From: Candidatus Gastranaerophilales bacterium
GTDB lineage: Bacteria > Cyanobacteriota > Vampirovibrionia > Gastranaerophilales > Gastranaerophilaceae
Direction of reading: 5' to 3'
DNA: 64,000 bases
Assembly: GCA_944325105.1 (NCBI GenBank)
Contig: CALUYW010000001.1
Coordinates: 62,001 to 126,000, forward strand
The notes under the pieces were generated by a model. That model did no database searches and had not been told where the DNA came from. It saw nothing but the letters and a program-made list of their open reading frames with translations. Shown here in pieces: positions 1 through 64,000 of this stretch (the first letter of the stretch is position 1; every line of letters starts with the position of its first letter). The translations under genes were made by a program, and so were the position numbers.

Positions 1-217
1 TGTTGACCCGTCTCACGGTACAGGCTTAAGAGATAAGGTTGTACCTATGTCTTTAGCCTCAGTTGCAGCAGGGTGTGACGGTCTTATAATAGAAGTTCAC
101 AACAAGCCTGAGTGCGCTCTGTGTGATGGTGCGCAGTCATTGTACCCTGAGCAGTTTGATGTATTGTTTAATAAATTAAAAAAACTCGCTCCGGTTGTAG
201 ATAAGGTAATGAACTAA
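1..217 (+). CDS. aroF: 3-deoxy-7-phosphoheptulonate (DAHP) synthase, C-terminal end (5' truncated by window)
   Basis: The reading frame is open from base 2 and stops at 215-217, giving the last 71 residues of a protein. The tail begins VDPSHGTGLRDKVVPM and carries a motif of the form EVHNKPECALCDGAQSL. These match the C-terminal barrel strands of type I-beta DAHP synthases (EVHP-PE-AL-DG-QSL), which condense phosphoenolpyruvate and erythrose-4-phosphate at the entry to the shikimate pathway. The start lies outside the window, so total length and any fused chorismate mutase domain cannot be judged. The convergent glycosyltransferase gene ends 5 bases downstream and no terminator is visible between them. 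Confidence 0.85.
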   Translation, partial: VDPSHGTGLRDKVVPMSLASVAAGCDGLIIEVHNKPECALCDGAQSLYPEQFDVLFNKLKKLAPVVDKVMN

Positions 218-222
218 ATCAT

Positions 223-1047
223 CTACTCGCCTGTATCTTGGGTTATATAGTATCTGTCATCAAGGTTAAGTTTTTCACCTTGATACAAAATGGCGTCTAA
301 AAGATTGAAAAAGTATTCCCTTTTTGCGTCAATAAAATCCTGACCTTTTTTCTGCCAGTTAGAACCTGCTCTGTAGTGTAAAATAAAATCTTCTATTGCC
401 TGTATACTATACTCATCATCATAATTTGCTCTGAATTTTTCAGGCAGTACGGCTTTTCTTTCTCCTTTTATATGAAAAGTGTGTTTCATATGTCTTATTT
501 TAAGGTTCGGGTTTCTTAAAAGCCATTTAAAGAGCTTTCCGCCCGTATCTGTTCTTTGAGTTTTTGTTTTGTATATAGACATTGAAAAATAATTTTTATC
601 GGGTAGTTTTTGACCTCTGAAAATCAAAATGCCGTTCCATAAAAACTCTACTCCGCCTCTGAATTGGTGGATGCCGCAGATGTCATTATCGCCTAAGTAT
701 TCGTTAAATGATATGTCATGTGTTAAGAACATGTCAGAGTCAATCAACACATGGATAGTGTCTTTTTCCCATCTGAAGTGCCTGTGAAAACCGTAGTTTA
801 TGCCATAAGCCGTAATATAAGACGCCCCCGAAACAAGAGTTCTAAAGGCTACATTCAGACACTTTACGTTGTTTTCTTTGCAAAATTTCTTTATTTCTCT
901 TTGCCTGTCAAATTTAAAAAACGGCACATTGTTAAATACTACAAATTCCCACTCGGGGTCTTTTACAAACCTTTTAAATGTTTCGTACTGTTTGTATAGT
1001 AACTCCGGTGTTTTATCAGCCCAAGTATATATTTTTACTTTATCCAT
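223..1047 (-). CDS. GT-A-like glycosyltransferase with a DxD motif
   Basis: A 274-residue protein without signal peptide or membrane segment. Residues 98-107 form a hydrophobic strand followed by DSD (D103 and D105), the usual metal and nucleotide-sugar binding motif of GT-A glycosyltransferases. The N-terminus (KIYTWADKTPEL) and the length suit a small sugar transferase acting in the cytoplasm. I do not recognise the exact family, so donor and acceptor are unknown. The ATG has no Shine-Dalgarno but sits 6 nt behind a promoter-like pair, so the mRNA is probably leaderless. The debranching enzyme upstream ends 40 bases before this start, and the gene is probably transcribed on its own. Confidence 0.6.
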   Translation of the reverse strand: MDKVKIYTWADKTPELLYKQYETFKRFVKDPEWEFVVFNNVPFFKFDRQREIKKFCKENNVKCLNVAFRTLVSGASYITAYGINYGFHRHFRWEKDTIHVLIDSDMFLTHDISFNEYLGDNDICGIHQFRGGVEFLWNGILIFRGQKLPDKNYFSMSIYKTKTQRTDTGGKLFKWLLRNPNLKIRHMKHTFHIKGERKAVLPEKFRANYDDEYSIQAIEDFILHYRAGSNWQKKGQDFIDAKREYFFNLLDAILYQGEKLNLDDRYYITQDTGE

Positions 1048-1053
1048 AGCGCT

Positions 1054-1082
1054 AAAATATCACATATAGAATATTTGTGCAA
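1054..1082 (-). promoter_or_regulatory. Promoter for the glycosyltransferase gene, predicted leaderless start
   Basis: On the minus strand TTGCAC (-35, at 1077-1082) and TATTTT (-10, at 1054-1059) are 17 nt apart. The -10 ends 6 nt before the ATG at 1047, which places the transcript start at or next to the A of the start codon. No purine-rich Shine-Dalgarno is present. The -10 matches consensus at only four of six positions, but the spacing on both sides is ideal. Confidence 0.55.
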
Positions 1083-1087
1083 CTTAA

Positions 1088-3241
1088 TTATAATTCCTTA
1101 AATACTACAAGAGAATTAGGATTCAGCCTGTATTCAAGACCAAAAAATTCCTTAGGCTCAAATGTTAAATGTTCTTTATTTGATGTATCAAAAATAATGT
1201 ACCAGTTTTTGCCCTCTTTTGGATTTGGCAGTTTAAATTTGTAATCATAAAGATGCTTAGAAAACGCTATAAAAAATCCCTCGTTTTCATCATCAACCCT
1301 TATGCCAAGATAGTTTTTTGAATAATCAAACCAGAAGTTTTCACTGTTTTCGTCTAAAATTTGAGCGTGTTCGTTGTAGTATTTTAGTTTTTCATCGTAG
1401 TTTTTAAGTGAAAATACGTTATGTGTTTTTCTAAAATCCGCTAAACTTCTGCAAAATCTAAAAATTCTGTTCTCAAAAGTTCCGTTTGTGTTTACTGTGG
1501 CATAATTGTAATAATTTGTTTTGTCATCAAGGTTATAACTGTTATTATTTGCGCATTTTGAATGCATTATCATATCGCCTATTTGCATCATAGGCACTCC
1601 TTTTGATAAAAACAACATTGCAAGCTCTTTTTTTATGGAGTTTTCTTTAACTTCTTCCCTGCTATAGTTATCAAAGCATATTTCCCAATCCGAGCCGCCC
1701 TGAGTAGAGGGGTTTCTTTTTGAAAAACTGTTACAGTCATAAAGGCTAAAACCGTCATGGCAGCAGATATAGTTTATAGCTCCGTATTTATCCTTAAATC
1801 TGCTTTTTGTACCTTCAAAAACATTTCTTACATCATTTAAGTTTATATGAGTGGGAAAAAGCGCACTTCTTCTTATTGTATCTCTTGAAACGTCATTCCA
1901 CTCAAGCCAATTTTCGGGGAAATTTCCTAACTGATAGCAGTTAGCGCCTCCACATGTCCAAGGTTCTGCTATTAACACGATGCCATCTTGAGCTTTTGTG
2001 GGGTCATCAGTTACGCTTATACCTCTTTTTTGAAGTTCATTGGTTAGCTCGGCGCATAACCCTGTTTGCGAACAATATATAGCCTCATCTTCTTTGGATG
2101 TATCCATAAGGGATACCGCAAGGTCAAACCTAAACGCATCCACTCCCTGTTTTGCCCAAAAAGCAACCGAATCCGCTACAAGATTGTAAAAGCCCTCGTT
2201 TGTTGAGTTTGTATCGTTATGGCAGCCCGAGTTTTGCCTGTAGCAGTTTTTTTCTTTAGTCACAGGGTTTGTAACAAGTTTATAATAGCTGCTGTTGTCA
2301 ATTAAAGCGTATGAAAAAAGACAGCAGTCGTTGTTGTCATTATTATAAATTCTTGCTTCGCCCATGTGGTTATAAACTACATCAAGGCAAACTTTAAGCC
2401 CGTTTTTGTGAAACTCGTTAACCATAAATCTAAACTCTTCAAGGGCTTTGCCGTAGTTTTTATTAAAGGCATATTTTTTTGCAGGCGCAAAAAAATTAAG
2501 TGTCATATAGCCCCAGTAGTTCCCACCGTCCTCTCTGTGGTCAAATTCACAAATGGGAAGAAATTCGACCATGGTAAAGCCCATTTTTTTAATAGCAGGG
2601 GCAAATTTTGCTGCTGCAAGGTATGTGCCTTTTTCTTCAATGTTTAGATTTTGTGTTAAATCTTTTATGTGAACTTCGCCTATAATTTCTTTACTAAAAG
2701 GCCTTGGTTCAATTTTTGTAATGGGGGCAGTATTGTTATTTATAAAAAATACCGATTTTGGTGCATATTTAGCGTTATCAATAAGGTAGTAATCATCCCC
2801 CGAGCGAAACATCTCAAGGTTCTCTGACACATCCGAGGGCAGGTGGCTTAACTCTTTTGAATACGGGTCGTAGGCGAGTTTATTCGGGTTAAAGCGGTTG
2901 CCGTTCTCATCTGCCTTGCATTTAAATCCGATAGAAGTGCCCACTTCAAAATCGTCCCTATATTCCCAGTTTGGCCCAAAAATTCTGTAACCGTAGAAAA
3001 AAGGCTCTTTAAGGTCTTTTAGAGCATATGTTTTAACCGATGTTTCCCAAATGTCTTTGCCCTCTTGTTTTTTCATAACAAGATTCATAAGCGGGTCTTG
3101 CCCTTTTGCCTCATCAAAAATGCACAGTATTACCATTGTTGCATTTTTTGAATAAAGGCTAAAGTTGACTTTTTTGCCGTCATTATCAAGGTTTGCTCCA
3201 AGATTTGTTTTTAAATCAGGCATGAAAGACATTTGTGACAT
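1088..3241 (-). CDS. glgX: Glycogen debranching enzyme (GH13, GlgX/isoamylase-like)
   Basis: A 717-residue alpha-amylase superfamily enzyme predicted to hydrolyse alpha-1,6 branch points of glycogen. An N-terminal CBM48-like region spans about residues 10-120. The four GH13 motifs are visible: DVVYNH (287-292), FRFDLA (370-375) with nucleophile D373, IAEPW with acid/base E426, and CCHDG with D496. The NYWGYMTLNFFAP stretch (241-253) is typical of debranching enzymes. An AAGGA Shine-Dalgarno precedes the ATG, and no signal peptide is present, so it is cytoplasmic. It follows a DUF1015 gene by 12 bases and probably shares its promoter. Isoamylase and GlgX cannot be separated by eye. Confidence 0.85.
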   Translation of the reverse strand: MSQMSFMPDLKTNLGANLDNDGKKVNFSLYSKNATMVILCIFDEAKGQDPLMNLVMKKQEGKDIWETSVKTYALKDLKEPFFYGYRIFGPNWEYRDDFEVGTSIGFKCKADENGNRFNPNKLAYDPYSKELSHLPSDVSENLEMFRSGDDYYLIDNAKYAPKSVFFINNNTAPITKIEPRPFSKEIIGEVHIKDLTQNLNIEEKGTYLAAAKFAPAIKKMGFTMVEFLPICEFDHREDGGNYWGYMTLNFFAPAKKYAFNKNYGKALEEFRFMVNEFHKNGLKVCLDVVYNHMGEARIYNNDNNDCCLFSYALIDNSSYYKLVTNPVTKEKNCYRQNSGCHNDTNSTNEGFYNLVADSVAFWAKQGVDAFRFDLAVSLMDTSKEDEAIYCSQTGLCAELTNELQKRGISVTDDPTKAQDGIVLIAEPWTCGGANCYQLGNFPENWLEWNDVSRDTIRRSALFPTHINLNDVRNVFEGTKSRFKDKYGAINYICCHDGFSLYDCNSFSKRNPSTQGGSDWEICFDNYSREEVKENSIKKELAMLFLSKGVPMMQIGDMIMHSKCANNNSYNLDDKTNYYNYATVNTNGTFENRIFRFCRSLADFRKTHNVFSLKNYDEKLKYYNEHAQILDENSENFWFDYSKNYLGIRVDDENEGFFIAFSKHLYDYKFKLPNPKEGKNWYIIFDTSNKEHLTFEPKEFFGLEYRLNPNSLVVFKEL

Positions 3242-3253
3242 ATAAAATCCTTT

Positions 3254-4534
3254 TTATTTGAGCGGATTAATCACAATGCCGCTTAGAAGTTTTGGATAGA
3301 AATATGTTGATTTTTGCGGCATTCTGTACCCTTGAGAAGAAATGTCAACAATATCTTTCATTTTAGGATAAGCCATAATGAAAGACGCCTCTGCTTTTCC
3401 TGAGTCAATCATATCAAATGCCTCAAACTCTTGTTTGATGTATTTGATACCTTGTTGAGCCATTTGTTCTTCCTTGGAGTATCCAAGCTCTTTGGTGATG
3501 ATTAAATCGTGCAATACGGTTAAATCAAGTTTTTTAAGTACATCGGGTGCATCTACAAGGTCTAACATGCCGTCTTTGAGTTTTAAAAGATAAAACTTGT
3601 TGACGTTTTTCATATAAAGACCGACAGATATAACCTTTTCGTTACTTTTTTCAATAGCAGCAAGGAACTGCTCTTTTACTTTTTGTTTGTTTGTGCTGTT
3701 AAATACAAATTCTTCCATATCAAAGTATTTTTTAACAGCTTCAAGCAATACATAAGGTTCGATGAATTTTGTAATAATTCTGTGAGTCGGGAATATTATT
3801 AAATTTTCATCATCTGCGTTTGTAAAATAGCTCATTACATATTTTGCCTCAGGGTCTTGTGAGATTTCAGAATACGCCATAGCGGTTTCATATCTGTGGT
3901 GACCGTCGGCTATAAGAGCGGTTTTGTCTTTAAGAGTTGTTTCAAATACTTTTATATCTTCCTCATCGTCAATAAGATAAACAATATTTTCTACTCCGTT
4001 GTCATCCGTTGCATCGATAAAGGGTTTTTGGGAAAGATATTTGGGAAGTATTTTGTTCTCTATGATTTTTTGTTCATCCGAGTATACAAGGAATATCTGG
4101 CTAAGGTTAGCTTCGCATGCTTTTGTAAGCTTTAGCCTATCTTCTTTTGGGCCGCCCATAGTATATTCGTGGGGCAAAATTACTTTTGTTTCAAATTTTT
4201 CTATTTTATTTCTTGCAATAAAACCCTTGCGCTCGATTTTTCTGCCGTTCGGGGTTGTGTATTTTTGTATAAGGTAGAAAATACAAGGTTTATCTGTGTG
4301 CACAAGAATATTTTCTTCCTGCCACTTTTGGAAAAATTCCTTAGCATCCTCATAGCGGTTTTCGCCTTTTGTTAAGATTAGACGAACGATATTGTAGGGT
4401 GATTTTTTGTATAATTCATCCTGATAAGCGGTTGTAATAACATCATAAGGCGGCGCTATAACTTCATTTATATCAACTTTTTCCTGATTGTAAACTATAG
4501 CGTTAAGGGGTTTAATATCCAAGGTATCCTCCAA
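3254..4534 (-). CDS. DUF1015 family protein
   Basis: A 426-residue cytoplasmic protein of the DUF1015 family. The hallmark is ADGHHRYE at 209-216, with an N-terminal block (APPYDVI, 27-33) and a MGGPKEDRL block near 126. The family is common in bacteria and often lies near serine biosynthesis genes, but its reaction is not established; the conserved GHHR suggests a catalytic or phosphate-binding pocket. A GGAGG Shine-Dalgarno lies 9 nt before the ATG. A good promoter is upstream and the debranching enzyme follows after 12 bases, so the two appear to form an operon. Confidence 0.85.
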   Translation of the reverse strand: MEDTLDIKPLNAIVYNQEKVDINEVIAPPYDVITTAYQDELYKKSPYNIVRLILTKGENRYEDAKEFFQKWQEENILVHTDKPCIFYLIQKYTTPNGRKIERKGFIARNKIEKFETKVILPHEYTMGGPKEDRLKLTKACEANLSQIFLVYSDEQKIIENKILPKYLSQKPFIDATDDNGVENIVYLIDDEEDIKVFETTLKDKTALIADGHHRYETAMAYSEISQDPEAKYVMSYFTNADDENLIIFPTHRIITKFIEPYVLLEAVKKYFDMEEFVFNSTNKQKVKEQFLAAIEKSNEKVISVGLYMKNVNKFYLLKLKDGMLDLVDAPDVLKKLDLTVLHDLIITKELGYSKEEQMAQQGIKYIKQEFEAFDMIDSGKAEASFIMAYPKMKDIVDISSQGYRMPQKSTYFYPKLLSGIVINPLK

Positions 4535-4558
4535 AAATAAAATGCTTCCTGTAAGTTT

Positions 4559-4587
4559 ATTGTAGTAAATATAAGCCTTTGTGTAAA
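4559..4587 (-). promoter_or_regulatory. Promoter for the DUF1015/debranching enzyme operon
   Basis: On the minus strand TTTACA (4582-4587) and TACAAT (4559-4564) are separated by exactly 17 nt, close to a housekeeping sigma-70 promoter. A short leader follows before the GGAGG and ATG of the DUF1015 gene. Confidence 0.6.
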
Positions 4588-4704
4588 GAGAGTATTTGAG
4601 ACATGTTTTTGTAAATAAATATTAAAAATTTAGCTTGTTTGGCAATTTATGAGGCCAAAAATACTTTATTTATCTGTGGAAAGGTTTAAAAGGTTAGTAT
4701 TATC

Positions 4705-5337
4705 ATGGGTGCAATAGCAACCGCAATTTATGATGTTAGGAATATAGACAAGGCGGCTCACGGAGACACAGGCAGAATGGGTGTTGCAGCAGCACAGACA
4801 ACCAATCTTGTTAACGCTGCCTCAAATTCATCAATTGAACCTTTGCAAAAAGGGGCAAATGCCGTTTTGGGTTGTGTGGATGATGCAGGTAGATTTGTTG
4901 GCGTGACAAACGCAGCTTCAAAGATTACGGGTATTGCTTCAAAGGCTGTAAATCCTCTTCTGTGCTTTGCTTCAGGCGCAAGAATTTTAAAAGACGATGA
5001 CCAATATGCAGCTTTAATCGAAGAATCTTGTGCCATGGGCGCAATGTTTGCATCAGAAAAACTTTTTAAAAATTTGGTTGTAAACCCGCTTACGGGTAAA
5101 GAGGTTAAAACAACATCAAAATGGGCAACAAAGATTGTAGATACTCTTGCCGATATAAATAAAAACGTAAAAGGCAGCGGCAAGAAAAGACTTCTCGCAA
5201 TAGCTGCAGATTTAGCTCTCGTTGGTGTGTCCATCTTTACTTTTGATTTTGGTAAAAAAGCAGGTAAAATGCTCTCGGGTAGAGATAGTGAAACCGAAAG
5301 TACGAATAAGTCCTCGGGGATTGATTATAAATCTTAG
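4705..5337 (+). CDS. Hypothetical protein rich in small residues
   Basis: A 210-residue protein that I do not recognise. It is rich in Ala, Gly, Asn and Thr, has no signal peptide at the very N-terminus, and carries three moderately hydrophobic stretches (about 60-95, 112-125 and 165-180) that could be amphipathic or membrane-associated. The C-terminal 20 residues are polar. An AAAGGTT sequence lies about 10 nt before the ATG as a weak Shine-Dalgarno. Its stop overlaps by four bases the stop of the convergent SDR gene. Codon use and composition resemble the neighbours, so it is probably real, and it may be lineage-specific. Confidence 0.6.
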   Translation: MGAIATAIYDVRNIDKAAHGDTGRMGVAAAQTTNLVNAASNSSIEPLQKGANAVLGCVDDAGRFVGVTNAASKITGIASKAVNPLLCFASGARILKDDDQYAALIEESCAMGAMFASEKLFKNLVVNPLTGKEVKTTSKWATKIVDTLADINKNVKGSGKKRLLAIAADLALVGVSIFTFDFGKKAGKMLSGRDSETESTNKSSGIDYKS

Positions 5338-6032
5338 GCTCCGCAACTTAAACCTGCACAAAGGTTAATAGACTGACCCGTAAGACCTTTGGCATCTTGA
5401 GATACAAGGTACTTGCATAGCTTGGCTATTTCTATGGGTTCTATAAATCTCCTCTGGGGGATGATTTCTGTTGTTTCTTTTTTTTCTTCTTCATTGAGTG
5501 CGCTTTCACTCAGGTTTGTATCCACCCAGCCGGGATTAATTTGATTTATTGTTATATTATACTGTGCAAGCTCAAGTGCAAGTGATTTTGTAAGTCCGCT
5601 TAGAGCTGATTTTGTAGCACTGTACAGTGATGCATTAGCTTCGCCTACAGCACCCGAAATTGAACCTATGTTTACTATTCTGCCCCACATATTTTGTTTC
5701 ATATCTTGCGCAACATATGAACATAGCAAAAAAGCAGATGTAAAATTGAGGTTAATCATCTTTTGCATAGTATTAAAATCTGTTTTTTCAACGGGACAAT
5801 AGTCGTACATGCCCGCATTGTTTACCAGAATATCAATGTGCCCCAGAGCTTCTTTGGCCTTTAGATAGAGCACTTTTGCATTATTTGGCTCAGATAAGTC
5901 AATGCTCAAAAAATTTTTTCTGTCGTGCTGTCCTCTTGCACAACCAAAAACCCTGTAGCCTGATTTTTCCAGCTCAAGTGCTATCTGCTCTCCTATTCCC
6001 CTTGTAGAGCCTGTTATGAGGGCATTTTTCAT
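5334..6032 (-). CDS. Short-chain dehydrogenase/reductase (FabG-like)
   Basis: A 232-residue classical SDR oxidoreductase. The cofactor motif TGSTRGIG is at 7-14, NNAG at 71-74, and the catalytic Ser-Tyr-Lys are S124, Y137 and K141. N95 in LNFTSAF completes the tetrad. The Rossmann strand-2 region (CARGQHDRK) suggests NADP(H). Length and motifs fit 3-oxoacyl-ACP reductase FabG, but no fatty acid synthesis genes are nearby and many SDRs look like this, so the substrate is open. Its ATG overlaps the stop of the upstream 109-residue gene by 4 bases, indicating translational coupling. Confidence 0.8.
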   Translation of the reverse strand: MKNALITGSTRGIGEQIALELEKSGYRVFGCARGQHDRKNFLSIDLSEPNNAKVLYLKAKEALGHIDILVNNAGMYDYCPVEKTDFNTMQKMINLNFTSAFLLCSYVAQDMKQNMWGRIVNIGSISGAVGEANASLYSATKSALSGLTKSLALELAQYNITINQINPGWVDTNLSESALNEEEKKETTEIIPQRRFIEPIEIAKLCKYLVSQDAKGLTGQSINLCAGLSCGA

Positions 6033-6358
6033 GATATATCAGGTTCCTTGGAGTATTTAAGGACTATGTCTGAAATTTGATTTATAAGAGTTTCTCTTTG
6101 TTTTTCGTCTAAATCACGAAGAGCCTCTACCGCGGCATGCAGGTTTGGATTTTTATCATACCATCTTTGATACTCGCGAGGGTCAAAGTCTGCAATGATT
6201 TTTATGAATTTTTCGTAATCCTTTTCTATTATTTTTGGAACTTTAAGGATTATGTCTACAGCTATTTCACACTGTGCCTCAGGCTCTAAATCCTCTAAAA
6301 GACGCATAAAAGCGCTTAAATACTTATCTTTATCATACCATCTTACATAATTTTTCAT
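6029..6358 (-). CDS. Hypothetical protein, first gene of the SDR operon
   Basis: A 109-residue acidic, helical protein of unknown function. It contains two similar segments, VRWYDKDKYLSAFMRLLEDL (5-24) and YQRWYDKNPNLHAAVEALRDL (64-84), sharing the pattern RWYDK(D/N)...L...L.DL. It may therefore be an internal duplication of a small helical repeat. It overlaps the SDR gene by 4 bases (ATGA), and the two are very likely co-transcribed. There is no Shine-Dalgarno: TATAAT ends 6 nt before the ATG, so a leaderless mRNA is predicted. Confidence 0.65.
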   Translation of the reverse strand: MKNYVRWYDKDKYLSAFMRLLEDLEPEAQCEIAVDIILKVPKIIEKDYEKFIKIIADFDPREYQRWYDKNPNLHAAVEALRDLDEKQRETLINQISDIVLKYSKEPDIS

Positions 6359-6364
6359 ATAAAC

Positions 6365-6370
6365 ATTATA
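6365..6370 (-). promoter_or_regulatory. -10 element 6 nt before the start of the 109-residue gene
   Basis: A perfect TATAAT on the minus strand is separated from the ATG (6356-6358) by the six bases GTTTAT. A weak -35 (TGTGCA) lies 18 nt upstream. No Shine-Dalgarno is present, consistent with a leaderless transcript. Confidence 0.55.
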
Positions 6371-6421
6371 TCAAATTTTATATGAAAATGCACAAAATGT
6401 AGCAAATATTTAAAAAAGTAC

Positions 6422-6450
6422 TTGCCACATGTCAAAAAGCCTTATATAAT
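6422..6450 (+). promoter_or_regulatory. Promoter for the HU gene
   Basis: TTGCCA (6422-6427) and a perfect TATAAT (6445-6450) are separated by 17 nt. Transcription should start near 6457, just before the AAGGAAGGA Shine-Dalgarno at 6462-6470. A strong, near-consensus promoter fits an abundant nucleoid protein. Confidence 0.75.
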
Positions 6451-6479
6451 CACAAATGATAAAGGAAGGAGTTCACAAA

Positions 6480-6758
6480 ATGAACAAAGAAGAATTAGTA
6501 CAAGAGATTGCAAAAAAAGCTAAAGTTACTCAAAAAGAAGCTGCCGAAATTTTAAACGGTTTTGTTGAAACTGTTCAAAAAAGCGTTTCTAAAGGTGAAA
6601 AAGTTACTTTAGTAGGTTTTGGTACTTTTGAAGCTAGAAAAAGAGCTGCAAGAACAGGCCGCAACCCTCAAACAGGTAAAGAAATTAAAATTGCTGCAAA
6701 AACAGTTCCTGCTTTCACTGCAGGTAAAAAATTCAAAGAACTTGTTAACAAAAAATAG
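6480..6758 (+). CDS. hup: DNA-binding protein HU
   Basis: A 92-residue HU/IHF family nucleoid protein that bends and compacts DNA as a dimer. The sequence MNKEELVQEIAKKA, the central GFGTFEARKRAARTGRNP block (the DNA-contacting beta arm) and the C-terminal FTAGKKFKELVN are typical of HU. An in-frame ATG exists at 6456, but the Shine-Dalgarno at 6462-6470 lies between it and the ATG at 6480. The latter also gives the normal HU N-terminus, so I chose it. The gene is monocistronic, with a strong promoter and two hairpins downstream. Confidence 0.95.
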   Translation: MNKEELVQEIAKKAKVTQKEAAEILNGFVETVQKSVSKGEKVTLVGFGTFEARKRAARTGRNPQTGKEIKIAAKTVPAFTAGKKFKELVNKK

Positions 6759-6780
6759 TTTTTTGATTTGCAAAAATTCT

Positions 6781-6814
6781 GGCGAACTCTTGAAAAAGGG
6801 TTCGCCTTTAATTT
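6781..6814 (+). terminator. Rho-independent terminator of the HU gene
   Basis: Stem GGCGAAC (6781-6787) pairs with GTTCGCC (6800-6806) and is followed by a T-rich run. It lies 22 bases after the HU stop. Confidence 0.7.
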
Positions 6815-6826
6815 TCTCTTTTTATT

Positions 6827-6855
6827 AAAAACCAGACTTAATTAAGTCTGGTTTT
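6827..6855. terminator. Bidirectional terminator between HU and thrS
   Basis: A perfect palindrome (AAAACCAGACTTA / TAAGTCTGGTTTT) has A-rich and T-rich flanks on opposite sides. It can end both the rightward HU transcript and the leftward thrS transcript, whose stop is at 6861. Confidence 0.75.
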
Positions 6856-6860
6856 TAAGG

Positions 6861-8633
6861 TTATTCGACAATTGTTTTTCCTTTTGTTTTTATTTCATCA
6901 AGCAAGGCATTAGTAAATTCTTCAATAGCTTTTGTGCCTATTTGTCCTCTTCCCCTTGCTCTTATTGCAACAGTTTTATCTTCTATTTCTTTATCGCCCA
7001 CAACAAGCACATAGGGTATTTTCTTTTGCTGCAAGTTTTCTCTTATCTTGTAGTTCATACTTTCCGACCTGTCATCTAAAAGCGCTCTGACGCCTTTGTT
7101 TTTAAGCTCGTTTGCAATTTTTGCCGCTTCATCAGCGTGCCTGTCTGCAATCGGAACTATAGCAACCTGATAAGGTGCAAGCCAAGTCGGGAATGCGCCT
7201 GCATAGTGTTCAATAAGTATACCGTGGAATCTTTCCATTGAGCCAAATATCACTCTGTGCAGCATAACGGGAGTTTTTAGCTGTCCGTCTTTGTCTTGAT
7301 ATTTAATGTCAAACCTTTCAGGCAGGTTAAAATCAAGCTGAATAGTAGCACACTGCCAAGTTCTTCCTATAGCATCTTTAACCTTAAAGTCGATTTTTGG
7401 GCCATAAAACGCGCCGTCTCCTTCATTTATTTCATATTTCATGCCGCGTCTGTCCATGGCTTCTTTTAGGCCTGCCTCAGCAAGTTCCCAGTTTTTAAGC
7501 TCGCCTACGTAGCTTTCGGGTCTTGTTGAGAGTTCGACTTCAAATTTCATACCGAAAATATCCATAGTATCTGCCACAAAGTCAATGATAGCGTTGATTT
7601 CATCTACCAATTGCTCTGGCGTGCAGAAGATGTGAGCATCATCTTGAGTAAAGCCCTGAACACGGGTAAGGCCCGCAAGAGCGCCTGATTTTTCTTTACG
7701 ATAAACAGTTCCCAACTCTGCCATTCTTAAAGGCAATGAGCGGTAAGAGTGCCTGTTTGCCTGATAAATAAGAATATGAAACGGGCAGTTCATCGGTTTT
7801 ACTATGTATTGGTCATCTTCTTCATTTTCTTTTTGAATGAAGAACATATTTTCCCTGTAGTGGTCAATGTGGCCTGAAAGCTCCCAGAGTTTGGATTTTG
7901 CTATTTGAGGAGTGTTTACAATTACATAACCTCTTTTTCTGTGCTCTTGACGCCAATAGTTTTCAATTTCTTCTCTTACAACGGCAAGATTAGGATGCCA
8001 AAGAACAAGCCCTGCTCCTATTTCATCTCTTACAGAGAATAGGTCAAGTGCAGCACCGAGTTTTCTGTGGTCGCGTTTTTTTGCTTCTTCAAGCATTGTA
8101 AGGTATTCATTTAACTCTTCTTTTGTTAAAAATGCCGTTGCATAAATTCTCTGCAGCATTTTATTTTTTTCACTGCCTCTCCAGTATGCACCTGCAACTG
8201 ATAAAAGCTTAAAGGCTCTGATTTTTTTTGTGCTTTCAAGGTGCGGGCCGGCGCAAAGGTCGTTAAAAAGTACATTTCCGTCTTTATCTTTGGTTAAATA
8301 TAAAGTCGGGTTGTCGTTTCTGTGCTCTTCTAAAAGCTCAGCTTTATAAATTTCTCCCTGTGCCTTAAATTCATCAATTTGTTTTTGAACATCGGGAATT
8401 ATATACTTTTCAAAAGTGAGGTTTTGCTCAACAAGTCTTCTCATTTCTTTTTCAATGTCTTTAAGGTTGTCTTCGTTAAGCGTTGTGCCTTCTATATCAA
8501 AATCATAATAAAAACCGTTTTCTATCGCGGGGCCTATTGCAAGTTTTGCGTTAGGGAAAAGATTTTGCACTGCTTGCGCCATTATGTGCGAAGTCGAGTG
8601 TCTTAAGATTTGTAATTCTTCGTTTATTTCCAT
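6861..8633 (-). CDS. thrS: Threonyl-tRNA synthetase lacking the N-terminal TGS domain
   Basis: A 590-residue class II aminoacyl-tRNA synthetase charging tRNA-Thr. The protein begins directly in the editing (N2) domain: RHSTSH (H12, H16) and CAGPH (C127, H131) form the editing site. The catalytic zinc ligands C283 and H334 and a later His in MLHRVIFGS are present, and the anticodon-binding domain is at the C-terminus. The roughly 60-residue TGS (N1) domain found in E. coli ThrRS (about 640 residues) is absent. A GAGG Shine-Dalgarno is next to this ATG and stop codons lie upstream, so the shorter form is genuine. Confidence 0.95.
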   Translation of the reverse strand: MEINEELQILRHSTSHIMAQAVQNLFPNAKLAIGPAIENGFYYDFDIEGTTLNEDNLKDIEKEMRRLVEQNLTFEKYIIPDVQKQIDEFKAQGEIYKAELLEEHRNDNPTLYLTKDKDGNVLFNDLCAGPHLESTKKIRAFKLLSVAGAYWRGSEKNKMLQRIYATAFLTKEELNEYLTMLEEAKKRDHRKLGAALDLFSVRDEIGAGLVLWHPNLAVVREEIENYWRQEHRKRGYVIVNTPQIAKSKLWELSGHIDHYRENMFFIQKENEEDDQYIVKPMNCPFHILIYQANRHSYRSLPLRMAELGTVYRKEKSGALAGLTRVQGFTQDDAHIFCTPEQLVDEINAIIDFVADTMDIFGMKFEVELSTRPESYVGELKNWELAEAGLKEAMDRRGMKYEINEGDGAFYGPKIDFKVKDAIGRTWQCATIQLDFNLPERFDIKYQDKDGQLKTPVMLHRVIFGSMERFHGILIEHYAGAFPTWLAPYQVAIVPIADRHADEAAKIANELKNKGVRALLDDRSESMNYKIRENLQQKKIPYVLVVGDKEIEDKTVAIRARGRGQIGTKAIEEFTNALLDEIKTKGKTIVE

Positions 8634-8703
8634 AATATCCTCGTAACTGTAGTGTTTGTAAATATTTTATCACTAACCGTATTTAATATAAAGAAAAATT
8701 TAA

Positions 8704-8732
8704 AACCCCGATAGCTTTTGCTTATCGGGGTT
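8704..8732 (-). terminator. Terminator of the 58-residue small gene
   Basis: Read on the minus strand, AACCCCGATA pairs with TATCGGGGTT across a 9-nt loop and is followed by a T-rich stretch. It lies 41 bases after the stop of the small gene at 8774 and before the thrS start, so it separates the two transcripts. Confidence 0.7.
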
Positions 8733-8773
8733 AAACTCCTTAATCCATCATCGTGCTTTAAATGCTTATCTTG

Positions 8774-8950
8774 TTATGCGGTCTTTTTTGTTCTGAAGTT
8801 CATTACCGCTTTGTTGTTTATTGCTATTAATTCCATTGAGCTCCAAAATTCATTGGGAGAAAGAGTTGACTTAGCATCAAGGTTTACCGTAACTTTTTCA
8901 AAATATAATTGAGCTAGTTTTTGGTCTAAATCGTTTACTGCTGATAACAT
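8774..8950 (-). CDS. Hypothetical small protein (58 residues)
   Basis: This short frame encodes MLSAVNDLDQKLAQ ... NFRTKKTA, 58 residues, soluble and helical at the N-terminus, with a basic tail. Support comes from an AGAAAGAAG Shine-Dalgarno just upstream of the ATG, a dedicated terminator downstream and codon use like the neighbours. It occupies the otherwise empty space between thrS and the divergent glucokinase. I do not recognise a family. The N-terminal segment could form an amphipathic helix, but no function is assigned. Confidence 0.55.
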   Translation of the reverse strand: MLSAVNDLDQKLAQLYFEKVTVNLDAKSTLSPNEFWSSMELIAINNKAVMNFRTKKTA

Positions 8951-9045
8951 ATTTTATCTTCTTTCTCTTATTGTTTGCTGCTTACATATATATAAAGTAT
9001 ATAAAAAGTATCTAATTTCAACTTGATTAAATAATGTTACATTCC

Positions 9046-9075
9046 TTTACAAATATTTTTTGTTTGTGCTAGAAT
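9046..9075 (+). promoter_or_regulatory. Promoter for the glucokinase-HolA-HolB operon
   Basis: TTTACA (9046-9051) and TAGAAT (9070-9075) are 18 nt apart, and TGC precedes the -10 (extended -10, TGn). The region lies 34 bases before the glucokinase ATG. Confidence 0.6.
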
Positions 9076-9108
9076 TGCCTTAAAGCCAGTTAATTAAAGG
9101 AAAAGGAA

Positions 9109-10059
9109 ATGAAAAAGTACAGAATAGGTGTCGATATTGGTGGCACAAACATAAAAATTGCCCTTGTTGATATGCAGGGTAAAATCGTTTATTCAAACAC
9201 TACGCCTACTCGCGCGGATATGGGATATGAGTATTCAATAGCAAACATTAAGCAAGCAATATCTGACCTAATGAAAGAAACAAATTCGGATAAAACCACA
9301 ATTGAAGCAATCGGTTTTGGTTTCCCGGGGCAGGTTGACTACAAAGAAGGTATTGTCCGCCTGCTTACCAACATGCCCGGATGGGTTGAAATACCTTTTG
9401 CAAAAATTATTGAAGATGAGTTTAAAATCCCCGTGCGTCTTGATAATGATGTAAGAGTAGCAACATTAGGCGAACTTAAATATGGTGCGGGCAAGGGTTG
9501 TGAGAACCTTGTTTGTATAACAGTAGGAACGGGTATAGGTTCAGGTCTTGTATTAAACGGTAAACTTGTTCGCGGTGCAAAAAATGCTGCAGGTGAAATA
9601 GGCCACATTAAAATGACAATGGGCGAAGGCCCTCTGTGTGGATGTGGTGACTATGGCTGCTTTGAAGCATACGCATCAGGCCCCTCTATTGTTGCTATGG
9701 CAAGAGATTACATTAGAGGTGGTAAGTCATCTAAATTTAAAGAACTCGCAACAGAAGAACTAAGTCCTTATATTGTTGCTCAAGCAGCTCTTCAGGGTGA
9801 TGTTGTTGCAAAAAGAATTTACACAAAAATGGGTGAGATTATAGGTATAGGTCTAACTTCCGTTATTAACCTCCTTAACCCGGAAAGGGTTATAATAGGT
9901 GGTGGTGTAGCAGATGCGGGCGATATACTTTTTGACCCGATTAAAGATACAATTGCGCGTCGCGCTATGCCTATTCAAGCGGCAAGTGTAGAAGTTGTTA
10001 AAGCTCAGCTTGGTAATACCGCAGGTGTTATTGGTGCAAGTCTTTTAATAGAAAGCTAA
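9109..10059 (+). CDS. glk: ROK-family glucokinase
   Basis: A 316-residue cytoplasmic sugar kinase of the ROK family, predicted to phosphorylate glucose with ATP. The phosphate-binding loop DIGGTN is at 9-14, the catalytic aspartate is D114 (RLDNDV), and the ROK zinc site is formed by H166 and the cysteines C177, C179 and C184 in CGCGDYGCFE. There is no N-terminal helix-turn-helix, so it is a kinase and not a NagC/XylR-type repressor. Shine-Dalgarno AAAGGAAAAGGA. It heads a run of rightward genes (holA, holB, DUF3326, prepilin) with gaps of 10 bases or less. It may supply glucose-6-phosphate together with the debranching enzyme nearby. Confidence 0.85.
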   Translation: MKKYRIGVDIGGTNIKIALVDMQGKIVYSNTTPTRADMGYEYSIANIKQAISDLMKETNSDKTTIEAIGFGFPGQVDYKEGIVRLLTNMPGWVEIPFAKIIEDEFKIPVRLDNDVRVATLGELKYGAGKGCENLVCITVGTGIGSGLVLNGKLVRGAKNAAGEIGHIKMTMGEGPLCGCGDYGCFEAYASGPSIVAMARDYIRGGKSSKFKELATEELSPYIVAQAALQGDVVAKRIYTKMGEIIGIGLTSVINLLNPERVIIGGGVADAGDILFDPIKDTIARRAMPIQAASVEVVKAQLGNTAGVIGASLLIES

Positions 10060-10069
10060 AGGAAATCTT

Positions 10070-11053
10070 ATGCCCTTATATTTTTTCTGGGGTGAAGAGG
10101 ATTATTTAATTGAAAAAGAAGTCAAAGCTCTCAAGAAAAAAATCTTAGGGGAGAGCTTTGACGCTCTTAATTATAGGGTTTTGGATAACCCTGATTTTTC
10201 TGCTTTTGATGAGGCACTAAGAACATCTCCGATGTTTTTTGGGGATATTCTCTATATTATAAAAGCAGATAAATACTTCCTTGAAACAAAAGGTAAAATC
10301 AAGCTTGATGAGACTCAAGTTTCTATGCTTTGCGAGTCATTTAAAAATATAGTTCAAGGGGTGCATGTTGTACTTCTGTGTCCTATTGAGCGCGGAGATA
10401 AGAAAAAACCCGACAGCAGAAAAAAAATCTATAAAGCCTTGGCGCAAAGCGCTAAGATAAAAGAATTTCCCGCATATAAGGCTTATGAGGATTATAAAGT
10501 TGCACCTATTGTAAAAGAGCTGGCAAAAGAAAAAGACATAACGCTTCAGGGTGATTTAGCAACACTTTTAATCCAATACTGCGGAACAAACATACGTGAT
10601 TTGGATATGCAGTTAGAGAAGCTCAAGCTATACGCCTATCCTGACAAAAAAATTACTCCCGATATGCTAAAAGAGGTGTGTCTTTTAGGGGAAGATATTT
10701 TCTCTATCCCCGATTTAATACTTAAAAAAGACTACACGCTGGTGCTTGAGCAGATTTCAAAAATCCTTCAAAAATCCCACTATCTTGAGATTTTAGGCTT
10801 TTTGCAAACAAGTATTACAAACCTTTTAAAAACAAAAGTTTACTCAAGTTCCTGCTCTTCTCTTGATATTTCAAGAAAAACAGGCCAGCATGAGTTTGTT
10901 GTAAAGAAAAATCTTGAAAAGCTCAAAAAAACGGATGTAAAAGAGCTTTTAAGATTAAAACTTAATTTAACAAATGCCGAGTACATGCTAAAAACAGGTC
11001 AAATTGACCCCATGGGCGCATTTTGTAAAATGTTTACGGAGGAGCTTAAATGA
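10070..11053 (+). CDS. holA: DNA polymerase III subunit delta
   Basis: A 327-residue HolA-family subunit of the clamp loader, which opens the beta sliding clamp. The start MPLYFFWGEEDYLIEKEV is the classic delta N-terminus (FxxGxxxYL). The middle (GTNIRDLDMQLEKLKLYA, about residue 171) and the C-terminal helical collar region match the family. AAAGGAA Shine-Dalgarno 5 nt before the ATG. The gene ends in an ATGA overlap with the delta-prime gene, so the two clamp-loader subunits are translationally coupled. Confidence 0.85.
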   Translation: MPLYFFWGEEDYLIEKEVKALKKKILGESFDALNYRVLDNPDFSAFDEALRTSPMFFGDILYIIKADKYFLETKGKIKLDETQVSMLCESFKNIVQGVHVVLLCPIERGDKKKPDSRKKIYKALAQSAKIKEFPAYKAYEDYKVAPIVKELAKEKDITLQGDLATLLIQYCGTNIRDLDMQLEKLKLYAYPDKKITPDMLKEVCLLGEDIFSIPDLILKKDYTLVLEQISKILQKSHYLEILGFLQTSITNLLKTKVYSSSCSSLDISRKTGQHEFVVKKNLEKLKKTDVKELLRLKLNLTNAEYMLKTGQIDPMGAFCKMFTEELK

Positions 11054-11997
11054 TAGCAGAAAATTTATCGCGCGAGTTTCCTTTTATAACAAAATATTTT
11101 TATACTCTTTTTGAGCTTGAGAAAAATCGCTTTCCTCAATCTATTGTTTTTGAAGGACTTGACCCTTATGCTCAGCTTTTTTACTCGCTTGAACTTGCTA
11201 GGGTGCTAAATTGCCTTGAAGATGGGGAGACTGACTGTCAGTGTCTTAACTGTAAATGGATAAGAGAGGGTAGGCACCCTGCGATAAACTTTGTTTCTCA
11301 ATTGCATTTTAAAAGTTCTGATGATGATTCAAAGACCGTTATTTCGGCTATTCAAGCTAAAAATATTGAAAAATCCTTGAGGGAAACATCGGACTATCAC
11401 AGGTTTTTTATATTTTTTGATGCAAAACCGACTGCCTCGGATGATATTTCAAATGAATCAATTCAAAAATACTCGCCTGATGGATACAATATTTTTGAAG
11501 AAGAATGGAGCTTGGGGCATATAAACCAAAAGACATTTAACCCGACAACACCTAATATTCTTTTAAAAAGTGTAGAAGAGCCTCCCGAGAGAACAACATT
11601 TGTATTTTTGACAAAAAATCGCTCGGATTTAATAAATACTATTGTTTCTCGCTCACAGTGTTTTAAGCTCCCTACAAGACAAAAAAAGGAGGATTTTTCT
11701 TTTGTTGCACAGATTTTTTCTTCTTACCCAGATATAAACCTTGAGGGTGCGTTTTTAATAAGTGAAAATTTGCAAAATTATGTAAAAGATTCGCAAATTC
11801 TATCGTCTAAGGTGCTTGATAGTTTGCTTGCTTATTTGAGCAATGAAATAAAGCAAAATACAGATTATGCTTATTTAAAAAAGTTAAACAGGGATATTAA
11901 CTTTGTAAACGAGGCAAAGAGGCAGATTTTATCTTCCATGTCAGATAGAGTTGTATTTGACACTTTGCTTCTTAAAATGTCGGGCGGTGCAAGATGA
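11050..11997 (+). CDS. holB: DNA polymerase III subunit delta' (HolB-like)
   Basis: A 315-residue AAA+ clamp-loader subunit. Cysteines C55, C63, C65 and C68 in a C-x7-C-x-C-x2-C pattern form the zinc module of DnaX/HolB proteins. NILLKSVEEPPERTTF (about 173-188) matches the region NxLLKtLEEPP that is conserved in delta-prime and DnaX, and SRSQCF (sensor 1, about 211) follows. The P-loop is degenerate, as usual for delta-prime, which does not hydrolyse ATP. It overlaps holA and the DUF3326 gene by 4 bases each. Confidence 0.8.
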   Translation: MIAENLSREFPFITKYFYTLFELEKNRFPQSIVFEGLDPYAQLFYSLELARVLNCLEDGETDCQCLNCKWIREGRHPAINFVSQLHFKSSDDDSKTVISAIQAKNIEKSLRETSDYHRFFIFFDAKPTASDDISNESIQKYSPDGYNIFEEEWSLGHINQKTFNPTTPNILLKSVEEPPERTTFVFLTKNRSDLINTIVSRSQCFKLPTRQKKEDFSFVAQIFSSYPDINLEGAFLISENLQNYVKDSQILSSKVLDSLLAYLSNEIKQNTDYAYLKKLNRDINFVNEAKRQILSSMSDRVVFDTLLLKMSGGAR

Positions 11998-12950
11998 AAT
12001 ACATTGCTTTTTCGCTGCCGACGGGAATTGGCGCACAAATTGGCGGATACGCAGGTGATATTGGTTACATCGTAAGAGAGTATTCAAAGTATTTTAAAGT
12101 AATAGCTAATCCTAATGCGGTAAATGGCGGTATCTTTAGTGCAATAAATAAAAATATTCTCTACACCGAAGGTTATGCTTTTGATGAGTTTCTGTGCGGG
12201 AAAATAAGGTTAAAAGAAACCCTGAAACAAAATAAGCTTGGCGTTGTTTTTGACCATTCTATTCCTCAAGATGTTTTAAACGTGCATATTAATACAATTA
12301 ACGCGCTTAAAATGGTTAAAGGACTTGATATTTTAGAACCGATAAAAACAAAAGAGCCTGTTGGGGTTGAATTTTCTATTGCAAATAATATTTCTTCAGG
12401 CATGATAAAAAATCCAAACACACTTCTTGAAGCTGCAAAAAGTCTTGTTTTAAGCGGGGCTGAAGCTATAGCGCTTGTTTGTTATTTTGGTGAGGATGCT
12501 GATGATGTTGATTACTCGTTAGGTGTTGGAATTGACCCTATAGGTGGGGTTGAGGCTATTATTTCTCATCTTGTCGTAAAAGAGCTGAATATCCCCTGTG
12601 CTCATGCGCCTGCTTTTTTTGATATAGAAATTTCTAAAAAAAATGAAAATCCAAAAGTGGCCTCAGAGTGTGTTTCATCTACTTACTTACCTTGCGTGCT
12701 TGAAGGGCTTGAATATGCTCCAAGTTTTTCTTGTGATGATGGTTTAAGCGCTTGCGATGTTGAATATTTAATTGTACCTGATGGTGCGTTAGGTTCTAAA
12801 GCGGTACTTGGGGTGTTAGAGAATAATATAAAAATTTGTGCCGTTAAAAATCCGTCTAAATTAGATGTAGGATGTAGTAAGCTAAAAATTAGTGATATAC
12901 TCTGTTTTGATACATATCAGGATTGTTTAAGCTATATAAAAAGGAATTAG
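11994..12950 (+). CDS. DUF3326 family protein
   Basis: A 318-residue soluble protein with LPTGIGAQIGGYAGD at 8-22 and HPN-like ANPNAVNGG at 38-46, the signature of DUF3326, a family I know mainly from cyanobacteria. The conserved GIDPIGGVEAIISH block is at about 178-191. Function is unknown; the glycine-rich N-terminus suggests a nucleotide or phosphate-binding fold. It overlaps holB by 4 bases and precedes the prepilin gene by one base, so it belongs to the same operon. Its presence is one argument for a cyanobacterial-side lineage. Confidence 0.75.
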   Translation: MKYIAFSLPTGIGAQIGGYAGDIGYIVREYSKYFKVIANPNAVNGGIFSAINKNILYTEGYAFDEFLCGKIRLKETLKQNKLGVVFDHSIPQDVLNVHINTINALKMVKGLDILEPIKTKEPVGVEFSIANNISSGMIKNPNTLLEAAKSLVLSGAEAIALVCYFGEDADDVDYSLGVGIDPIGGVEAIISHLVVKELNIPCAHAPAFFDIEISKKNENPKVASECVSSTYLPCVLEGLEYAPSFSCDDGLSACDVEYLIVPDGALGSKAVLGVLENNIKICAVKNPSKLDVGCSKLKISDILCFDTYQDCLSYIKRN

Positions 12951-12951
12951 T

Positions 12952-13926
12952 ATGAAAATTTATAAAAACGGATGGACAATGGCGGAACTTGTTGTTGCCA
13001 TGCTTGTTTTGGCTATACTTATGACACTTTCTATTCAGAATATAAAGCCAAAGAAAATAAAGGTTTTGCCGTTTGCATATGCCTCCGTTAAAAACCTTAA
13101 TGAGGCTGCAAGGGCTGTCTTGAGCGACAATTTGGTTAAAAATTTGCCCGATACCGCAGTTGATGCTCCGGTTGAAAACTCTAACAAAACTTGCGTTGAT
13201 ATGGCAGAAACTCTTAGTCTTGTAGGTGGCTATAACTGTGTTAAGACTTCTGCAACAAGCCCTGCAAACGGAAAAGGCAAGACGGGTAAGCCTAACTTTC
13301 AAACCTCAAATATGATTTCATATTCAGGTCTTGAAAAAGATTTTACACCAACATTCAGAGGAACTGCCTCTAACATTGGGCAGTGCGCAACCGTAGCAGT
13401 TGGCATGAAAGATGTTATGGTTGATATCGACGGAGATGAGGGCGATAACAAGGTAGGTAAAGACCAGTTTCCGCTTAAGCTTTTACAAACAGGTGAAGTA
13501 GTGCCCGGAACATGTTCTGATATATCCCCCGGTGGAACACCCGGTGAGTGCTCAGGTTTTACCTTTGATAACCCTACTTTTACAAAACACCCTTCTTGCG
13601 GCGGTGTTAATACCAAGTTTATTAATGAAAATTATCCTTTTGCATATACCGTATACAGGGTAAGAAAGGTAACGGAAGAAGAGATTGACTCTGGTGAGTA
13701 CAGAGCAGATGACAGAATAACGGAAATTTTAAGAATAGATGATGAAGGCATGGTTGAGATAAGCTTTGCCAAAGCTGATTGCATTGCCAGAAACAACGTG
13801 CTCACTCGTACACAGTGTGAGTCGCTGGGATATAAGCCTGTGTCTGAGTGTACGGATAATGGTGCTTTTTGTGTAGTAAGGCAATCAAGACCCTTATCTA
13901 TGAATATTTTTGCACTTCCTTACTAG
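12952..13926 (+). CDS. Type IV prepilin-like protein
   Basis: A 324-residue protein with a class III signal: a short basic leader (MKIYKNG), predicted cleavage after G7, then WTMAELVVAMLVLAILM with the conserved Glu at mature position 5 and a hydrophobic helix. The globular part contains DIDGDEGDNKVGKDQF (about 155-170), resembling an acidic, possibly calcium-binding loop of pseudopilins. Several cysteines in the C-terminal half could form disulphides. It starts one base after DUF3326 and closes the operon. A pilus, competence or secretion role is inferred; no assembly ATPase or prepilin peptidase is in the window. Confidence 0.75.
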   Translation: MKIYKNGWTMAELVVAMLVLAILMTLSIQNIKPKKIKVLPFAYASVKNLNEAARAVLSDNLVKNLPDTAVDAPVENSNKTCVDMAETLSLVGGYNCVKTSATSPANGKGKTGKPNFQTSNMISYSGLEKDFTPTFRGTASNIGQCATVAVGMKDVMVDIDGDEGDNKVGKDQFPLKLLQTGEVVPGTCSDISPGGTPGECSGFTFDNPTFTKHPSCGGVNTKFINENYPFAYTVYRVRKVTEEEIDSGEYRADDRITEILRIDDEGMVEISFAKADCIARNNVLTRTQCESLGYKPVSECTDNGAFCVVRQSRPLSMNIFALPY

Positions 13927-14239
13927 AGCATGTGTTTGGCATGAAAAAAACAGAATAATGCTTTACAAAAGCGTGCAAATTTATTTTTTGTAAGTTTGGT
14001 TATATTAGCTTATATCAACTATTTCAAGTCTTTTTTAAGATTAATGAAGAATTATTTATGTTAATTTTGTTGTATTTTTTAAAATCCTTTAAAAATACGA
14101 TGAAACACAACTTCTACAAGTGTAAAATGTATAACAAAAGGGAAAATATGAATTTATCCGTTGCCTAAATGCCAAGTTTTGTTTTACTATATAAGTGTAC
14201 TTGAAACATTAAAAAAACTTCGGTTTAGGTGATTGCGGT
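13927..14239 (+). other. Non-coding stretch, no gene recognised
   Basis: A 313-base AT-rich region between the prepilin gene and cobO. It holds an imperfect inverted repeat (GTATTTTT at 14072-14079, AAAAATAC at 14091-14098) and a frame of 22 codons (14100-14168) without Shine-Dalgarno, which I do not accept as a gene. No cobalamin riboswitch box is recognisable. Confidence 0.5.
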
Positions 14240-14255
14240 AAGGTCATAAGACCTT
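14240..14255 (+). promoter_or_regulatory. Hairpin immediately upstream of the cobO ribosome binding site
   Basis: AAGGTC-ATAA-GACCTT forms a perfect 6-bp stem with a four-base loop, ending two bases before GGAGG (14258-14262). It could influence translation or mRNA stability. It is too small to be a cobalamin riboswitch. Confidence 0.4.
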
Positions 14256-14267
14256 GTGGAGGCAGAA

Positions 14268-14801
14268 TTGTTAGAAAACGGTTACATTCAGATTTACACA
14301 GGAGACGGCAAAGGTAAGACAACGGCATCCTTGGGTTTGGCTCTAAGAGCTTTGGGTCATGGCTGGAAAGTTATGATAATCCAGTTTGCTAAGGGTGACC
14401 AAGGTACGACTTACGGAGAAATTGCTTCTTCTCACCGATTCAGCGATAACCTTGAAGTTAAGCAGTTTGGGCTGGATAGAGTTTGTTACTCTCATAATAT
14501 GAATATTGATGATTATAAAGAAGCTAAAAAAGGCTGGGAATGTGCTAAAGAAGCTATTATGAGTGGTAAATACGGTCTTGTTATACTTGATGAAATCAAT
14601 ATTTGTATAGATATGGGCATGATTAAAGTTCAAGATGTAAAAAATACACTTCTTAACAAACCCAAAAATCTTGAAATAGTTTTAACAGGAAGAAACGCTC
14701 ACCAAGAACTCATTGCAATGGCTCATTTGGTTACCGAAATGCAGCCTGTTAAGCACTATTTCGACATCGGAGTTATGGCAAGAAGAGGTATTGAATATTA
14801 A
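14268..14801 (+). CDS. cobO: Cob(I)alamin adenosyltransferase (CobO/BtuR)
   Basis: An adenosyltransferase that makes adenosylcobalamin from ATP and corrinoid. The P-loop TGDGKGKTTA is near the N-terminus, followed by LGLALRALGHGWKV, then VILDEINICIDMG (Walker B region) and TGRNAH, all typical of CobO/BtuR. A GTG at 14256 is in frame, but GGAGG at 14258-14262 lies 5 nt before a TTG at 14268. That start gives MLENGYIQIYTG, the usual family N-terminus, so I chose TTG (177 residues). A terminator follows. No other cobalamin genes are in the window, so this may serve salvage. Confidence 0.85.
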   Translation: MLENGYIQIYTGDGKGKTTASLGLALRALGHGWKVMIIQFAKGDQGTTYGEIASSHRFSDNLEVKQFGLDRVCYSHNMNIDDYKEAKKGWECAKEAIMSGKYGLVILDEINICIDMGMIKVQDVKNTLLNKPKNLEIVLTGRNAHQELIAMAHLVTEMQPVKHYFDIGVMARRGIEY

Positions 14802-14871
14802 GAATAGCAAAACTTGTTGTATCATTTATTTATGGTACAATCTTATTGGAAAAGATTTTTAATGGGGAAAT

Positions 14872-14899
14872 GGGGGTTTTGTTAAACTCCCTTTTTTTT
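14872..14899 (+). terminator. Terminator of cobO
   Basis: GGGGGTTT (14872-14879) pairs with AAACTCCC (14884-14891) with one G-U pair on the plus strand, and a run of eight T follows. It overlaps the last base pair positions of the convergent GIY-YIG gene. Confidence 0.75.
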
Positions 14900-15140
14900 A
14901 CCCCTTGATAAGTTTTAACTTTTCCTCTTTTGACAAATGTTTTATTCTGTATTCTTCTTTTTGTGCTTCGCTTCTGCTTTCAAATTCTTTTGTATAAACG
15001 ATTTTAAGCGGTTTATGCGAGCGGGTGTATTTTGCGCCCTTGCCGCTCATGTGCTCCATAAAGCGCTTTTCAACATCGCGTGCAATACCGCAGTATAGGG
15101 TATTATCCACAGTTAGCAAGATGTAGAGATAATATTTCAT
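14898..15140 (-). CDS. GIY-YIG domain protein (UPF0213/YhbQ-like)
   Basis: An 80-residue single-domain GIY-YIG protein starting at MKYYLYILLTVDN. It shows the YxYIL...LYCGIA pattern in place of GIY...YIG, a conserved Arg in DVEKRFMEH, and the KGAKYTRSHKPLKIVY block of the YhbQ group. Homologues are small nucleases of uncertain role. A longer frame reaches 15206, but the family N-terminus supports the ATG at 15140, which still overlaps the 3' end of the dus gene by 38 bases. Expression is probably coupled to dus. Confidence 0.8.
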   Translation of the reverse strand: MKYYLYILLTVDNTLYCGIARDVEKRFMEHMSGKGAKYTRSHKPLKIVYTKEFESRSEAQKEEYRIKHLSKEEKLKLIKG

Positions 15141-16068
15141 CCAATACCCTAAAGACTTCCTTTTTTGTATCAATTCTAACCAAAACTTGACGATATTTTG
15201 AGGCATCTCTAACGGATGATATGTAGAAATTATAAAATTTTCTCATAAACTTAATGCCATTTTTCTCGCCTCTTAGTTCAACTTCACCCGATATATGTTT
15301 TTTAAGTATTTCTATTTTTTCTTCAAGTGCGGGAGGGTTTTCAATTATTCCTGTTTTAAAATAATTTTCAATCCTTAGAGCAAAGTGCGGGTCGCCCATA
15401 AGCCCTCTTCCAATACTCACGCCATTTGCTCCTGTTTGCATAAGGCAGTTTTTAACATCGTCTATGGTTTTTATATCACCGTTTGCATAATATGGGATTT
15501 TAAGTACACCTTTTAGTTGCCCTATTTTTTCCCAGTCGGCATGGCCTGAGTACATTTGAGAGCGCGTGCGCCCGTGTACTGTGACAAAATCTACCCCCGC
15601 CTCTTCAAGTTTTAGTGCAAATTCAACAAAATTCATATCATCAAGACTCCAGCCGAGTCTAAACTTGGCGCTTAGAGGTACATCAATTACATCTTTTATG
15701 GCTTTTACGATATCTGTGGCAAGATTTGGGTTTTTCATCATAGCGCTGCCATCAGAACCTTTTACGACTTTATTTACGGGGCAGCCAAAGTTTAAATCAA
15801 TACTTGATGCTCTATCGCATATAATTTTTGCAGCGCGTGCCATAATGTAGGGCTTATGTCCGCTAAGTTGGAAAGACAGAGGGTATTCGCATTTATCATA
15901 GCTTAGAATAAGAGATTTTTGGTTATTAACAAGCGCTTCAGAGGAGAGCATCTCTGTTGTAAGGAGAGTTTCTTTTGAGAATTCTCTGACAAGTTTTCTG
16001 TAAACTATGTCAGAAATCCCTGCCAGAGGCGCTTGTATTATTTTTATGTTTTTTGGTAATTCTTTCAT
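15103..16068 (-). CDS. dusB: tRNA-dihydrouridine synthase (DusB-like)
   Basis: A 321-residue FMN-dependent reductase that converts uridines of tRNA to dihydrouridine. APLAGISD (13-20) binds the flavin region, the catalytic cysteine C96 is in NFGCPVNKV, and the later VHGRTRSQMYSG and NGDIKTIDD blocks are family hallmarks. A short helical tRNA-binding domain is at the C-terminus. The start codon overlaps the stop of the upstream TPR gene (TAATG), so the two are in one operon. DusB is the most common single Dus type in bacteria; a DusA/C assignment is less likely. Confidence 0.9.
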   Translation of the reverse strand: MKELPKNIKIIQAPLAGISDIVYRKLVREFSKETLLTTEMLSSEALVNNQKSLILSYDKCEYPLSFQLSGHKPYIMARAAKIICDRASSIDLNFGCPVNKVVKGSDGSAMMKNPNLATDIVKAIKDVIDVPLSAKFRLGWSLDDMNFVEFALKLEEAGVDFVTVHGRTRSQMYSGHADWEKIGQLKGVLKIPYYANGDIKTIDDVKNCLMQTGANGVSIGRGLMGDPHFALRIENYFKTGIIENPPALEEKIEILKKHISGEVELRGEKNGIKFMRKFYNFYISSVRDASKYRQVLVRIDTKKEVFRVLDEILSLHLANCG

Positions 16069-18224
16069 TATTTATTGTTTAAAAATTTCCTTAATTCGCT
16101 TACTCTATCGCGTGCAAATTTTGTGTATTCATCCTCTCCCTCTTTTAGCTTAAGTTCAAGAAATTTATCGTAGTTGGTGATTGCCTCCTGATACTTTTCA
16201 AGGTTGTCTAAACCAAGTGCGTATGAGTAGTAAGCAAGTGCAAAGTTGTTATCAGTATTAATTGCCGCTTTAAAGCACTCGTTAGCCTCTTTTTGATTTT
16301 TTTGTTCTTCAAAGATTAAGCCTTTGTAATAAAGAGCGTATGTATTTTTGGGTTCTTTGATGAGTAATTTATTTAAAGCAGACATAGCTCCGACAAAGTC
16401 TTTTTGTTCATATTTTGCTATGGCATTTTCTAAATCTTGAGCCGTTTGCGCTTCTTTAATCGCGTTAATTGCTTCTTTTGCGTCAGTGTTTTGAGGGTTA
16501 ATTGTAATTATTTTATTAAACAGCGTTAAAGCTTTATCGTTTTCGCCCATTTCAGAATATGACATAGCGCTATAGTATAGCGCCTGTTGGTTTTGAGGTT
16601 CTTTTTGCAGAACTTTTTGATAGTATAAGTTGGCATTGTTATAATCTTTCAGTTCAAAATAGCATCCTGCAATTGCAAATAAAACCTCAGGTGTCTGCTC
16701 TTTTATTTTTAAGTAATTTTCAAGCGCGCCTTTGTAGTTTTTTGCTTCATAGAGTTTTGAAGCATTTTCATAAAGCTGACCTGCCTGGTTTTTCTCAAGA
16801 GTGTCTTTTTGCGCTAAAAGCTCGGCTCCGTATGGTATTTGAGCAATGCCCCTGTTTAATATATTAAGAGCGTTTGTATAGTCGTTTTTAAGTGTATAGA
16901 TTTGTGCCGCATTTATGTAACCCTCTTGCTTTTTGGGGTTAAGTTCAATTGCCTTAAGATAATATTTAAGTGCTTCATCGTATTTTTTCTGTTTGTGCAT
17001 TTCATAAGCGTAAGCATACTGCAGGTCATAGTTTTTTGGATTTGAATTTGCTTCAAGCAGCATGTAGTTGTATTTATCCGCAGGTGTAAATTTATTGTTT
17101 ACAATGTCTGCTATAGCATTTTTTGCATCGTTATCATTTGGAGAAATTGCAAGAATTGCCTTGTATTGCATAAGGGCATTTTTGTAGTCTTTTTGGGCTT
17201 CATAGGTTGAAGCTTTGTATCTTATAATATCAAGGTCGTTCGGGTTTTTTGCAAGGAGCTTATCATACAGTGCATTGGCTTGTGCCGTTGCGCCTTGTGT
17301 ACTATACAAAGACGCAAGGTTTAAAAGCACTGTTCTGTCATTAGGCGCAAGAGCAAGTGCTTTTTGATATTGAGCTTTTGCTGAGACTAAATCGCCCCTC
17401 ATTTGATATACTGTGCCCATGTTTGCGTATGCTTGGGCGTCGTTGGGGTTATTTATTGTCCTTGAGCGCCAGAGGTTCTCAAGAATATCAAGCAGTTCAG
17501 GGTTTTTTTCGCCGTACTTAAGAGCAAGGTTGTACTCTTCTGCAGCAGCGTCTTGATTATTAGCTTCGTCTAAAATAACGGCGTATTTAAAGTGCAATTT
17601 GGCATCTTCAGGCTCTGCCTTAAGGGCTTGTCTGTAGCAGTCAATTGCCTTTAAACTGTTATTTAATGCCTTAAAAATATCTCCGGCATTTTCATTTGCG
17701 GTTTTTGCATATTGAGAGTTATTTCTGAGAGTTAAAAAATCATACGCTGCAGCGGGTAGTTCTCCCTGAGCGCGAAGTGTTTTAGCGTTTTGGAATTTTT
17801 GTGCGAGAGTGAGATTTGCTTCATATCTTCTTTGAAGCGAGGCAAGGTTACTGAGAGCCGAGTTTTCCATATTTTGCTCTTTTTCACCCTGTGTATCACT
17901 CCAGTATTTCATATAAAAAAGCGCGCTTTTTAAATCGGTAATTGCTTTTTTAGGGTTTTTTTCCTCACTTACGTAGTAGTCGGCGCGTGCAAGATAAGCA
18001 AGACAGAGTGATTGCCTTACCGTATCATCATAGGGTTGAAACCTTAGAACTTTTTTGAACTCTACTATTGCAGAAGAGTATTTTTTGTTTTTCAGATTAG
18101 AAATACCGTTGTTGTAGTATAAATTATACTTTTGTATTTCTTCTTGAGTCGGAGTATTTTGGGCATAAGATATATTTGTTAAAAACAAAAATGCCGCAAA
18201 TATTACAATCAGCTTTTTTTTCAT
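16068..18224 (-). CDS. Secreted or periplasmic TPR-repeat protein
   Basis: A protein of about 718 residues made almost entirely of tetratricopeptide repeats behind a signal peptide (MKKKLIVIFAAFLFLTNISYAQ). Many 34-residue units with the pattern A-x-Y-Y-x-A-L-x-(x)-P are visible, for example KYDEALKYYLKAIELNPK and DLVSAKAQYQKALALAPN. I chose the ATG at 18224 because it gives the signal peptide and follows an AGGTT site; a longer frame reaches 18266. TPR proteins act as scaffolds for complexes, so this may organise an envelope complex. The partner is unknown. It is coupled to dusB by an overlapping stop/start. Confidence 0.8.
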   Translation of the reverse strand: MKKKLIVIFAAFLFLTNISYAQNTPTQEEIQKYNLYYNNGISNLKNKKYSSAIVEFKKVLRFQPYDDTVRQSLCLAYLARADYYVSEEKNPKKAITDLKSALFYMKYWSDTQGEKEQNMENSALSNLASLQRRYEANLTLAQKFQNAKTLRAQGELPAAAYDFLTLRNNSQYAKTANENAGDIFKALNNSLKAIDCYRQALKAEPEDAKLHFKYAVILDEANNQDAAAEEYNLALKYGEKNPELLDILENLWRSRTINNPNDAQAYANMGTVYQMRGDLVSAKAQYQKALALAPNDRTVLLNLASLYSTQGATAQANALYDKLLAKNPNDLDIIRYKASTYEAQKDYKNALMQYKAILAISPNDNDAKNAIADIVNNKFTPADKYNYMLLEANSNPKNYDLQYAYAYEMHKQKKYDEALKYYLKAIELNPKKQEGYINAAQIYTLKNDYTNALNILNRGIAQIPYGAELLAQKDTLEKNQAGQLYENASKLYEAKNYKGALENYLKIKEQTPEVLFAIAGCYFELKDYNNANLYYQKVLQKEPQNQQALYYSAMSYSEMGENDKALTLFNKIITINPQNTDAKEAINAIKEAQTAQDLENAIAKYEQKDFVGAMSALNKLLIKEPKNTYALYYKGLIFEEQKNQKEANECFKAAINTDNNFALAYYSYALGLDNLEKYQEAITNYDKFLELKLKEGEDEYTKFARDRVSELRKFLNNK

Positions 18225-18343
18225 TGGCTTAACCTTTTTTTCTTGCGTTATGAAATTATAATACAATAAGAGTTTTTTTCATACCCTTAAAGAGTTGTTT
18301 TTGGTATTATTTATTTAAGAATGTGAATTTTGCGAGGTTTGTT

Positions 18344-19006
18344 TTGAAAACTGAATTTATAAGCCACAATAAAAATTCGCTGATAATTTTTTTCTGCGGG
18401 TTTTACACGGACGCCAACTGCTTTATAGAGTTTGATAATTCAAAAAGCGACCTGCTTTTTGTTTATGATTATTCTGATATGGAAAATAATCCCCTTGAGT
18501 ATTTTGATTTTCTTCCATACACTGAAATCTATGTTATTGCTTATTCTTACGGTGTTTGGGCGCTAAATTATGTATATAATCAGGACTTATTGCCTCAAAT
18601 AGATTCAAGCTGCGCTGTTTGCGGTACTTTTTGTCCTGTAGATAATGACTATGGCGTCAATGAAAAAATATTCGACCTTATGGCAAATTCGCTAAATAAT
18701 GACACTATAGAAAAATTTGAAAAGAAAATGGCGCTTGGTGCATCTTCTCCACTTAATATTAAAAGAGCAAACAGAAGAATAGAAAATCTCGCTGATGAAC
18801 TTTTGAATATAAAAATGGTTTCAAAAAAAACCTGGTTTAAGAAAAATTTTGATTTTGACAGGGTTGTTATTGCAAAAAAAGACAGAATTTTTCCCTACTC
18901 TTCGCAGGCAAATTTTTGGGCAGCGCACAAAAATAAACTTGAGCTTGAGTGCGGACATTTTCCGTTTTTTGAATTTAAGGATTTTTATGAAATTCTTGAG
19001 GTTTAG
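18344..19006 (+). CDS. bioG: Pimeloyl-[ACP] methyl ester esterase BioG-like
   Basis: A 220-residue alpha/beta hydrolase of the BioG (DUF452) type. It would free pimeloyl-ACP from its methyl ester, ending the BioC-started pathway for the biotin precursor. The nucleophile is the Ser in IAYSYGVWA (about 68), with a catalytic Asp region at KKDRIFP and His in CGHFPFFEF near the C-terminus. A GTG at 18323 is in frame, but GAGG at 18334-18337 points to the TTG at 18344, which gives MKTEFISHN..., the normal BioG beginning. bioC follows after 5 bases, which strongly supports the assignment. Confidence 0.8.
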   Translation: MKTEFISHNKNSLIIFFCGFYTDANCFIEFDNSKSDLLFVYDYSDMENNPLEYFDFLPYTEIYVIAYSYGVWALNYVYNQDLLPQIDSSCAVCGTFCPVDNDYGVNEKIFDLMANSLNNDTIEKFEKKMALGASSPLNIKRANRRIENLADELLNIKMVSKKTWFKKNFDFDRVVIAKKDRIFPYSSQANFWAAHKNKLELECGHFPFFEFKDFYEILEV

Positions 19007-19011
19007 TTTTT

Positions 19012-19731
19012 ATGCAAAAAGATAAATCAAATGATTTTTCAAAAGCGGCTGATACATACAGGCAAAATGCCCTTGTGCAAAAGCATATGGCAGATAGCTT
19101 GTGTAGACATCTTGTCAATTTTTGCAATTCAAATTTTGAAAAAATTCTTGAAATTGGCTCGGGTACGGGTTTTTTAACAGAAAATATCGTAAAAAGTTTA
19201 AATTATTCAAAACTTACGCTCAATGACATTACGGATAACTTTACAGGTTTTAGTGATTTAGAATTTATTAAGGGTGATGCTTGCAGGGTCGATTTTGTTG
19301 ATAAATACGACTTAATAATATCAAATGCCTGCTTTCAATGGTTTAGTGATTTTGATACTTTTTTAAATAAAATTAAAAACAATCTGACTAACGGTGCTCT
19401 TTTAGCTTTTTCAAGCTTTGGAGAACAAAACTGCAAACAGTTTAAAATGATTGAAAAAACAGGGCTTAATTATTGTGATTATAAAAAGATACTTAACAGT
19501 TGCGGATATGAAGTTATTGAGTTTGAACAGGAAATCCAGACACTTTATTTTAAAAGCGTAAAAGATGTTCTGTATCATATAAAATCAACAGGCGCTTCGG
19601 TTTCTGACTCAAAGTCTTGGGGAGCTCAAAGGTATAGAGAATTTGAGAAAAAATATAAAGACTTGTTTTTTGACGATAACGGATTTGAGCTTACTTATAA
19701 TCCCCTTTATGTAATAGCTAAAGTTAAATAA
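19012..19731 (+). CDS. bioC: Malonyl-[ACP] O-methyltransferase BioC
   Basis: A 239-residue SAM-dependent methyltransferase. It shows the BioC start (KDKSNDFSKAADTYRQNALVQ), the SAM motif LEIGSGTGFLTE (about 43-54), and SNACFQWF (about 101), which is characteristic of BioC. The enzyme methylates malonyl-ACP so that fatty acid synthesis can elongate it to pimeloyl-ACP methyl ester. Together with BioG upstream it makes the pimelate moiety of biotin. bioF, bioA, bioD and bioB are not in this window. The 3' end overlaps the convergent sigma factor gene by 8 bases. Confidence 0.9.
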   Translation: MQKDKSNDFSKAADTYRQNALVQKHMADSLCRHLVNFCNSNFEKILEIGSGTGFLTENIVKSLNYSKLTLNDITDNFTGFSDLEFIKGDACRVDFVDKYDLIISNACFQWFSDFDTFLNKIKNNLTNGALLAFSSFGEQNCKQFKMIEKTGLNYCDYKKILNSCGYEVIEFEQEIQTLYFKSVKDVLYHIKSTGASVSDSKSWGAQRYREFEKKYKDLFFDDNGFELTYNPLYVIAKVK

Positions 19732-20629
19732 TATACCCTAAAAGCATTTGGCGAGCGGATTTTGTAGAGCCTATTTTTTGAATGGCACGTTTTTCAATCT
19801 GCCTTATGCATTCTTTTGTAACACCATAGATGTTGCCTATTTCTTCAAGTGTTTTTCTTGCACTTTCATTTAGCCCGAAGCGAAGAGTTATTACCTCTTT
19901 TTCTCTTGATTTAAGGCATTCAAGTGCACATGTGATATCGTGTTTAAGTTGTTTATCAAGTACGTATTTTTCAACATTTTGTTTTTCATCTTCAATAATC
20001 TCGCCAAGGCTCATCTCGCGAGTTGAAGAAGAGTCGTTTTGTGTTTCAAAACCGGTTTCAAGTGAAAGAGCTTTGGTATATGAGTTTAAAAATAAATCTA
20101 TTTTTTCTTCGCTGTAGCCAATGTGTTTTGCAATTTCAGAATTTTTAACACTGCAGCCGTATTTTTGCTCAAGAGAGGATTTTACTTTTTTGTATTTAGA
20201 TAATGTTTCTTGAATATAAACAGGAATTTTCATTGAATAAGACTGTTCTGAAATTGCTTTAAACATTGCTTGTTTTATCCACCAGGTAGCATAGGTGGAA
20301 AATTTGTACCCTAGTTTCCAGTTAAACTTGTCTGCTGCTGCCATAAGTCCCATATTACCCTCTTGAATAAGGTCACTTAAGCTTAGTGAGGTTGAGTGGA
20401 TAGATTTTTTTGCAACATTAAATACAAGTCTTAAATTTGACTGTATGAGCTCTTTTTTAGCGTTTTCATCTCCTTGAGAACTTAAGCGCGCAAGTTCTTT
20501 TTCTTTTTGGGGAGTTAAAATGGGGTATTTAGATATTTTTTTAACGTATTCATTTAGACTTTCATCATAGCTTAGAGCTAAAGTTGAGTTTTGAGTTTTT
20601 GTTTTAAGTGAATTTTTCATAAAAGACAT
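19724..20629 (-). CDS. RNA polymerase sigma factor, sigma-70 family (group 2-like)
   Basis: A 301-residue sigma factor. Region 1.2 (LNEYVKKISKYPILTPQKEKELA), region 2 (DLIQEGNMGLMAAADKF, then YATWWIKQAM for -10 recognition), region 3 and region 4.2 (TLEEIGNIYGVTKECIRQIEKRA) are all present. Region 1.1 is missing and the protein is short, so it looks like an alternative group 2/3 factor and not the main RpoD, similar to the multiple SigB-like factors of cyanobacteria. A TAGGAGA Shine-Dalgarno precedes the ATG. A promoter with a 9-bp inverted repeat lies about 190 bases upstream, suggesting regulated expression. Confidence 0.85.
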   Translation of the reverse strand: MSFMKNSLKTKTQNSTLALSYDESLNEYVKKISKYPILTPQKEKELARLSSQGDENAKKELIQSNLRLVFNVAKKSIHSTSLSLSDLIQEGNMGLMAAADKFNWKLGYKFSTYATWWIKQAMFKAISEQSYSMKIPVYIQETLSKYKKVKSSLEQKYGCSVKNSEIAKHIGYSEEKIDLFLNSYTKALSLETGFETQNDSSSTREMSLGEIIEDEKQNVEKYVLDKQLKHDITCALECLKSREKEVITLRFGLNESARKTLEEIGNIYGVTKECIRQIEKRAIQKIGSTKSARQMLLGYII

Positions 20630-20803
20630 CTCCTAAATATTTCTAACCATAATTTTTTTCAGTGTAATTTTGGCGTACAAAAAATTTGCAAGCCGCGCTT
20701 CGCCTTTTTGGCGGTAGTTTAAGCGAATAAAAATTTAAAGATACAACAAAAGAGTTTTTTAAAAGTGTGTTAAATAAAACCTAAAAACAAAGACCGTATG
20801 AGA

Positions 20804-20826
20804 AAAGATATATTTTGTATATCTTT
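20804..20826. promoter_or_regulatory. Perfect inverted repeat, candidate operator of the sigma factor gene
   Basis: AAAGATATA (20804-20812) and TATATCTTT (20818-20826) form a perfect 9-bp inverted repeat with a 5-base centre. It lies directly next to the -10 of the predicted sigma-gene promoter and covers its likely start site, a normal position for a repressor site. An RNA hairpin is an alternative. Confidence 0.4.
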
Positions 20827-20855
20827 AATATATCACTACGAATTTAAAATAACAA
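20827..20855 (-). promoter_or_regulatory. Promoter for the sigma factor gene
   Basis: On the minus strand TTGTTA (20850-20855) and TATATT (20827-20832) are 17 nt apart. It implies a 5' leader of roughly 190 nt. The rest of the 606-base gap between the sigma gene and ribH holds no recognisable protein gene apart from the small-RNA candidate below. Confidence 0.5.
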
Positions 20856-21093
20856 GCCTTTTGTAAACAAATATTACAGAAAAATAAAATAAATATCGTT
20901 TTCTTAACATTACTTAATATTGATACTACGTTAGAAACTGCGGTTAAAAACGCAAGCGTACCGTACTTTTATCCCTATTTGTAAACTAATGTAACGAAAA
21001 TAAAAAAGTGCGCAATTTTTCAAAAGTGAAATACTTTATATATATGTAAGCGATAAATAAGATATAACAAAACATAAAAGATATACTTTCTAA

Positions 21094-21180
21094 CCAACAC
21101 ACACTAACCTTCACTTCACACACGAGGAATTACTAAACAAGTATTCCGAGAGGCTTTTGATTTTCAAAAGCCTTTTTCTT
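21094..21180 (+). ncRNA. Candidate small RNA or leader RNA ending in a strong terminator
   Basis: A -10-like TATACT is at 21082-21087, so a transcript could begin near 21094; no convincing -35 is seen. The predicted RNA starts with about 30 bases devoid of G (C/A/T only, including ACCTTCACTTCAC). It then folds into a hairpin (GGAAT-ACT with AGT-ATTCC, 21126-21147, one bulged T) and ends in a 10-bp terminator stem at 21151-21173 with a T-rich tail. The layout of an unpaired seed, a hairpin and a terminator is typical of trans-acting small RNAs. It could also be an attenuated leader of ribH, 56 bases downstream. No Rfam family is recognised. Confidence 0.4.
21151..21180 (+). terminator. Rho-independent terminator upstream of ribH
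   Basis: AGGCTTTTGA and TCAAAAGCCT form a perfect 10-bp stem with a 3-base loop, followed by TTTTCTT. No protein gene ends nearby on this strand, which is the main reason to suspect a non-coding transcript upstream. Confidence 0.75.
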
Positions 21181-21203
21181 TATGCAAAATTATTTTTGTG
21201 TTA

Positions 21204-21231
21204 ATATCCTTTTGTAGTCAACAAAGGATAT
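21204..21231 (+). promoter_or_regulatory. Hairpin sequestering the ribH Shine-Dalgarno
   Basis: ATATCCTTT (21204-21212) pairs perfectly with AAAGGATAT (21223-21231) over a 10-base loop. The second arm contains the Shine-Dalgarno AAAGGA of ribH, whose ATG begins 4 bases later. If the transcript includes both arms, translation of ribH would be repressed until the stem opens. No FMN riboswitch core is visible. Confidence 0.45.
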
Positions 21232-21235
21232 ATCT

Positions 21236-21706
21236 ATGACAAACACTTTTCAAGGAAATTTATACGCAAATAAAACTGACAAATTTTGCATTATAGTTTC
21301 AAGATTTAATGAATTTATAGGTTCAAAACTTCTATCAGGCGCTGTTGATTCTTTTGTGCGTCTTGGCGTGGATGAAGAAAATATTGATATAATCTGGGTC
21401 CCCGGTGCTTTTGAAATACCCCTTATGGCAAAAAAAGCCGCTCAAACAAAAAAATACTGCGCTATTGTGACCTTAGGCGCTATTATTAAGGGTTCAACTT
21501 CTCACTATGACTATGTTTGCGCAGAATTATCAAAAGGAATAGCCTCGGTTTCTTTATCAGAAGGGCTGCCTGTAATATTTGGAGTTCTAACAACGGATAA
21601 TATTGAACAGGCAATTGAGCGCGCAGGCACAAAAGCCGGTAACAAAGGCTCTGAAGCAGCTAAAGCGGCTATTGAGATGGCAAATTTAATTGCTAATATG
21701 AGCTAA
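21236..21706 (+). CDS. ribH: 6,7-dimethyl-8-ribityllumazine synthase
   Basis: A 156-residue lumazine synthase, the penultimate enzyme of riboflavin synthesis, forming oligomeric shells. Recognisable blocks are [17 protein letters not shown] (N-terminal substrate loop), [10 protein letters not shown] (about 60-69), [15 protein letters not shown] with the catalytic His (about 88), and [20 protein letters not shown]. No other rib genes are adjacent, so it stands alone, unlike the usual ribDEAH cluster. The AAAGGA Shine-Dalgarno is inside a hairpin. Confidence 0.95.
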
Positions 21707-21814
21707 AAAATAAATCTTTAGATTGATATATTTTTTAAACCCCAAGATTGATGATACTCTTTCTAAAACAAGCTATTGTTTAGTTATAACAACAAACTTG
21801 ATTAGGGAGAGTAT

Positions 21815-22945
21815 TTGAGTATTATGGCAAGGACATTTGCGTTCGGTTTTAAGAAAATATTGATTGCGCTTAGTGCTTTTGTTTTATTGTGCGGTGCGGT
21901 GTTAGCTCAAGAGAGTTTAATAACTTCGGTTACAATTTCTAAACCAAAAGAATTAAATGGCGCATACAAGCTTACGGTTAAGGCAGACAAGCCTGTAGAG
22001 TATAAAGCAAAGGCAGAAAACTCGGATAGCATTTATTTTGATTTAAAAAATGCACTGACAGTTGAAAATGTTGATACAATTTATGATGATGTTTCAGGAA
22101 TTGACGCCGTTATTGTTCAGCAGCTTGAAAACTCTAAAGTAAGAATTTATGTAAACGGCATAAACACAAGCTCAACTCAACTTGCCTTCAAAACTTCACA
22201 ACAAACAGGCAGCAGTGCCACAAACGAGCTTGTATTAAACAGACCTATAAGAGAATACCGCCCGACAAACAATATAAATGAAATCGGACAGGAAGATATT
22301 AACTGGGATGAAAACTCTTTTAACCCTGAACATTTGCTGGGTTCTTTCTTTGGAATATTTGACGGCAGGGCTGATATGACTTTTATTATTTGTCTTATTC
22401 TCCTTGTTGGCTCAGTTGTTGTATCAAAGAAAGTTTTTGCAAAAGTTAAGCTGGAGGAAGAGCCTCTTATCGGTTTAAGTTCTGCTTATCAGAAAAACAA
22501 TGAACCTCAGAGAAATAACCCTCTTGATGTGGTTTATAAAGAAGCACCAATTGCAAGAAAGCCTGTTGTTTCTTCGCCTCAAATGCCAAAGTCTCGTTAT
22601 AATGCGTCTGTGCCCCAAAGACAACAACAGTTTGTTAAACCGCAAAGAAATGCAATTAAGCAAAACTATGCTCTCGGTGCTTACCAAAATGCGCAAAAAA
22701 ACCCATATACCACCGCAGTTAGTTCTCAAGGGCAGGTTGCTTATCAAAAAAGAGTGCAAAATCCTTCAAGACAATATGTTTCAAGACCTGTCCAAAATGA
22801 AGTTCCAAGAGTACAAAAACAACAGGCAACTATTGAAAATATAAAATTCCTTGAGTCAGTTACGAAAATATATGAACAAAGTGGCAGGAAAGACCTTGCC
22901 CAAGGCTTAAGAGCCGGAATTAACAACAGAAAAACAGCCGTATAA
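21815..22945 (+). CDS. Membrane protein with AMIN-like periplasmic domain
   Basis: A 376-residue protein. A signal or anchor segment (KILIALSAFVLLCGAVLAQ, about 13-31) precedes a beta-rich region (about 35-130: ITSVTISKP, YKLTVKADKP, SIYFDLKNA) that resembles an AMIN domain, a module binding envelope glycans. A second membrane helix lies at about 190-208 (FIICLILLVGSVVVSKKVF). After that comes a basic, Gln/Asn/Pro-rich, probably disordered cytoplasmic region, then a short conserved-looking C-terminus (NIKFLESVTKIYEQSGRKDLAQGL). Start: AGGGAGA lies 4-5 nt before a TTG at 21815; the ATG nine bases later is spaced less well. Function unknown, possibly envelope or pilus related. Confidence 0.65.
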   Translation: MSIMARTFAFGFKKILIALSAFVLLCGAVLAQESLITSVTISKPKELNGAYKLTVKADKPVEYKAKAENSDSIYFDLKNALTVENVDTIYDDVSGIDAVIVQQLENSKVRIYVNGINTSSTQLAFKTSQQTGSSATNELVLNRPIREYRPTNNINEIGQEDINWDENSFNPEHLLGSFFGIFDGRADMTFIICLILLVGSVVVSKKVFAKVKLEEEPLIGLSSAYQKNNEPQRNNPLDVVYKEAPIARKPVVSSPQMPKSRYNASVPQRQQQFVKPQRNAIKQNYALGAYQNAQKNPYTTAVSSQGQVAYQKRVQNPSRQYVSRPVQNEVPRVQKQQATIENIKFLESVTKIYEQSGRKDLAQGLRAGINNRKTAV

Positions 22946-23025
22946 TTTTATTAAAATAAAATAATACTCAACCAATAAGCCTCTTTAAGGGGCATTTTTT
23001 TATTTTAATATCATTTGTTATCATG

Positions 23026-23054
23026 TTGTTTTGATAGGAAATTTGATATATAAT
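23026..23054 (+). promoter_or_regulatory. Promoter upstream of the 364-residue coiled-coil gene and rseP
   Basis: TTGTTT (23026-23031) and a perfect TATAAT (23049-23054) are separated by 17 nt. Transcription would begin near 23061, about 23 bases before the start codon. Confidence 0.55.
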
Positions 23055-23083
23055 AGTCTAAGTTAGCATTATGGTGTTACGTG

Positions 23084-24178
23084 ATGGAGTCAAAAGTATA
23101 CAGTAAAAGCGATATATTAGATAAGCTTTCTCAAGATGGTTTTTTTGTTGATTATCTGACGTTAGATTCTTTTCTTTCAAAATATAAAATTGAAGCAATA
23201 TATGAGGATGACAGCGGAAACGAGTTTTTTGACAAATGTGCTTATGATACGCTTGTTGAAAATGTTCTCGGCAAAAAGAAAGAAGAAGTAAAAACTTCTG
23301 AAGATAATGTAGATTTTTCAGCATTTGAAAGCACTCTTTCTTCTGCTCCGGCTGAGTCTGATGACTCAAAACTAGAGAATAAAACCGAAGAAGTTGTTTT
23401 AAACGAGGAAGTACCCCTTGAGAATATTAAATGGCACAAGTGGGATGATGTTTCGGTTGAACTTGTAGAAGACAAAAAAGAAGAAACGCAAGCGATTGCG
23501 GATTCAAATATTACAGAAAATAAGAAAGAGGAAGAAATTTCACTATTTGACGGTATTGAAAGAAATAAAAACTCTCAAGAAGGGATAATTTTTGATACAG
23601 AGCAAAATAGTGCCGATGGGAATTCTTTTACATCCGATACCTCAGTAGCTCAACAAAATACAGCCTTTGTTGATGCTAATACTCTTTCAAATGAAAGTGC
23701 ACTTGAAGACTCTAAAAAAGAAATACAACAGATTATGTCTTCACAAGATGATAACGAAGAAGACTTTGACGATATAGGGCTTATATCCGATTCAATACAG
23801 GTTCAAGAAAAGTTCCAAAGTTACATTGCAAATGAACTTGCAAAAAGAAATACAGATATTAATCCTCCGGTCAGAGAAAATACTTTCAAGTTCGATATTT
23901 CAGAAAAAACATTAAATATGATAGCAAGAGCAATTGCAAAAAAAATTGCAAAGCAGGTTGCCATGCTTGTTTCTTTTGATGAGAGAAGCAATAATACAAA
24001 ACTCCTCCAAGCCGAGAAAAAATCTCAAATGCTGGAGCAAAGAATCAGTACTCTTGAAGAGCAAAACAGAAAACTAAAACTTTTGCTTGTTGAATCAAAC
24101 AAAAATCTTAACTCATACAAGCCTACGTTCTTTGGTTTGTATAAATTTGTCAGAAAAAAAACTAAGAAAAGAAGATAA
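23084..24178 (+). CDS. Hypothetical acidic coiled-coil protein, upstream partner of rseP
   Basis: A 364-residue protein that I cannot place in a family. Residues 1-65 form a compact folded region (KSDILDKLSQDGFFVDYLTLDSFL...), perhaps a winged-helix-like unit. Residues 70-230 are very acidic and low in complexity (disordered), and about 265-345 contains FKFDISEKTLNMIARAIAKKIAKQ followed by a Leu/Glu/Gln coiled coil. The tail is strongly basic (KFVRKKTKKRR). GTG at 23081 and ATG at 23084 are both possible; neither has a clear Shine-Dalgarno. The rseP gene begins 5 bases after its stop, so they form an operon. Confidence 0.65.
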   Translation: MESKVYSKSDILDKLSQDGFFVDYLTLDSFLSKYKIEAIYEDDSGNEFFDKCAYDTLVENVLGKKKEEVKTSEDNVDFSAFESTLSSAPAESDDSKLENKTEEVVLNEEVPLENIKWHKWDDVSVELVEDKKEETQAIADSNITENKKEEEISLFDGIERNKNSQEGIIFDTEQNSADGNSFTSDTSVAQQNTAFVDANTLSNESALEDSKKEIQQIMSSQDDNEEDFDDIGLISDSIQVQEKFQSYIANELAKRNTDINPPVRENTFKFDISEKTLNMIARAIAKKIAKQVAMLVSFDERSNNTKLLQAEKKSQMLEQRISTLEEQNRKLKLLLVESNKNLNSYKPTFFGLYKFVRKKTKKRR

Positions 24179-24183
24179 CAACA

Positions 24184-25557
24184 ATGAATATCATAATAAT
24201 GCTCATTTTAATAAGCCTTTTGGTACTGGTGCACGAGTTGGGGCACTATCTGGCTGCAAGGGCGTTTGGTATTCAGGTTTCTCATTTTGGTTTAGGTCTC
24301 CCGATAGGGCCTGTTTTGTATGAAACAAAGTGTGGTGAAACAAAAATAACGGTGCATGCTTTTTTGTTGGGCGGGTATGTATCTTTTCCCGATGATGATG
24401 AGGAAAATGAAGACGCTAAAAAACTTCCGCTTGATTCACCAAAGCGCTTTAAAAATAAAAAACCCTGGCAAAAGGCAATTGTAGTTTCGGCAGGTGTTTT
24501 TGCAAATGTTGTATTTGCCCTGTTTCTTGTAATGTTTTGTGCTGCTTTTTATCATAAACTTCCAAGCAGCAAGTATGATGTTTTTGTAAAGGACTTTGCT
24601 CCTGAAGTTAACTCAAATGTCAAAGACTCAGGCATTCTGCCAAATGATAAAATTATAAGTGTTAACGGTATCCCTATAACCAATTCTTATCAGTTTATTT
24701 TTCTCGTACAAAAAAGCAAATTTTTTGACGGCTATGTTTCAGATAAAACGGTTGAGAAAAAAATATCCGAACTTAAGGAGCTGAATCCCAAAATTTCAAA
24801 TGTTGTAAAAGCAGGCGAAACCGTAATTCTTCCAAAATCAACACCCGAGGATGAACTAAAGGTTTCACAAAATGTCCTTATGGGAATTGAAAAGTACAAA
24901 CCTGACGAGCTGGAGCTTACAAAGACTCAAAAGGATTTAACCCAAAAGCTTTATGAAAAAAATGAGTTTGTTGCAGATAAAGAATATAATCTTGAAGATA
25001 TTGCCTATGCAATTTCAGACAGTTACAAGCCTCTTTCAATAAAAGTTTTAAGAGGTGACAAGGAGCTCGTGTTTAACGACTTAAAAACGTCAAAAGATGG
25101 ACTTTTAGGTGTAAAGCTTGAAGTAAGCGAGATTTTCCTGCCCATTAAAACACCTCTTGATGTTATTACTCACTCTTGGGATTACCTCGTTGATAACACA
25201 AAGCTTATGCTGCTTGGACTTTGGCAGCTTGTGAGCGGAAAAATCCCTCTTAGCGATATGCATGGTATTGTTGCAATAACAAAAGTAGGCGGCGATATTA
25301 TTGAAAACTCCGGTATGTTAAAAGGGCTGCTTTTAAGTGCTATTATTAGTATTGACCTTGCTATAATTAACCTTCTGCCTATTCCTGCGCTTGATGGCGG
25401 ACACCTTATGTTCTTAGCGTTAGAAAAAATATGTGGCAGAGAGCTTGATGAAAAAATTGTAGAGGGAATTTCAAGAGTATTTTTTGCGCTTTTAATTCTT
25501 CTTATGATTTATGTTGTCTTTAATGATATTTTTGCCCTTGTTACAAAACAGCTCTAA
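24184..25557 (+). CDS. rseP: Site-2 metalloprotease (RseP/M50 family) with an insertion in the PDZ region
   Basis: A 457-residue intramembrane zinc protease that would cleave membrane-anchored regulators. The zinc motif HELGH is at about 18-22 in the first helix, and the third ligand motif NLLPIPALDGGH is near residue 397. A PDZ-like segment (about 135-175, ILPNDKIISVNGIPI) binds substrate tails. Between the PDZ half-sites lies about 100 extra residues including LKELNPKISNVVKAGETVIL, which looks like the second half of a LysM motif. Four membrane helices are expected. A length of 457 is at the upper end for the family. Co-transcribed with the coiled-coil gene upstream. Confidence 0.85.
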   Translation: MNIIIMLILISLLVLVHELGHYLAARAFGIQVSHFGLGLPIGPVLYETKCGETKITVHAFLLGGYVSFPDDDEENEDAKKLPLDSPKRFKNKKPWQKAIVVSAGVFANVVFALFLVMFCAAFYHKLPSSKYDVFVKDFAPEVNSNVKDSGILPNDKIISVNGIPITNSYQFIFLVQKSKFFDGYVSDKTVEKKISELKELNPKISNVVKAGETVILPKSTPEDELKVSQNVLMGIEKYKPDELELTKTQKDLTQKLYEKNEFVADKEYNLEDIAYAISDSYKPLSIKVLRGDKELVFNDLKTSKDGLLGVKLEVSEIFLPIKTPLDVITHSWDYLVDNTKLMLLGLWQLVSGKIPLSDMHGIVAITKVGGDIIENSGMLKGLLLSAIISIDLAIINLLPIPALDGGHLMFLALEKICGRELDEKIVEGISRVFFALLILLMIYVVFNDIFALVTKQL

Positions 25558-25572
25558 ATATAGTCTGGTCTC

Positions 25573-25601
25573 TTGACGCAGCTATTGGTGCGTGTTATAT
25601 T
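25573..25601 (+). promoter_or_regulatory. Strong promoter of rpsU
   Basis: TTGACG (25573-25578) and TATATT (25596-25601) are 17 nt apart, with TGT in front of the -10 (extended -10). It fits a highly expressed ribosomal protein gene. Confidence 0.75.
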
Positions 25602-25643
25602 GAAGCCATAAGTTACATTTAAGTCTTCAAAGGAGGTGAAAAT

Positions 25644-25817
25644 ATGCCTGAAGTAAGAGTTCGCGAGAACGAAAATATCGAAAGCGCTCTTAAAAGATTT
25701 AAGAAAAAAATTCAAAAAGCGGGAATTTTATCTGAAATCAAACGCAGAGAAAGGTATGAAAAACCTTCCGTTAAGAGAAAACGCAAATCTGAAGCTGCTC
25801 GCAAGAGAAGAGTTTAG
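25644..25817 (+). CDS. rpsU: 30S ribosomal protein S21
   Basis: A 57-residue basic protein beginning [19 protein letters not shown], with [21 protein letters not shown] in the middle and an Arg/Lys-rich tail, the standard S21 pattern. S21 binds the 16S rRNA platform near the anti-Shine-Dalgarno and supports initiation. The Shine-Dalgarno here, AAAGGAGGTG at 25629-25638, is essentially a full complement of the anti-Shine-Dalgarno, the strongest in the window. It has its own promoter and terminator and is monocistronic. Confidence 0.95.
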
Positions 25818-25835
25818 ATTTTAGTATAAGGATAT

Positions 25836-25860
25836 AAAGGGGATGAAAATCCCCTTTTTT
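25836..25860 (+). terminator. Terminator of rpsU
   Basis: AAAGGGGAT (25836-25844), loop GAAA, then ATCCCCTTT (25849-25857) with further T. A GNRA tetraloop caps a perfect 9-bp stem. Confidence 0.85.
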
Positions 25861-25878
25861 AAAAAGATGGGGTGAAAA

Positions 25879-26379
25879 ATGGCAAAAGATTGCAGTTTTG
25901 ATGTTGTGTCTGAGTTTGATAAACAAGAGCTTGTAAACGCGGTAGATCAGGTTAAGCGCGAACTTAATTCAAGATTTGACCTAAAAGGTTCAAATTCTGA
26001 TATTACTCTTGATGCGGACAAAACTATCACTATTACAACAAGTGATGATTTAAAGCTGAGAAATATTTTAGATATTCTGCAAACAAAAATGATTAAAAGA
26101 AATCTGAGTATAAAAATTCTTGACGCTCAAACCCCTGAGGCTGCACTTGGTGGGAATGTAAGACAGGTATTTAACCTTAAAAAAGGTCTTAGTCAGGAAC
26201 TTGCAAAAAAAATAACTGCAGCAATTAAAGATTCAAAACTAAAAGTTCAAGCATCAATTCAAGGCGAGCAGGTTCGTGTAAGCGGAAAGAGCAAAGATGA
26301 CTTGCAAGATGTTATTAAGCTTTTAAAAGAAAAAGAGGACAGCTTTAACATACCCTTGCAATTTGTAAATTACAGATAA
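25879..26379 (+). CDS. yajQ: YajQ family nucleotide-binding protein
   Basis: A 166-residue YajQ/DUF520 protein starting AKDCSFDVVSEFDKQELVNAVDQ, with FDLKGSNSDI (about 35-44) and the C-terminal DLQDVIKLLKEKE...LQFVNYR typical of the family. It has two ferredoxin-like folds. Members bind cyclic di-GMP in Xanthomonas, and nucleic acid or tRNA binding has been proposed elsewhere, so the role here is open. Shine-Dalgarno GGGGTG. The NAD kinase gene begins one base after its stop, forming an operon with nadK and recN. Confidence 0.9.
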   Translation: MAKDCSFDVVSEFDKQELVNAVDQVKRELNSRFDLKGSNSDITLDADKTITITTSDDLKLRNILDILQTKMIKRNLSIKILDAQTPEAALGGNVRQVFNLKKGLSQELAKKITAAIKDSKLKVQASIQGEQVRVSGKSKDDLQDVIKLLKEKEDSFNIPLQFVNYR

Positions 26380-26380
26380 A

Positions 26381-27184
26381 ATGGAATTAAGTTTAGAAAA
26401 AACTATAATAGTTTATAATCCTGAAATTGAGGGCGCAAAAGAGCTTTCGCAAAAATTATGCTGCTCTTTTGAAAATTCTTGCGCTTTTTCGTTGGATGAA
26501 ATGCCTGATAGTGCAACTTTTGTAATAGTTGTGGGCGGGGACGGCACGCTTTTAAAATGTGCAAGAAAATACTCGCAAACAGATGCCGTTTTGTTTGGTT
26601 TTAATATGGGACGACTTGGTTTTTTAGCTCAGGCTATGCCAAATGAAATCGAAAAAGTTGTAAACAAAATAAAGTCCGGAGATTTTAGAATTGAAAAAAG
26701 AACTATGCTAAAATCCCCTACAACAGGTGCTATAGCGCTAAATGATATGGTTATAAGGGGTGCAACGTATTCTCGCACATCCACCCTAAATCTTTATATT
26801 AACGACATTAAGCTATGCTCGTATTTAGCTGACGGGTTGATTATCTCAACCCCTACGGGTTCAACCGCTTATGCCTTGTCTGCTGGAGGGCCTATTATAT
26901 CGCCGAATCTTGAGTGCTTTGTAATAGTTCCAATATGTCCTCATACGCTAAATGCCAGACCTATTGTCGTACCTACTTCAGAACATATTAAAATCACAAC
27001 ATCGGAAGCGCCAAAAGATTTTCAAATGACATCAGACGGTCAGGACGCTTGTATTGTAAAAAACGAAGTCTGTATTGAAAAACATTCAAGATATTCTAAA
27101 CTGTTACTATTAAACAACGACTGCTGCCATTTTTATGATATTTTAAGAGAGAAGCTCCACTGGGGAATTGCACCTAACAAATAA
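26381..27184 (+). CDS. nadK: NAD kinase
   Basis: A 267-residue ATP-NAD kinase that makes NADP from NAD. GGDGT at 52-56 is the catalytic phosphate-binding motif. NMGRLGFLA (about 83) and DGLIISTPTGSTAYALSAGGPI (about 150-171) are the conserved NAD-binding blocks. There is almost no gap from yajQ, so it depends on translational coupling, and its stop overlaps the recN start (TAATG). The order nadK-recN is frequent in bacteria and supports both calls. Confidence 0.92.
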   Translation: MELSLEKTIIVYNPEIEGAKELSQKLCCSFENSCAFSLDEMPDSATFVIVVGGDGTLLKCARKYSQTDAVLFGFNMGRLGFLAQAMPNEIEKVVNKIKSGDFRIEKRTMLKSPTTGAIALNDMVIRGATYSRTSTLNLYINDIKLCSYLADGLIISTPTGSTAYALSAGGPIISPNLECFVIVPICPHTLNARPIVVPTSEHIKITTSEAPKDFQMTSDGQDACIVKNEVCIEKHSRYSKLLLLNNDCCHFYDILREKLHWGIAPNK

Positions 27185-28818
27185 TGATTAAATCTGTATT
27201 GATTAAAAATTTTATACTTATTGATGAACTGTTTTTAGAGTTTGAAGATGGTTTTAATGTCCTAACGGGTGAAACAGGCGCCGGTAAAAGTATCATCTTA
27301 AAGGCGATAGATACAGTCCTTGGTGCAAGGGTGCAAAAGGATGTTATTTTTGATAAAACAAAACCTGCTTTAATTGAGATAACTTTTTCTCATTCAAAAA
27401 AAGAAGAATCAACCCTAAAGGATTTTGACCTGTGCGAAGAAACTGTTATTTCAAGAGAGATAACACAAACTTCCCAAAAATGCAGACTAAACGGTGCGCT
27501 TGTAAATCTTGACTATATAAAGGAATTAAGAGAACACTTTGTTGATATACATTCTCAAAATCAAAGCTATACTTATGTTTTGCCGAAGTATCATATTGAG
27601 CTTTTAGATGCCTACATAAAAAGCGTCGATGAAGATTTTACAAATAATCTGGCATTGTACGCAGATACTTTTAGAGATTATACAGAGACGACAAAAAAAC
27701 TGACTTTACTTCGTGAAAATAATTCTAAAAATCTTCAAGAAATTGATTTTCTAAAGTTCCAGCTAAATGAGCTTGATAGTGCTGATGTTGCCGTTAATGA
27801 GGAAGCGCAGCTTGAGCGCGAACTTGAAGTACTCTCTAACGTGCAATCTCTAAAAGAGGCAACTGAGGGCATTTATTATTCCCTTGGTTCTGATGATGGG
27901 GTAATTGATGCTTTAGCTAAAATGAAAGGACTCCTTTCGCGCTCTTGTGATTGTGATGAAAGATTAAGAGAAGTAGAGAACTCCTTTATTGAAGCGCATG
28001 AAAATCTTAAATTTTGCTCGGATTTTTTAAGGGAATATTCGCAAAACCTTGAGGATAACCCTCAAAGACTTGATGAGATAAACGAGAGAATGTCGCTTAT
28101 TTTGAAATTAAAAAGAAAATACGGTGATATTTTCGAAGCTAGAGAAAAATTTGCTACACAATTAAGTGAAATCGAGGGCGATTTTTCATCAGTTGAAGAG
28201 CTTGAAGCAAGACAAAAAGAACTTGAAAAAAAAGTTGAGGAATTATCTTGTACTCTATCTTTAAAAAGAAAAAAATACGCAGGTGAGCTTAGCGGGTTAA
28301 TTGTGCAAGAGCTCAGAAAATTAGAGCTTTCTAAGGCTGAATTTGAAATAAGTATAAAAGATAAAAAACCGGATATTAAAGGGATTGACGATGTTGAATT
28401 TTTAATTACGACAAATATTTCATCTCCCCTTGCACCTTTGGCTAAAGTAGCTTCAGGCGGTGAAATTTCAAGAGTTATGCTTGCTATAAAATGTGTTTTT
28501 GCAAAAGTTGATTCGCTGTCTACAATTATTTTTGATGAAATTGATACGGGAATTTCAGGTAAGGCGTCAAACGCTGTGGCTGAGGCTATTTCAAATTTAT
28601 CAAAAGATATACAGGTCTTTGCAATCACTCACCAGCCAATAATTGCAGCGCATGCTAATGCGCACTTTAGGGTATCAAAAAGTCAGAATGACAAAACAAA
28701 AGTATGTGTTGAAAAGCTTGATACACAAGAAAAAAGGCTTGAAGCACTTGCGACATTGGCGTCAGGTGAGGTAAACAGTATTTCTGTTTCCTTTGCAAAA
28801 GAGTTGTTAAAATCTTAA
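27184..28818 (+). CDS. recN: DNA repair protein RecN
   Basis: A 544-residue SMC-like ATPase acting in double-strand break repair. Walker A GETGAGKS is at 29-36, and the C-terminal half carries the signature ASGGEISRVMLAIK followed by Walker B IIFDEIDTGISG. Between them lies a coiled coil (about 150-360) shorter than in SMC, as expected for RecN. The first strand is MIKSVLIKNFILIDEL. It overlaps nadK by one base. No LexA-type site is seen at this locus, so SOS control would have to act through the yajQ-nadK promoter, if at all. Confidence 0.93.
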   Translation: MIKSVLIKNFILIDELFLEFEDGFNVLTGETGAGKSIILKAIDTVLGARVQKDVIFDKTKPALIEITFSHSKKEESTLKDFDLCEETVISREITQTSQKCRLNGALVNLDYIKELREHFVDIHSQNQSYTYVLPKYHIELLDAYIKSVDEDFTNNLALYADTFRDYTETTKKLTLLRENNSKNLQEIDFLKFQLNELDSADVAVNEEAQLERELEVLSNVQSLKEATEGIYYSLGSDDGVIDALAKMKGLLSRSCDCDERLREVENSFIEAHENLKFCSDFLREYSQNLEDNPQRLDEINERMSLILKLKRKYGDIFEAREKFATQLSEIEGDFSSVEELEARQKELEKKVEELSCTLSLKRKKYAGELSGLIVQELRKLELSKAEFEISIKDKKPDIKGIDDVEFLITTNISSPLAPLAKVASGGEISRVMLAIKCVFAKVDSLSTIIFDEIDTGISGKASNAVAEAISNLSKDIQVFAITHQPIIAAHANAHFRVSKSQNDKTKVCVEKLDTQEKRLEALATLASGEVNSISVSFAKELLKS

Positions 28819-28850
28819 ATAAAGTTTTGTTAAAATCTTGACAAATATAA

Positions 28851-28879
28851 TTGTATGATTTTTTTATCTTTGCTAGAAT
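28851..28879 (+). promoter_or_regulatory. Promoter upstream of the 311-residue hypothetical gene
   Basis: TTGTAT (28851-28856) and TAGAAT (28874-28879) are 17 nt apart, with TGC in front of the -10. The same nine bases TGCTAGAAT occur at the glucokinase promoter. Confidence 0.55.
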
Positions 28880-28927
28880 TGTCTCATAATTTGCATCACC
28901 ATTAAAAATAAAGAAGGATTTTTTAAG

Positions 28928-29863
28928 ATGAAAGTTAATTTTATTGCGGCTTATTCCCCTGCAAAAAATACTTATGCCGCCACAAATTATTCTACCCCGA
29001 TTAACAACTATTCGGACACAAAAACATTGCAGAACAACGCACAAGACATGTTTGTAAAAACCTCTCCGGTCTTTGGCAGAAGAAAAAAAGAAAAAGACAT
29101 AATTTACAGACAAGAGGTTATTAGTAAGGGTAAAGAGGGTATTGTCCACAATCTTGCAATATATGCAAGGTCTTTTGCATATGCTGCAGGACATGCCATG
29201 CCAACAAGCGTAGATTTAGACCGTTGTATGCAAGAGTATTTCAACCTTTGTTGTGCTGCAGTTTCTACTTATCCCGAGAAAGAAAATATTGTCAGATACC
29301 CAAGTTGTCAAGAGTTTCTTGAAATTATAGGTTCCCTCTGGAATGAAAGCAAACAACTTGAAGGCGCAGACGAAGATAAGTATATTAACCCGTCAACCGC
29401 TGAGTTAAGAGAAGCTCAACGTATGCCTTATATGAGAGCGTTTATAAAAGACGATATTGGTCGCGCTATGAATGCTCTTTCCGTAAAAAGATACGGTGAA
29501 GAAATAAAAGAAGAAGATGACGCCAGACTTTTTGCATACAGAATATATAATGATAAAACCACAAGAACAATAAAGCCTTCTGTGTCTGAAAGTGTTCAAA
29601 AACAAGGTACGGAAAGTCGTTATCACAGACTACTGACAAATGAGTTTGACTCAGGAGATATCTTAAGATATATGAGAGAGCATAAGGATACATTCTTTGG
29701 TCCTCCGATGAGTTTAAGGGAAAGATTTGACAGGTATAAATATATATTTTTCCATGCAGATATAGATAATATGGAAGAAGTTGATGAGTCAGTTTCATAT
29801 GGTGATGACTCTGAAGACAGAAGAACCGTCTGGGAAAGATGGTTTGACGAGCACGGGCTATAA
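28928..29863 (+). CDS. Hypothetical protein with FGRR-type N-terminal segment
   Basis: A 311-residue soluble protein that I do not recognise. The first 55 residues are polar and low in complexity, ending in SPVFGRRKKEK (about 46-56). The remainder (about 65-311) is a helical, acidic domain with several Tyr, Arg and Cys residues (DRCMQEYFNLCCAAV at 99-113) and repeated YMR/R motifs. It has no signal peptide. Shine-Dalgarno AAGAAGGA and a good promoter precede it. Its stop abuts the stop of convergent ftsY with no spacer. The short N-terminal tag might be a localisation signal, but that is inference. Confidence 0.65.
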   Translation: MKVNFIAAYSPAKNTYAATNYSTPINNYSDTKTLQNNAQDMFVKTSPVFGRRKKEKDIIYRQEVISKGKEGIVHNLAIYARSFAYAAGHAMPTSVDLDRCMQEYFNLCCAAVSTYPEKENIVRYPSCQEFLEIIGSLWNESKQLEGADEDKYINPSTAELREAQRMPYMRAFIKDDIGRAMNALSVKRYGEEIKEEDDARLFAYRIYNDKTTRTIKPSVSESVQKQGTESRYHRLLTNEFDSGDILRYMREHKDTFFGPPMSLRERFDRYKYIFFHADIDNMEEVDESVSYGDDSEDRRTVWERWFDEHGL

Positions 29864-30799
29864 TTAATCAAATATAGCTTCAATAAATTCCTTGCGGTCA
29901 AAGTTTTTTAAATCTTGAGTTCTCTCTCCTATACCAACCAGTTTGGCGGGCAGAGAGAACTCTTTTGCAATGGCTATTATTATGCCGCCTTTAGCTGAAC
30001 CGTCAAGCTTTGTTATAGCTACAGATGTCAAGTTAAGCGCCTCTTTAAAAACTTTGGCCTGAGAAAGTCCGTTTTGACCAAGATTTGCATCAAGTACCAA
30101 AATGCTTTCTGCAAGGGACTCAGGTGCATTTTTGTCAATTACATTTTTTATCTTTTTTAACTCTTCAATAAGGTTAAATTTATTCTGCAGTCTACCTGCA
30201 GTATCCACTATAATTACATCAAAATTTTCTTTTTTAGCTTTGTCAATCGCTTCATATACAACGCTTGCGCTGTCCGCTTTATCTCTTCTTACAATTTCAA
30301 CATCTGCTCTTTTTGCCCAGATATCAAGCTGCTCCTCCGCTGCAGCTCGGAAAGTGTCGCCTGCCGCAAGGAGGACTTTTTTGCCTTCATTTTTAAATTT
30401 GTTTGCAAGCTTGCCGATAAGTGTAGTCTTGCCTGCGCCGTTAACGCCCACTATAAAATAGATATTAAGAGAATTTTCTCTGTAGTTAAGCTCATTTGAG
30501 CCTGCAGTTTCAAGAATATTTTCAAATTCTTCTTTTAAAAAGTTTTTAAGCTGAGATGATTTTAGATTTTTGTTTTTTATTTTATTTACTATCTCAACAC
30601 TTAAATCCACCCCTAAATCAGCCTTTATAAGCATTGACTCAATGTCATCGAGGGTAAATTCGTCTATCTCCTCACTTCCCGAGGCTGCCTCGACCACGTT
30701 ATCAATAAGGGTTTTTGAAGTTTTTGAAAGCGCATTTTTAAGCGCTTCAAAACCGCTCGAGATGATATTTTTGTCATCTTTTTTAAAGAAGTTAAACAT
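29864..30799 (-). CDS. ftsY: Signal recognition particle receptor FtsY
   Basis: A 311-residue SRP GTPase receptor docking SRP-ribosome complexes at the membrane. The N domain spans about 20-90; G1 is GVNGAGKTTLIGKLANK, G3 DTAGRLQNK, G4 TKLDGSAKGG. The A domain is nearly absent (the start MFNFFKKDDKN leads directly into the N domain), a short form found in many bacteria. I chose the ATG at 30799 because it follows GAAAG and matches the family start; a frame extends 7 codons further upstream. Its beginning overlaps the end of nusB by 8 bases. Confidence 0.92.
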   Translation of the reverse strand: MFNFFKKDDKNIISSGFEALKNALSKTSKTLIDNVVEAASGSEEIDEFTLDDIESMLIKADLGVDLSVEIVNKIKNKNLKSSQLKNFLKEEFENILETAGSNELNYRENSLNIYFIVGVNGAGKTTLIGKLANKFKNEGKKVLLAAGDTFRAAAEEQLDIWAKRADVEIVRRDKADSASVVYEAIDKAKKENFDVIIVDTAGRLQNKFNLIEELKKIKNVIDKNAPESLAESILVLDANLGQNGLSQAKVFKEALNLTSVAITKLDGSAKGGIIIAIAKEFSLPAKLVGIGERTQDLKNFDRKEFIEAIFD

Positions 30800-31445
30800 A
30801 TCTTTCGACCACTTTTGCAAGAATACCGTTTATAAAAGACGGTGAGTCATCGGTTGAGTATTTTTTTGCAAGCTCAAGTGCTTCATCTATTACAACCTTA
30901 TGCGGTGCGTCTTTCATAAACACAAGCTCTATGATTGAAATTCTTAAAATGTCTTTGTCTATTTTAAATAATCTGTCTATATCCCAGCCAAAAGCCAGTT
31001 CTTTGATTATATTATCAATGTCTTGTTTTTTGTCTTTGAAAGTTGTTGCAATTTTATTAATATAATCTCTTACATCTGCTTTTTGTGAAAGCGTGCTTAA
31101 CTCTGCTACTTCAAGAGCGTTTAGTGCCTTGTCGCAAACGCCGAGAACTGTTTTTATTCTGCCTGCCATATCGCTTGTAAGAGGAATCTGAACAGGTATA
31201 TTATTGGCGTCAATCGGACGTTTAAGGTTGTCTGGGTGATTGTTTTCGTACTCTTCAATGTACTCGCTGAGCTCTAAAAGCCCGCTTGTGGCGATGTTTA
31301 GCTCTTCTTTTGAAGAACTTATAAGAGTCCTTACTGATTTTAGGACGATTTTTTCAAAGTCATCGCCTTGGTATTTATCAAGATTTTTTTCAAGTTGTGA
31401 AAATAAAATTAGTGCCAATTCTCTTGAAGCTCGTCTTGCTTGCAT
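30792..31445 (-). CDS. nusB: Transcription antitermination factor NusB (long form)
   Basis: A 217-residue NusB-family RNA-binding protein for rRNA antitermination with NusE. RRASRELALILFSQLE is the typical start. The C-terminal core has ELAFGWDIDRLFKIDKDILRISIIEL and HKVVIDEALELAKKYSTDDSPSFINGILAKV, both strong NusB signatures. Typical NusB is about 130-160 residues; the extra 60-odd residues sit in the middle of the N-terminal half (about 20-95), as in cyanobacterial NusB. Shine-Dalgarno AAGGA. It is coupled to ftsY downstream. Confidence 0.9.
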   Translation of the reverse strand: MQARRASRELALILFSQLEKNLDKYQGDDFEKIVLKSVRTLISSSKEELNIATSGLLELSEYIEEYENNHPDNLKRPIDANNIPVQIPLTSDMAGRIKTVLGVCDKALNALEVAELSTLSQKADVRDYINKIATTFKDKKQDIDNIIKELAFGWDIDRLFKIDKDILRISIIELVFMKDAPHKVVIDEALELAKKYSTDDSPSFINGILAKVVERYV

Positions 31446-31498
31446 GTTTGTTTCCTTATTTTGTCTTTTAAGTTAATTATAGATGAAAAATTTTTAAT

Positions 31499-32584
31499 TT
31501 ACAGAATTTTTTTAATATTTTCAAGATAAATTTGTGCGCATTTGTAATACTCAAGCTCAAGCGCTAAATTTATCCCGTTTTGTGATATTTGAGCAAGTGC
31601 ATTGTGGTTTAGTGAATATATTTTTCTTATTGTATCTTCTATATTTTTTGTGTTTGGTTCTATAATAAAGCCGTTACATGAGTCTTTTATCCAGCCGTCC
31701 ATACCGCTTGATTTGCTGCATAGTGTAATGCAGCCGCTTGCAAGTGCTTCTAGGTAACTTAAACCGAAGGTTTCTTTTATTGATGGCAAAATAAAAACGT
31801 GAGAATCTCTCAGGTTTTTAAGCACTTCGTTTTTTTCAACCTGTCCCATAAAGTATATTTTTGCCCCGCTTGCTTGTTTTTTCAGCTTTTTTTCTTCCCT
31901 GCCCGTGCCAAATATTTTAAGCTCTATATCAATATCTTTTATATTTTTTACAGCTTCAATTAAAACCATTACATTCTTTCTTTTTATAAAAGATGATACG
32001 CAGGCTATTTTTAGAGGGCGGGTGTTTTTAAATTTTTCTATTGCTTTATCTTTAGAGATTACATCTTCTTTTTTTATGCCCGATGGTAGCAAAAACGCCT
32101 CTTTATTTTTAAATTTTTCTTTTATCCAATATGAGCGTGCGCCAACGCTATCTGCCCTATTCAGCGCTTTTTTAAGGGCGGATGAAAAATGAATTTTGTA
32201 TTTTTCAATTACTTCAATGTCGCTTGAGTGCAGTATGGCAATGTGGGGTTTTTTAAATTTTTCTTTTATTTTTGTTGCACAAAGTGTGCCTGATGGCATA
32301 TGAGAAATTATTACATCAAAGTTTTCCTTTTTGAGAAAATCTAACCCGCGATAGTTAGGCAAAAGAAAGTTTTTGTTGATGATTTTTATTCCGTTATGAA
32401 GATATTCTCCTTGAGGGTATATTTTCCTGCCCCTTAAAAGAGTGTTAAAAACTAAATCGGCTCTGAGCACAAAAACGCTATGCCCTAAATCTTCTAGCGC
32501 AAGGGCAAAGTTTTCGATAGTTTTTGGAACACCTTTATGGTTACCCTCAAGCGGATATAAGTCTGTAACAAAAAGTATATTCAT
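31499..32584 (-). CDS. Glycosyltransferase family 4 protein
   Basis: A 361-residue GT-B fold retaining glycosyltransferase. The N-terminal half begins MNILFVTDLYPLEGNHKGVPK, the usual acceptor domain of GT4. The C-terminal half contains KIACVSSFIKRKNVMVLIEA, KIFGTGREEKKLK and the donor-sugar motif FILPSIKETFGLSYLEALASGC, with the E-x7-E pair at EtfglsylE. Donor and acceptor are unknown; cell-surface glycan synthesis is the usual role. It starts directly at the last base of glyS, so both share one transcript; this is a mixed operon without obvious functional link. Confidence 0.85.
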   Translation of the reverse strand: MNILFVTDLYPLEGNHKGVPKTIENFALALEDLGHSVFVLRADLVFNTLLRGRKIYPQGEYLHNGIKIINKNFLLPNYRGLDFLKKENFDVIISHMPSGTLCATKIKEKFKKPHIAILHSSDIEVIEKYKIHFSSALKKALNRADSVGARSYWIKEKFKNKEAFLLPSGIKKEDVISKDKAIEKFKNTRPLKIACVSSFIKRKNVMVLIEAVKNIKDIDIELKIFGTGREEKKLKKQASGAKIYFMGQVEKNEVLKNLRDSHVFILPSIKETFGLSYLEALASGCITLCSKSSGMDGWIKDSCNGFIIEPNTKNIEDTIRKIYSLNHNALAQISQNGINLALELEYYKCAQIYLENIKKIL

Positions 32585-34645
32585 CTACAAATATTGAAAA
32601 TCGCACACAAGAGAGAATTTTTCTTTTAAAAGGTTCAAAAGAGCAATCCTGTTGTTTTTGATTTTTTCATCTTTGTCCATTACAAGAACTTTATCAAAGA
32701 AATTATTTATGGGTTTAACAAGTTCGCAAAGCGAAAGTGTGTATTTAGCAAGGTCATCAGCGCTTTGAGTTTGTTTTTTAATTGCAGCGTAGAGTTCTTT
32801 TTCCTCATCAAGTGCAAAAAGCGATTCGCTAACTTCGTTGTATTTGGCGTCTTTTGTGATTCTAAGCACCCTTTTTGCTGCTTCGCAAAGTGTTTTAAAG
32901 GCTTCTTTTTCGTTTTCTTTTTTGAGAAAATCAAGCCTTTTTAGATAATCATCAAGATTTTCAAGCGGATTAATCACGCTGCATGCTTTCATTAAGTCTT
33001 GAGAATACTCTTTTTCATACATTATAGAAAGCCTGTTTAGTACAAAATCGTACACATCAGAGGCAGTTTCAGCCTCAAGTTCTACATTGAATTCTTTTGA
33101 TAACATATTTAGCGAATTATCAAAAAGAGTTTTTAAATCAAGCTTTAAGGAATTATTGATAACTGTTCTTAAAATACCTATAGCTGCACGTCTTGCACCA
33201 AGGGGGTCGTTTGAGCCCGTGGGACGTTTTTTCTTTAATTTGCCTTGTGTTGAGATAAACAGGGCACAAATTGTGTCGATTTTATCTGCTATAGAAACTA
33301 TCTGCCCTTCAATGCCCGATGCTGTTTCACTGTAAGCATTCAGCGGGAAATAGTGTTCTTTAACGGCAAGTGCCACGTTTTGTTTTTCACCTGATTTAAG
33401 TGCATAGTTTTCGCCAATGTAGCCTTGAAGCTCGGTGAATTCAAACACAAGCTGAGTGCTTAAGTCTGCTTTTGCCAAAAGTGCACTTCTTAATACGTCT
33501 TTATCTTCAATATTTAACTGTTTGCAAATTTGTTTTGAGAGTTCAATTATGCGTTGAGTTTTATCAAAAAGTGTACCTAAGCCTTTTTGGAAAGTCATAC
33601 CCTTTAGCGCCTCAACCTTATCTGCAAGAGGCGTTTTTGTATCTTCTTTATAAAAGAAAATACCATCCTCAAGCCTTGCGCTTACTACTCTTTGATTACC
33701 TGCTTTGATATTATCCATAGACTCTTTATCTGTGCCGACAAAATTTGCCATAGTGATAAAGTGGTTGGATAATTTTCCATCCTTTTGCCAAAGCGGAAAA
33801 TACCTTTGGTGTTTTGACATAACTGTTGTTGTTACAATGTCCGGTATTTCAAGGTATTTTTTATCAAAGTCACAAAGAACGGGTATGGGGTATTCTGTAA
33901 TATATGTAACTTCTTCCAATAAATCGTCAAGATTATCAAAGTTAATGACGGTGTTTATTGTATCTGCGCATTTTTTAGCACTTTCAACAATAACTTTTTT
34001 TCTTTCTTTAACATTAACTATAACATTTGCTTTTCTTAAATCATCAACATAAGTTTTTGCATTTGTAATTTTTACAACTTTATTTGCGCTGAATCTGTGC
34101 CCCAAGGTTGTGTTAGTTGATGTTTTATCAAGAACTTTAAGAGGCAGGATGTCGTTGTTATATAGTGCTACAACATTTTCAATAGGGCGAGAGAATTTTT
34201 GCTCATGGCTGCCCCAGCGCATAAAGTGTGCGCCTTGCATTTTAAAAATTATATCTTCAATATTTTCGCTTAAAATTTCTTTTGTGCTTTTGCCTTTTAT
34301 TTCAACTTTTGCCCAGATATAGTTGTCTTTAATGTAAAGGTCAGACTCTTGAGCATTGTTTTTCTTTGCAAAACCAAGTGCGGCAGGGGTGAAGTTTTTA
34401 TTTTCATCAAGCGCAATATTTAAAATAGGCCCTCTGACTTCTTTTATAATGTCTTTTTGTTTATCGGTGAGGTCAAAGACCATAACGGCAAGACGTCTTG
34501 GTGTCGCTTGAACATCAAGCTTGGTATATTCAATGCCGTATTGACTAAAGAGTTTTTCAAATGCGTCTTTTAGTTGCTTTTGTGCATCGGGTATGAACTT
34601 ATAAGGAAGTTCTTGTACTAATATTTCTAATAAAAAATCACTCAT
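32585..34645 (-). CDS. glyS: Glycyl-tRNA synthetase beta subunit
   Basis: A 686-residue beta subunit of the tetrameric bacterial glycyl-tRNA synthetase. The start FLLEILVQELPYKFIPDA, VRGPILNIALDENKNFTPAALGFAKK (about 80-105), FMRWGSHEQKFSRPI and MSKHQRYFP (about 284) are strong GlyS marks, and an HD-like domain follows in the middle. The C-terminal anticodon-binding region ends with NNFFDKVLVMDKD. The alpha subunit glyQ is not in the window, so the genes are separated or glyQ lies elsewhere. No Shine-Dalgarno is present; a -10-like TAAAAT ends 7 nt before the ATG. Confidence 0.93.
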   Translation of the reverse strand: MSDFLLEILVQELPYKFIPDAQKQLKDAFEKLFSQYGIEYTKLDVQATPRRLAVMVFDLTDKQKDIIKEVRGPILNIALDENKNFTPAALGFAKKNNAQESDLYIKDNYIWAKVEIKGKSTKEILSENIEDIIFKMQGAHFMRWGSHEQKFSRPIENVVALYNNDILPLKVLDKTSTNTTLGHRFSANKVVKITNAKTYVDDLRKANVIVNVKERKKVIVESAKKCADTINTVINFDNLDDLLEEVTYITEYPIPVLCDFDKKYLEIPDIVTTTVMSKHQRYFPLWQKDGKLSNHFITMANFVGTDKESMDNIKAGNQRVVSARLEDGIFFYKEDTKTPLADKVEALKGMTFQKGLGTLFDKTQRIIELSKQICKQLNIEDKDVLRSALLAKADLSTQLVFEFTELQGYIGENYALKSGEKQNVALAVKEHYFPLNAYSETASGIEGQIVSIADKIDTICALFISTQGKLKKKRPTGSNDPLGARRAAIGILRTVINNSLKLDLKTLFDNSLNMLSKEFNVELEAETASDVYDFVLNRLSIMYEKEYSQDLMKACSVINPLENLDDYLKRLDFLKKENEKEAFKTLCEAAKRVLRITKDAKYNEVSESLFALDEEKELYAAIKKQTQSADDLAKYTLSLCELVKPINNFFDKVLVMDKDEKIKNNRIALLNLLKEKFSLVCDFQYL

Positions 34646-34652
34646 AGCACAT

Positions 34653-34658
34653 ATTTTA
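34653..34658 (-). promoter_or_regulatory. -10-like element 7 nt before the glyS start
   Basis: TAAAAT on the minus strand is followed by seven bases and the glyS ATG (34645). No convincing -35 and no Shine-Dalgarno are present. It is a weaker member of the leaderless-start group. Confidence 0.35.
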
Positions 34659-34789
34659 TTACAAAAAGAGTTTTAAAAGCAAGGGAGATTATATCTTTAA
34701 GAAATATTAATTTTGTTTACCGAATGTATAAATCTTGAAATATTGACAATTATGTGTCATCTTATTACTAGTAGAGGAATAGTATCTTA

Positions 34790-36286
34790 ATGTCACAGTA
34801 TAGCGGTGCAACAATACAAATCAGCGACGATTTTGCAAATTATGCAAGACGTATAAGCTCGCGCATGTCAACTTCTCAAGTCCGCAAAAAGGGTCTTGTT
34901 AATATTTTGGCAATAAAATGTGCTGCTCAATATTTTACAGACTGCGGTCTAAAGGTAAATATCTCAAGAGGCTTGCATAATATAGCTGAAATATTTGAAG
35001 AATTTCAAATAAGTGATATTTATATAAACAACTACCGTGTAGATGTTCTGTGCAGGTTTAGAGACGGGCAGATTAAAATACCTATTGCTCACAAGGAGTG
35101 TTCTTGCCCCCCCGATTATTACGTAGTTGTTGATTTAAGTGACAGATTAAAAGACGCGGGAGTTGCCGGATATTTTAAAGTGTCTGACATTAATTTTCTA
35201 AAATCAAGAGGAGATTATATTCCGGTCAATGAATCTCATCTTAAGAGCACATTAAGTCTTGTCCAAGAGTTAAGGAGACCTTCTGTACCAAAGGCTATAT
35301 CGGGCAAGCATCTTGATTGTGCGGCTTTATTTTTGAGATTTATTGACGGCGAACTTGGTCAAAGTGATAAAAAGTTTTTAATACAGCATCTTTTGACTTG
35401 CCCTGCTTGTACAAAAAGACTTTTGGATGTACTGGAGTTCAATAGGGCAATAAGAGGAATTAACAATATCTCGTCTATAATGAAAAATTATTCTATATCT
35501 TCCGTTAAATATCAGGATGAAGATTTTATTGAGGAAGAAGAGCAAAAAAAATCGATTGAACTGCCTGTTGACGATGATTATCCGTTAGAAAAATATACAT
35601 ATAGTGACGAAAAGTACAGAAATATCATAGATGGCATTTTTGACAAAAATCCAAAGATTGAAACCTCAGGATTTAAGTCTATAATCGGCAGCAGAAAAAG
35701 AAAAATAATTTTGACTCTGGCATGCATATTTTTATTTCTTGGAGCAGCAGTATTTATTGCCTTTAAAAATTCTGATTCCGATATATCTTCTATATCTGAT
35801 GTTGATTCTTATTCGCAAGACTCCGGTTATGATTTGCAATCTCAAGCGGATTTTGCCTCTGACCATAATCTTCCGCAAGAAGTTTACGGAGTTACAAGCG
35901 GTAGCGATTATTCAATAGCAAGTCAAACAACAGGCGAACCTCTGGTGGCAACAATAAATAAAGTATCTTGGGAGGTGCCTGAGAATATTGCAAATAGGGC
36001 CAATTACACAAGATTTTTGCAACTTGTGGGTAAAAATATTAAACTCAATTTGCAAAATGACCTGCTTTTATCAAGCGATTTTGCAAAAAATAATGTAATA
36101 AAATTAAGTATAAGAATAGCAAGCAACGGCGATGTTATAGGTATGAAGATACTCCAGGGGTCGGGTTCTGAACCTATTGATAATATAATCAAAAAGAGCG
36201 TTTCAGAAACTCTTATGTATATGAAACCCCCATCACACGGGCTTATTGCAAGACCGGTGGATGTAACTTTGATAATCAGCCTCTAA
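34790..36286 (+). CDS. Membrane protein: DUF1822-like domain, zinc-finger, transmembrane helix, TonB-C-like domain
   Basis: A 498-residue protein of unusual architecture. Residues 1-165 resemble the cyanobacterial DUF1822 domain (VRKKGLVNILAIKCAAQYFTD at 31-51, then DVLCRFRDGQIKIPI and the YYVVVDLSDRLKDAGVAGYF strand). Residues 170-215 look like an anti-sigma-type zinc finger with H200, C204 and C207 (H-x3-C-x2-C). One membrane helix follows at about 306-325, then a Ser/Asp-rich linker and a C-terminal TonB/TolA-like domain (about 405-498). The N-terminus would be cytoplasmic and the C-terminus periplasmic, so it could carry a signal across the membrane. AGAGGA Shine-Dalgarno. The end overlaps recG by 11 bases tail to tail. 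Confidence 0.7.
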   Translation: MSQYSGATIQISDDFANYARRISSRMSTSQVRKKGLVNILAIKCAAQYFTDCGLKVNISRGLHNIAEIFEEFQISDIYINNYRVDVLCRFRDGQIKIPIAHKECSCPPDYYVVVDLSDRLKDAGVAGYFKVSDINFLKSRGDYIPVNESHLKSTLSLVQELRRPSVPKAISGKHLDCAALFLRFIDGELGQSDKKFLIQHLLTCPACTKRLLDVLEFNRAIRGINNISSIMKNYSISSVKYQDEDFIEEEEQKKSIELPVDDDYPLEKYTYSDEKYRNIIDGIFDKNPKIETSGFKSIIGSRKRKIILTLACIFLFLGAAVFIAFKNSDSDISSISDVDSYSQDSGYDLQSQADFASDHNLPQEVYGVTSGSDYSIASQTTGEPLVATINKVSWEVPENIANRANYTRFLQLVGKNIKLNLQNDLLLSSDFAKNNVIKLSIRIASNGDVIGMKILQGSGSEPIDNIIKKSVSETLMYMKPPSHGLIARPVDVTLIISL

Positions 36287-38705
36287 AAAGGTTGTGTTTT
36301 AAAATTTCTTCCCTAAGCCCTTTAAAGTCGTCTATGTCATAGTTTTTGACAAAATCTAGCGCACATTCTCTTGCTTTTTCAAGGATTTCCACATCCCCTA
36401 CAATATCTGCAAGTCCAAAATCGGGTATACCGCTTTGTCTTGTGCCAAGAAACTCTCCCGGACCTCTTAGTTCAAGGTCTTTTTGAGCGACAACAAAGCC
36501 GTTATTTGTCTGTGTCATTATTTTTAGTCTGTTTCTTACCTGCTTTGATGCTGATGTGCTGACAAGTATGCAATACGATTGTTTGTCGGAACGTCCTACC
36601 CGTCCTCTTAATTGGTGCAGTTGAGAAAGTCCGAAGCGCTCTGCGTTTTCTATAATCATGACCGTTGAATTAGGGACATCAACGCCTACTTCAACAACTG
36701 TTGTAGAAACAAGTATGTCATATTTTTTCTCTTTAAAATCGAGCATTACCTGTTCTTTTTCTTTTGCGTTTAATTTTCCATGCAAAAGCCCTATTTTATA
36801 GTCCTTAAATTCGCCCGCCTGTAGTTTTTGAGCCTCTTGAGTAGCGTTTTTAGCGCTTATTGTTTCACTTTCATCTATAAGTGGGTATACAATATATGCC
36901 TGATGTCCGAGTTTAATCTGTTCTTTAATAAGATTATAAGCCTCTTTTCTGCCTTGGGCACCGACGAGTGTTGTTATTACAGGTAGTCTGCCTTTTGGAA
37001 GTTCATCAATTGTTGTAATATCCAAATCCCCATGCATAGTAAGAGCGAGGGTTCTTGGGATTGGGGTAGCAGTCATTGTTAGCATTTGAGGAAATTCACC
37101 CTTGGTTAAAAGCTTTGAGCGCTGTTTTACACCAAAGCGATGCTGCTCATCTATTACAACCGCTCCGAGGTTTGAAAACTCAACCCCCTCTTGAATAAGA
37201 GCGTGAGTACCGACTGCGATGTGCATTTGCCCGTTTTTTAAAGATGTCAGCATGTCATTTCTTACTTTTGCACCGTGTTTGCCCAAAAATAGTCCAACAC
37301 TCAGATTTAGAGGAGTCAGCCACTGAATAAAGTTTTTGTAGTGCTGACTTGCAAGGATTTCTGTAGGTGCCATAATTGCTCCCTGGTAGCCGTTTTCTAT
37401 GGCGCACAGGAGCATAATACAGGCTACAACAGTTTTTCCGCTGCCGACATCTCCTTGCAGAAGCCTTTGCATGGGTTCTTTTGAATTTAGGTCATTTATT
37501 ATTTCATCAACTGCATTTTTCTGTGCATTTGTAAGTTCAAAAGGCAAACTTTCAATGAATTTTCTTACAAGCCCGTCTTGTTTTATTTTCAGTTGAATTG
37601 AAGTATTTTTCCTGTTTGCCTCTCTAACAAGAGCTAAGTTCATCTGCAAGGTAAATAACTCTTCAAAAACAAGCCTGTATCTGGCCTCCTCCACCTCTTG
37701 TCTTGTCTTTGGCAGGTGAATTTTTCTTACCGCTTCATTTTTGTCAATAAGTGAGTATTTTTCTTTAATAAACTGCGGCAGAGGGTCGGGCATTTTGGGG
37801 CAGTATTTTTCAACGGCGCTTTTTATGGCGTTAGAGAGGGTTTTTGAGTTAAGGTTTTCCGTAAGCGGATAAATAGGTACAACTTTGCCTGAACTTATAA
37901 GTTCATCATCTTCATAGCAAAAATCGCAAGTCATAACCTGAACTTCAGGCTTATCTATAGTGATTTTATTTGTATAAGAATCTCTTTTTACCGTTCCGAA
38001 AACTATAACGCTTGAGCCTTGAGGGTATTGGGCCTTGTATCTTTCAAGCATTTTTCTGTTTTTTAATTTGTAAAAGAAGCTAAGAGTAATCTCGCCCGTG
38101 CCGTCTGATATGGTTAAATTCAAAACGGTCAGCTTTTTAAGGGTTAAATAGGCGCTTACCTTTTTAATTGTTGCAAAGACAGTTACTTGCTCTCCTATTG
38201 AAAGATTGGATATTTTTACTCTCCCTTGATAATCCACATAGCGCTTGGGGTAGTATTCAAGGAGGTCTTTTACTGTGTAGATATTTAATTTGTTAAATAA
38301 CAGCGCTGTTTTTGGCCCGACACCTTTCACAAATTGAACTTCAATCTGAGATATATCATCACTGTAGGGTTTTTTTGTTTCGGGTATATCCTCTTTTTTC
38401 TTAATTCGAGGCTGAGGTTTTATTAATTTTTTAAAATAAGCAAAAGTATCGGCTAAAAGTTCTATACTCTGCGCCCTTGAGTGGGGTGAGTCAATGTGAT
38501 ACTGCTCAAAATGTGTGATAAGTTTTTCCACCCTGTGGCGCTCGGTTTTATTGATTTTTTTTAAAACCGTATAAAGAGTGCTTAAAACAAATTTTGAAAA
38601 AGTAGTCTTTTTACCCACTGTATCAATGTATTTGTTTTCTATTTCAAGCTTACAGGAGGTGATAATTTTTTTATGTATTTCATCAAAGCTAAGATACTTT
38701 TCCAT
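36276..38705 (-). CDS. recG: ATP-dependent DNA helicase RecG
   Basis: An 809-residue helicase that remodels stalled replication forks and Holliday junctions. After an N-terminal extension of about 110 residues comes the wedge OB domain (VQFVKGVGPKTALLFNKL, then a strand-rich region to about 290). The helicase core has Walker A GDVGSGKTVVA, DEQH in VVIDEQHRFG, TATPIPRT, and the C-terminal QLRGRVGRSDKQSYC. RecG is usually near 690 residues; the extension recalls cyanobacterial forms. No Shine-Dalgarno is present; TATAAT ends 7 nt before the ATG, inside the end of the cyclase gene. Confidence 0.93.
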   Translation of the reverse strand: MEKYLSFDEIHKKIITSCKLEIENKYIDTVGKKTTFSKFVLSTLYTVLKKINKTERHRVEKLITHFEQYHIDSPHSRAQSIELLADTFAYFKKLIKPQPRIKKKEDIPETKKPYSDDISQIEVQFVKGVGPKTALLFNKLNIYTVKDLLEYYPKRYVDYQGRVKISNLSIGEQVTVFATIKKVSAYLTLKKLTVLNLTISDGTGEITLSFFYKLKNRKMLERYKAQYPQGSSVIVFGTVKRDSYTNKITIDKPEVQVMTCDFCYEDDELISSGKVVPIYPLTENLNSKTLSNAIKSAVEKYCPKMPDPLPQFIKEKYSLIDKNEAVRKIHLPKTRQEVEEARYRLVFEELFTLQMNLALVREANRKNTSIQLKIKQDGLVRKFIESLPFELTNAQKNAVDEIINDLNSKEPMQRLLQGDVGSGKTVVACIMLLCAIENGYQGAIMAPTEILASQHYKNFIQWLTPLNLSVGLFLGKHGAKVRNDMLTSLKNGQMHIAVGTHALIQEGVEFSNLGAVVIDEQHRFGVKQRSKLLTKGEFPQMLTMTATPIPRTLALTMHGDLDITTIDELPKGRLPVITTLVGAQGRKEAYNLIKEQIKLGHQAYIVYPLIDESETISAKNATQEAQKLQAGEFKDYKIGLLHGKLNAKEKEQVMLDFKEKKYDILVSTTVVEVGVDVPNSTVMIIENAERFGLSQLHQLRGRVGRSDKQSYCILVSTSASKQVRNRLKIMTQTNNGFVVAQKDLELRGPGEFLGTRQSGIPDFGLADIVGDVEILEKARECALDFVKNYDIDDFKGLREEILKHNLFRG

Positions 38706-38712
38706 ATCTTAG

Positions 38713-38718
38713 ATTATA
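38713..38718 (-). promoter_or_regulatory. -10 element 7 nt before the recG start
   Basis: A perfect TATAAT on the minus strand overlaps the cyclase stop codon region and is followed by seven bases before the recG ATG (38705). No Shine-Dalgarno is present, so recG may have its own leaderless transcript besides read-through from the cyclase gene. Confidence 0.45.
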
Positions 38719-40678
38719 CATTAAGGAGGCGCAAAACCTCATAAATGTTAATTTTCTTTGCTTTGCCTCTTATGGACACTTCTCTTATTTTAATAACATC
38801 AACGTGTTTTTGAACCTGTTCAAAGGTTTCTTGGCTTATTAAAAACTTTGTCCTGTAGACTTTGTTGTAATTTTCTATTCTTGATGCAGTGTTTACGGTA
38901 TCTCCTATTACCGTGTATTCAAGGCGCTCTTCAGAGCCGATATTTCCTACAAAAGCCTCACCTGTTGAGATACCTACACCAATTTCTATTTTTGGCTTGC
39001 CTTCTTCAAGCCATTTTTGTTGCAGGACTTTTACTTTTCTTAGCATGCAATCGGCACATTTAATGGCGTCAAGTGCGTGGTGTTCGTTTTTAATAGGTTC
39101 TCCAAATACTGCCAGTACCGCGTCACCCATAAATTTATTCAAAATGCCGTTATGATTTTCAATAATAGGAACAATTGCGGTAAAGTATTCGTTTAAAATC
39201 TTGGTAACTTCTTCAGCGCTTAATCTCTCACTTATTGAGGTAAAACCTCTAATGTCCGCAAAAAGCACCGTAACATTTGCTCTTTTGCCACCAAGTTTGA
39301 CTGAGTCAATGTTATCCACAACATTTTTCATAACGTCTTTCGATAGATATTTACCCATGGCGGACTGGATTTTTTCTTTTTTTCTACCTTCAATAAGATA
39401 CCTGTAAGAATATGCGCAACCTATTGCAAAAAGTATAAATACCTCGGGCATAACAAGGTTTATGGCTACCTTATTTGTAAACATAAAAAACGAGAAAATA
39501 AGATACATAAACATTAAACACGCACAGGATAAAATTGCAACAGGGATAGGCAGCGTGCAGACAATGACAAAGGCTAAAATGAATATAAGAATAACATTTA
39601 ACAGGTTATATAATTCGCTTGATGTTCTGTAAAATTCATTATTTATCATATTATCAAGGTTTGTAGCCTGAATGTCTACGCCTGAAAATGCGTCTGATAT
39701 AGGCGTTCTTTTGACATCTTGCAGTGCTTGAGCTTGTGCGTTTGCGCCTACAAAAACTATCTTGTCTTTAAAAATATCGGCGTCAAGTATGGGTTTTTCT
39801 CCTCTTTCTATTGCCTCAAGAGATTTTATAACGTCTGATGCGGAGATTTTTTGGTGCGAGTATAATCCGTCATCAGTTTTATAAAAATAAATATTAGAAT
39901 ATGCAATACCGAATTTATTTGTAACAGGCATTTTAAGCGAGTAAGTATTATTTTTTGCAAGAAGATACCTGTCTGTAAGTACAAAGTGGTTGATGCCTGT
40001 GTATTTAGAGTACATAACAAGTCCTAAAGACGGATAGAGCTTGCCTTTGTAGTTTATTATCTGGTCAACTTTTCTTATATAGCCGTCATTATCAAGGTTG
40101 GTGTTAACGGAGCCCAAGGATTGTATGTTTTTTAAATAATCTTTTTGAAAGGCGCTAAAGCTTTTATAGCTGCTTTCTTGCTTGTGTTTTTTACTTCTTT
40201 TATCTTCAATTACAAGATTATTTTTCTTAAAGAGTTCATCTTCATACCATTTAATTGTGTCTTTTGAGACATTTTTCTCAAAAGGCGAATGGGTAAAGCC
40301 TACACCTGCGCTTAGTCTGTCGTATTTTTTAATGTTATTAAAAAACTCTTTATCAACTTCGGGGTGCTCTGTATCAGGTGCAACAATTATAGCGTCATAG
40401 CCTATTTGTTTTGCTTGGGTGTGATTTGTTATGTAGTTAAAAATCTGCTCGTATCTTGACCTTTTCCACGGCCAGCGCCCGAGCTCATGTAGTGACTTAT
40501 CGTCTATTACAATAAGTACGATATCGTCTGATGCCTTAGCGTTTTGAGTTGTCATTTTGACAAGGAAATTGTATGATTTCAACTCAAAAATAGACACACC
40601 TATTATATAGACAATAAAAAATATAATTACCGAAGCAAAAGTGAGCAAAAATAAAGATTTTTTCTGTGAAATCATCAT
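38714..40678 (-). CDS. CHASE2-domain adenylate cyclase (class III)
   Basis: A 654-residue membrane receptor cyclase. A first helix (about 9-30) is followed by an extracytoplasmic CHASE2 sensor (about 40-345, with DDIVLIVIDDKSLHELGRWPW near 51-71). Then come three helices (about 356-425) and a class III cyclase domain (about 460-610). Metal-binding D475 (LFADIRGF) and D519 (KFMGDAVLAVFG), adenine-selecting K515 and D593, and transition-state N597 and R600 are all present, so it should be active on ATP. The ligand is unknown. The gene has no Shine-Dalgarno, and TAGAAT ends 6 nt before the ATG. recG follows after 8 bases. Confidence 0.88.
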   Translation of the reverse strand: MMISQKKSLFLLTFASVIIFFIVYIIGVSIFELKSYNFLVKMTTQNAKASDDIVLIVIDDKSLHELGRWPWKRSRYEQIFNYITNHTQAKQIGYDAIIVAPDTEHPEVDKEFFNNIKKYDRLSAGVGFTHSPFEKNVSKDTIKWYEDELFKKNNLVIEDKRSKKHKQESSYKSFSAFQKDYLKNIQSLGSVNTNLDNDGYIRKVDQIINYKGKLYPSLGLVMYSKYTGINHFVLTDRYLLAKNNTYSLKMPVTNKFGIAYSNIYFYKTDDGLYSHQKISASDVIKSLEAIERGEKPILDADIFKDKIVFVGANAQAQALQDVKRTPISDAFSGVDIQATNLDNMINNEFYRTSSELYNLLNVILIFILAFVIVCTLPIPVAILSCACLMFMYLIFSFFMFTNKVAINLVMPEVFILFAIGCAYSYRYLIEGRKKEKIQSAMGKYLSKDVMKNVVDNIDSVKLGGKRANVTVLFADIRGFTSISERLSAEEVTKILNEYFTAIVPIIENHNGILNKFMGDAVLAVFGEPIKNEHHALDAIKCADCMLRKVKVLQQKWLEEGKPKIEIGVGISTGEAFVGNIGSEERLEYTVIGDTVNTASRIENYNKVYRTKFLISQETFEQVQKHVDVIKIREVSIRGKAKKINIYEVLRLLNV

Positions 40679-40684
40679 AATTTA

Positions 40685-40690
40685 ATTCTA
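40685..40690 (-). promoter_or_regulatory. -10 element 6 nt before the cyclase start
   Basis: TAGAAT on the minus strand, then TAAATT, then the ATG at 40678. No Shine-Dalgarno and no clear -35. Confidence 0.5.
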
Positions 40691-40765
40691 CTTTATATGA
40701 TTTAAAAATAAAATACATAATTAATAGGGGATTATGAATTATTTTATGGAAATAAATTAATAGTT

Positions 40766-40774
40766 TGTTATAAT
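40766..40774 (+). promoter_or_regulatory. Extended -10 promoter of ctpA
   Basis: TGT followed by a perfect TATAAT (40769-40774). The -35 region is poor, which is acceptable for extended -10 promoters. An AGAGGAGAG Shine-Dalgarno lies between it and the ATG. Confidence 0.5.
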
Positions 40775-40795
40775 ATCAGGTAAAGAGGAGAGAAT

Positions 40796-42037
40796 ATGAA
40801 AGATTTATTTAAAAAAGCTTCTATATTTGTTCTATTATTTGGTTTGTTTTATGTAAGTGCGTTTTTTAATCCCGTTCTTGCACAAACTCCGCAGTCATTG
40901 TACGACAGAGCTTGGAAGCTTGTTAATGCAAAATTTGTTGACCAGACAAACAACGAGCAAGACTGGTCAAGATGGCGTCATAAGTATGATAATTACATAA
41001 AAGATGACGAAGACGCCTACATTGCAATAGAGACTATGGTGCAGAGTTTAAACGATGTTTACACAAAGTTTTTAAACCCTAAGGATTTTAAGGAAGAAAA
41101 TGAATCCATTCAAGGTTCTCTGCAAGGCATAGGGGTTCAAATAGGTGTTCGTGACGGCAAATTGCTTGTTATTGCCCCAATTGAAGACACCCCCGGAGAG
41201 CGCGCGGGCTTAAAGGCCGAGGATGAAATTCTTGAAATTAACGGAAAAAGCACAAAAGGTATAACCGTTGACGCTGCTGCAGAGCAGATAAGAGGCCCTG
41301 AGGGTACTCAGGTAACGCTCCTTGTAAAAAGAGGCAAAGAGCCTGCTAAGACTTATAAAATTACAAGAGAAAAAATTGAAATTAAATCTGTTTCAACAAA
41401 AGCTCCCGAGTTTGTTAAAATACCTGATAATTTAGGCTATATAAGATTAAGCTCTTTTATAAGCAAAAACGCAACTTCTGAGTTTGAGCAGGCGCTTATC
41501 GAAAACTGTGATAAAGACGGTTTAATTATCGACCTTCGTTCAAACCCGGGCGGACTTTTGACAAACGCTATTTATATTGCTGATATGCTGCTTGACTCAA
41601 AGGTAATAGTTTCAACGGTTGACCGTGACGGCTATAAAGATACAACAAGAGCAACGCAGAGAATACTAACCCAGCAGCCTATAGTTGTTATCATAAACGG
41701 CGGTTCAGCTTCAGCGAGTGAGATTTTAAGCGGTGCACTCAAGGATAATTCAAGAGCAATTATTGTTGGTAAAAAATCATTCGGCAAAGGTCTTGTTCAA
41801 GAAATAAACAGACTCCCCGGTGGCTCTGCTATGCACATTACAATTCAAAAATATCTGACACCAAGCGGAACGGATATCAACAAAAAAGGTATTGTACCTG
41901 ATTATGAGGTAGATTTAACCGAAGAAGACGTTAAAAAAGAGCGCGACCCTCAGCTAAGTAAGGCAATTGAACTTTTAAACGGTTCGACGGTTGCAAATAA
42001 AGACGAAAAAGAAAAGGTAAAAGTAATTTTAAAATAA
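40796..42037 (+). CDS. ctpA: C-terminal processing protease CtpA (S41 family)
   Basis: A 413-residue periplasmic serine protease. Signal peptide MKDLFKKASIFVLLFGLFYVSAFFNPVLAQ is cleaved near residue 30. The PDZ domain spans about 105-190 (SIQGSLQGIGVQIGVRDGKL, then ERAGLKAEDEILEING). The S41 core contains IIDLRSNPGGLL and the catalytic dyad S306 (NGGSASASEI) and K331 (SFGKGLVQ). Such enzymes trim C-termini of envelope proteins; cyanobacterial CtpA matures the D1 protein, which is not expected here. Monocistronic, with an extended -10 promoter and a terminator. Confidence 0.93.
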   Translation: MKDLFKKASIFVLLFGLFYVSAFFNPVLAQTPQSLYDRAWKLVNAKFVDQTNNEQDWSRWRHKYDNYIKDDEDAYIAIETMVQSLNDVYTKFLNPKDFKEENESIQGSLQGIGVQIGVRDGKLLVIAPIEDTPGERAGLKAEDEILEINGKSTKGITVDAAAEQIRGPEGTQVTLLVKRGKEPAKTYKITREKIEIKSVSTKAPEFVKIPDNLGYIRLSSFISKNATSEFEQALIENCDKDGLIIDLRSNPGGLLTNAIYIADMLLDSKVIVSTVDRDGYKDTTRATQRILTQQPIVVIINGGSASASEILSGALKDNSRAIIVGKKSFGKGLVQEINRLPGGSAMHITIQKYLTPSGTDINKKGIVPDYEVDLTEEDVKKERDPQLSKAIELLNGSTVANKDEKEKVKVILK

Positions 42038-42041
42038 GTTT

Positions 42042-42068
42042 AAAAAACCCGCTCTTGGCGGGTTTTTT
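42042..42068. terminator. Bidirectional terminator between ctpA and the UPF0210 gene
   Basis: AAAAAACCCGC (42042-42052) pairs with GCGGGTTTTTT (42058-42068) over a 5-base loop, with A and T runs on the outer sides. It serves ctpA from the left; the convergent UPF0210 stop lies inside its right arm. Confidence 0.85.
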
Positions 42069-43434
42069 AATTATTAAGACTGTGTATCGGGGCGGGAATT
42101 TTTCCGCTCCTGTTTACAAAGACCGAAGAGTCCAGTTTGCTTACAGGCATGATTGGCGCTTCACCCAAGAGCCCTCCGAATTTAACCCATTCGCCCTCTT
42201 TTTTGTTTGGTACGGGAATGACACGAACGGCAGTGGTTTTCTTATTTATCATACCTATTGCCATTTCATCTGCTATCATACCTGCAATGGTGCTCACAGG
42301 GGTATCTCCGGGGATTGCTATCATATCAAGTCCTACAGAGCAAACACTTGTCATAGCTTCTAATTTATCTATCGTAAGTACACCTTGCCTTGCAGCCTCT
42401 ATCATACCTGCATCTTCGGATACGGGAATAAAAGCGCCAGATAAGCCGCCAACGTAGCTTGATGCCATAATACCGCCTTTTTTAACGGCATCGTTTAACA
42501 TTGCAAGAGCTGCTGTTGTGCCGTGTGCGCCTGCTTGTTCAAGTCCCATAGCTTGGAAAATTCCTGCAACAGAGTCGCCTTTAGCAGGTGTTGGTGCAAG
42601 TGATAAGTCTATAACGCCAAAAGGAATGTTGAGCCTTGAGGCAAGCTCTCTGCCTATCAATTCTCCTGTTGTTGTAATTTTAAATGCCGTTTTTTTAATC
42701 ATGTTAGCTACATCACCCAAAGGTGCGTCTTTTGGCATATTTTCTATTGCCCACCTTACAACTCCGGGGCCGCTGACACCTATGTTAAGCGCGCACTCGG
42801 GCTCGTTTATGCCGCAGTATGCGCCTGCCATAAATGGGTTATCTGATACGGAGTTACAAAAACATACAAACTTTGCCGCACCAAGGCCGTCGGAGTCTGC
42901 AGTTAATTCGGCGGTTTTTTTAATGATGTTTGCAACTTTTAGCACGCCTTTCATATTAATACCTGCTTTTGATGTTGCAAGATTAACGCTTGAGCAGAGT
43001 TTATTTGTGCTCTTTAGTGCCTCGGGTATTGATTCTAAAAATATCTCATCCCCTTTTGTGCAGCCTTTTTCAACCAAAGCAGAGTATCCGCCTATAAAAT
43101 CCACCCCTACTTCATCTGCCGCAGCGTCGAGAACTTTTGCAAGATATACATAGTCAGGATTTTTGGCAGCTTCACCTATAATAGAAATAGGTGTAATAGC
43201 AATTCTTTTATTTATAATAGGTATGGAAAACTCGTTTTCAAGGTCGTCAGCGTATTTTTTAAGGTTTTTTGCATACTTTGTAATTTTGTTATAAATCTTA
43301 TCCCCTGTTACTTTAATATCTTCGCTTATGCAGTCGCGAAGAGAAAGTGCAAGGGTTGTAGTTCTGATGTCAAGGTGGTGAACCTTAATCATCTCAATTG
43401 TTTCTATAATATCTTTTTCGTTAAAATCAGCCAT
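42067..43434 (-). CDS. UPF0210 / PFL family protein (DUF711)
   Basis: A 455-residue cytoplasmic protein of the UPF0210 (PFL-like, DUF711) family. It starts with the family block around [19 protein letters not shown] (13-31), and glycine-rich parts [17 protein letters not shown] and [20 protein letters not shown] lie in the C-terminal half. The family is related to glycyl radical enzyme folds in structure, but a reaction is not established. In many bacteria it sits next to an ACT-domain UPF0237 protein, exactly as here (14 bases apart), which suggests a shared pathway with amino-acid sensing. Confidence 0.88.
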
Positions 43435-43448
43435 CTTTTTACCTGTTT

Positions 43449-43727
43449 TTAAATTGTATGCATTTTGTCAAAAATTTCTTTTCTTTGTACCCAGACTTCC
43501 ATACCAAGTGTTTCGCCTGATTTGATAAGCTCTTCTTTTATTGTTTTAAAAGAGTTTTGAGATTTCGAAATGTCGCATAACATCATCATTACAAAGTGGT
43601 CTTGCATAATTGTTTGTTTAATATCTTCAATGTTTACGCCAAGTTTTGCAAGGCTTTGAGAGATTCCTGCAACAATTCCTACTTTATCTAAACCCGATAT
43701 AGTTATTAATATTTTATCTTTGCTCAT
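43449..43727 (-). CDS. ACT domain protein (UPF0237)
   Basis: A 92-residue single ACT domain: [36 protein letters not shown] is the amino-acid-binding N-terminal half, and the second half carries MMLCDIS and the conserved helix. ACT domains bind amino acids and regulate partner proteins. Its constant neighbour UPF0210 lies directly downstream. The start overlaps the preceding 61-residue gene by 4 bases (ATGA), so the three form one operon. Confidence 0.88.
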
Positions 43728-43909
43728 TTTACATCTTCCTTAATAACAATAAGATTATTCATAATTTTCATTGCAACGGTAGGTAATACAACATGTTCTA
43801 AACCGTCAGATATACTTATTACGCTTCCTGCCTTAAGTACTGTTTCTTCACCTTTGTATAAAAAAGTGTAGTCAGTTTTTCTATCCGAGCGAATAGTAAT
43901 TTTTTCCAT
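43724..43909 (-). CDS. Hypothetical small protein (61 residues)
   Basis: A 61-residue protein of unknown function, MEKITIRSDRKTDYTFLYKGEETVLKAG..., rich in beta-strand-like segments. Support for coding: the AAAGG Shine-Dalgarno 7 nt before ATG, a 4-base overlap with the ACT gene, and placement in a tight operon after deoC. I see no catalytic motif. It may be a small beta-barrel accessory protein. Confidence 0.6.
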   Translation of the reverse strand: MEKITIRSDRKTDYTFLYKGEETVLKAGSVISISDGLEHVVLPTVAMKIMNNLIVIKEDVK

Positions 43910-43924
43910 TTTAATAACCTTTCC

Positions 43925-44581
43925 TTATCTTTGAGGATTTACAATTGCAACACCGCTTGATGTGCCAAGACGAGTTGCGCCCGCTTCAATCAGTTCTTTT
44001 GCTTGAAATCTTGTTGTAATGCCGCCGCTTGCCTTAACTCCAAGGCCGCGTTTTTCAACAGTTTGTGCCATTAATCTTACAAAATCCGTCCTTGCACCGA
44101 GTCCGTTTTTAACAAAGCCTGTTGATGTTTTTACAAAATCAGCACCTGCGCTAATGCAAGCAAGACAGGCTTTTTTTATTTCATCATTAGTTAATAAATC
44201 TGTCTCAAGTATCACTTTCAGATTATGATTTTCGCAAATATTTTTTGTAGCTCTGATATCATCGGTTACTTTTTTGTAATTACCCTCTTTTAGTGCGCCA
44301 AGGTTAATTACGGTATCTATTTCATCCGCTCCGTCAGATAATGCCTGATGGGTTTGTACAAGTGTTGTGTCAATAGCATTTGAACCAAGCGGAAAATTTA
44401 CCACGGTGACAATTTTTAAATCTGCACCTTTTGCGATGTTTTTGGCGTGTTTGACATAGTTGGGATTTACGCACACACCCAAAAAACCGTACTGAAGAGC
44501 TTCTTCAACAAGTTTTGTTATCTGTTGAGCGGTTGCTGTCGGTTTAAGTAAAGTGTGTTCAATATATTTTGCTAATTCCAT
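43925..44581 (-). CDS. deoC: Deoxyribose-phosphate aldolase
   Basis: A 218-residue class I aldolase splitting deoxyribose-5-phosphate into acetaldehyde and glyceraldehyde-3-phosphate. MELAKYIEHTLLKPTAT is the family start, GVCVNPNYV and VVNFPLGSN follow, the Schiff-base lysine is in DFVKTSTGF, and the second lysine is in GVKASGGITT. A longer frame begins at 44620, but the ATG at 44581 matches the family. It also has TATAAT exactly 6 nt upstream, so the mRNA starting there would be leaderless. It follows the dehydrogenase gene by 7 bases. Confidence 0.93.
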   Translation of the reverse strand: MELAKYIEHTLLKPTATAQQITKLVEEALQYGFLGVCVNPNYVKHAKNIAKGADLKIVTVVNFPLGSNAIDTTLVQTHQALSDGADEIDTVINLGALKEGNYKKVTDDIRATKNICENHNLKVILETDLLTNDEIKKACLACISAGADFVKTSTGFVKNGLGARTDFVRLMAQTVEKRGLGVKASGGITTRFQAKELIEAGATRLGTSSGVAIVNPQR

Positions 44582-44587
44582 AAAAAA

Positions 44588-44596
44588 ATTATAGCA
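44588..44596 (-). promoter_or_regulatory. Extended -10 element 6 nt before the deoC start
   Basis: On the minus strand TGC plus a perfect TATAAT (44588-44593) is followed by six T and the ATG at 44581. No Shine-Dalgarno is present. It lies across the stop codon of the upstream dehydrogenase gene. Confidence 0.6.
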
Positions 44597-45602
44597 AAAC
44601 AAGATTTTTTGCGCCAGCATCAGGGTTAAAATTTAAACAGCTTATGAGATTTTCAATTGTCATAGAGAGTATTCTTCCTATTGCCTCTTTTGTATTATAA
44701 GCCATATGAGGCGTTATAGTTACGTTTGGAAGTTTAAGAAGTTTTTGATTGAGGTAATATTTTTCAAGGCAGATTTCTTTTAAATTTTCCAAGCCTTGGC
44801 ATTTTTTATTTTCCGAGCATAATATTTCTTCACATTCTATTACATCAAGTGCAACGTATGAGATTTTTTCTTCAAGAAGTGCTTCATATAATGCTTCTGT
44901 GTCAATTATTTCGCCGCGTGCAGCATTTACAATAATTGCCCCCTGTTTCATTTTTGCAATATTTTCTTTGTTTATAAGGTGGTAATTATCTTTTGTAAGG
45001 GGTGAATTTATTGATATTACATCGGAACTTGCAAGAAGATTATCCAGCGTTGTGTAAGTGTAGTAGTTATCACTACTGTAGGGGTCGTAGGCAAGTGTTT
45101 TCATTTTAAAGCCTTGTGCTATATCAAGTACATTTTTGCCTATTGAGCCTGCCCCTATTACACCCATTGTTTTAGAGAAAAGCTCTGTGCCTATGTACCT
45201 GTTCATATTGATTTTATCTTCTTTAACATCTTCAATCGCATGCCCGAGATGTCTTATGGTGTATAAAAGCGCGCCAAAAGTGTACTCCGCAACGGTGTTA
45301 TCACCGTAATGAGGCGTGTTAAAGACGTAAATATTATTCTTTTTGCAGTATTCAAGGCAAATATGGCTGAAACCTACGCTTCGTGTCAATATGTATTTTA
45401 ATTTGGGGAAGTTTTTGAGCACATTTTCATTTAAGTCAGAACTTATAAAGACACTTAAAACTTCTGCGTCTTTTATTTCTTCACTTAAAGCAAAGTGTGA
45501 GTTTAGAGATTCTTTTATAAAAATATAAGAGTAGTCTTTTGGAATATTGTTATGAAGATAGCTTTCTTCATAAGATTGAACATCAAAAAATACGGCTTTC
45601 AT
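44589..45602 (-). CDS. D-2-hydroxyacid dehydrogenase (D-lactate dehydrogenase-like)
   Basis: A 337-residue NAD-dependent D-isomer-specific dehydrogenase. The NAD motif is GVIGAGSIGKNVLDIA (about 147-162), the substrate Arg is in NAARGEIID, and the catalytic His is in TPHMAYNTKEA. The N-terminal segment (YEESYLHNNIPKDYSYIF) suits the D-LDH group, which reduces pyruvate to D-lactate, but related hydroxyacids are possible. An insertion around residues 265-290 contains a Glu/Cys-rich loop (ECEEILCSENKKC). No Shine-Dalgarno; TAAAAT ends 6 nt before the ATG. Confidence 0.85.
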   Translation of the reverse strand: MKAVFFDVQSYEESYLHNNIPKDYSYIFIKESLNSHFALSEEIKDAEVLSVFISSDLNENVLKNFPKLKYILTRSVGFSHICLEYCKKNNIYVFNTPHYGDNTVAEYTFGALLYTIRHLGHAIEDVKEDKINMNRYIGTELFSKTMGVIGAGSIGKNVLDIAQGFKMKTLAYDPYSSDNYYTYTTLDNLLASSDVISINSPLTKDNYHLINKENIAKMKQGAIIVNAARGEIIDTEALYEALLEEKISYVALDVIECEEILCSENKKCQGLENLKEICLEKYYLNQKLLKLPNVTITPHMAYNTKEAIGRILSMTIENLISCLNFNPDAGAKNLVLL

Positions 45603-45608
45603 AACTGT

Positions 45609-45614
45609 ATTTTA
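45609..45614 (-). promoter_or_regulatory. -10 element 6 nt before the dehydrogenase start
   Basis: TAAAAT on the minus strand, followed by ACAGTT and the ATG at 45602. It overlaps the 3' end of the symporter gene. No Shine-Dalgarno and no clear -35. Confidence 0.45.
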
Positions 45615-46940
45615 TTTGGTTTTTTGATACTCTATATTGCCTGATTGAATAGACTTGTCGGCTAGAATTTTTTCATTTACAAGAGATGGCTTTTTTACCT
45701 TGAGTGATTCAAGAAATTTATTCATTTTTTTATAATCAAATTCATCTTCCCACCTTGCAACAACTGTTGTTGCTACGCAGTTGCCTACAAGATTTACCGT
45801 TGTTCTTCCCATATCAAGTATTTGGTCAATTCCAAGCAGTATAGCAACCCCTTCAACAGGCAGTCCGAATGTATGCAGTGTGCCTGTCAGAACAACAAGG
45901 GCAACTCTCGGAACTCCTGCTACACCTTTTGAAGTCAGCATTAAGGTGAGCATTATTAATATTTGTTGATTAAGACTTAAGTCTATACCTGCAACTTGTG
46001 CGCAAAAAAGTGTTGTAAGAGTGAGATAAAGTGTTGACCCGTCAAGGTTAAAAGTGTATCCTGTGGGCATTACAAAGCTTACAATGTTTTTTGGAACTCC
46101 AAATTTTTCCATTGCATCCATTGCCTTAGGTAATGCAGCTTCCGAGCTTGCAGTTGAAAAAGCAAGCAGCGCAGGGTCTTTTATGGCTTTTATTATGCCG
46201 CCAAAGGGTATTTTTATTATTTTGCAGACAATAACAAGAGTTATCAGTACAAAAACTATAAGCGATAAGTATGTAACCCCTATCAGTTTTGCATAATTAA
46301 CAAGAATACCAATACCGTTTTTGCCTATTGTAGCTGAAATTGCTCCAAAAATACCCATTGGTGCAAAGTACATGACGTACTCTGTAAACTTAAACATTAT
46401 ATCGCACGTGCTCTGCATAAAATCAAGCACGGGACGGGCTTTTTGGCCCACTGCACAAATTGCAAGAGAAAAGAAAATAGCAAAAACAACAATCTGTAAA
46501 AGGCTTCCCTCTGCAAGTGCTTTAAAAATACTTGTGGGTACGAGGTCTAAGAGCATATGAGAAAATGAATGGTCAACTTTTACCGCTTGCATTTCATTGA
46601 CGGCATCCATTGCAATGGTGCTTAAGTCGATATTAAAGCCGGAGCCTGGTTTTAGGATGTTTGCCATAATAAGACCTATTGCAAGGGCCAAGGTTGTTGC
46701 AATTTCAAAATAAATTATTGCCTTCAGACCTATTTTGCCAAGGTTTTTTACATCCCCGTGTCCTGCAATACCTACAACAAGGGTTGCAAAGATGAGCGGA
46801 GCAATTATCATTTTTATCATTTTCAAGAAAACATCAGCCAGAGGCTGCATTTTTGCTGCCCAATCAGGTGCAAGCCAGCCAAAGAGTATGCCTGCAAAAA
46901 GCGCTAAAAATATAAAGGTTGTAAGCCTTGAATTTTTCAA
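45612..46940 (-). CDS. Dicarboxylate/amino acid:cation symporter (DctA/GltP family)
   Basis: A 442-residue inner-membrane transporter of the DAACS family, coupling uptake of glutamate, aspartate or C4-dicarboxylates to sodium or proton influx. About eight membrane helices plus two re-entrant hairpins are expected. The diagnostic stretches are STASSEAALPKAM (hairpin 1, serine-rich), FVMPTGYTFNLDGST, and GRTTVNLVGNCVATT in helix 8. The start codon is TTG at 46940, supported by GGAGAG 5 nt upstream and the normal N-terminus MKNSRLTTFIFLALF. Confidence 0.92.
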   Translation of the reverse strand: MKNSRLTTFIFLALFAGILFGWLAPDWAAKMQPLADVFLKMIKMIIAPLIFATLVVGIAGHGDVKNLGKIGLKAIIYFEIATTLALAIGLIMANILKPGSGFNIDLSTIAMDAVNEMQAVKVDHSFSHMLLDLVPTSIFKALAEGSLLQIVVFAIFFSLAICAVGQKARPVLDFMQSTCDIMFKFTEYVMYFAPMGIFGAISATIGKNGIGILVNYAKLIGVTYLSLIVFVLITLVIVCKIIKIPFGGIIKAIKDPALLAFSTASSEAALPKAMDAMEKFGVPKNIVSFVMPTGYTFNLDGSTLYLTLTTLFCAQVAGIDLSLNQQILIMLTLMLTSKGVAGVPRVALVVLTGTLHTFGLPVEGVAILLGIDQILDMGRTTVNLVGNCVATTVVARWEDEFDYKKMNKFLESLKVKKPSLVNEKILADKSIQSGNIEYQKTK

Positions 46941-47014
46941 GTTTTCTCTCCGAATTAAAATGGAAAAATTGCCTGATTACAATTGTAATACAAAAATTTA
47001 AAATTTTGCGCTCT

Positions 47015-47605
47015 TTATATATTCTTTACTTTGTCCAAAAGCTCATTATATACATCAATTGTTGTTTTACAGATTTTTAGTTCTCTTCTTACAAGGGAGT
47101 GTATTGTTTCCGAAAAACATCTTAAAAGTGCCATATCAAGCCCTTTTTCTCCGGGGTTGTCGGTTAGGATTTTTTTAATTTCATCCGAGTAATTTTTATC
47201 CCTTGTGTAGCTTTCTATCTTGTCGGCAAGAAAAATTATTTTCTCAAAAAGGTTCATATTTACTTTGCCTATTGTATGACAGCGAATGGCATCAATAATT
47301 TCTTTATCTTCTATACCATAAATTGTCTTTGCAAAATAAGCGCCGACAGGAGCGTGGAGGGTTTTGTAGTTTTGAAGTTCGCCCTCATCAACATCTTTCA
47401 GTTCTTCTTTTATAATTTTTAAAAGTTCATCATTAGGTTTGCACTTGGCACAATCGTGCAAAAGTCCTGCAAGAAATGCTTTTTGTTCATCTAAACCATA
47501 CATCTTGGCAAGCTCTATGGCGCAGTGAGCACACCCCAGTGTATGTTTAAATCTCTCCTCGCTCAGGCACTCCTTGAGCCTGTTTTCTATATAATCTATG
47601 TTCAT
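47015..47605 (-). CDS. yqeK: HD-domain hydrolase YqeK
   Basis: A 196-residue HD-superfamily phosphohydrolase of the YqeK type, hydrolysing diadenosine tetraphosphate in characterised members. The metal-binding set is visible: RFKHTLGCAHCAIELA (first His), GLLHDCAK (the HD pair), HAPVGAYFAK and IRCHTIG. It overlaps the 3' end of nadD by 59 bases, an unusually long same-strand overlap, and depends on that operon. The nadD-yqeK order is common in Gram-positive bacteria and cyanobacteria and supports both calls. Confidence 0.88.
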   Translation of the reverse strand: MNIDYIENRLKECLSEERFKHTLGCAHCAIELAKMYGLDEQKAFLAGLLHDCAKCKPNDELLKIIKEELKDVDEGELQNYKTLHAPVGAYFAKTIYGIEDKEIIDAIRCHTIGKVNMNLFEKIIFLADKIESYTRDKNYSDEIKKILTDNPGEKGLDMALLRCFSETIHSLVRRELKICKTTIDVYNELLDKVKNI

Positions 47606-48155
47606 AAATATACTCCTGCGTACTTGGCTCTATTAAGCCGTCTGTGCTTTGGTTGTTGTAGAGCTTCTCTCTAATCATATTTGATGATACATCAATAAAA
47701 TCAATATCTGCAATTTTAAAATTCCAGCCGCGCTCTTTTAAATGTTTGAGCGGTTTTTCTAAATCACCCTCGCAGTGTCTTTTTGTGATTATAAAATTAA
47801 CATTTTCTTTCAAAATTTGCGGATTTTTCCAGCTTTCAATTTTAAAGAAAGAATCATAACCCATGATGAAATTTATCTTGTCGGTTTTATCCCTTTTTTT
47901 TAGCTCTAAAATTGTGTTGTAACTGTAGCTTGGTATGGGCAGAAAAAACTCAATATCGCTTACATTATTTTTGCCTGCTGCAAGCTGCGCCATTTTTAAT
48001 CTGTCATAGGGTGTAGTGTCCGGAACTTTATGCGGCGGGGCGTATGCCACAACAAAAATGACACTTTCAAAATTAAACTGCTCGCGCACCTTGCGGGCAA
48101 TTTCTAGGTGTCCTTTGTGTATGGGGTTAAATGTTCCAAAAAAATAGCATTTCAT
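47547..48155 (-). CDS. nadD: Nicotinate-nucleotide adenylyltransferase
   Basis: A 202-residue nucleotidyltransferase that forms deamido-NAD from nicotinate mononucleotide and ATP. GTFNPIHKGHLEIA (8-21) holds the HxGH motif, FIMGYDSFFKIESWK is the substrate loop, and the C-terminal ISSNMIREKL motif appears as VSSNMIREKLYN. No Shine-Dalgarno is seen; TATAAT lies 10 nt before the ATG, giving a leader of only about 4 nt. The divergent rqcH start is only 33 bases away. Confidence 0.92.
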   Translation of the reverse strand: MKCYFFGTFNPIHKGHLEIARKVREQFNFESVIFVVAYAPPHKVPDTTPYDRLKMAQLAAGKNNVSDIEFFLPIPSYSYNTILELKKRDKTDKINFIMGYDSFFKIESWKNPQILKENVNFIITKRHCEGDLEKPLKHLKERGWNFKIADIDFIDVSSNMIREKLYNNQSTDGLIEPSTQEYIYEHRLYRKQAQGVPERGEI

Positions 48156-48188
48156 AATCTTTTTAATTATATTACAATATTTCTTGTT
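48156..48188. promoter_or_regulatory. Very short divergent promoter region between nadD and rqcH
   Basis: Only 33 bases separate the two start codons. A minus-strand TATAAT (48166-48171) faces nadD and a plus-strand TACAAT (48173-48178) faces rqcH, each 10 nt from its ATG. Neither gene has a Shine-Dalgarno. The -35 regions must lie inside the opposite gene, so the two promoters overlap and may compete. Confidence 0.45.
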
Positions 48189-49769
48189 ATGTACAATTTT
48201 GATTCTCTAAGTTTGAAAAATTTTATAAGGTTGAATTATGATTTTTTGCTCAACTCTTCGGTGCAGAAAGTTCAACAGCCTTCAAGACGCGAGATTATAC
48301 TAAACTTGCGCTCTTGTGGCGAGAGTCGAAAATTGTATATTAATATAAACCCAAAGTATCCTCATATTTGCTTTTTAAATGAAAAAACTTATCAAATGCG
48401 CGCTCTTGAGATACCAAAAAACCCCCCTATGTTTTGCATGCAGTTAAGAAAATACATAGACGGCGCAAGGATAAAAAAAATTACAATTCCTGAGTATGAG
48501 AGGATACTGGAGTTTCACTTTGAGGTTTATGATGAAATAGGGCAGCTTGCAAATATTGTTCTTGCCATTGAAATTATGGGTAAACATTCAAATATTATCC
48601 TGTATGATTTTCGCTCAAAAAATATTCTTGGCAGTGCGCATAATATCTCTGCTCAAAAAAGTTCAATCAGAGAAATCAGGGGCGGTATACCCTATATTTA
48701 CCCGCCCAAACAGTATAAAACAGATATCTTAAAAACAAGCTACGGGGCTTTTTTTGAGGTTTTAAAAAATGTCGATGATATTAAAAAAACTCTTTGCGAG
48801 CACTATTATCTTCTCTCTTGCCCCTTATGCGAGATTATTTTAGATAAAAATAGAGACCCTGAAATTCTTTTTAAAAATCTGCAAGAAACAATAAGCCTCA
48901 ATGACACAAGTGCGCTGCTTGAGCTGTGGGGCGGGGATGAGTTTAATTGTGCTATTGATAATTACTTTGCAAAAATTATGTTTGATGAAATTTTTGCACA
49001 AAAAAAGTCATCTCTTCAAAAAGTATTAAAAACAGAATTAAAAAAACTCTCTAATATTTTAAAAAATCCCCCCGATGAGAAAAAAGCCAACAACTACAAG
49101 CTTTTGGGCGACAGTATTTTTAATTATATTTATATGATTAAAGAGGGTGAAGATAAGTTTATTACCCCTGACGGTGTAGAAATCCCCTTGGATAGTACAC
49201 TAAGCCCTTCTCAAAATGCTCAAAATTACTATAAACTCTACACAAAAGCAAAAGGCGCTTATAACTACGGGTATGAAAAATATATAAATTCAAAGGAAAA
49301 AAGCGCTTATTATGAGGAGATTTTATTTAACATAGAAAATTCTTCAACTTATAAAGAGCTGGATGAAATCCGCTCGGAGCTTGCAATGTGCGGGTTAATT
49401 AAAGAGGAAGTTAATAAAGAGGAAAAAATTTCACTAAAAAGTTATGAGTGCGAGGGTTTTGAAATTCTTTTGGGAAAAAATAACAAACAAAATGACTTTT
49501 TAGTTTCAAAAATGGCTTCAGCAGAGGACATATGGCTCCATGCATACAATTGCCCCTCATCTCACGTTTTGATAAAAATAAAAAAAGACTCCCCGCGCTT
49601 AACGCCAAAAGTGCTTGAATTTGCGGCAAAACTTGTAAAAGATAACTCCCCTATGAAAAATTCAACCAAGGCATCAATTATTTACACAAAAAGAAAATAC
49701 TTAAAAAAACCGCCCGGTGGGGTTTTGGGGTATGTTATTTATAAAAACGAAAAAGAAATTGTGATATAG
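48189..49769 (+). CDS. rqcH: Ribosome-associated quality control protein RqcH (NFACT family)
   Basis: A protein of about 526 residues with the full NFACT layout: NFACT-N (MYNFDSLSLKNFIRLN, then QKVQQPSRREIILNLR), a HhH region, a coiled coil (about 280-400), and NFACT-R with EDIWLHAYNCPSSHVLI. RqcH homologues bind stalled 50S-peptidyl-tRNA complexes and add alanine tails; older annotations call them fibronectin-binding protein. A longer frame starts at 48108 inside nadD, but the ATG at 48189 gives the family N-terminus. Confidence 0.85.
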   Translation: MYNFDSLSLKNFIRLNYDFLLNSSVQKVQQPSRREIILNLRSCGESRKLYININPKYPHICFLNEKTYQMRALEIPKNPPMFCMQLRKYIDGARIKKITIPEYERILEFHFEVYDEIGQLANIVLAIEIMGKHSNIILYDFRSKNILGSAHNISAQKSSIREIRGGIPYIYPPKQYKTDILKTSYGAFFEVLKNVDDIKKTLCEHYYLLSCPLCEIILDKNRDPEILFKNLQETISLNDTSALLELWGGDEFNCAIDNYFAKIMFDEIFAQKKSSLQKVLKTELKKLSNILKNPPDEKKANNYKLLGDSIFNYIYMIKEGEDKFITPDGVEIPLDSTLSPSQNAQNYYKLYTKAKGAYNYGYEKYINSKEKSAYYEEILFNIENSSTYKELDEIRSELAMCGLIKEEVNKEEKISLKSYECEGFEILLGKNNKQNDFLVSKMASAEDIWLHAYNCPSSHVLIKIKKDSPRLTPKVLEFAAKLVKDNSPMKNSTKASIIYTKRKYLKKPPGGVLGYVIYKNEKEIVI

Positions 49770-49838
49770 AGCGTCTTTATTTTTAACTTTGTTTTTACTA
49801 AAATAAATCTGTAAAAATGTTAAAAAAGAGGATTTAAA

Positions 49839-52307
49839 ATGCAGGTTTCATACGAGTGGTTAAACGAATTTGTAGATTTATCGGGAATTGAGCCCGAACA
49901 AATTGCTCATAAGCTTACAATGAGCGGTCTTGAGGTAGAAGAGGTTGAATATAAAAAACCGAAATTTACAAATATAATCACGGCAAAAATCCTAAAAATT
50001 GATAATCACCCAAATGCTGATAAACTCCATCTTGTAACTGTTGATACAGGTTTTGCTACAAAACAGGTTGTCTGCGGTGCTCAAAATATTGAAGAGGGGC
50101 AAATAATCCCCTATGCAAGTGTCGGCTCAAAAGTTTTTTCAAGAAAAACAGGTGAGCTTTTTGAACTCACTCCTGCTGTGATTCGCGGTGTTGAATCTCA
50201 AGGTATGCTCTGCTCTTGTGACGAACTGGGCTTAGATGGTATGCAGGAAGAGGACGGTATATTTATTCTAAATCGTGTCTACGGCACAATTCCTCTTGGT
50301 GAGCCCTTAGAAAAGATTATGAACCTGTCGGAGGAAATTATTTTCCACGTTGCACCTACCGCAAACAGGGGCGATCAGATGTCTGTTGTAGGTATAGCGC
50401 GCGAAGTAAGTGCTTTATTCAACAGAAAAATGAACTTTAATCCAAAAGATTGTGTTGAGCCCAAGAAAACTCAAGATTTTAAAATTGAAATAAAAGATGA
50501 TGAAACTTGCAAATACTATTCAATCGCACTTTTAAAAGATATTAAAATCAAACCCTCGCCTGCCTTTATGCAAAGAAGAATCGAAGCCTGCGGTATGAGA
50601 GCGATTAACAATGTAGTTGATATTACAAACTATGTTCTGCTTGAATACGGTACACCCTTGCATGCTTTTGATTTTGATAAACTTGATAATTACCTTTGCG
50701 TAAGATATGCCCATGAGGGTGAAAGCATTGTAACTATTGATGAAACGGAAAGAAAACTTACAAATCAAAGTGTTGTTATATCAACAAAAGATACCCCTGT
50801 TTGTATAGCAGGTGTTTTTGGCGGCCTAAACTCTGAAATTGATGACAATACAAAAAATATTGCTCTTGAGGCGGCTAACTTCACATCTCATACAAACAGA
50901 AAATCTGCTCGCTCAGTGGGTTATCGCTCTGAAGCAAGTGCCAGATTTGAGCGTGGTGTGGACGCCGAGCTTGTGCGCTGCGGTCTTTTAAGAGCGGCGC
51001 AGCTTATGGAAAAATACGCTGACGCTAAAATTGATTCAATGGCTGAAGTTGGTACACCAAAAGCACCCGAGATTGATATCACTCTTAGAAACAGTGAAAT
51101 AAAAAGAATTTTAGGTATAGACATACCGCAAGAGCGCTCGATAGAAGTGCTTGAAAATCTTGGTTTTACGTTGTTGGGTAAAAATGAAGCAGCAGCTAAG
51201 TTTAAAGTTCCAAGCCACAGGGTAAATGATGTTTATCGTGAAATTGACCTTATAGAAGAAGTTTCAAGAATTGACGGCTACGACAAAATCGCTCCCGCGC
51301 TTCCTCAAATTGATGAAGGCGCTCAGATAAGCTTTGAGAGCAGAACTCTTAAAAAGATAAATGAAATATTTTTAGGCTCAGGGTTTGATGAAGTTGTCAC
51401 ATCGTCTCTTGTAGGTGATAACCTTTATAGGGAATATTTCCAAGAGCTTGACGATAAAACTTCGCTTAAAGTTAAAAACCCTCAAAGTGAAGACCATACA
51501 ACCCTAAGACAGGCGCTTATGCCAAGTCTTTTAAATATTATAAAAGGCAACTTTGACAACGGGCAGAAGAATTTTAGATTTTATGAAATAGGAAAAACCT
51601 TCTTTGTAAATTCTCAAGCAGATGAAGATAATTCAGGTGTCCGTGAGCAAAGAAAGCTCTGCGGTGCTATTTTTGGCAGTGTAAATAATGAAATGTGGAA
51701 CGATAAAAAACCCGTTGACTTTTACACGCTAAAAGGCGTTTTAGAAAATCTTTTTGAAGAGCTGAACCTTACAAAAAGAATTGTCTACAGTGCTTTTGAT
51801 GAAAATGACGCAAAGAAAAACGAATTTATGCATCCCGCTCAGAGTGCAAAAATCTCCCTTATGGGCAAAAACTTTACAAACCTTGGTTATGTGGGTAAAA
51901 TTCACCCTATTTTAAAAGACAAAATGAAGTTTAATCAAGACTTATATGTTTTTGAAATTAACCTTGAGGCAATTTTAGAGGCCGTTACTCCAAGTACCGT
52001 TAAATACAAAAAACTTCCCGTATTTTTGCCTGTTACAAGGGATATTGCATTTGCGCTTGATGAAGAAGTTACAAACGAGGCAATTTTAAAAGTTATTAAA
52101 AAAGTTGCGGACAAAAACATCTTCAAAGGTGCTAAAGTGTTTGATATCTATCAGGGTGAGCACATTGAAAAAGGTAAAAAATCAATGGCATACAGAATTA
52201 CCCTGCAAGATGAAAATCAAACCCTCACCGATGAGATTATCGATAAAGAAATGACAAAAATAAGAGAAGGTCTGACAAAAAATATCCCGGGCGTCATCTT
52301 AAGGTAG
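49839..52307 (+). CDS. pheT: Phenylalanyl-tRNA synthetase beta subunit
   Basis: An 822-residue beta subunit of the class II tetrameric enzyme. In order: a first helix (MQVSYEWLNEFVDL), a tRNA-binding OB domain (about 40-155, KILKIDNHPNADKLHLVTVDTG), the B3/B4 editing region (about 210-380, with NNVVDITNYVLLEYGTPLHAFD), B5, a catalytic-like core, and an FDX-ACB anticodon domain at the end (PVFLPVTRDIAF). AGAGGA Shine-Dalgarno. pheS is not adjacent; the alpha subunit must be elsewhere, which is less usual. It heads an operon with the pseudouridine synthase, serS and carbonic anhydrase genes. Confidence 0.95.
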   Translation: MQVSYEWLNEFVDLSGIEPEQIAHKLTMSGLEVEEVEYKKPKFTNIITAKILKIDNHPNADKLHLVTVDTGFATKQVVCGAQNIEEGQIIPYASVGSKVFSRKTGELFELTPAVIRGVESQGMLCSCDELGLDGMQEEDGIFILNRVYGTIPLGEPLEKIMNLSEEIIFHVAPTANRGDQMSVVGIAREVSALFNRKMNFNPKDCVEPKKTQDFKIEIKDDETCKYYSIALLKDIKIKPSPAFMQRRIEACGMRAINNVVDITNYVLLEYGTPLHAFDFDKLDNYLCVRYAHEGESIVTIDETERKLTNQSVVISTKDTPVCIAGVFGGLNSEIDDNTKNIALEAANFTSHTNRKSARSVGYRSEASARFERGVDAELVRCGLLRAAQLMEKYADAKIDSMAEVGTPKAPEIDITLRNSEIKRILGIDIPQERSIEVLENLGFTLLGKNEAAAKFKVPSHRVNDVYREIDLIEEVSRIDGYDKIAPALPQIDEGAQISFESRTLKKINEIFLGSGFDEVVTSSLVGDNLYREYFQELDDKTSLKVKNPQSEDHTTLRQALMPSLLNIIKGNFDNGQKNFRFYEIGKTFFVNSQADEDNSGVREQRKLCGAIFGSVNNEMWNDKKPVDFYTLKGVLENLFEELNLTKRIVYSAFDENDAKKNEFMHPAQSAKISLMGKNFTNLGYVGKIHPILKDKMKFNQDLYVFEINLEAILEAVTPSTVKYKKLPVFLPVTRDIAFALDEEVTNEAILKVIKKVADKNIFKGAKVFDIYQGEHIEKGKKSMAYRITLQDENQTLTDEIIDKEMTKIREGLTKNIPGVILR

Positions 52308-52310
52308 TTT

Positions 52311-53042
52311 ATGAGAATAAATAAATACATAGCTTCAAGCGGATTTTGCTCTCGCCGTAAGGCAGATGAGCTTATTGAGGCTGGGCGTGTGCGCGTGAAC
52401 GGCGAAGTCGTTAAACTCCTTGGCTATGAAATAAGAACAAAAGACAAAGTGAGTATAGACAACAAACCTCTTCGCACTATGAAGCTTGAGTATTATCGTT
52501 TTTATAAACCTACGGGCTATATAACAACAAGCAGTGATGAAAAGGGTAGAAAAACGATTTATGATATTCTGCCCGATGAAATGTCGCACCTTAACCCTGT
52601 CGGCAGGCTGGATAAGGACTCATCAGGACTTTTGATTTTAACTAATGACGGGAATCTTGTATATGAGCTTACTCACCCCTCTATTAAGGTTGCAAAAGTC
52701 TACAGGGTAACGGTTGACGCTTTTTTAAAGGTCGAAGATTTGGAGCGTCTGGCATCAGGCATTGAACTTGAAAAAGGTAAAATCGCATACTGTGATTGCG
52801 AGATTATTGAAAGAAAAAAAGACGAAACCCTGCTTGAAATAACTCTATATCAGGGTATGAATCGCCAGATAAGGCGAATGATAGAGTTTTTGGGGCATAA
52901 TGTTATTCACTTAAAAAGAATAAGACATGCTACAATTGACTTGGTTGGTCTTAAAAAAGGACAGTTTAAGGCGATAAAACCAAAGCAAATAAAAGAATTA
53001 AAAGCATATTTGGATAAAATTAAGGAGAAAGAAGGTATTTAA
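52311..53042 (+). CDS. rluB: Pseudouridine synthase, RsuA/RluB family
   Basis: A 243-residue enzyme with an S4 domain ([22 protein letters not shown], 1-22, then [10 protein letters not shown]) and a catalytic domain with [20 protein letters not shown], where the Asp of GRLDKDSSG is the nucleophile. Family members modify 23S rRNA (RluB, RluE, RluF) or 16S rRNA (RsuA). The S4 domain and the tail [17 protein letters not shown] favour RluB, but this cannot be settled by eye. It begins 3 bases after pheT and overlaps serS (TAATG). Confidence 0.88.
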
Positions 53043-54307
53043 TGCTGGATATTAAACTGATAAGAGAAAATCCTGAAAAAATAAACGAACTTTTAAAAAG
53101 AAGAAACCCGGAGCTCTCAATTGACGCGGTTCTTGCTGTTGATGAAGAGAGAAGAAAAATGCAGTTTACACTTGATGAATTAAGGGCAAAAAGAAAAAAC
53201 GAATCTCAAAAAATCGGCGAGCTGAAAAAAGCAGGTCAAAACACTGATGAAATTCAAGCAGAAGTGAAAAAAATCGGCGATGAAATAAAAGAACTTGAAG
53301 AAAAACAATCAAGTCTTGATGAAAAACAAAGAAATCTTCTTTTGAATATTCCAAACATTCCCGATGAAACAACTCCAATAGGTACTTCAGAAGACGACAA
53401 TGTTGAAGTCTACAAGTGGGGCGAACCAAGAAAATTTGACTTTGAATTTAAGGCTCACTGGGATTTGTGCGAAGCAAAAAATATTGTTGATTTTGAGCGC
53501 GGTGTTAAGCTTTCTCAGAGCAGATTTACTCTATACAGGGGCAAAGGTGCTAAGCTTGAGCGCGCTATAATAAACTTTTTCCTTGATATTCATACTCAAG
53601 AACAAGGATATGAGGAAATTTTGCCTCCGTTTATGGCAAATGCCGCTACAATGACAGGAACAGGCCAGCTTCCAAAATTTGAACAGGATATGTACAAGTG
53701 TGTAGATGAGGACTTATACCTCATCCCGACTGCAGAAGTCCCCGTTACAAACATTTACTCAGGTGAAATACTAAATGAAGATATGCTTCCTATGTATATG
53801 TGCGCATATACTCCCTGTTTCAGGCGTGAAGCGGGTTCTGCGGGTAAAGATACAAGAGGGCTTATAAGAGTGCACCAGTTTAATAAAGTTGAACTTGTTA
53901 AACTTACAACTCCTCAAACAAGTCCTGAAGAACACGATAAATTAACAAAAGATGCAGAAAAAATGCTCCAACTGCTTGAACTTCCTTACAGAAGAGAAGC
54001 GCTTTGCAGTGCTGATATTGGTTTTTCTGCCAATAAGTGCTGGGATTTAGAAGTTTGGATGCCATCATATGGTACATATAAAGAAATCTCAAGCTGCTCA
54101 AACTATGGCGATTATCAGGCAAGAAGGGCAAATATCCGCTACCGTGACAAGGAAACTGGAAAAGTTCAATTTGTCCACACGATTAACGGTTCGGGTCTTG
54201 CGGTCGGCAGAACTTTTGCTGCAATAATAGAAAATTATCAAACACCCGAGGGAGATATTATTATCCCTGAAGTACTTAGAAAATACACAGGATTTGACAA
54301 AATATAA
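53042..54307 (+). CDS. serS: Seryl-tRNA synthetase
   Basis: A 421-residue class II aminoacyl-tRNA synthetase. Residues about 30-105 form the long antiparallel coiled coil that grips the tRNA-Ser variable arm. The catalytic core has motif 2 ([23 protein letters not shown], read in parts) and motif 3 ([19 protein letters not shown]). [15 protein letters not shown] is the conserved entry to the core. It overlaps both the rluB-like gene and the carbonic anhydrase gene in TAATG fashion, so translation is coupled along the operon. Confidence 0.96.
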
Positions 54308-54900
54308 TGAAGAAAATCGATAGCGAAAACTACAGTGCAGACGAGCTTTTAGAGATTTTACTTGAGGGGAACAGATGTTTTAAAAACAACGCCCCTCGGG
54401 TAAAAAATCACTGCTTTAATGAAATGAAAAAAACTCTGACCGAGGGACAAAAGCCCTATGCTATGGTTTTAGGCTGCTCTGACTCAAGAACTTCACCGGA
54501 GATTATTTTTGACACAGGTTTAGGTGAGCTTTTTGTAGCCAGAAGCGCAGGAGGTACAATAGGGCCAAATGTACTTGAGACGCTTGAGTACGGCGTAAGT
54601 CATCTAAAAATAAAACTTCTTATTATCCTTGGTCATCAAGATTGCGGTGTTATGAAGTATGCTATGGGTGCGCCTTTATATAATGATGAGCTTGAAAATC
54701 TTATCCACCACGCTCAGTGCGTTAAAATGCAAATGGGCACGCATTGTTTTAATGAGCTTGCAAAGTACTACTGCGACTTTGCAAAGCACAGGCTGCTTGC
54801 TAAATCAAAAGTTATAAAAGAAGCTTATGAAAACGGCAGTCTAAAGATTGTAAAAGCTTATTTTACCCTTGAAAACGGTGAAGTAGAAATTCTTGACTAA
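54307..54900 (+). CDS. Beta-class carbonic anhydrase
   Basis: A 197-residue zinc enzyme interconverting carbon dioxide and bicarbonate. Zinc ligands C57 ([11 protein letters not shown]), H110 and C113 (GHQDCGVM) and the D59-R61 dyad are all present. The length is typical of short beta-class enzymes. It starts at the last base of serS, so it is the final gene of the pheT operon. Bicarbonate supply for carboxylations is the probable role. The stop overlaps the convergent yidD stop by 4 bases. Confidence 0.92.
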
Positions 54901-55142
54901 GGCAGCGGGTCGTATCCGCCGGGGTGGTAGGGGTGACATTTTAAAATTCTTTTTATGCCAAGGAAAATGCCCTTTGGTACGCCATATTTTTCAATGGCAA
55001 GATAAGTGTATTTTGAGCAGGTCGGGTAAAATCTGCACGTTGAGGGTGTGTATTTTGAAAAAAATCTGTAGAGGGATATTAGCTTTAGGCAGATGATTTG
55101 TCCGAGGCTTAATTTTTTGCCATCAGTTGTTTTTCTATGCAT
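54897..55142 (-). CDS. yidD: Membrane protein insertion efficiency factor YidD
   Basis: An 81-residue YidD/DUF37 protein. The family pattern is intact: [34 protein letters not shown], then [20 protein letters not shown]. YidD is a peripheral inner-membrane protein thought to help YidC insertion. In most bacteria it lies in the rpmH-rnpA-yidD-yidC cluster; here it sits behind a cytidylyltransferase gene with which it overlaps by 34 bases. A GAGG Shine-Dalgarno precedes this ATG. Confidence 0.92.
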
Positions 55143-55804
55143 AAAATATCCTCTTCCGTATCAATATCTACTACCCTTTTTGTTATATAAACGGCGGGAT
55201 TGTAGCCTATAAAATCTTTAACTTCAAGCATTGTTTCATATTTAAGCGCATAAAATGCCCCGTTTTCGCATACCATTTTGTAGTGCTCGCTTGTATCTTG
55301 TCTGCGAGGGCGTGTTCGGTAGTCATAAAGCCCTGTTGCCCTGCCGTCGTGCTCTATTTTCCATTTAGCGTGTGTTGTTCCTAAGTCAAAAGCGCTAAAG
55401 CAGCTGTCGTAACCCTCTTTTTGTTTTTCAAAATAAAAATCAAAAGCGTCATCTGTGTATTTTGCATCGCGAAGCGGGCATGTGGGCTGAAGAAGTACTA
55501 CGTAGTCAGGTGTGTAGTTTTCACTGTTTTTTAGATATTGTGCAACATGCAGCATTACAGGGATGGTTTTTGTCTCATCTTGCGCAAGTTCCATTGGGCG
55601 TTTGATGACTTGCGCGCCAAATTGTCTTGAAACTCGTGCTATTTCTTCATCTTCTGTTGATACAACAGTTCTTGTTATGTATTTTGAGTTTAGCCCTGCT
55701 TCAATAGAATAGGCAACAAGGGGTTTTGAGCAAATAGGGCGGAGATTTTTTCTTTTAATGCCTTTAGAGCCGCCTCTGGCAGGGATTATTGCAAGTATTT
55801 CCAT
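55109..55804 (-). CDS. Acylneuraminate cytidylyltransferase-like protein
   Basis: A 231-residue nucleotidyltransferase of the NeuA/PseF group, which activates a nonulosonic acid (sialic, pseudaminic or legionaminic type) with [19 protein letters not shown] (6-21) is the nucleotide-binding signature, [12 protein letters not shown] and [17 protein letters not shown] follow. The metal-binding Asp is near the C-terminus ([10 protein letters not shown]). No nonulosonate synthase is next to it, so the exact sugar is open. It overlaps the upstream ATP-grasp gene by 19 bases and probably works with it. GGAGG precedes the ATG. Confidence 0.85.
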
Positions 55805-56856
55805 ATTTTAAACGCCTCCATAAGCTCGTTTTCATCCGCTCCATCTTCAATTAAGTGTTTTTTTGCCTCGTTTAGCGTTCTTCCGCTATGGCAAATGTTT
55901 ACTTTTTGAGAATTTTCGTAAAATTGTGCACTTAAAAAATACCTGTCTTTGCTTTTCAGTTTTTCAAAACTGCTGCATAAAGTACCGTCTATCGCGCTTT
56001 CAAAAACTTTTTCCAAGGGCTCATCCGTTGCCTCAATCATCATTTTAGCGTCTAAGTCCTTAAAAAACGAGTTGCACTCCAAAAGATAAATTTTATTTTT
56101 TGATTTTATAAAATCAAAACCCATAATACCCGTGTATTCGCCCATATCTTTTGAAAGTGCTCCGACAAGCGGGACAATTGTATTTTTAAAGAGTTCTTGT
56201 TTTTCGTTTTCTTCAATAAAATCACAGTCAAATTTTGCAAAGGAATTTTGATATGTTGCGCAATCTCCTATTAAAACAGGATTGTAGCCGTCACAAATTA
56301 CATAAACACTAAATTCCTGACCAAATATGTATTCTTCCGTTAATATTCTTTTTGAGCCTGTGTTAAAGAACTCTTCAACCGCTTCTTTTGCGCTTTTAAA
56401 TGTTTCACAAATTCTTGTGCTTATTAAACTATGAGAATCGGGCTTAATGACAACGGGAAATTTATTTTGTCTTATATAATCAATTGCCGCTTGCGGTTTT
56501 TCAAAAAAATGAAACCTCGGAGTCGGGATTTTGTTTCTGTAGATGAATTTTTTTGCCCAAATTTTAGATTCAATGAATTTCAAGCATTCGCCCTCAGGCG
56601 CAAAGACACTTAGGCCCGATTGGGTGAATTCCTTTTGAATGTCGCTTGTAATAGTTTCGCTGTCACATAAAATCGTAAGCGACATTTCATTGGCCAGAGC
56701 AAATTCTTTAAGCTCTTGAGTGTTAATTGGTGCAATATCAACAAACTCAGCTGAGGTATCATTAAGGGTAGAAAATACTATGTTGTCTTTATTTTCACTG
56801 AAGTAATCCGCAAGGGCGTAAACTGTTGCTGATTTTCCGATTAAAAATATTCTCAT
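55786..56856 (-). CDS. ATP-grasp protein (PurD-like)
   Basis: A 356-residue ATP-grasp enzyme resembling phosphoribosylamine-glycine ligase (PurD). It has a Rossmann-like preATP-grasp start (MRIFLIGKSATVYALADYF) and an ATP-binding half with FPVVIKPDSHSLISTRI and ILTEEYIFGQEFSVYVICDG. Metal-site residues lie in MGFDFI...YLLECNSFF. It is shorter than PurD (about 420) and lacks much of the C-terminal domain, and it is coupled to a cytidylyltransferase rather than purine genes, so I think it joins an amino acid or acid to a sugar precursor. That role is inference. Predicted leaderless start. Confidence 0.7.
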   Translation of the reverse strand: MRIFLIGKSATVYALADYFSENKDNIVFSTLNDTSAEFVDIAPINTQELKEFALANEMSLTILCDSETITSDIQKEFTQSGLSVFAPEGECLKFIESKIWAKKFIYRNKIPTPRFHFFEKPQAAIDYIRQNKFPVVIKPDSHSLISTRICETFKSAKEAVEEFFNTGSKRILTEEYIFGQEFSVYVICDGYNPVLIGDCATYQNSFAKFDCDFIEENEKQELFKNTIVPLVGALSKDMGEYTGIMGFDFIKSKNKIYLLECNSFFKDLDAKMMIEATDEPLEKVFESAIDGTLCSSFEKLKSKDRYFLSAQFYENSQKVNICHSGRTLNEAKKHLIEDGADENELMEAFKIWKYLQ

Positions 56857-56862
56857 AGGGAA

Positions 56863-56871
56863 ATTATAGCA
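56863..56871 (-). promoter_or_regulatory. Extended -10 element 6 nt before the ATP-grasp gene
   Basis: On the minus strand TGC plus a perfect TATAAT (56863-56868), then TTCCCT, then the ATG at 56856. The arrangement matches deoC. No Shine-Dalgarno is present. It sits directly downstream of the rpsO terminator. Confidence 0.6.
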
Positions 56872-56906
56872 TAAAACAAAACAAGCCGCTTGGTGCGACT
56901 TGTTTT
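56872..56906 (-). terminator. Terminator of rpsO
   Basis: Read on the minus strand, AAAACAAGTCGC pairs with GCGGCTTGTTTT (one G-U pair, possible only on this strand) and a T-rich stretch follows. It lies about 20 bases after the rpsO stop. Confidence 0.75.
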
Positions 56907-56926
56907 GAATATGGTTTAAAAAAATA

Positions 56927-57196
56927 TTAACCTCTTATATTAAGTTCTTTGATAAGTTTTCTGTATTTTTCGATATCAGATTTTTTAACATAAGTAAGCA
57001 TTCTTTTTCTTCTGCCTACCATCATTAAAAGACCACGTTTTGCTTGGAAGTCTTTAGCATTCACTTTTAAGTGTTCGGTTAATTCGGCAATTTTTTGAGA
57101 AAGCATTGCTACCTGTACTTCAACACTTCCGCTGTCTTTTTCGTTTGCGCCGAATTTTTTAATTAATTCCTGTTTGTTTTTTAAATTAATTGTCAT
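56927..57196 (-). CDS. rpsO: 30S ribosomal protein S15
   Basis: An 89-residue S15 protein: the helical start, DSGSVEVQVAMLSQKIAELTEHLK, then the rRNA-binding block GLLMMVGRRKRMLTYVKK and the C-terminal helix. S15 binds 16S rRNA early in 30S assembly. Shine-Dalgarno AAGGA. It has its own promoter and terminator; pnp, its usual neighbour, is not adjacent. Confidence 0.96.
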   Translation of the reverse strand: MTINLKNKQELIKKFGANEKDSGSVEVQVAMLSQKIAELTEHLKVNAKDFQAKRGLLMMVGRRKRMLTYVKKSDIEKYRKLIKELNIRG

Positions 57197-57248
57197 TTCT
57201 AATCCTTTTGGCTTTTTCTATCTAACGTTAAATATCGGTGGTGTAACA

Positions 57249-57277
57249 ATATTAACCAAAACATGTTATAACTTCAA
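57249..57277 (-). promoter_or_regulatory. Promoter of rpsO
   Basis: On the minus strand TTGAAG (57272-57277) and TAATAT (57249-57254) are 17 nt apart. The leader to the ATG is about 45 nt. Confidence 0.5.
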
Positions 57278-57296
57278 TACTTAATGTAAAATTTTG

Positions 57297-58487
57297 TTAA
57301 TTAAGTCCGTTTGTTCCAAGGTGGATTTTTGAGCGTCCGAATTTTTCTTCAATTTTGTCCCAAACATCAGAGAGTTTTTGATTTTTTTCAAGTCTTTGAG
57401 AGTTAAAGACAGATAACTGGCAGGAGTCTTGAGAGCTTAATTTTAGCGCAGTTACGCCGCAGGAGCGGTAGATAATGTTTGGATTGTATATTTCATCAAG
57501 CATTTCTTTAATTTTTAAGTTAAATTCAAACTCAGAGTTTGTAGGGGTTTCAAGAGAAACTTTTGCACTTAGTATGTAAAAATCTTTTGTTCTTAGCATA
57601 ATACTTATTACGCCTGATGTAAGCGAGTGAAATCTGAGCTTCTTGCAAACTCTGTGGCAGTGGTAGTTTAGGGCGTTTATTATGTAGTTTTTATCCGATG
57701 TAAAATTGGCAAAAGAGGCGGTTTTTTGTATGCTCTTTGGAAGTGTTTCGTTTGGATTAACGGGGCTTGTGCACTCACCTAAGAGCTCATATTTTAAATC
57801 CAGCCCGACTTTGCCCATTACGCGCTTAATCCAGGCGTCATTTTGTGAGGTGAAACTGTAGGCGCTTGAGATGTAGTGTTTTCTTAACAGTGCTGCCGTG
57901 TTTGCGCCAACACCCCAGATATCTTCTATTGAAGTGTTTTTTAACTCTTCTTTAATTTCTCTGTAGCCTATTTTGTATGTTCCTATTGAGGAGTCTTTTT
58001 TGTTCAGTTCTTTTGCCTTTTCGCAGGCTAGTTTTGCAAGAGTTTTTGAGTAAGATAAACCTATAGAAACATCTATTCCTATCTCTTCTTTTATATCTTT
58101 TCTTATTTTTTCAATTATTTCTTCATATGAGCACCGATGCAGCCTTCTTGTTCCGCCAAGGTCAAGAAAAGCTTCATCAATTGAATAAACTTCAACTGTT
58201 GGCGTGTAGTCATAAAGTTTTGTCATCACTCTTTTAGAAATTTCATTGTAGCGCGCGTGGTTTCCTGACAGGTAAGTGATATTTTTAAATTGTTTTTTTG
58301 CCATAAAATAAGGCATTCCCATTTTTACCCCAAGGGCTTTTGCCTCGTTTGAGCGTGCAACAATGCACCCGTCGTTATTGGATAATACACATATGGGTTT
58401 ACCTTTAAGCTCGGGGCGAAAGAGTACTTCGCAGGAGGCAAAAAAGTTATTGCAGTCAACAAGGGCTATTACATTGTATTTTGGCAC
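57297..58487 (-). CDS. umuC: DNA polymerase V catalytic subunit UmuC-like (Y family)
   Basis: A 396-residue Y-family translesion polymerase. LVDCNNFFASCEVLFRPEL (9-27) supplies the first metal Asp, LSNNDGCIVARSNEAKALGVKMG follows, and YSIDEAFLDLGG (about 101-112) holds the second Asp-Glu pair. The thumb and little-finger regions continue to the C-terminus, with a beta-clamp-like motif not obvious by eye. The start codon is GTG at 58487, preceded by AAGGAG, and it shares its G with the lexA stop (TAGTG). Its place directly behind lexA means SOS-controlled error-prone synthesis. Confidence 0.92.
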   Translation of the reverse strand: MPKYNVIALVDCNNFFASCEVLFRPELKGKPICVLSNNDGCIVARSNEAKALGVKMGMPYFMAKKQFKNITYLSGNHARYNEISKRVMTKLYDYTPTVEVYSIDEAFLDLGGTRRLHRCSYEEIIEKIRKDIKEEIGIDVSIGLSYSKTLAKLACEKAKELNKKDSSIGTYKIGYREIKEELKNTSIEDIWGVGANTAALLRKHYISSAYSFTSQNDAWIKRVMGKVGLDLKYELLGECTSPVNPNETLPKSIQKTASFANFTSDKNYIINALNYHCHRVCKKLRFHSLTSGVISIMLRTKDFYILSAKVSLETPTNSEFEFNLKIKEMLDEIYNPNIIYRSCGVTALKLSSQDSCQLSVFNSQRLEKNQKLSDVWDKIEEKFGRSKIHLGTNGLN

Positions 58488-59065
58488 TAGAATCTCCTTG
58501 TTATACCTGTTGCAACGCCAAATATTGTAAGAGAATTTTTGGGATAAATATTCCCGTATTGAGGATTTGCCGCCTCAAGCCAGACTTTCTGCCCTTTTTT
58601 GCGATAGGTTTTAAGCGTAAAAGAGCCGTCAATGTTAGCGAGCACTATATCCCCATCCTGCGCATCGGAGGTCTTTTTAATGCTTACATAATCACCCTCA
58701 AATATTCCAAGTTCCACCATAGAATCGCCCGAAACCCTAAAAACAAAGACACTTGGGCTATCCAGTTTTAGCATTTCATCAAAAGAAATTCTCTTATCTA
58801 CAATATCATCAAGCGCATTAGCAAAGCCGGCGCGTACTTTTATGGCAAGCAGTGGAGCGCCTGTGGTGGGTTTAATATATAATCTTCCCGAACGCTCTTT
58901 AACTAAAGACAAGCTTTTTAGAGCTTTTAGGTACTGAGCGATTGAATTTTTTGACTTGTAGCCGAGATTTTCTCTTATAACCTCTAAGCTTGGCAGTGCA
59001 TCTTTTCCGTACGTTTGTGCTAAAAGTTCAAAAAAGTTTTGTTGTTTTTCGGTTAAATTTTTCAT
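58487..59065 (-). CDS. lexA: LexA family repressor/protease
   Basis: A 192-residue LexA-type regulator. Residues 1-65 form the winged helix-turn-helix DNA-binding domain. The self-cleavage site is A79-G80 (VRAGFA), the catalytic serine S115 is in SGDSMVELGI, and the lysine is K152 (FTLKTYR). It should bind its own operator and be inactivated by RecA-stimulated cleavage. No separate umuD gene is present next to umuC, so this protein could also serve as the UmuD partner. A palindrome lies over its own promoter, and the ATG has no Shine-Dalgarno but a -10 hexamer 6 nt upstream. Confidence 0.88.
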   Translation of the reverse strand: MKNLTEKQQNFFELLAQTYGKDALPSLEVIRENLGYKSKNSIAQYLKALKSLSLVKERSGRLYIKPTTGAPLLAIKVRAGFANALDDIVDKRISFDEMLKLDSPSVFVFRVSGDSMVELGIFEGDYVSIKKTSDAQDGDIVLANIDGSFTLKTYRKKGQKVWLEAANPQYGNIYPKNSLTIFGVATGITRRF

Positions 59066-59071
59066 AATATA

Positions 59072-59099
59072 ATTATGTACGATTGTACATAAAAGTCAA
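59072..59099 (-). promoter_or_regulatory. lexA-umuC promoter with overlapping LexA operator
   Basis: On the minus strand TTGACT (-35, 59094-59099) and CATAAT (-10, 59072-59077) are 16 nt apart. A palindrome TTATGTAC-GATT-GTACATAA (59073-59092) fills the spacer and the -10, an ideal repressor position. The -10 ends 6 nt before the ATG, so transcription would start on the start codon. Confidence 0.65.
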
Positions 59100-59153
59100 A
59101 TATTTTTTTCTTATGGTATAATCACTATTGTTATGTTTTTTTAGGATGTTGTC

Positions 59154-60119
59154 ATGAAAATTGCTCAGGTAAGTACTCGTCGCACACAGAAAAATACACT
59201 TAATTTTATAAATAATAAAATTGAGCCAAATGTTCAAAATGTAAAAAAAACTCCTCGGGGTGTTACTTCAAAGGTAAACAATGTTTTTATAGGGATAAAT
59301 TTTTTAATTTTAGCAGTGTGTTTGGCTGAACCTTTTTTAAGAAAAAAAGGTTTGGAGCTTGAAGGTGCGCTTTTGAAAAAAAATATAAATCAAGCAAATG
59401 GTGACATGAGAGGAATTATATCAGGCTTTCAGAAAAAAGCAGATGAAGTTTCAAATTTAATAAAACAGGGTTTTGAAAACTCTTTTGAGGATGTTTATGA
59501 AGATTCAAAGCTGCTAAGAAAGTTTGTGAGTGTTAAAGATTCTAAATTTCCAAAAATTATGGAAGAATACTCTAAAACAAGTGGCGAACTTTTTAGAAGG
59601 ACGGGCTTTTTGGATTCTGAGAATTTTAACAGTGTAGAGTATCGTGGAACTAAAGACTTTTTTGACCTGATAAAAGTAAGGAAAAACAAGCTGCGCGGTA
59701 TATATAATGGTGTTACTAAGAATTCATCAAATAGCGAAACATATGACGCAATGGTTGAATTTTGTCAAAGTGGAAAGGTATTTGCAAAGAATTGTTTTTT
59801 AACAAAAGGTAAAGATGGCAAGAAAACTTTTAAAACGGACAGAGCTTTTGTTTTTATGGGTGAGAATGATAATATAAAATCTGTTTTAAAAAGAATAAGA
59901 TATACGGGCGCTCAAGTTTCTCTCTCAAAATCATTTGTATATAAAAATAATACTTTATCAGGAATTGTAATAGATTCTGTTTTTGAAAATGGTTATTCGC
60001 CTAGTTATATGGAGTTATACAGAAGAAATAAAGAAGGCAAGATGATTGGCATTAAAACTAGAGAATTTGATTTAGAAAATCTTGATGATTATTTTTTGTA
60101 TGAATTTTTTGAGCTTTAA
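59154..60119 (+). CDS. Hypothetical protein with one membrane helix
   Basis: A 321-residue protein, not recognised. The first 40 residues are basic and polar, a hydrophobic helix is at about 45-62 (NVFIGINFLILAVCLAEPF), and the rest is a soluble, mostly helical domain (about 75-170) followed by a strand-rich part (about 200-321). A single N-terminal anchor with a large domain outside or inside is likely. Shine-Dalgarno AGGA precedes the ATG; a TATAAT at 59117-59122 may be its -10. It is divergent from lexA with only 88 bases between the starts. Confidence 0.6.
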   Translation: MKIAQVSTRRTQKNTLNFINNKIEPNVQNVKKTPRGVTSKVNNVFIGINFLILAVCLAEPFLRKKGLELEGALLKKNINQANGDMRGIISGFQKKADEVSNLIKQGFENSFEDVYEDSKLLRKFVSVKDSKFPKIMEEYSKTSGELFRRTGFLDSENFNSVEYRGTKDFFDLIKVRKNKLRGIYNGVTKNSSNSETYDAMVEFCQSGKVFAKNCFLTKGKDGKKTFKTDRAFVFMGENDNIKSVLKRIRYTGAQVSLSKSFVYKNNTLSGIVIDSVFENGYSPSYMELYRRNKEGKMIGIKTREFDLENLDDYFLYEFFEL

Positions 60120-60138
60120 TCTTATTTTGCGCTAAAAT
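60109..60138 (+). promoter_or_regulatory. Promoter for the chrA pair, predicted leaderless start
   Basis: TTGAGC (60109-60114) and TAAAAT (60133-60138) are 18 nt apart; TAAGAC then separates the -10 from the ATG at 60145. No Shine-Dalgarno is present. The -35 lies in the end of the hypothetical gene. Confidence 0.55.
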
Positions 60139-60144
60139 TAAGAC

Positions 60145-60690
60145 ATGAAAGTAAGACTAACGGAGCTTTTTATAATATGTGTTAAAGTAGGCGCACTGCT
60201 TTTAGGCGGCGGGTATGTTATCGTGCCGCTTTTGGTTAATGAGTTTTGCGAAAAAAGAAACTGGTTCACAAAGGAAGAAATTATTGACTTTTATGCTATG
60301 GGTCAGTGTGTACCGGGGATTATAGCGCCAAATACCATAATGTTTTTGGGCTACAAGTTAAGAGGCAAAACTGGCGCTATGTGCGCACTTTTGGGCTTAA
60401 CTTTAGCTCCTTTTGTATCAATTCTTTTGCTCGCGTCTTTTCTGGGGATGATAGCAAAATCGGTCATTATGAACGATATTTTTTGGGGCGTTAATATATC
60501 AATAATCATACTGATTTTTTTAACAGTAAAAGAGGTGTGGGGAGTTTCGGTTGTTGATAGAGCAACTTTTCTTATATTTTTATTTGCCTTTATATCTTGC
60601 TTAATGGGGGTTTCGCCCGTTATTATAATCATTCTTTCGGCCCTTTTTGGTGCTTTTAGAGTCCTTTATATAAGGAGATTGAAAGAATGA
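60145..60690 (+). CDS. chrA: Chromate transporter ChrA-like, N-terminal-type half protein
   Basis: A 181-residue membrane protein with one ChrA (CHR) domain: LGGGYVIVPLLVNEF (about 20-34), WFTKEEIIDFYAMGQCVPGIIAPN (about 40-63), then further helices. Short-chain ChrA proteins occur as pairs of homologous halves, and the two are thought to work together. The substrate in the host is unknown; chromate or another oxyanion is the family association. ATGA overlap with the second half gene. Confidence 0.85.
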   Translation: MKVRLTELFIICVKVGALLLGGGYVIVPLLVNEFCEKRNWFTKEEIIDFYAMGQCVPGIIAPNTIMFLGYKLRGKTGAMCALLGLTLAPFVSILLLASFLGMIAKSVIMNDIFWGVNISIIILIFLTVKEVWGVSVVDRATFLIFLFAFISCLMGVSPVIIIILSALFGAFRVLYIRRLKE

Positions 60691-61268
60691 TTTTAGTCCT
60701 TTTGTGTATGGAATTTGCAAAAATAGGCTTTTTCTCTCTTGGCGGAGGGTATGCAACATTGCCGTTTTTGTACCATATGTCAGAAGTTTACGGGTGGTTT
60801 AGCCCGCTTGAACTCTCAAGAATGCTTGCAATTTCAAGTATTACACCGGGGCCTGTAGGGCTAAATGTTGCTACTTTTGCGGGGTTTAAAACAGCAGGTA
60901 TTATAGGGTCTTTAATTGCAACTATGTCAATTATGCTGCCGTCTTTTTTGATGGTTGTGATAATTTCAAAAATGCTTAAAAAATTCAAAGACAGCCCCTA
61001 TCTTGATTCTGTAATGTATGCTCTAAGACCCGCAACGGCAGCTATGTTGGGGGCGGTTGCCTTTAGATTATTTAAAGATGCCATTATAAGAAATAGCGAT
61101 TTTTCGGGTGTAAATCTCCTAAATCTTCAAAACTATGTTGATTTAAAAGGCTTTTTGCTGCTTTTTATTTTATTTTTAATAAGTTTAAAAATAAAAAAAG
61201 ACCCGCTTATTTTTCTTGCATACGGTGCAATAGCAGGGATTTTGCTTCACATTAACCATATAATTTAG
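60687..61268 (+). CDS. chrA: Chromate transporter ChrA-like, second half protein
   Basis: A 193-residue paralogue of the preceding protein, with SLGGGYATLPFLYHM (about 17-31), ITPGPVGLNVATFAGF (about 51-66) and a similar set of about five helices. It is translationally coupled to the first half. Tail-to-tail overlap of 4 bases with the AlkD-like gene. Confidence 0.85.
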   Translation: MILVLLCMEFAKIGFFSLGGGYATLPFLYHMSEVYGWFSPLELSRMLAISSITPGPVGLNVATFAGFKTAGIIGSLIATMSIMLPSFLMVVIISKMLKKFKDSPYLDSVMYALRPATAAMLGAVAFRLFKDAIIRNSDFSGVNLLNLQNYVDLKGFLLLFILFLISLKIKKDPLIFLAYGAIAGILLHINHII

Positions 61269-61951
61269 CTCATGTAATATTTTCTCTGCTGCAGGGTTAG
61301 CCTTTCAATAGAATACCTTAGCATAGTCCTTGGCATAGTTTTGTGGTATTTATCAAGGAAATTAAGAAGAGTTTTTTCATCTTTTTTACCCACTTCTCTT
61401 AGCATCCACCCCAGAGCTTTTTGCATAAGGTCGTGTTTGTGCTCAAGAAATTTTTGCGCAAGCTCAAGTATTATACTAAAATCTCCGCTTTTAATGACGC
61501 TTTGCTGGGATACGACCGCCATTCTCTGCGACCAGAGGTGGTTGCTTTTTGCAAGTTCATTTATTATTTTCGGGTTTTTTGTTTCAATGTAATTTGCCCC
61601 GATAATCTTTGGTGCGCTTAAGTCTACCAAGTCCCAGTTGTTTATACGATGAGTATTTTTTGTATAAAGATTTAAAATGTCTTCTTTTTTGTCTGTTTTT
61701 TCATATATTAAAACCATCATCAAAAGCGCGCAGAGGCGAATTTCATGGTAGGGATCATTTAGCATATTTTGCAGATAATCAAGCGTTACTTTGTCGTAGT
61801 ATTTTTTTGCAATAACCCTGTTATTGGGAACGCATATGCCTAAAAACATATCCCCATAGCCATATTGCCCCTTTTTGGTTTTAAAAAACTTCATAAGGTG
61901 TTGGGCTTTTTCTTTGTTTTCTAAATTTTTTAAATCTTCAATTGCTCCCAT
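61265..61951 (-). CDS. DNA alkylation repair protein, AlkD-like
   Basis: A 228-residue all-helical HEAT-like protein of the DNA alkylation repair family. MKFFKTKKGQYGYGDMFLGICVPNNRVIAKKYYD (about 21-54, cited in parts) and NWDLVDLSAPKIIGAN (about 130) are typical of AlkD, which excises alkylated purines; the NWDLVD motif holds the catalytic Trp/Asp. The ATG has no Shine-Dalgarno and a perfect TATAAT ends 6 nt upstream, so the mRNA is predicted leaderless. Confidence 0.85.
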   Translation of the reverse strand: MGAIEDLKNLENKEKAQHLMKFFKTKKGQYGYGDMFLGICVPNNRVIAKKYYDKVTLDYLQNMLNDPYHEIRLCALLMMVLIYEKTDKKEDILNLYTKNTHRINNWDLVDLSAPKIIGANYIETKNPKIINELAKSNHLWSQRMAVVSQQSVIKSGDFSIILELAQKFLEHKHDLMQKALGWMLREVGKKDEKTLLNFLDKYHKTMPRTMLRYSIERLTLQQRKYYMS

Positions 61952-61957
61952 AAAAAA

Positions 61958-61963
61958 ATTATA
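61958..61963 (-). promoter_or_regulatory. -10 element 6 nt before the AlkD-like start
   Basis: A perfect TATAAT on the minus strand followed by six T and the ATG at 61951. No Shine-Dalgarno, no clear -35. Confidence 0.5.
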
Positions 61964-61994
61964 CTATGATATTTTTAAATAATAGGGGGTAAAA

Positions 61995-62861
61995 ATGAAA
62001 ACTATTAGTGTTGATAAAAATAAATGTACTCACTGCGGGCTCTGTGTAAGCGATTGCGTCAGCGGTTGTATAGGTTTTGACAGTGAAAATTTTCCAAAAA
62101 CCAACGATGAGGCAAGGTGTATTTCTTGTCAGCATTGTCTTGCAATATGCCCGACAGGAGCGCTTTCATTTAACGGTAAAAGCCCTCAAAACTCTTCTAC
62201 TGTAGGGTATAATGATATTTTAGACATTATAAAATCAAGAAGAAGCGTAAGGCAGTACTTGGATGAAGAGATACCTGAAGAAACTTTTAAAAAATTAAAA
62301 GACATGCTCCCGTACATTCCAACAGGTTGTAATAACCACTCGCTGCATTTTTCAATAGTTGAGAAAAAATCTGCAATGGATGTAATCAGAAAAAAAGTTA
62401 ACGATTTGCTTGTAAAAACTATGTCATATAAGGCGCTTTCCCCTATTATGAATAAGTTTTCAAGATATAAAGATGCTTTTTTAAACGGAGAAGATGTAAT
62501 TTTTAGGGGCGCTCCGCATATGATTGTGGTTTCATCCCCTCTTAGCGCACCTTGTGCTAATGTTGACCCGATAATAGCACTTAGTTACATTGAGCTTTAC
62601 GCTCAGCACTTGGGTCTTGGTACTTGTTGGTGCGGTTTTGCGCAGGCATGTTTAAAGTTTTTCCCGCAGTTGTGCGAAATGCTTGAAATACCATCTGGGT
62701 ATAAGCCTGTTTATGTAATGCTTTTAGGCTTACCTAAGGTAAAATATCAAAGAATGCCACAGCCTGAGCCTTATGAGATAACATCAATTAAAGAAATTCA
62801 CAAAAAAGACTCTTGCTTTTTCTGTAAGGTAAAAAGATTTGTGACGAATTTTTTAAGGTAA
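61995..62861 (+). CDS. Nitroreductase with N-terminal 2x[4Fe-4S] ferredoxin domain
   Basis: A 288-residue fusion. Residues 1-60 form a bacterial ferredoxin: C11, C14, C17 and C21 or C25, then C42, C45, C48 and C52 (CISCQHCLAICP). From about 72 follows an FMN nitroreductase domain (IIKSRRSVRQYLDEEIPEE, LGTCWCGFAQA, and a C-terminal LLGLPKVKYQRMPQPEP). The fusion is common in anaerobes, where electrons pass from the clusters to FMN. The substrate is unknown. GGGGG Shine-Dalgarno. It fits an anaerobic lifestyle. Confidence 0.88.
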   Translation: MKTISVDKNKCTHCGLCVSDCVSGCIGFDSENFPKTNDEARCISCQHCLAICPTGALSFNGKSPQNSSTVGYNDILDIIKSRRSVRQYLDEEIPEETFKKLKDMLPYIPTGCNNHSLHFSIVEKKSAMDVIRKKVNDLLVKTMSYKALSPIMNKFSRYKDAFLNGEDVIFRGAPHMIVVSSPLSAPCANVDPIIALSYIELYAQHLGLGTCWCGFAQACLKFFPQLCEMLEIPSGYKPVYVMLLGLPKVKYQRMPQPEPYEITSIKEIHKKDSCFFCKVKRFVTNFLR

Positions 62862-62879
62862 GAGGTAATTTATTTTATT

Positions 62880-62910
62880 AATACCCCTGTTTTATTAAAA
62901 CAGGGGTATT
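62880..62910. terminator. Hairpin between the nitroreductase and PTPS-like genes
   Basis: A 15-bp inverted repeat (AATACCCCTGTTTTA / TAAAACAGGGGTATT) sits between two convergent genes. Neither side has a strong T run, so it may act as a bidirectional transcript end or RNA stabiliser. Confidence 0.5.
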
Positions 62911-62919
62911 AATGCATGT

Positions 62920-63489
62920 TTACTTATTTTTGTTGTAGCCGCATTTTGGACAAATTCCATTAGAATTTAGCGCTATACCGCACAGAGGGCAGCGCTCAAG
63001 CGTTCTGTTGACTTCATAAGTTTCGCTCGCCGCATTAACTCCGCTTGTAAATGTAATTTTTGAAATATTTAATTTGTCCTTTAAAAGTTCATATACAATT
63101 TTAATCATACCCTCAACTGTCATTGTTTCTTTTGTAACAACGAGTCTGCAATCAGGGTATGCTGTTGCAAAGTCTGTTTTAAAGGCTGCACCTTTCATTG
63201 TGTTTTGCGGTGCACCGTTTTTAATGCCTTGTTTATCATAAACTTCTAAGATTGCAGGTAATAGTGGGTCGTCTTCTCTTAGTATTGTTGCGTGGTCAAA
63301 GTTTTTCAATACCGCCCAAGCCGTTTTTTGAATTTCGTTACAGGGAAATACCATATTCACACCTGTGTTTATAGTGTCTTCAACCTCAATAGTTAACACT
63401 CCCGTGTGCCCATGCAAGTATTGGGCTTCGCCCTTAAATCCGTAAAATCTGTGTGCATACTGCAAGTCAAAAGTCGTGATTGATTTCAT
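62920..63489 (-). CDS. 6-pyruvoyl-tetrahydropterin synthase/QueD-like protein with C-terminal zinc ribbon
   Basis: A 189-residue member of the PTPS/QueD superfamily. Zinc ligands H13 (YAHRFY) and H26, H28 (LHGH) are present, and FDHATIL (64-70) is the usual catalytic His/Asp region. The catalytic cysteine of QueD (Cys-x3-His-Gly-His) is replaced: the position is A22 (AQYLHGH). A four-Cys zinc ribbon (C167, C170, C180, C183) is added at the C-terminus. The protein is therefore unlikely to be ordinary QueD and its reaction is open. A GGAGA Shine-Dalgarno precedes the ATG. Neighbour DsrE gene lies 18 bases upstream, so co-transcription is likely. Confidence 0.75.
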   Translation of the reverse strand: MKSITTFDLQYAHRFYGFKGEAQYLHGHTGVLTIEVEDTINTGVNMVFPCNEIQKTAWAVLKNFDHATILREDDPLLPAILEVYDKQGIKNGAPQNTMKGAAFKTDFATAYPDCRLVVTKETMTVEGMIKIVYELLKDKLNISKITFTSGVNAASETYEVNRTLERCPLCGIALNSNGICPKCGYNKNK

Positions 63490-63507
63490 GCTTTTCTCCT
63501 TTTTACA

Positions 63508-64000
63508 CTATATAAACAAGTTTGAATTAGCACCGTTGCTTTCTGCTATGTATTTTGCAACGCCTGCTATTTCAACGCCCTCAATGAGTTCTTCTTCTTT
63601 GATACCCATAACATCCATGGACATATTGCAAGCAATAAACTTAATACCGCTTTTTTGTGCCGTTTGTATGAGTTCATTTAGGGTTGATATGTTTTTATTT
63701 TTCATTACCCATTTCATTAATTTTGAGCCAAAGCCAAGCATATTCATTTTAGACAATGTCAGTTTGTCTGCTCCGTTTGGCATCATAAGAGAAAACATAT
63801 TGTCTATAAAGCCTTTTTTAACTTTTTTGTTTGGTTTTCTAAGGACATTTAAACCCCAGAAAGTAAAGAACATAACGACATCCTTACCGCTTGCCTTTGC
63901 TCCGTTTGCAATGATAAATGAGGCGAGCACTTTGTCTAAATCATTTGAAAAAACTACTATGGTTTGAGCGTTTTTATCATTATTTTGTTTATTTTGGACT
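63508..64000 (-). CDS. DsrE/DsrF-like family protein, partial (5' end beyond the window)
   Basis: The frame is open from the window edge to the stop at 63508, giving at least 163 residues. Recognisable parts are TIVVFSNDLDKVLASFIIANGA, MFFTFWGLNVLRKPN and, later, KFIACNMSMDVMGI with the conserved Cys before a turn. This is the DsrE2-type group, small proteins linked to sulfur transfer. A GTG at 63930 is an internal possible start, but TIVVFSNDLDK upstream belongs to the family, so the true start lies outside. It precedes the PTPS-like gene in the same direction. Confidence 0.8.
   Translation of the reverse strand, partial: VQNKQNNDKNAQTIVVFSNDLDKVLASFIIANGAKASGKDVVMFFTFWGLNVLRKPNKKVKKGFIDNMFSLMMPNGADKLTLSKMNMLGFGSKLMKWVMKNKNISTLNELIQTAQKSGIKFIACNMSMDVMGIKEEELIEGVEIAGVAKYIAESNGANSNLFI

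Follow-up and report, generated by a model that had tools for sequence, protein, structure and literature searches.

The closest counterparts of the locus described here are damage-inducible repressors of Acinetobacter and of Lactococcus and Streptococcus, together with the LexA proteins of photosynthetic cyanobacteria. UmuDAb of Acinetobacter has a regulon that consists mainly of error-prone polymerases (PMC4807011, PMC7273328, PMC11332147). Its head shares about 10% identity with LexA and has no Pfam hit (PMC4807011), and it uses the box TTGA-N4-GTWAC-N4-TCAA and a corepressor, DdrR (PMC11332147). The HdiR-umuC pair of Lactococcus and Streptococcus is a minimal DNA-damage switch whose repressor regulates its own gene as well as umuC and, in S. 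thermophilus, recA; HdiR clusters with the repressors of phages (PMC8565304). For LexA of photosynthetic cyanobacteria, the box AGTACWNWTGTACT, or RGTACNNNDGTWCB, has been reported (PMC3091678). In our searches, genomes with this LexA often carried a separate UmuD. The papers that we searched contain no account of an SOS operator from gut Melainabacteria. Here, we analyze a lexA-umuC operon and its promoter in a Gastranaerophilales genome, which belongs to a non-photosynthetic sister lineage of the cyanobacteria. By protein similarity, on which we base this assignment, its nearest named relatives are metagenome-assembled genomes of Candidatus Gastranaerophilales / Melainabacteria; the window, i.e., the whole stretch of DNA that was analyzed, is 64,000 nucleotides long (Table 1).

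Table 1. Features of the lexA-umuC locus and of the second operator found in a relative. Positions refer to the window unless a contig is named.
Feature	Position	Strand	Evidence or context
umuC, 396 aa, Y-family polymerase	57297..58487	-	PF00817/PF11799 above cut-off
lexA-like gene, 192 aa, winged HTH and S24 self-cleaving domain	58487..59065	-	TIGR00498, PF01726, PF00717
Lys152 codon, partner of Ser115	58610-58612	-	invariant in 21 relatives
Predicted catalytic Ser115 codon	58721..58723	-	invariant in 21 relatives
Predicted cleavage site, Ala79-Gly80 codons	58826..58831	-	invariant in 21 relatives
Recognition helix region, residues 38-51	58913..58954	-	alignments; helix 39-51 predicted
-10 CATAAT, overlapped by operator	59072..59077	-	sequence; leaderless arrangement, 6 nt to start codon
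Putative operator TTATGTAC-GATT-GTACATAA	59073..59092	.	sequence and conservation in 59 full-length family lexA loci
-35 TTGACT of lexA-umuC promoter	59094..59099	-	sequence; TTGAC/TTGAT/TTGCA in 58/59 relatives
Second perfect operator	L233 (G019:C41) 636-654		gap between recA and divergent N6/N4 DNA methylase gene

The repressor candidate scores 117.2 bits against the NCBIfam LexA equivalog model TIGR00498 (cut-off 110.95), 25.2 against PF01726 (cut-off 23.7) and 84.7 against PF00717. Its head is thus a LexA-type winged helix-turn-helix with PF01726 above cut-off, which sets it apart from both UmuDAb and HdiR. Ser115 and Lys152 are the equivalents of S119 and K156 in E. coli LexA. The best PDB matches of the predicted model are the LexA-DNA complexes 3jsp and 3jso; the individual domains are well predicted, but their arrangement is unreliable (pTM 0.48; pLDDT below 50 for residues 67-103). 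The gene overlaps umuC by one base. The umuC product scores 228.6 bits against NF002955, below the model cut-off of 431. The genome gave no further Y-family match; it does contain a recA gene, a potential trigger. As with UmuDAb, an operon with umuC is found at nearly all family loci, where umuC lies directly 3' of the repressor gene, the exceptions being genus g20 and locus L084. In g20 (L036 and L040, in G082 and G055), a spermidine-synthase-like gene follows the repressor gene, and umuC is located elsewhere with no visible operator.

Direct reading of the promoter region revealed a perfect 8-4-8 palindrome of 20 bases, TTATGTACGATTGTACATAA. On the gene strand, TTGACT is followed by one base, the palindrome overlapping the -10, six nucleotides and the lexA ATG at 59065; the spacer between -35 and -10 is 16 nt. 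As a plain palindrome of LexA-like form within the promoter spacer, the site differs from the UmuDAb box. A preliminary description of this DNA had placed a 20-bp palindrome between TTGACT and the -10 CATAAT, covering the -10, in a leaderless promoter, and our coordinates and layout agree with it. Its proposal that an operator covers the promoter of a LexA-type repressor gene and umuC is likewise supported. Upstream, a divergent 321-aa ORF (59154-60119, + strand) begins some 61 bp away from the operator and has a similarly placed counterpart in G036; it has no match in Pfam or NCBIfam. The operator could affect its candidate promoter, TGGTATAAT (59114-59122).

The half-site ATGTAC occupies dyad positions -8 to -3 (A-8 T-7 G-6 T-5 A-4 C-3), and in this register it can be compared with known LexA boxes. 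The box of photosynthetic cyanobacteria, which belong to the same phylum, has equal dyad spacing and shares GTAC at -6 to -3, but its RGTAC at -7 to -3 has A or G at -7, where T is found here. The in-register count confirms the earlier suggestion that the GTAC core is nearest to this cyanobacterial box. The contrast that had been drawn with the E. coli box, CTGT-N8-ACAG, stands at position -8 (A instead of C), but is smaller than claimed: with CTGT at -8 to -5, TGT at -7 to -5 is common to both. The B. subtilis box, CGAAC-N4-GTTCG, has CGAAC at -7 to -3 and shares G-6, A-4 and C-3; it differs at -5 (A instead of T), and relatives in genus g17 with the half-site ATGAAC come closer to it. All these boxes form a series with equal spacing, and the operator is best regarded as a member of it.

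Perfect 8-4-8 palindromes are no rarity in the window, whose GC content is 36%: it contains eight, compared with 2.6 +/- 1.8 (maximum 8) in dinucleotide shuffles; about 0.0025 are expected per 60-bp promoter. With up to two mismatches, ATGTAC-N4-GTACAT is not enriched within the window (2 found, 1.5 expected). Because of these eight palindromes and the lack of enrichment of the loosened pattern, the palindrome by itself is weak evidence, and the case must therefore rest on comparison between relatives. A protein search gave matches in 39 of 117 family genomes, including four head-less proteins (G110, G061, G088 and G037; genera g27 and g37) and three distant S24 proteins (G008, G010 and G020). 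Full-length loci from the family genomes, together with loci added from further searches, form a set of 59. At all 59, the lexA promoter is covered by the palindrome, a recurrence in the same place that constitutes strong evidence; 58 have a TTGAC-like -35, and in 54 the -10 lies 6-7 nt from the start codon, which supports the leaderless start proposed earlier. On the strength of such footprinting among relatives, a chance palindrome was rejected, although the palindrome taken alone could be expected by chance. In a scan of the 117 family genomes for perfect sites, an ATGTAC or ATAGAC operator was detected in 29, every one of them repressor-positive, with a single operator per genome, located at lexA, and G019 as the sole exception. 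Repressor-negative genomes yielded only AT-rich TATATAC chance matches.

Comparison of the 59 loci further showed that the half-site type corresponds, with zero exceptions, to residues 38 and 43 of the repressor. ATGTAC occurs with Ser38 and Ala, Val or Lys43 (19/19 loci), ATAGAC, in some loci ATGGAC, with His38 and Trp or Leu43 (36/36), and ATGAAC with Ser38 and Trp43 (4/4, two of which have one ATGTAC arm). S38, N40, S41, A43 and Q44 align with S39, N41, A42, E44 and E45 of E. coli LexA, where Ser39 and Glu44 are two of the five contact residues given in PMC3091678; Asn40, the equivalent of E. coli Asn41, is invariant among the 21 aligned relatives. The recognition helix reads KSKNSIAQY here, compared with KSPAPIQSR in photosynthetic cyanobacterial LexA. 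Family f8 of the same class (L291-L295) has a related repressor with the helix KYHNSVQHY and the upstream palindrome TTGTAC-N4-GTACAA. When this form is included, the four half-site types need just three changes on the tree, so that the correspondence rests on few independent evolutionary events.

Since its placement is conserved and its half-site tracks the recognition helix, the palindrome is very probably the operator for the LexA-like repressor whose gene follows it immediately. Binding, repression and RecA-driven cleavage are steps that we infer from these sequences. A repressor dimer on both ATGTAC half-sites would cover the -10 and the spacer and block RNA polymerase, and the lexA-umuC operon would thereby repress itself. 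Upon DNA damage, a RecA filament would trigger cleavage of the repressor at Ala79-Gly80, which would free the operator and allow a leaderless mRNA for repressor and polymerase to be made at once. The best reading of the system, by analogy with UmuDAb or HdiR-umuC, is a self-regulating repressor-umuC module that acts as a minimal mutagenic switch.

Three other explanations were weighed against or alongside this one. That the palindrome serves another regulator, forms an RNA hairpin or is a chance AT-rich symmetry draws on the eight palindromes of the same size in the window, but is very improbable: at all 59 loci, the position, the spacing and the half-site go with this repressor and its helix, perfect sites are absent from repressor-less genomes, and the palindrome would not be transcribed with the gene, since transcription is inferred to start downstream of it. 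More serious, though still unlikely, is the explanation that the protein is a LexA orthologue and the palindrome its classical SOS box, with degenerate sites elsewhere in this genome placing further genes in a wider SOS regulon. It is consistent with the LexA equivalog score, with a GTAC-N4-GTAC core of the kind known from cyanobacterial LexA (PMC3091678) and with G019, a genome of another genus, where a second perfect site (TATAGAC-N4-GTCTATA) is located 168 bp upstream of recA and the regulon is consequently larger. However, when 30 recA promoters were taken from family genomes that encode the repressor but lie outside this genus, 29 lacked a site. Within the genus, the best sites at recA in 13 genomes, that of this study among them, and at uvrA/uvrB in five match 8-10 of 14 bases, which is background. 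The genome itself comprises 28 contigs and 1.76 Mb; apart from the operator, it has a single exact TGTAC-N4-GTACA, within fusA, and 12 of the 13 one-mismatch core sites are within ORFs. The sole intergenic one (L017, G000:C21, approximately 677-1113) is closely followed by a four-helix ORF that resembles bAvd/23S-IVP and may belong to a diversity-generating retroelement. Neither the one-mismatch core sites nor sites with up to three mismatches including the -10 precede an SOS gene in this genome, and on this ground a wide SOS regulon was rejected here. Sites with at least two core mismatches gave 247 forward and 211 control matches, and weak sites of this kind elsewhere in the genome are possible. 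The C-terminal domain, moreover, does not group with that of cyanobacterial LexA: in a tree of 53 C-terminal domains, photosynthetic cyanobacterial LexA forms a separate clade (100/97), and the two C-terminal trees, of 53 and 106 sequences, argue against orthology with it. The regulon of this genome therefore appears, as judged from its sites, to be the lexA-umuC operon alone, far smaller than that of E. coli or B. subtilis LexA and unlike the canonical SOS network in the sense of PMC8565304. An operator can occur near recA, as HdiR control of recA in S. thermophilus parallels, yet a recA-proximal site is found in one genome only and the conserved regulon is lexA-umuC. The conventional SOS regulon expected in the preliminary description is accordingly not supported, and the test that it had set itself, a second copy before an SOS gene, failed in this genome; this test was too strict, because the conserved regulon is a single operon.

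A further explanation is compatible with the operator and adds a second function to the repressor: the same protein may also be the UmuD of this genome, so that cleavage at Ala79-Gly80 would both derepress the operon and yield a UmuD'-like fragment that joins UmuC as a polymerase subunit. We consider this a serious but tentative possibility. In its favor, the genome has no other candidate UmuD or S24 match of its kind, and the one-base overlap joins the repressor gene to umuC. The C-terminal domain also appears to belong to the UmuD side of the S24 family: in the 53-sequence tree, the domain groups with cyanobacterial UmuD and family f8 (96/95), and in the tree of 106 sequences, a 97/94 split places it together with UmuD and with LexA-like proteins of Patescibacteria on one side. 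This placement is only suggestive, because the trees were built without E. coli UmuD and UmuDAb, sequences were sampled by similarity to the Gastranaerophilales family, and in pairwise PDB comparisons the domain scores as well against LexA as against UmuD. In the larger tree, the domain lies beside UmuD and not within it, and the UmuD group is a neighbor of the repressor clade instead of its parent, which argues against the dual role. The head-less relatives point the other way. In genus g27 (L327, L328 and L329, in G061, G088 and G110), the gene starts at a point equivalent to about repressor residue 60; the RAG cleavage site is retained, umuC is adjacent and no operator is present, as would be expected if the C-terminal half acts for UmuC on its own. 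The gene of L330 (G037) is likewise head-less, UmuD-like and beside umuC without an operator, and has also lost the Ala-Gly cleavage site. Against a dual role, umuC homologues are present in 108 of the 117 family genomes, whereas no more than roughly one genome in three has the repressor; in some 65 genomes with a umuC homologue, no repressor-like partner gene was found, and UmuC of this type may therefore not need a partner. The umuC loci inspected in the family genomes have no LexA-like gene upstream; umuC in the family often follows an NFACT/RqcH-like gene, as named from a look at the sequence. It is conceivable, at the same tentative level, that a single protein combines the roles of repressor and UmuD, with a head that re-tunes the operator (ATGTAC, ATGAAC or ATAGAC) and that was shed in one genus to leave a plain UmuD.

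Taken together, the operator, its repressor and their relatives provide a clean natural series of specificity change in LexA-type proteins, in which three half-site types are tied to helix residues 38 and 43 and the Ser-Trp/ATGAAC form combines features of the other two. The family thereby offers a simple testable case of co-evolution between motif and protein. The repressor lineage, moreover, appears to be confined to one mutagenesis operon and bears on the interconversion of UmuD and LexA-like repressors. A repressor that doubles as a polymerase subunit would be the most interesting point of the system: if the dual role is true, a single cleavage event would switch on the gene of a mutagenic polymerase and make the fragment that activates it.
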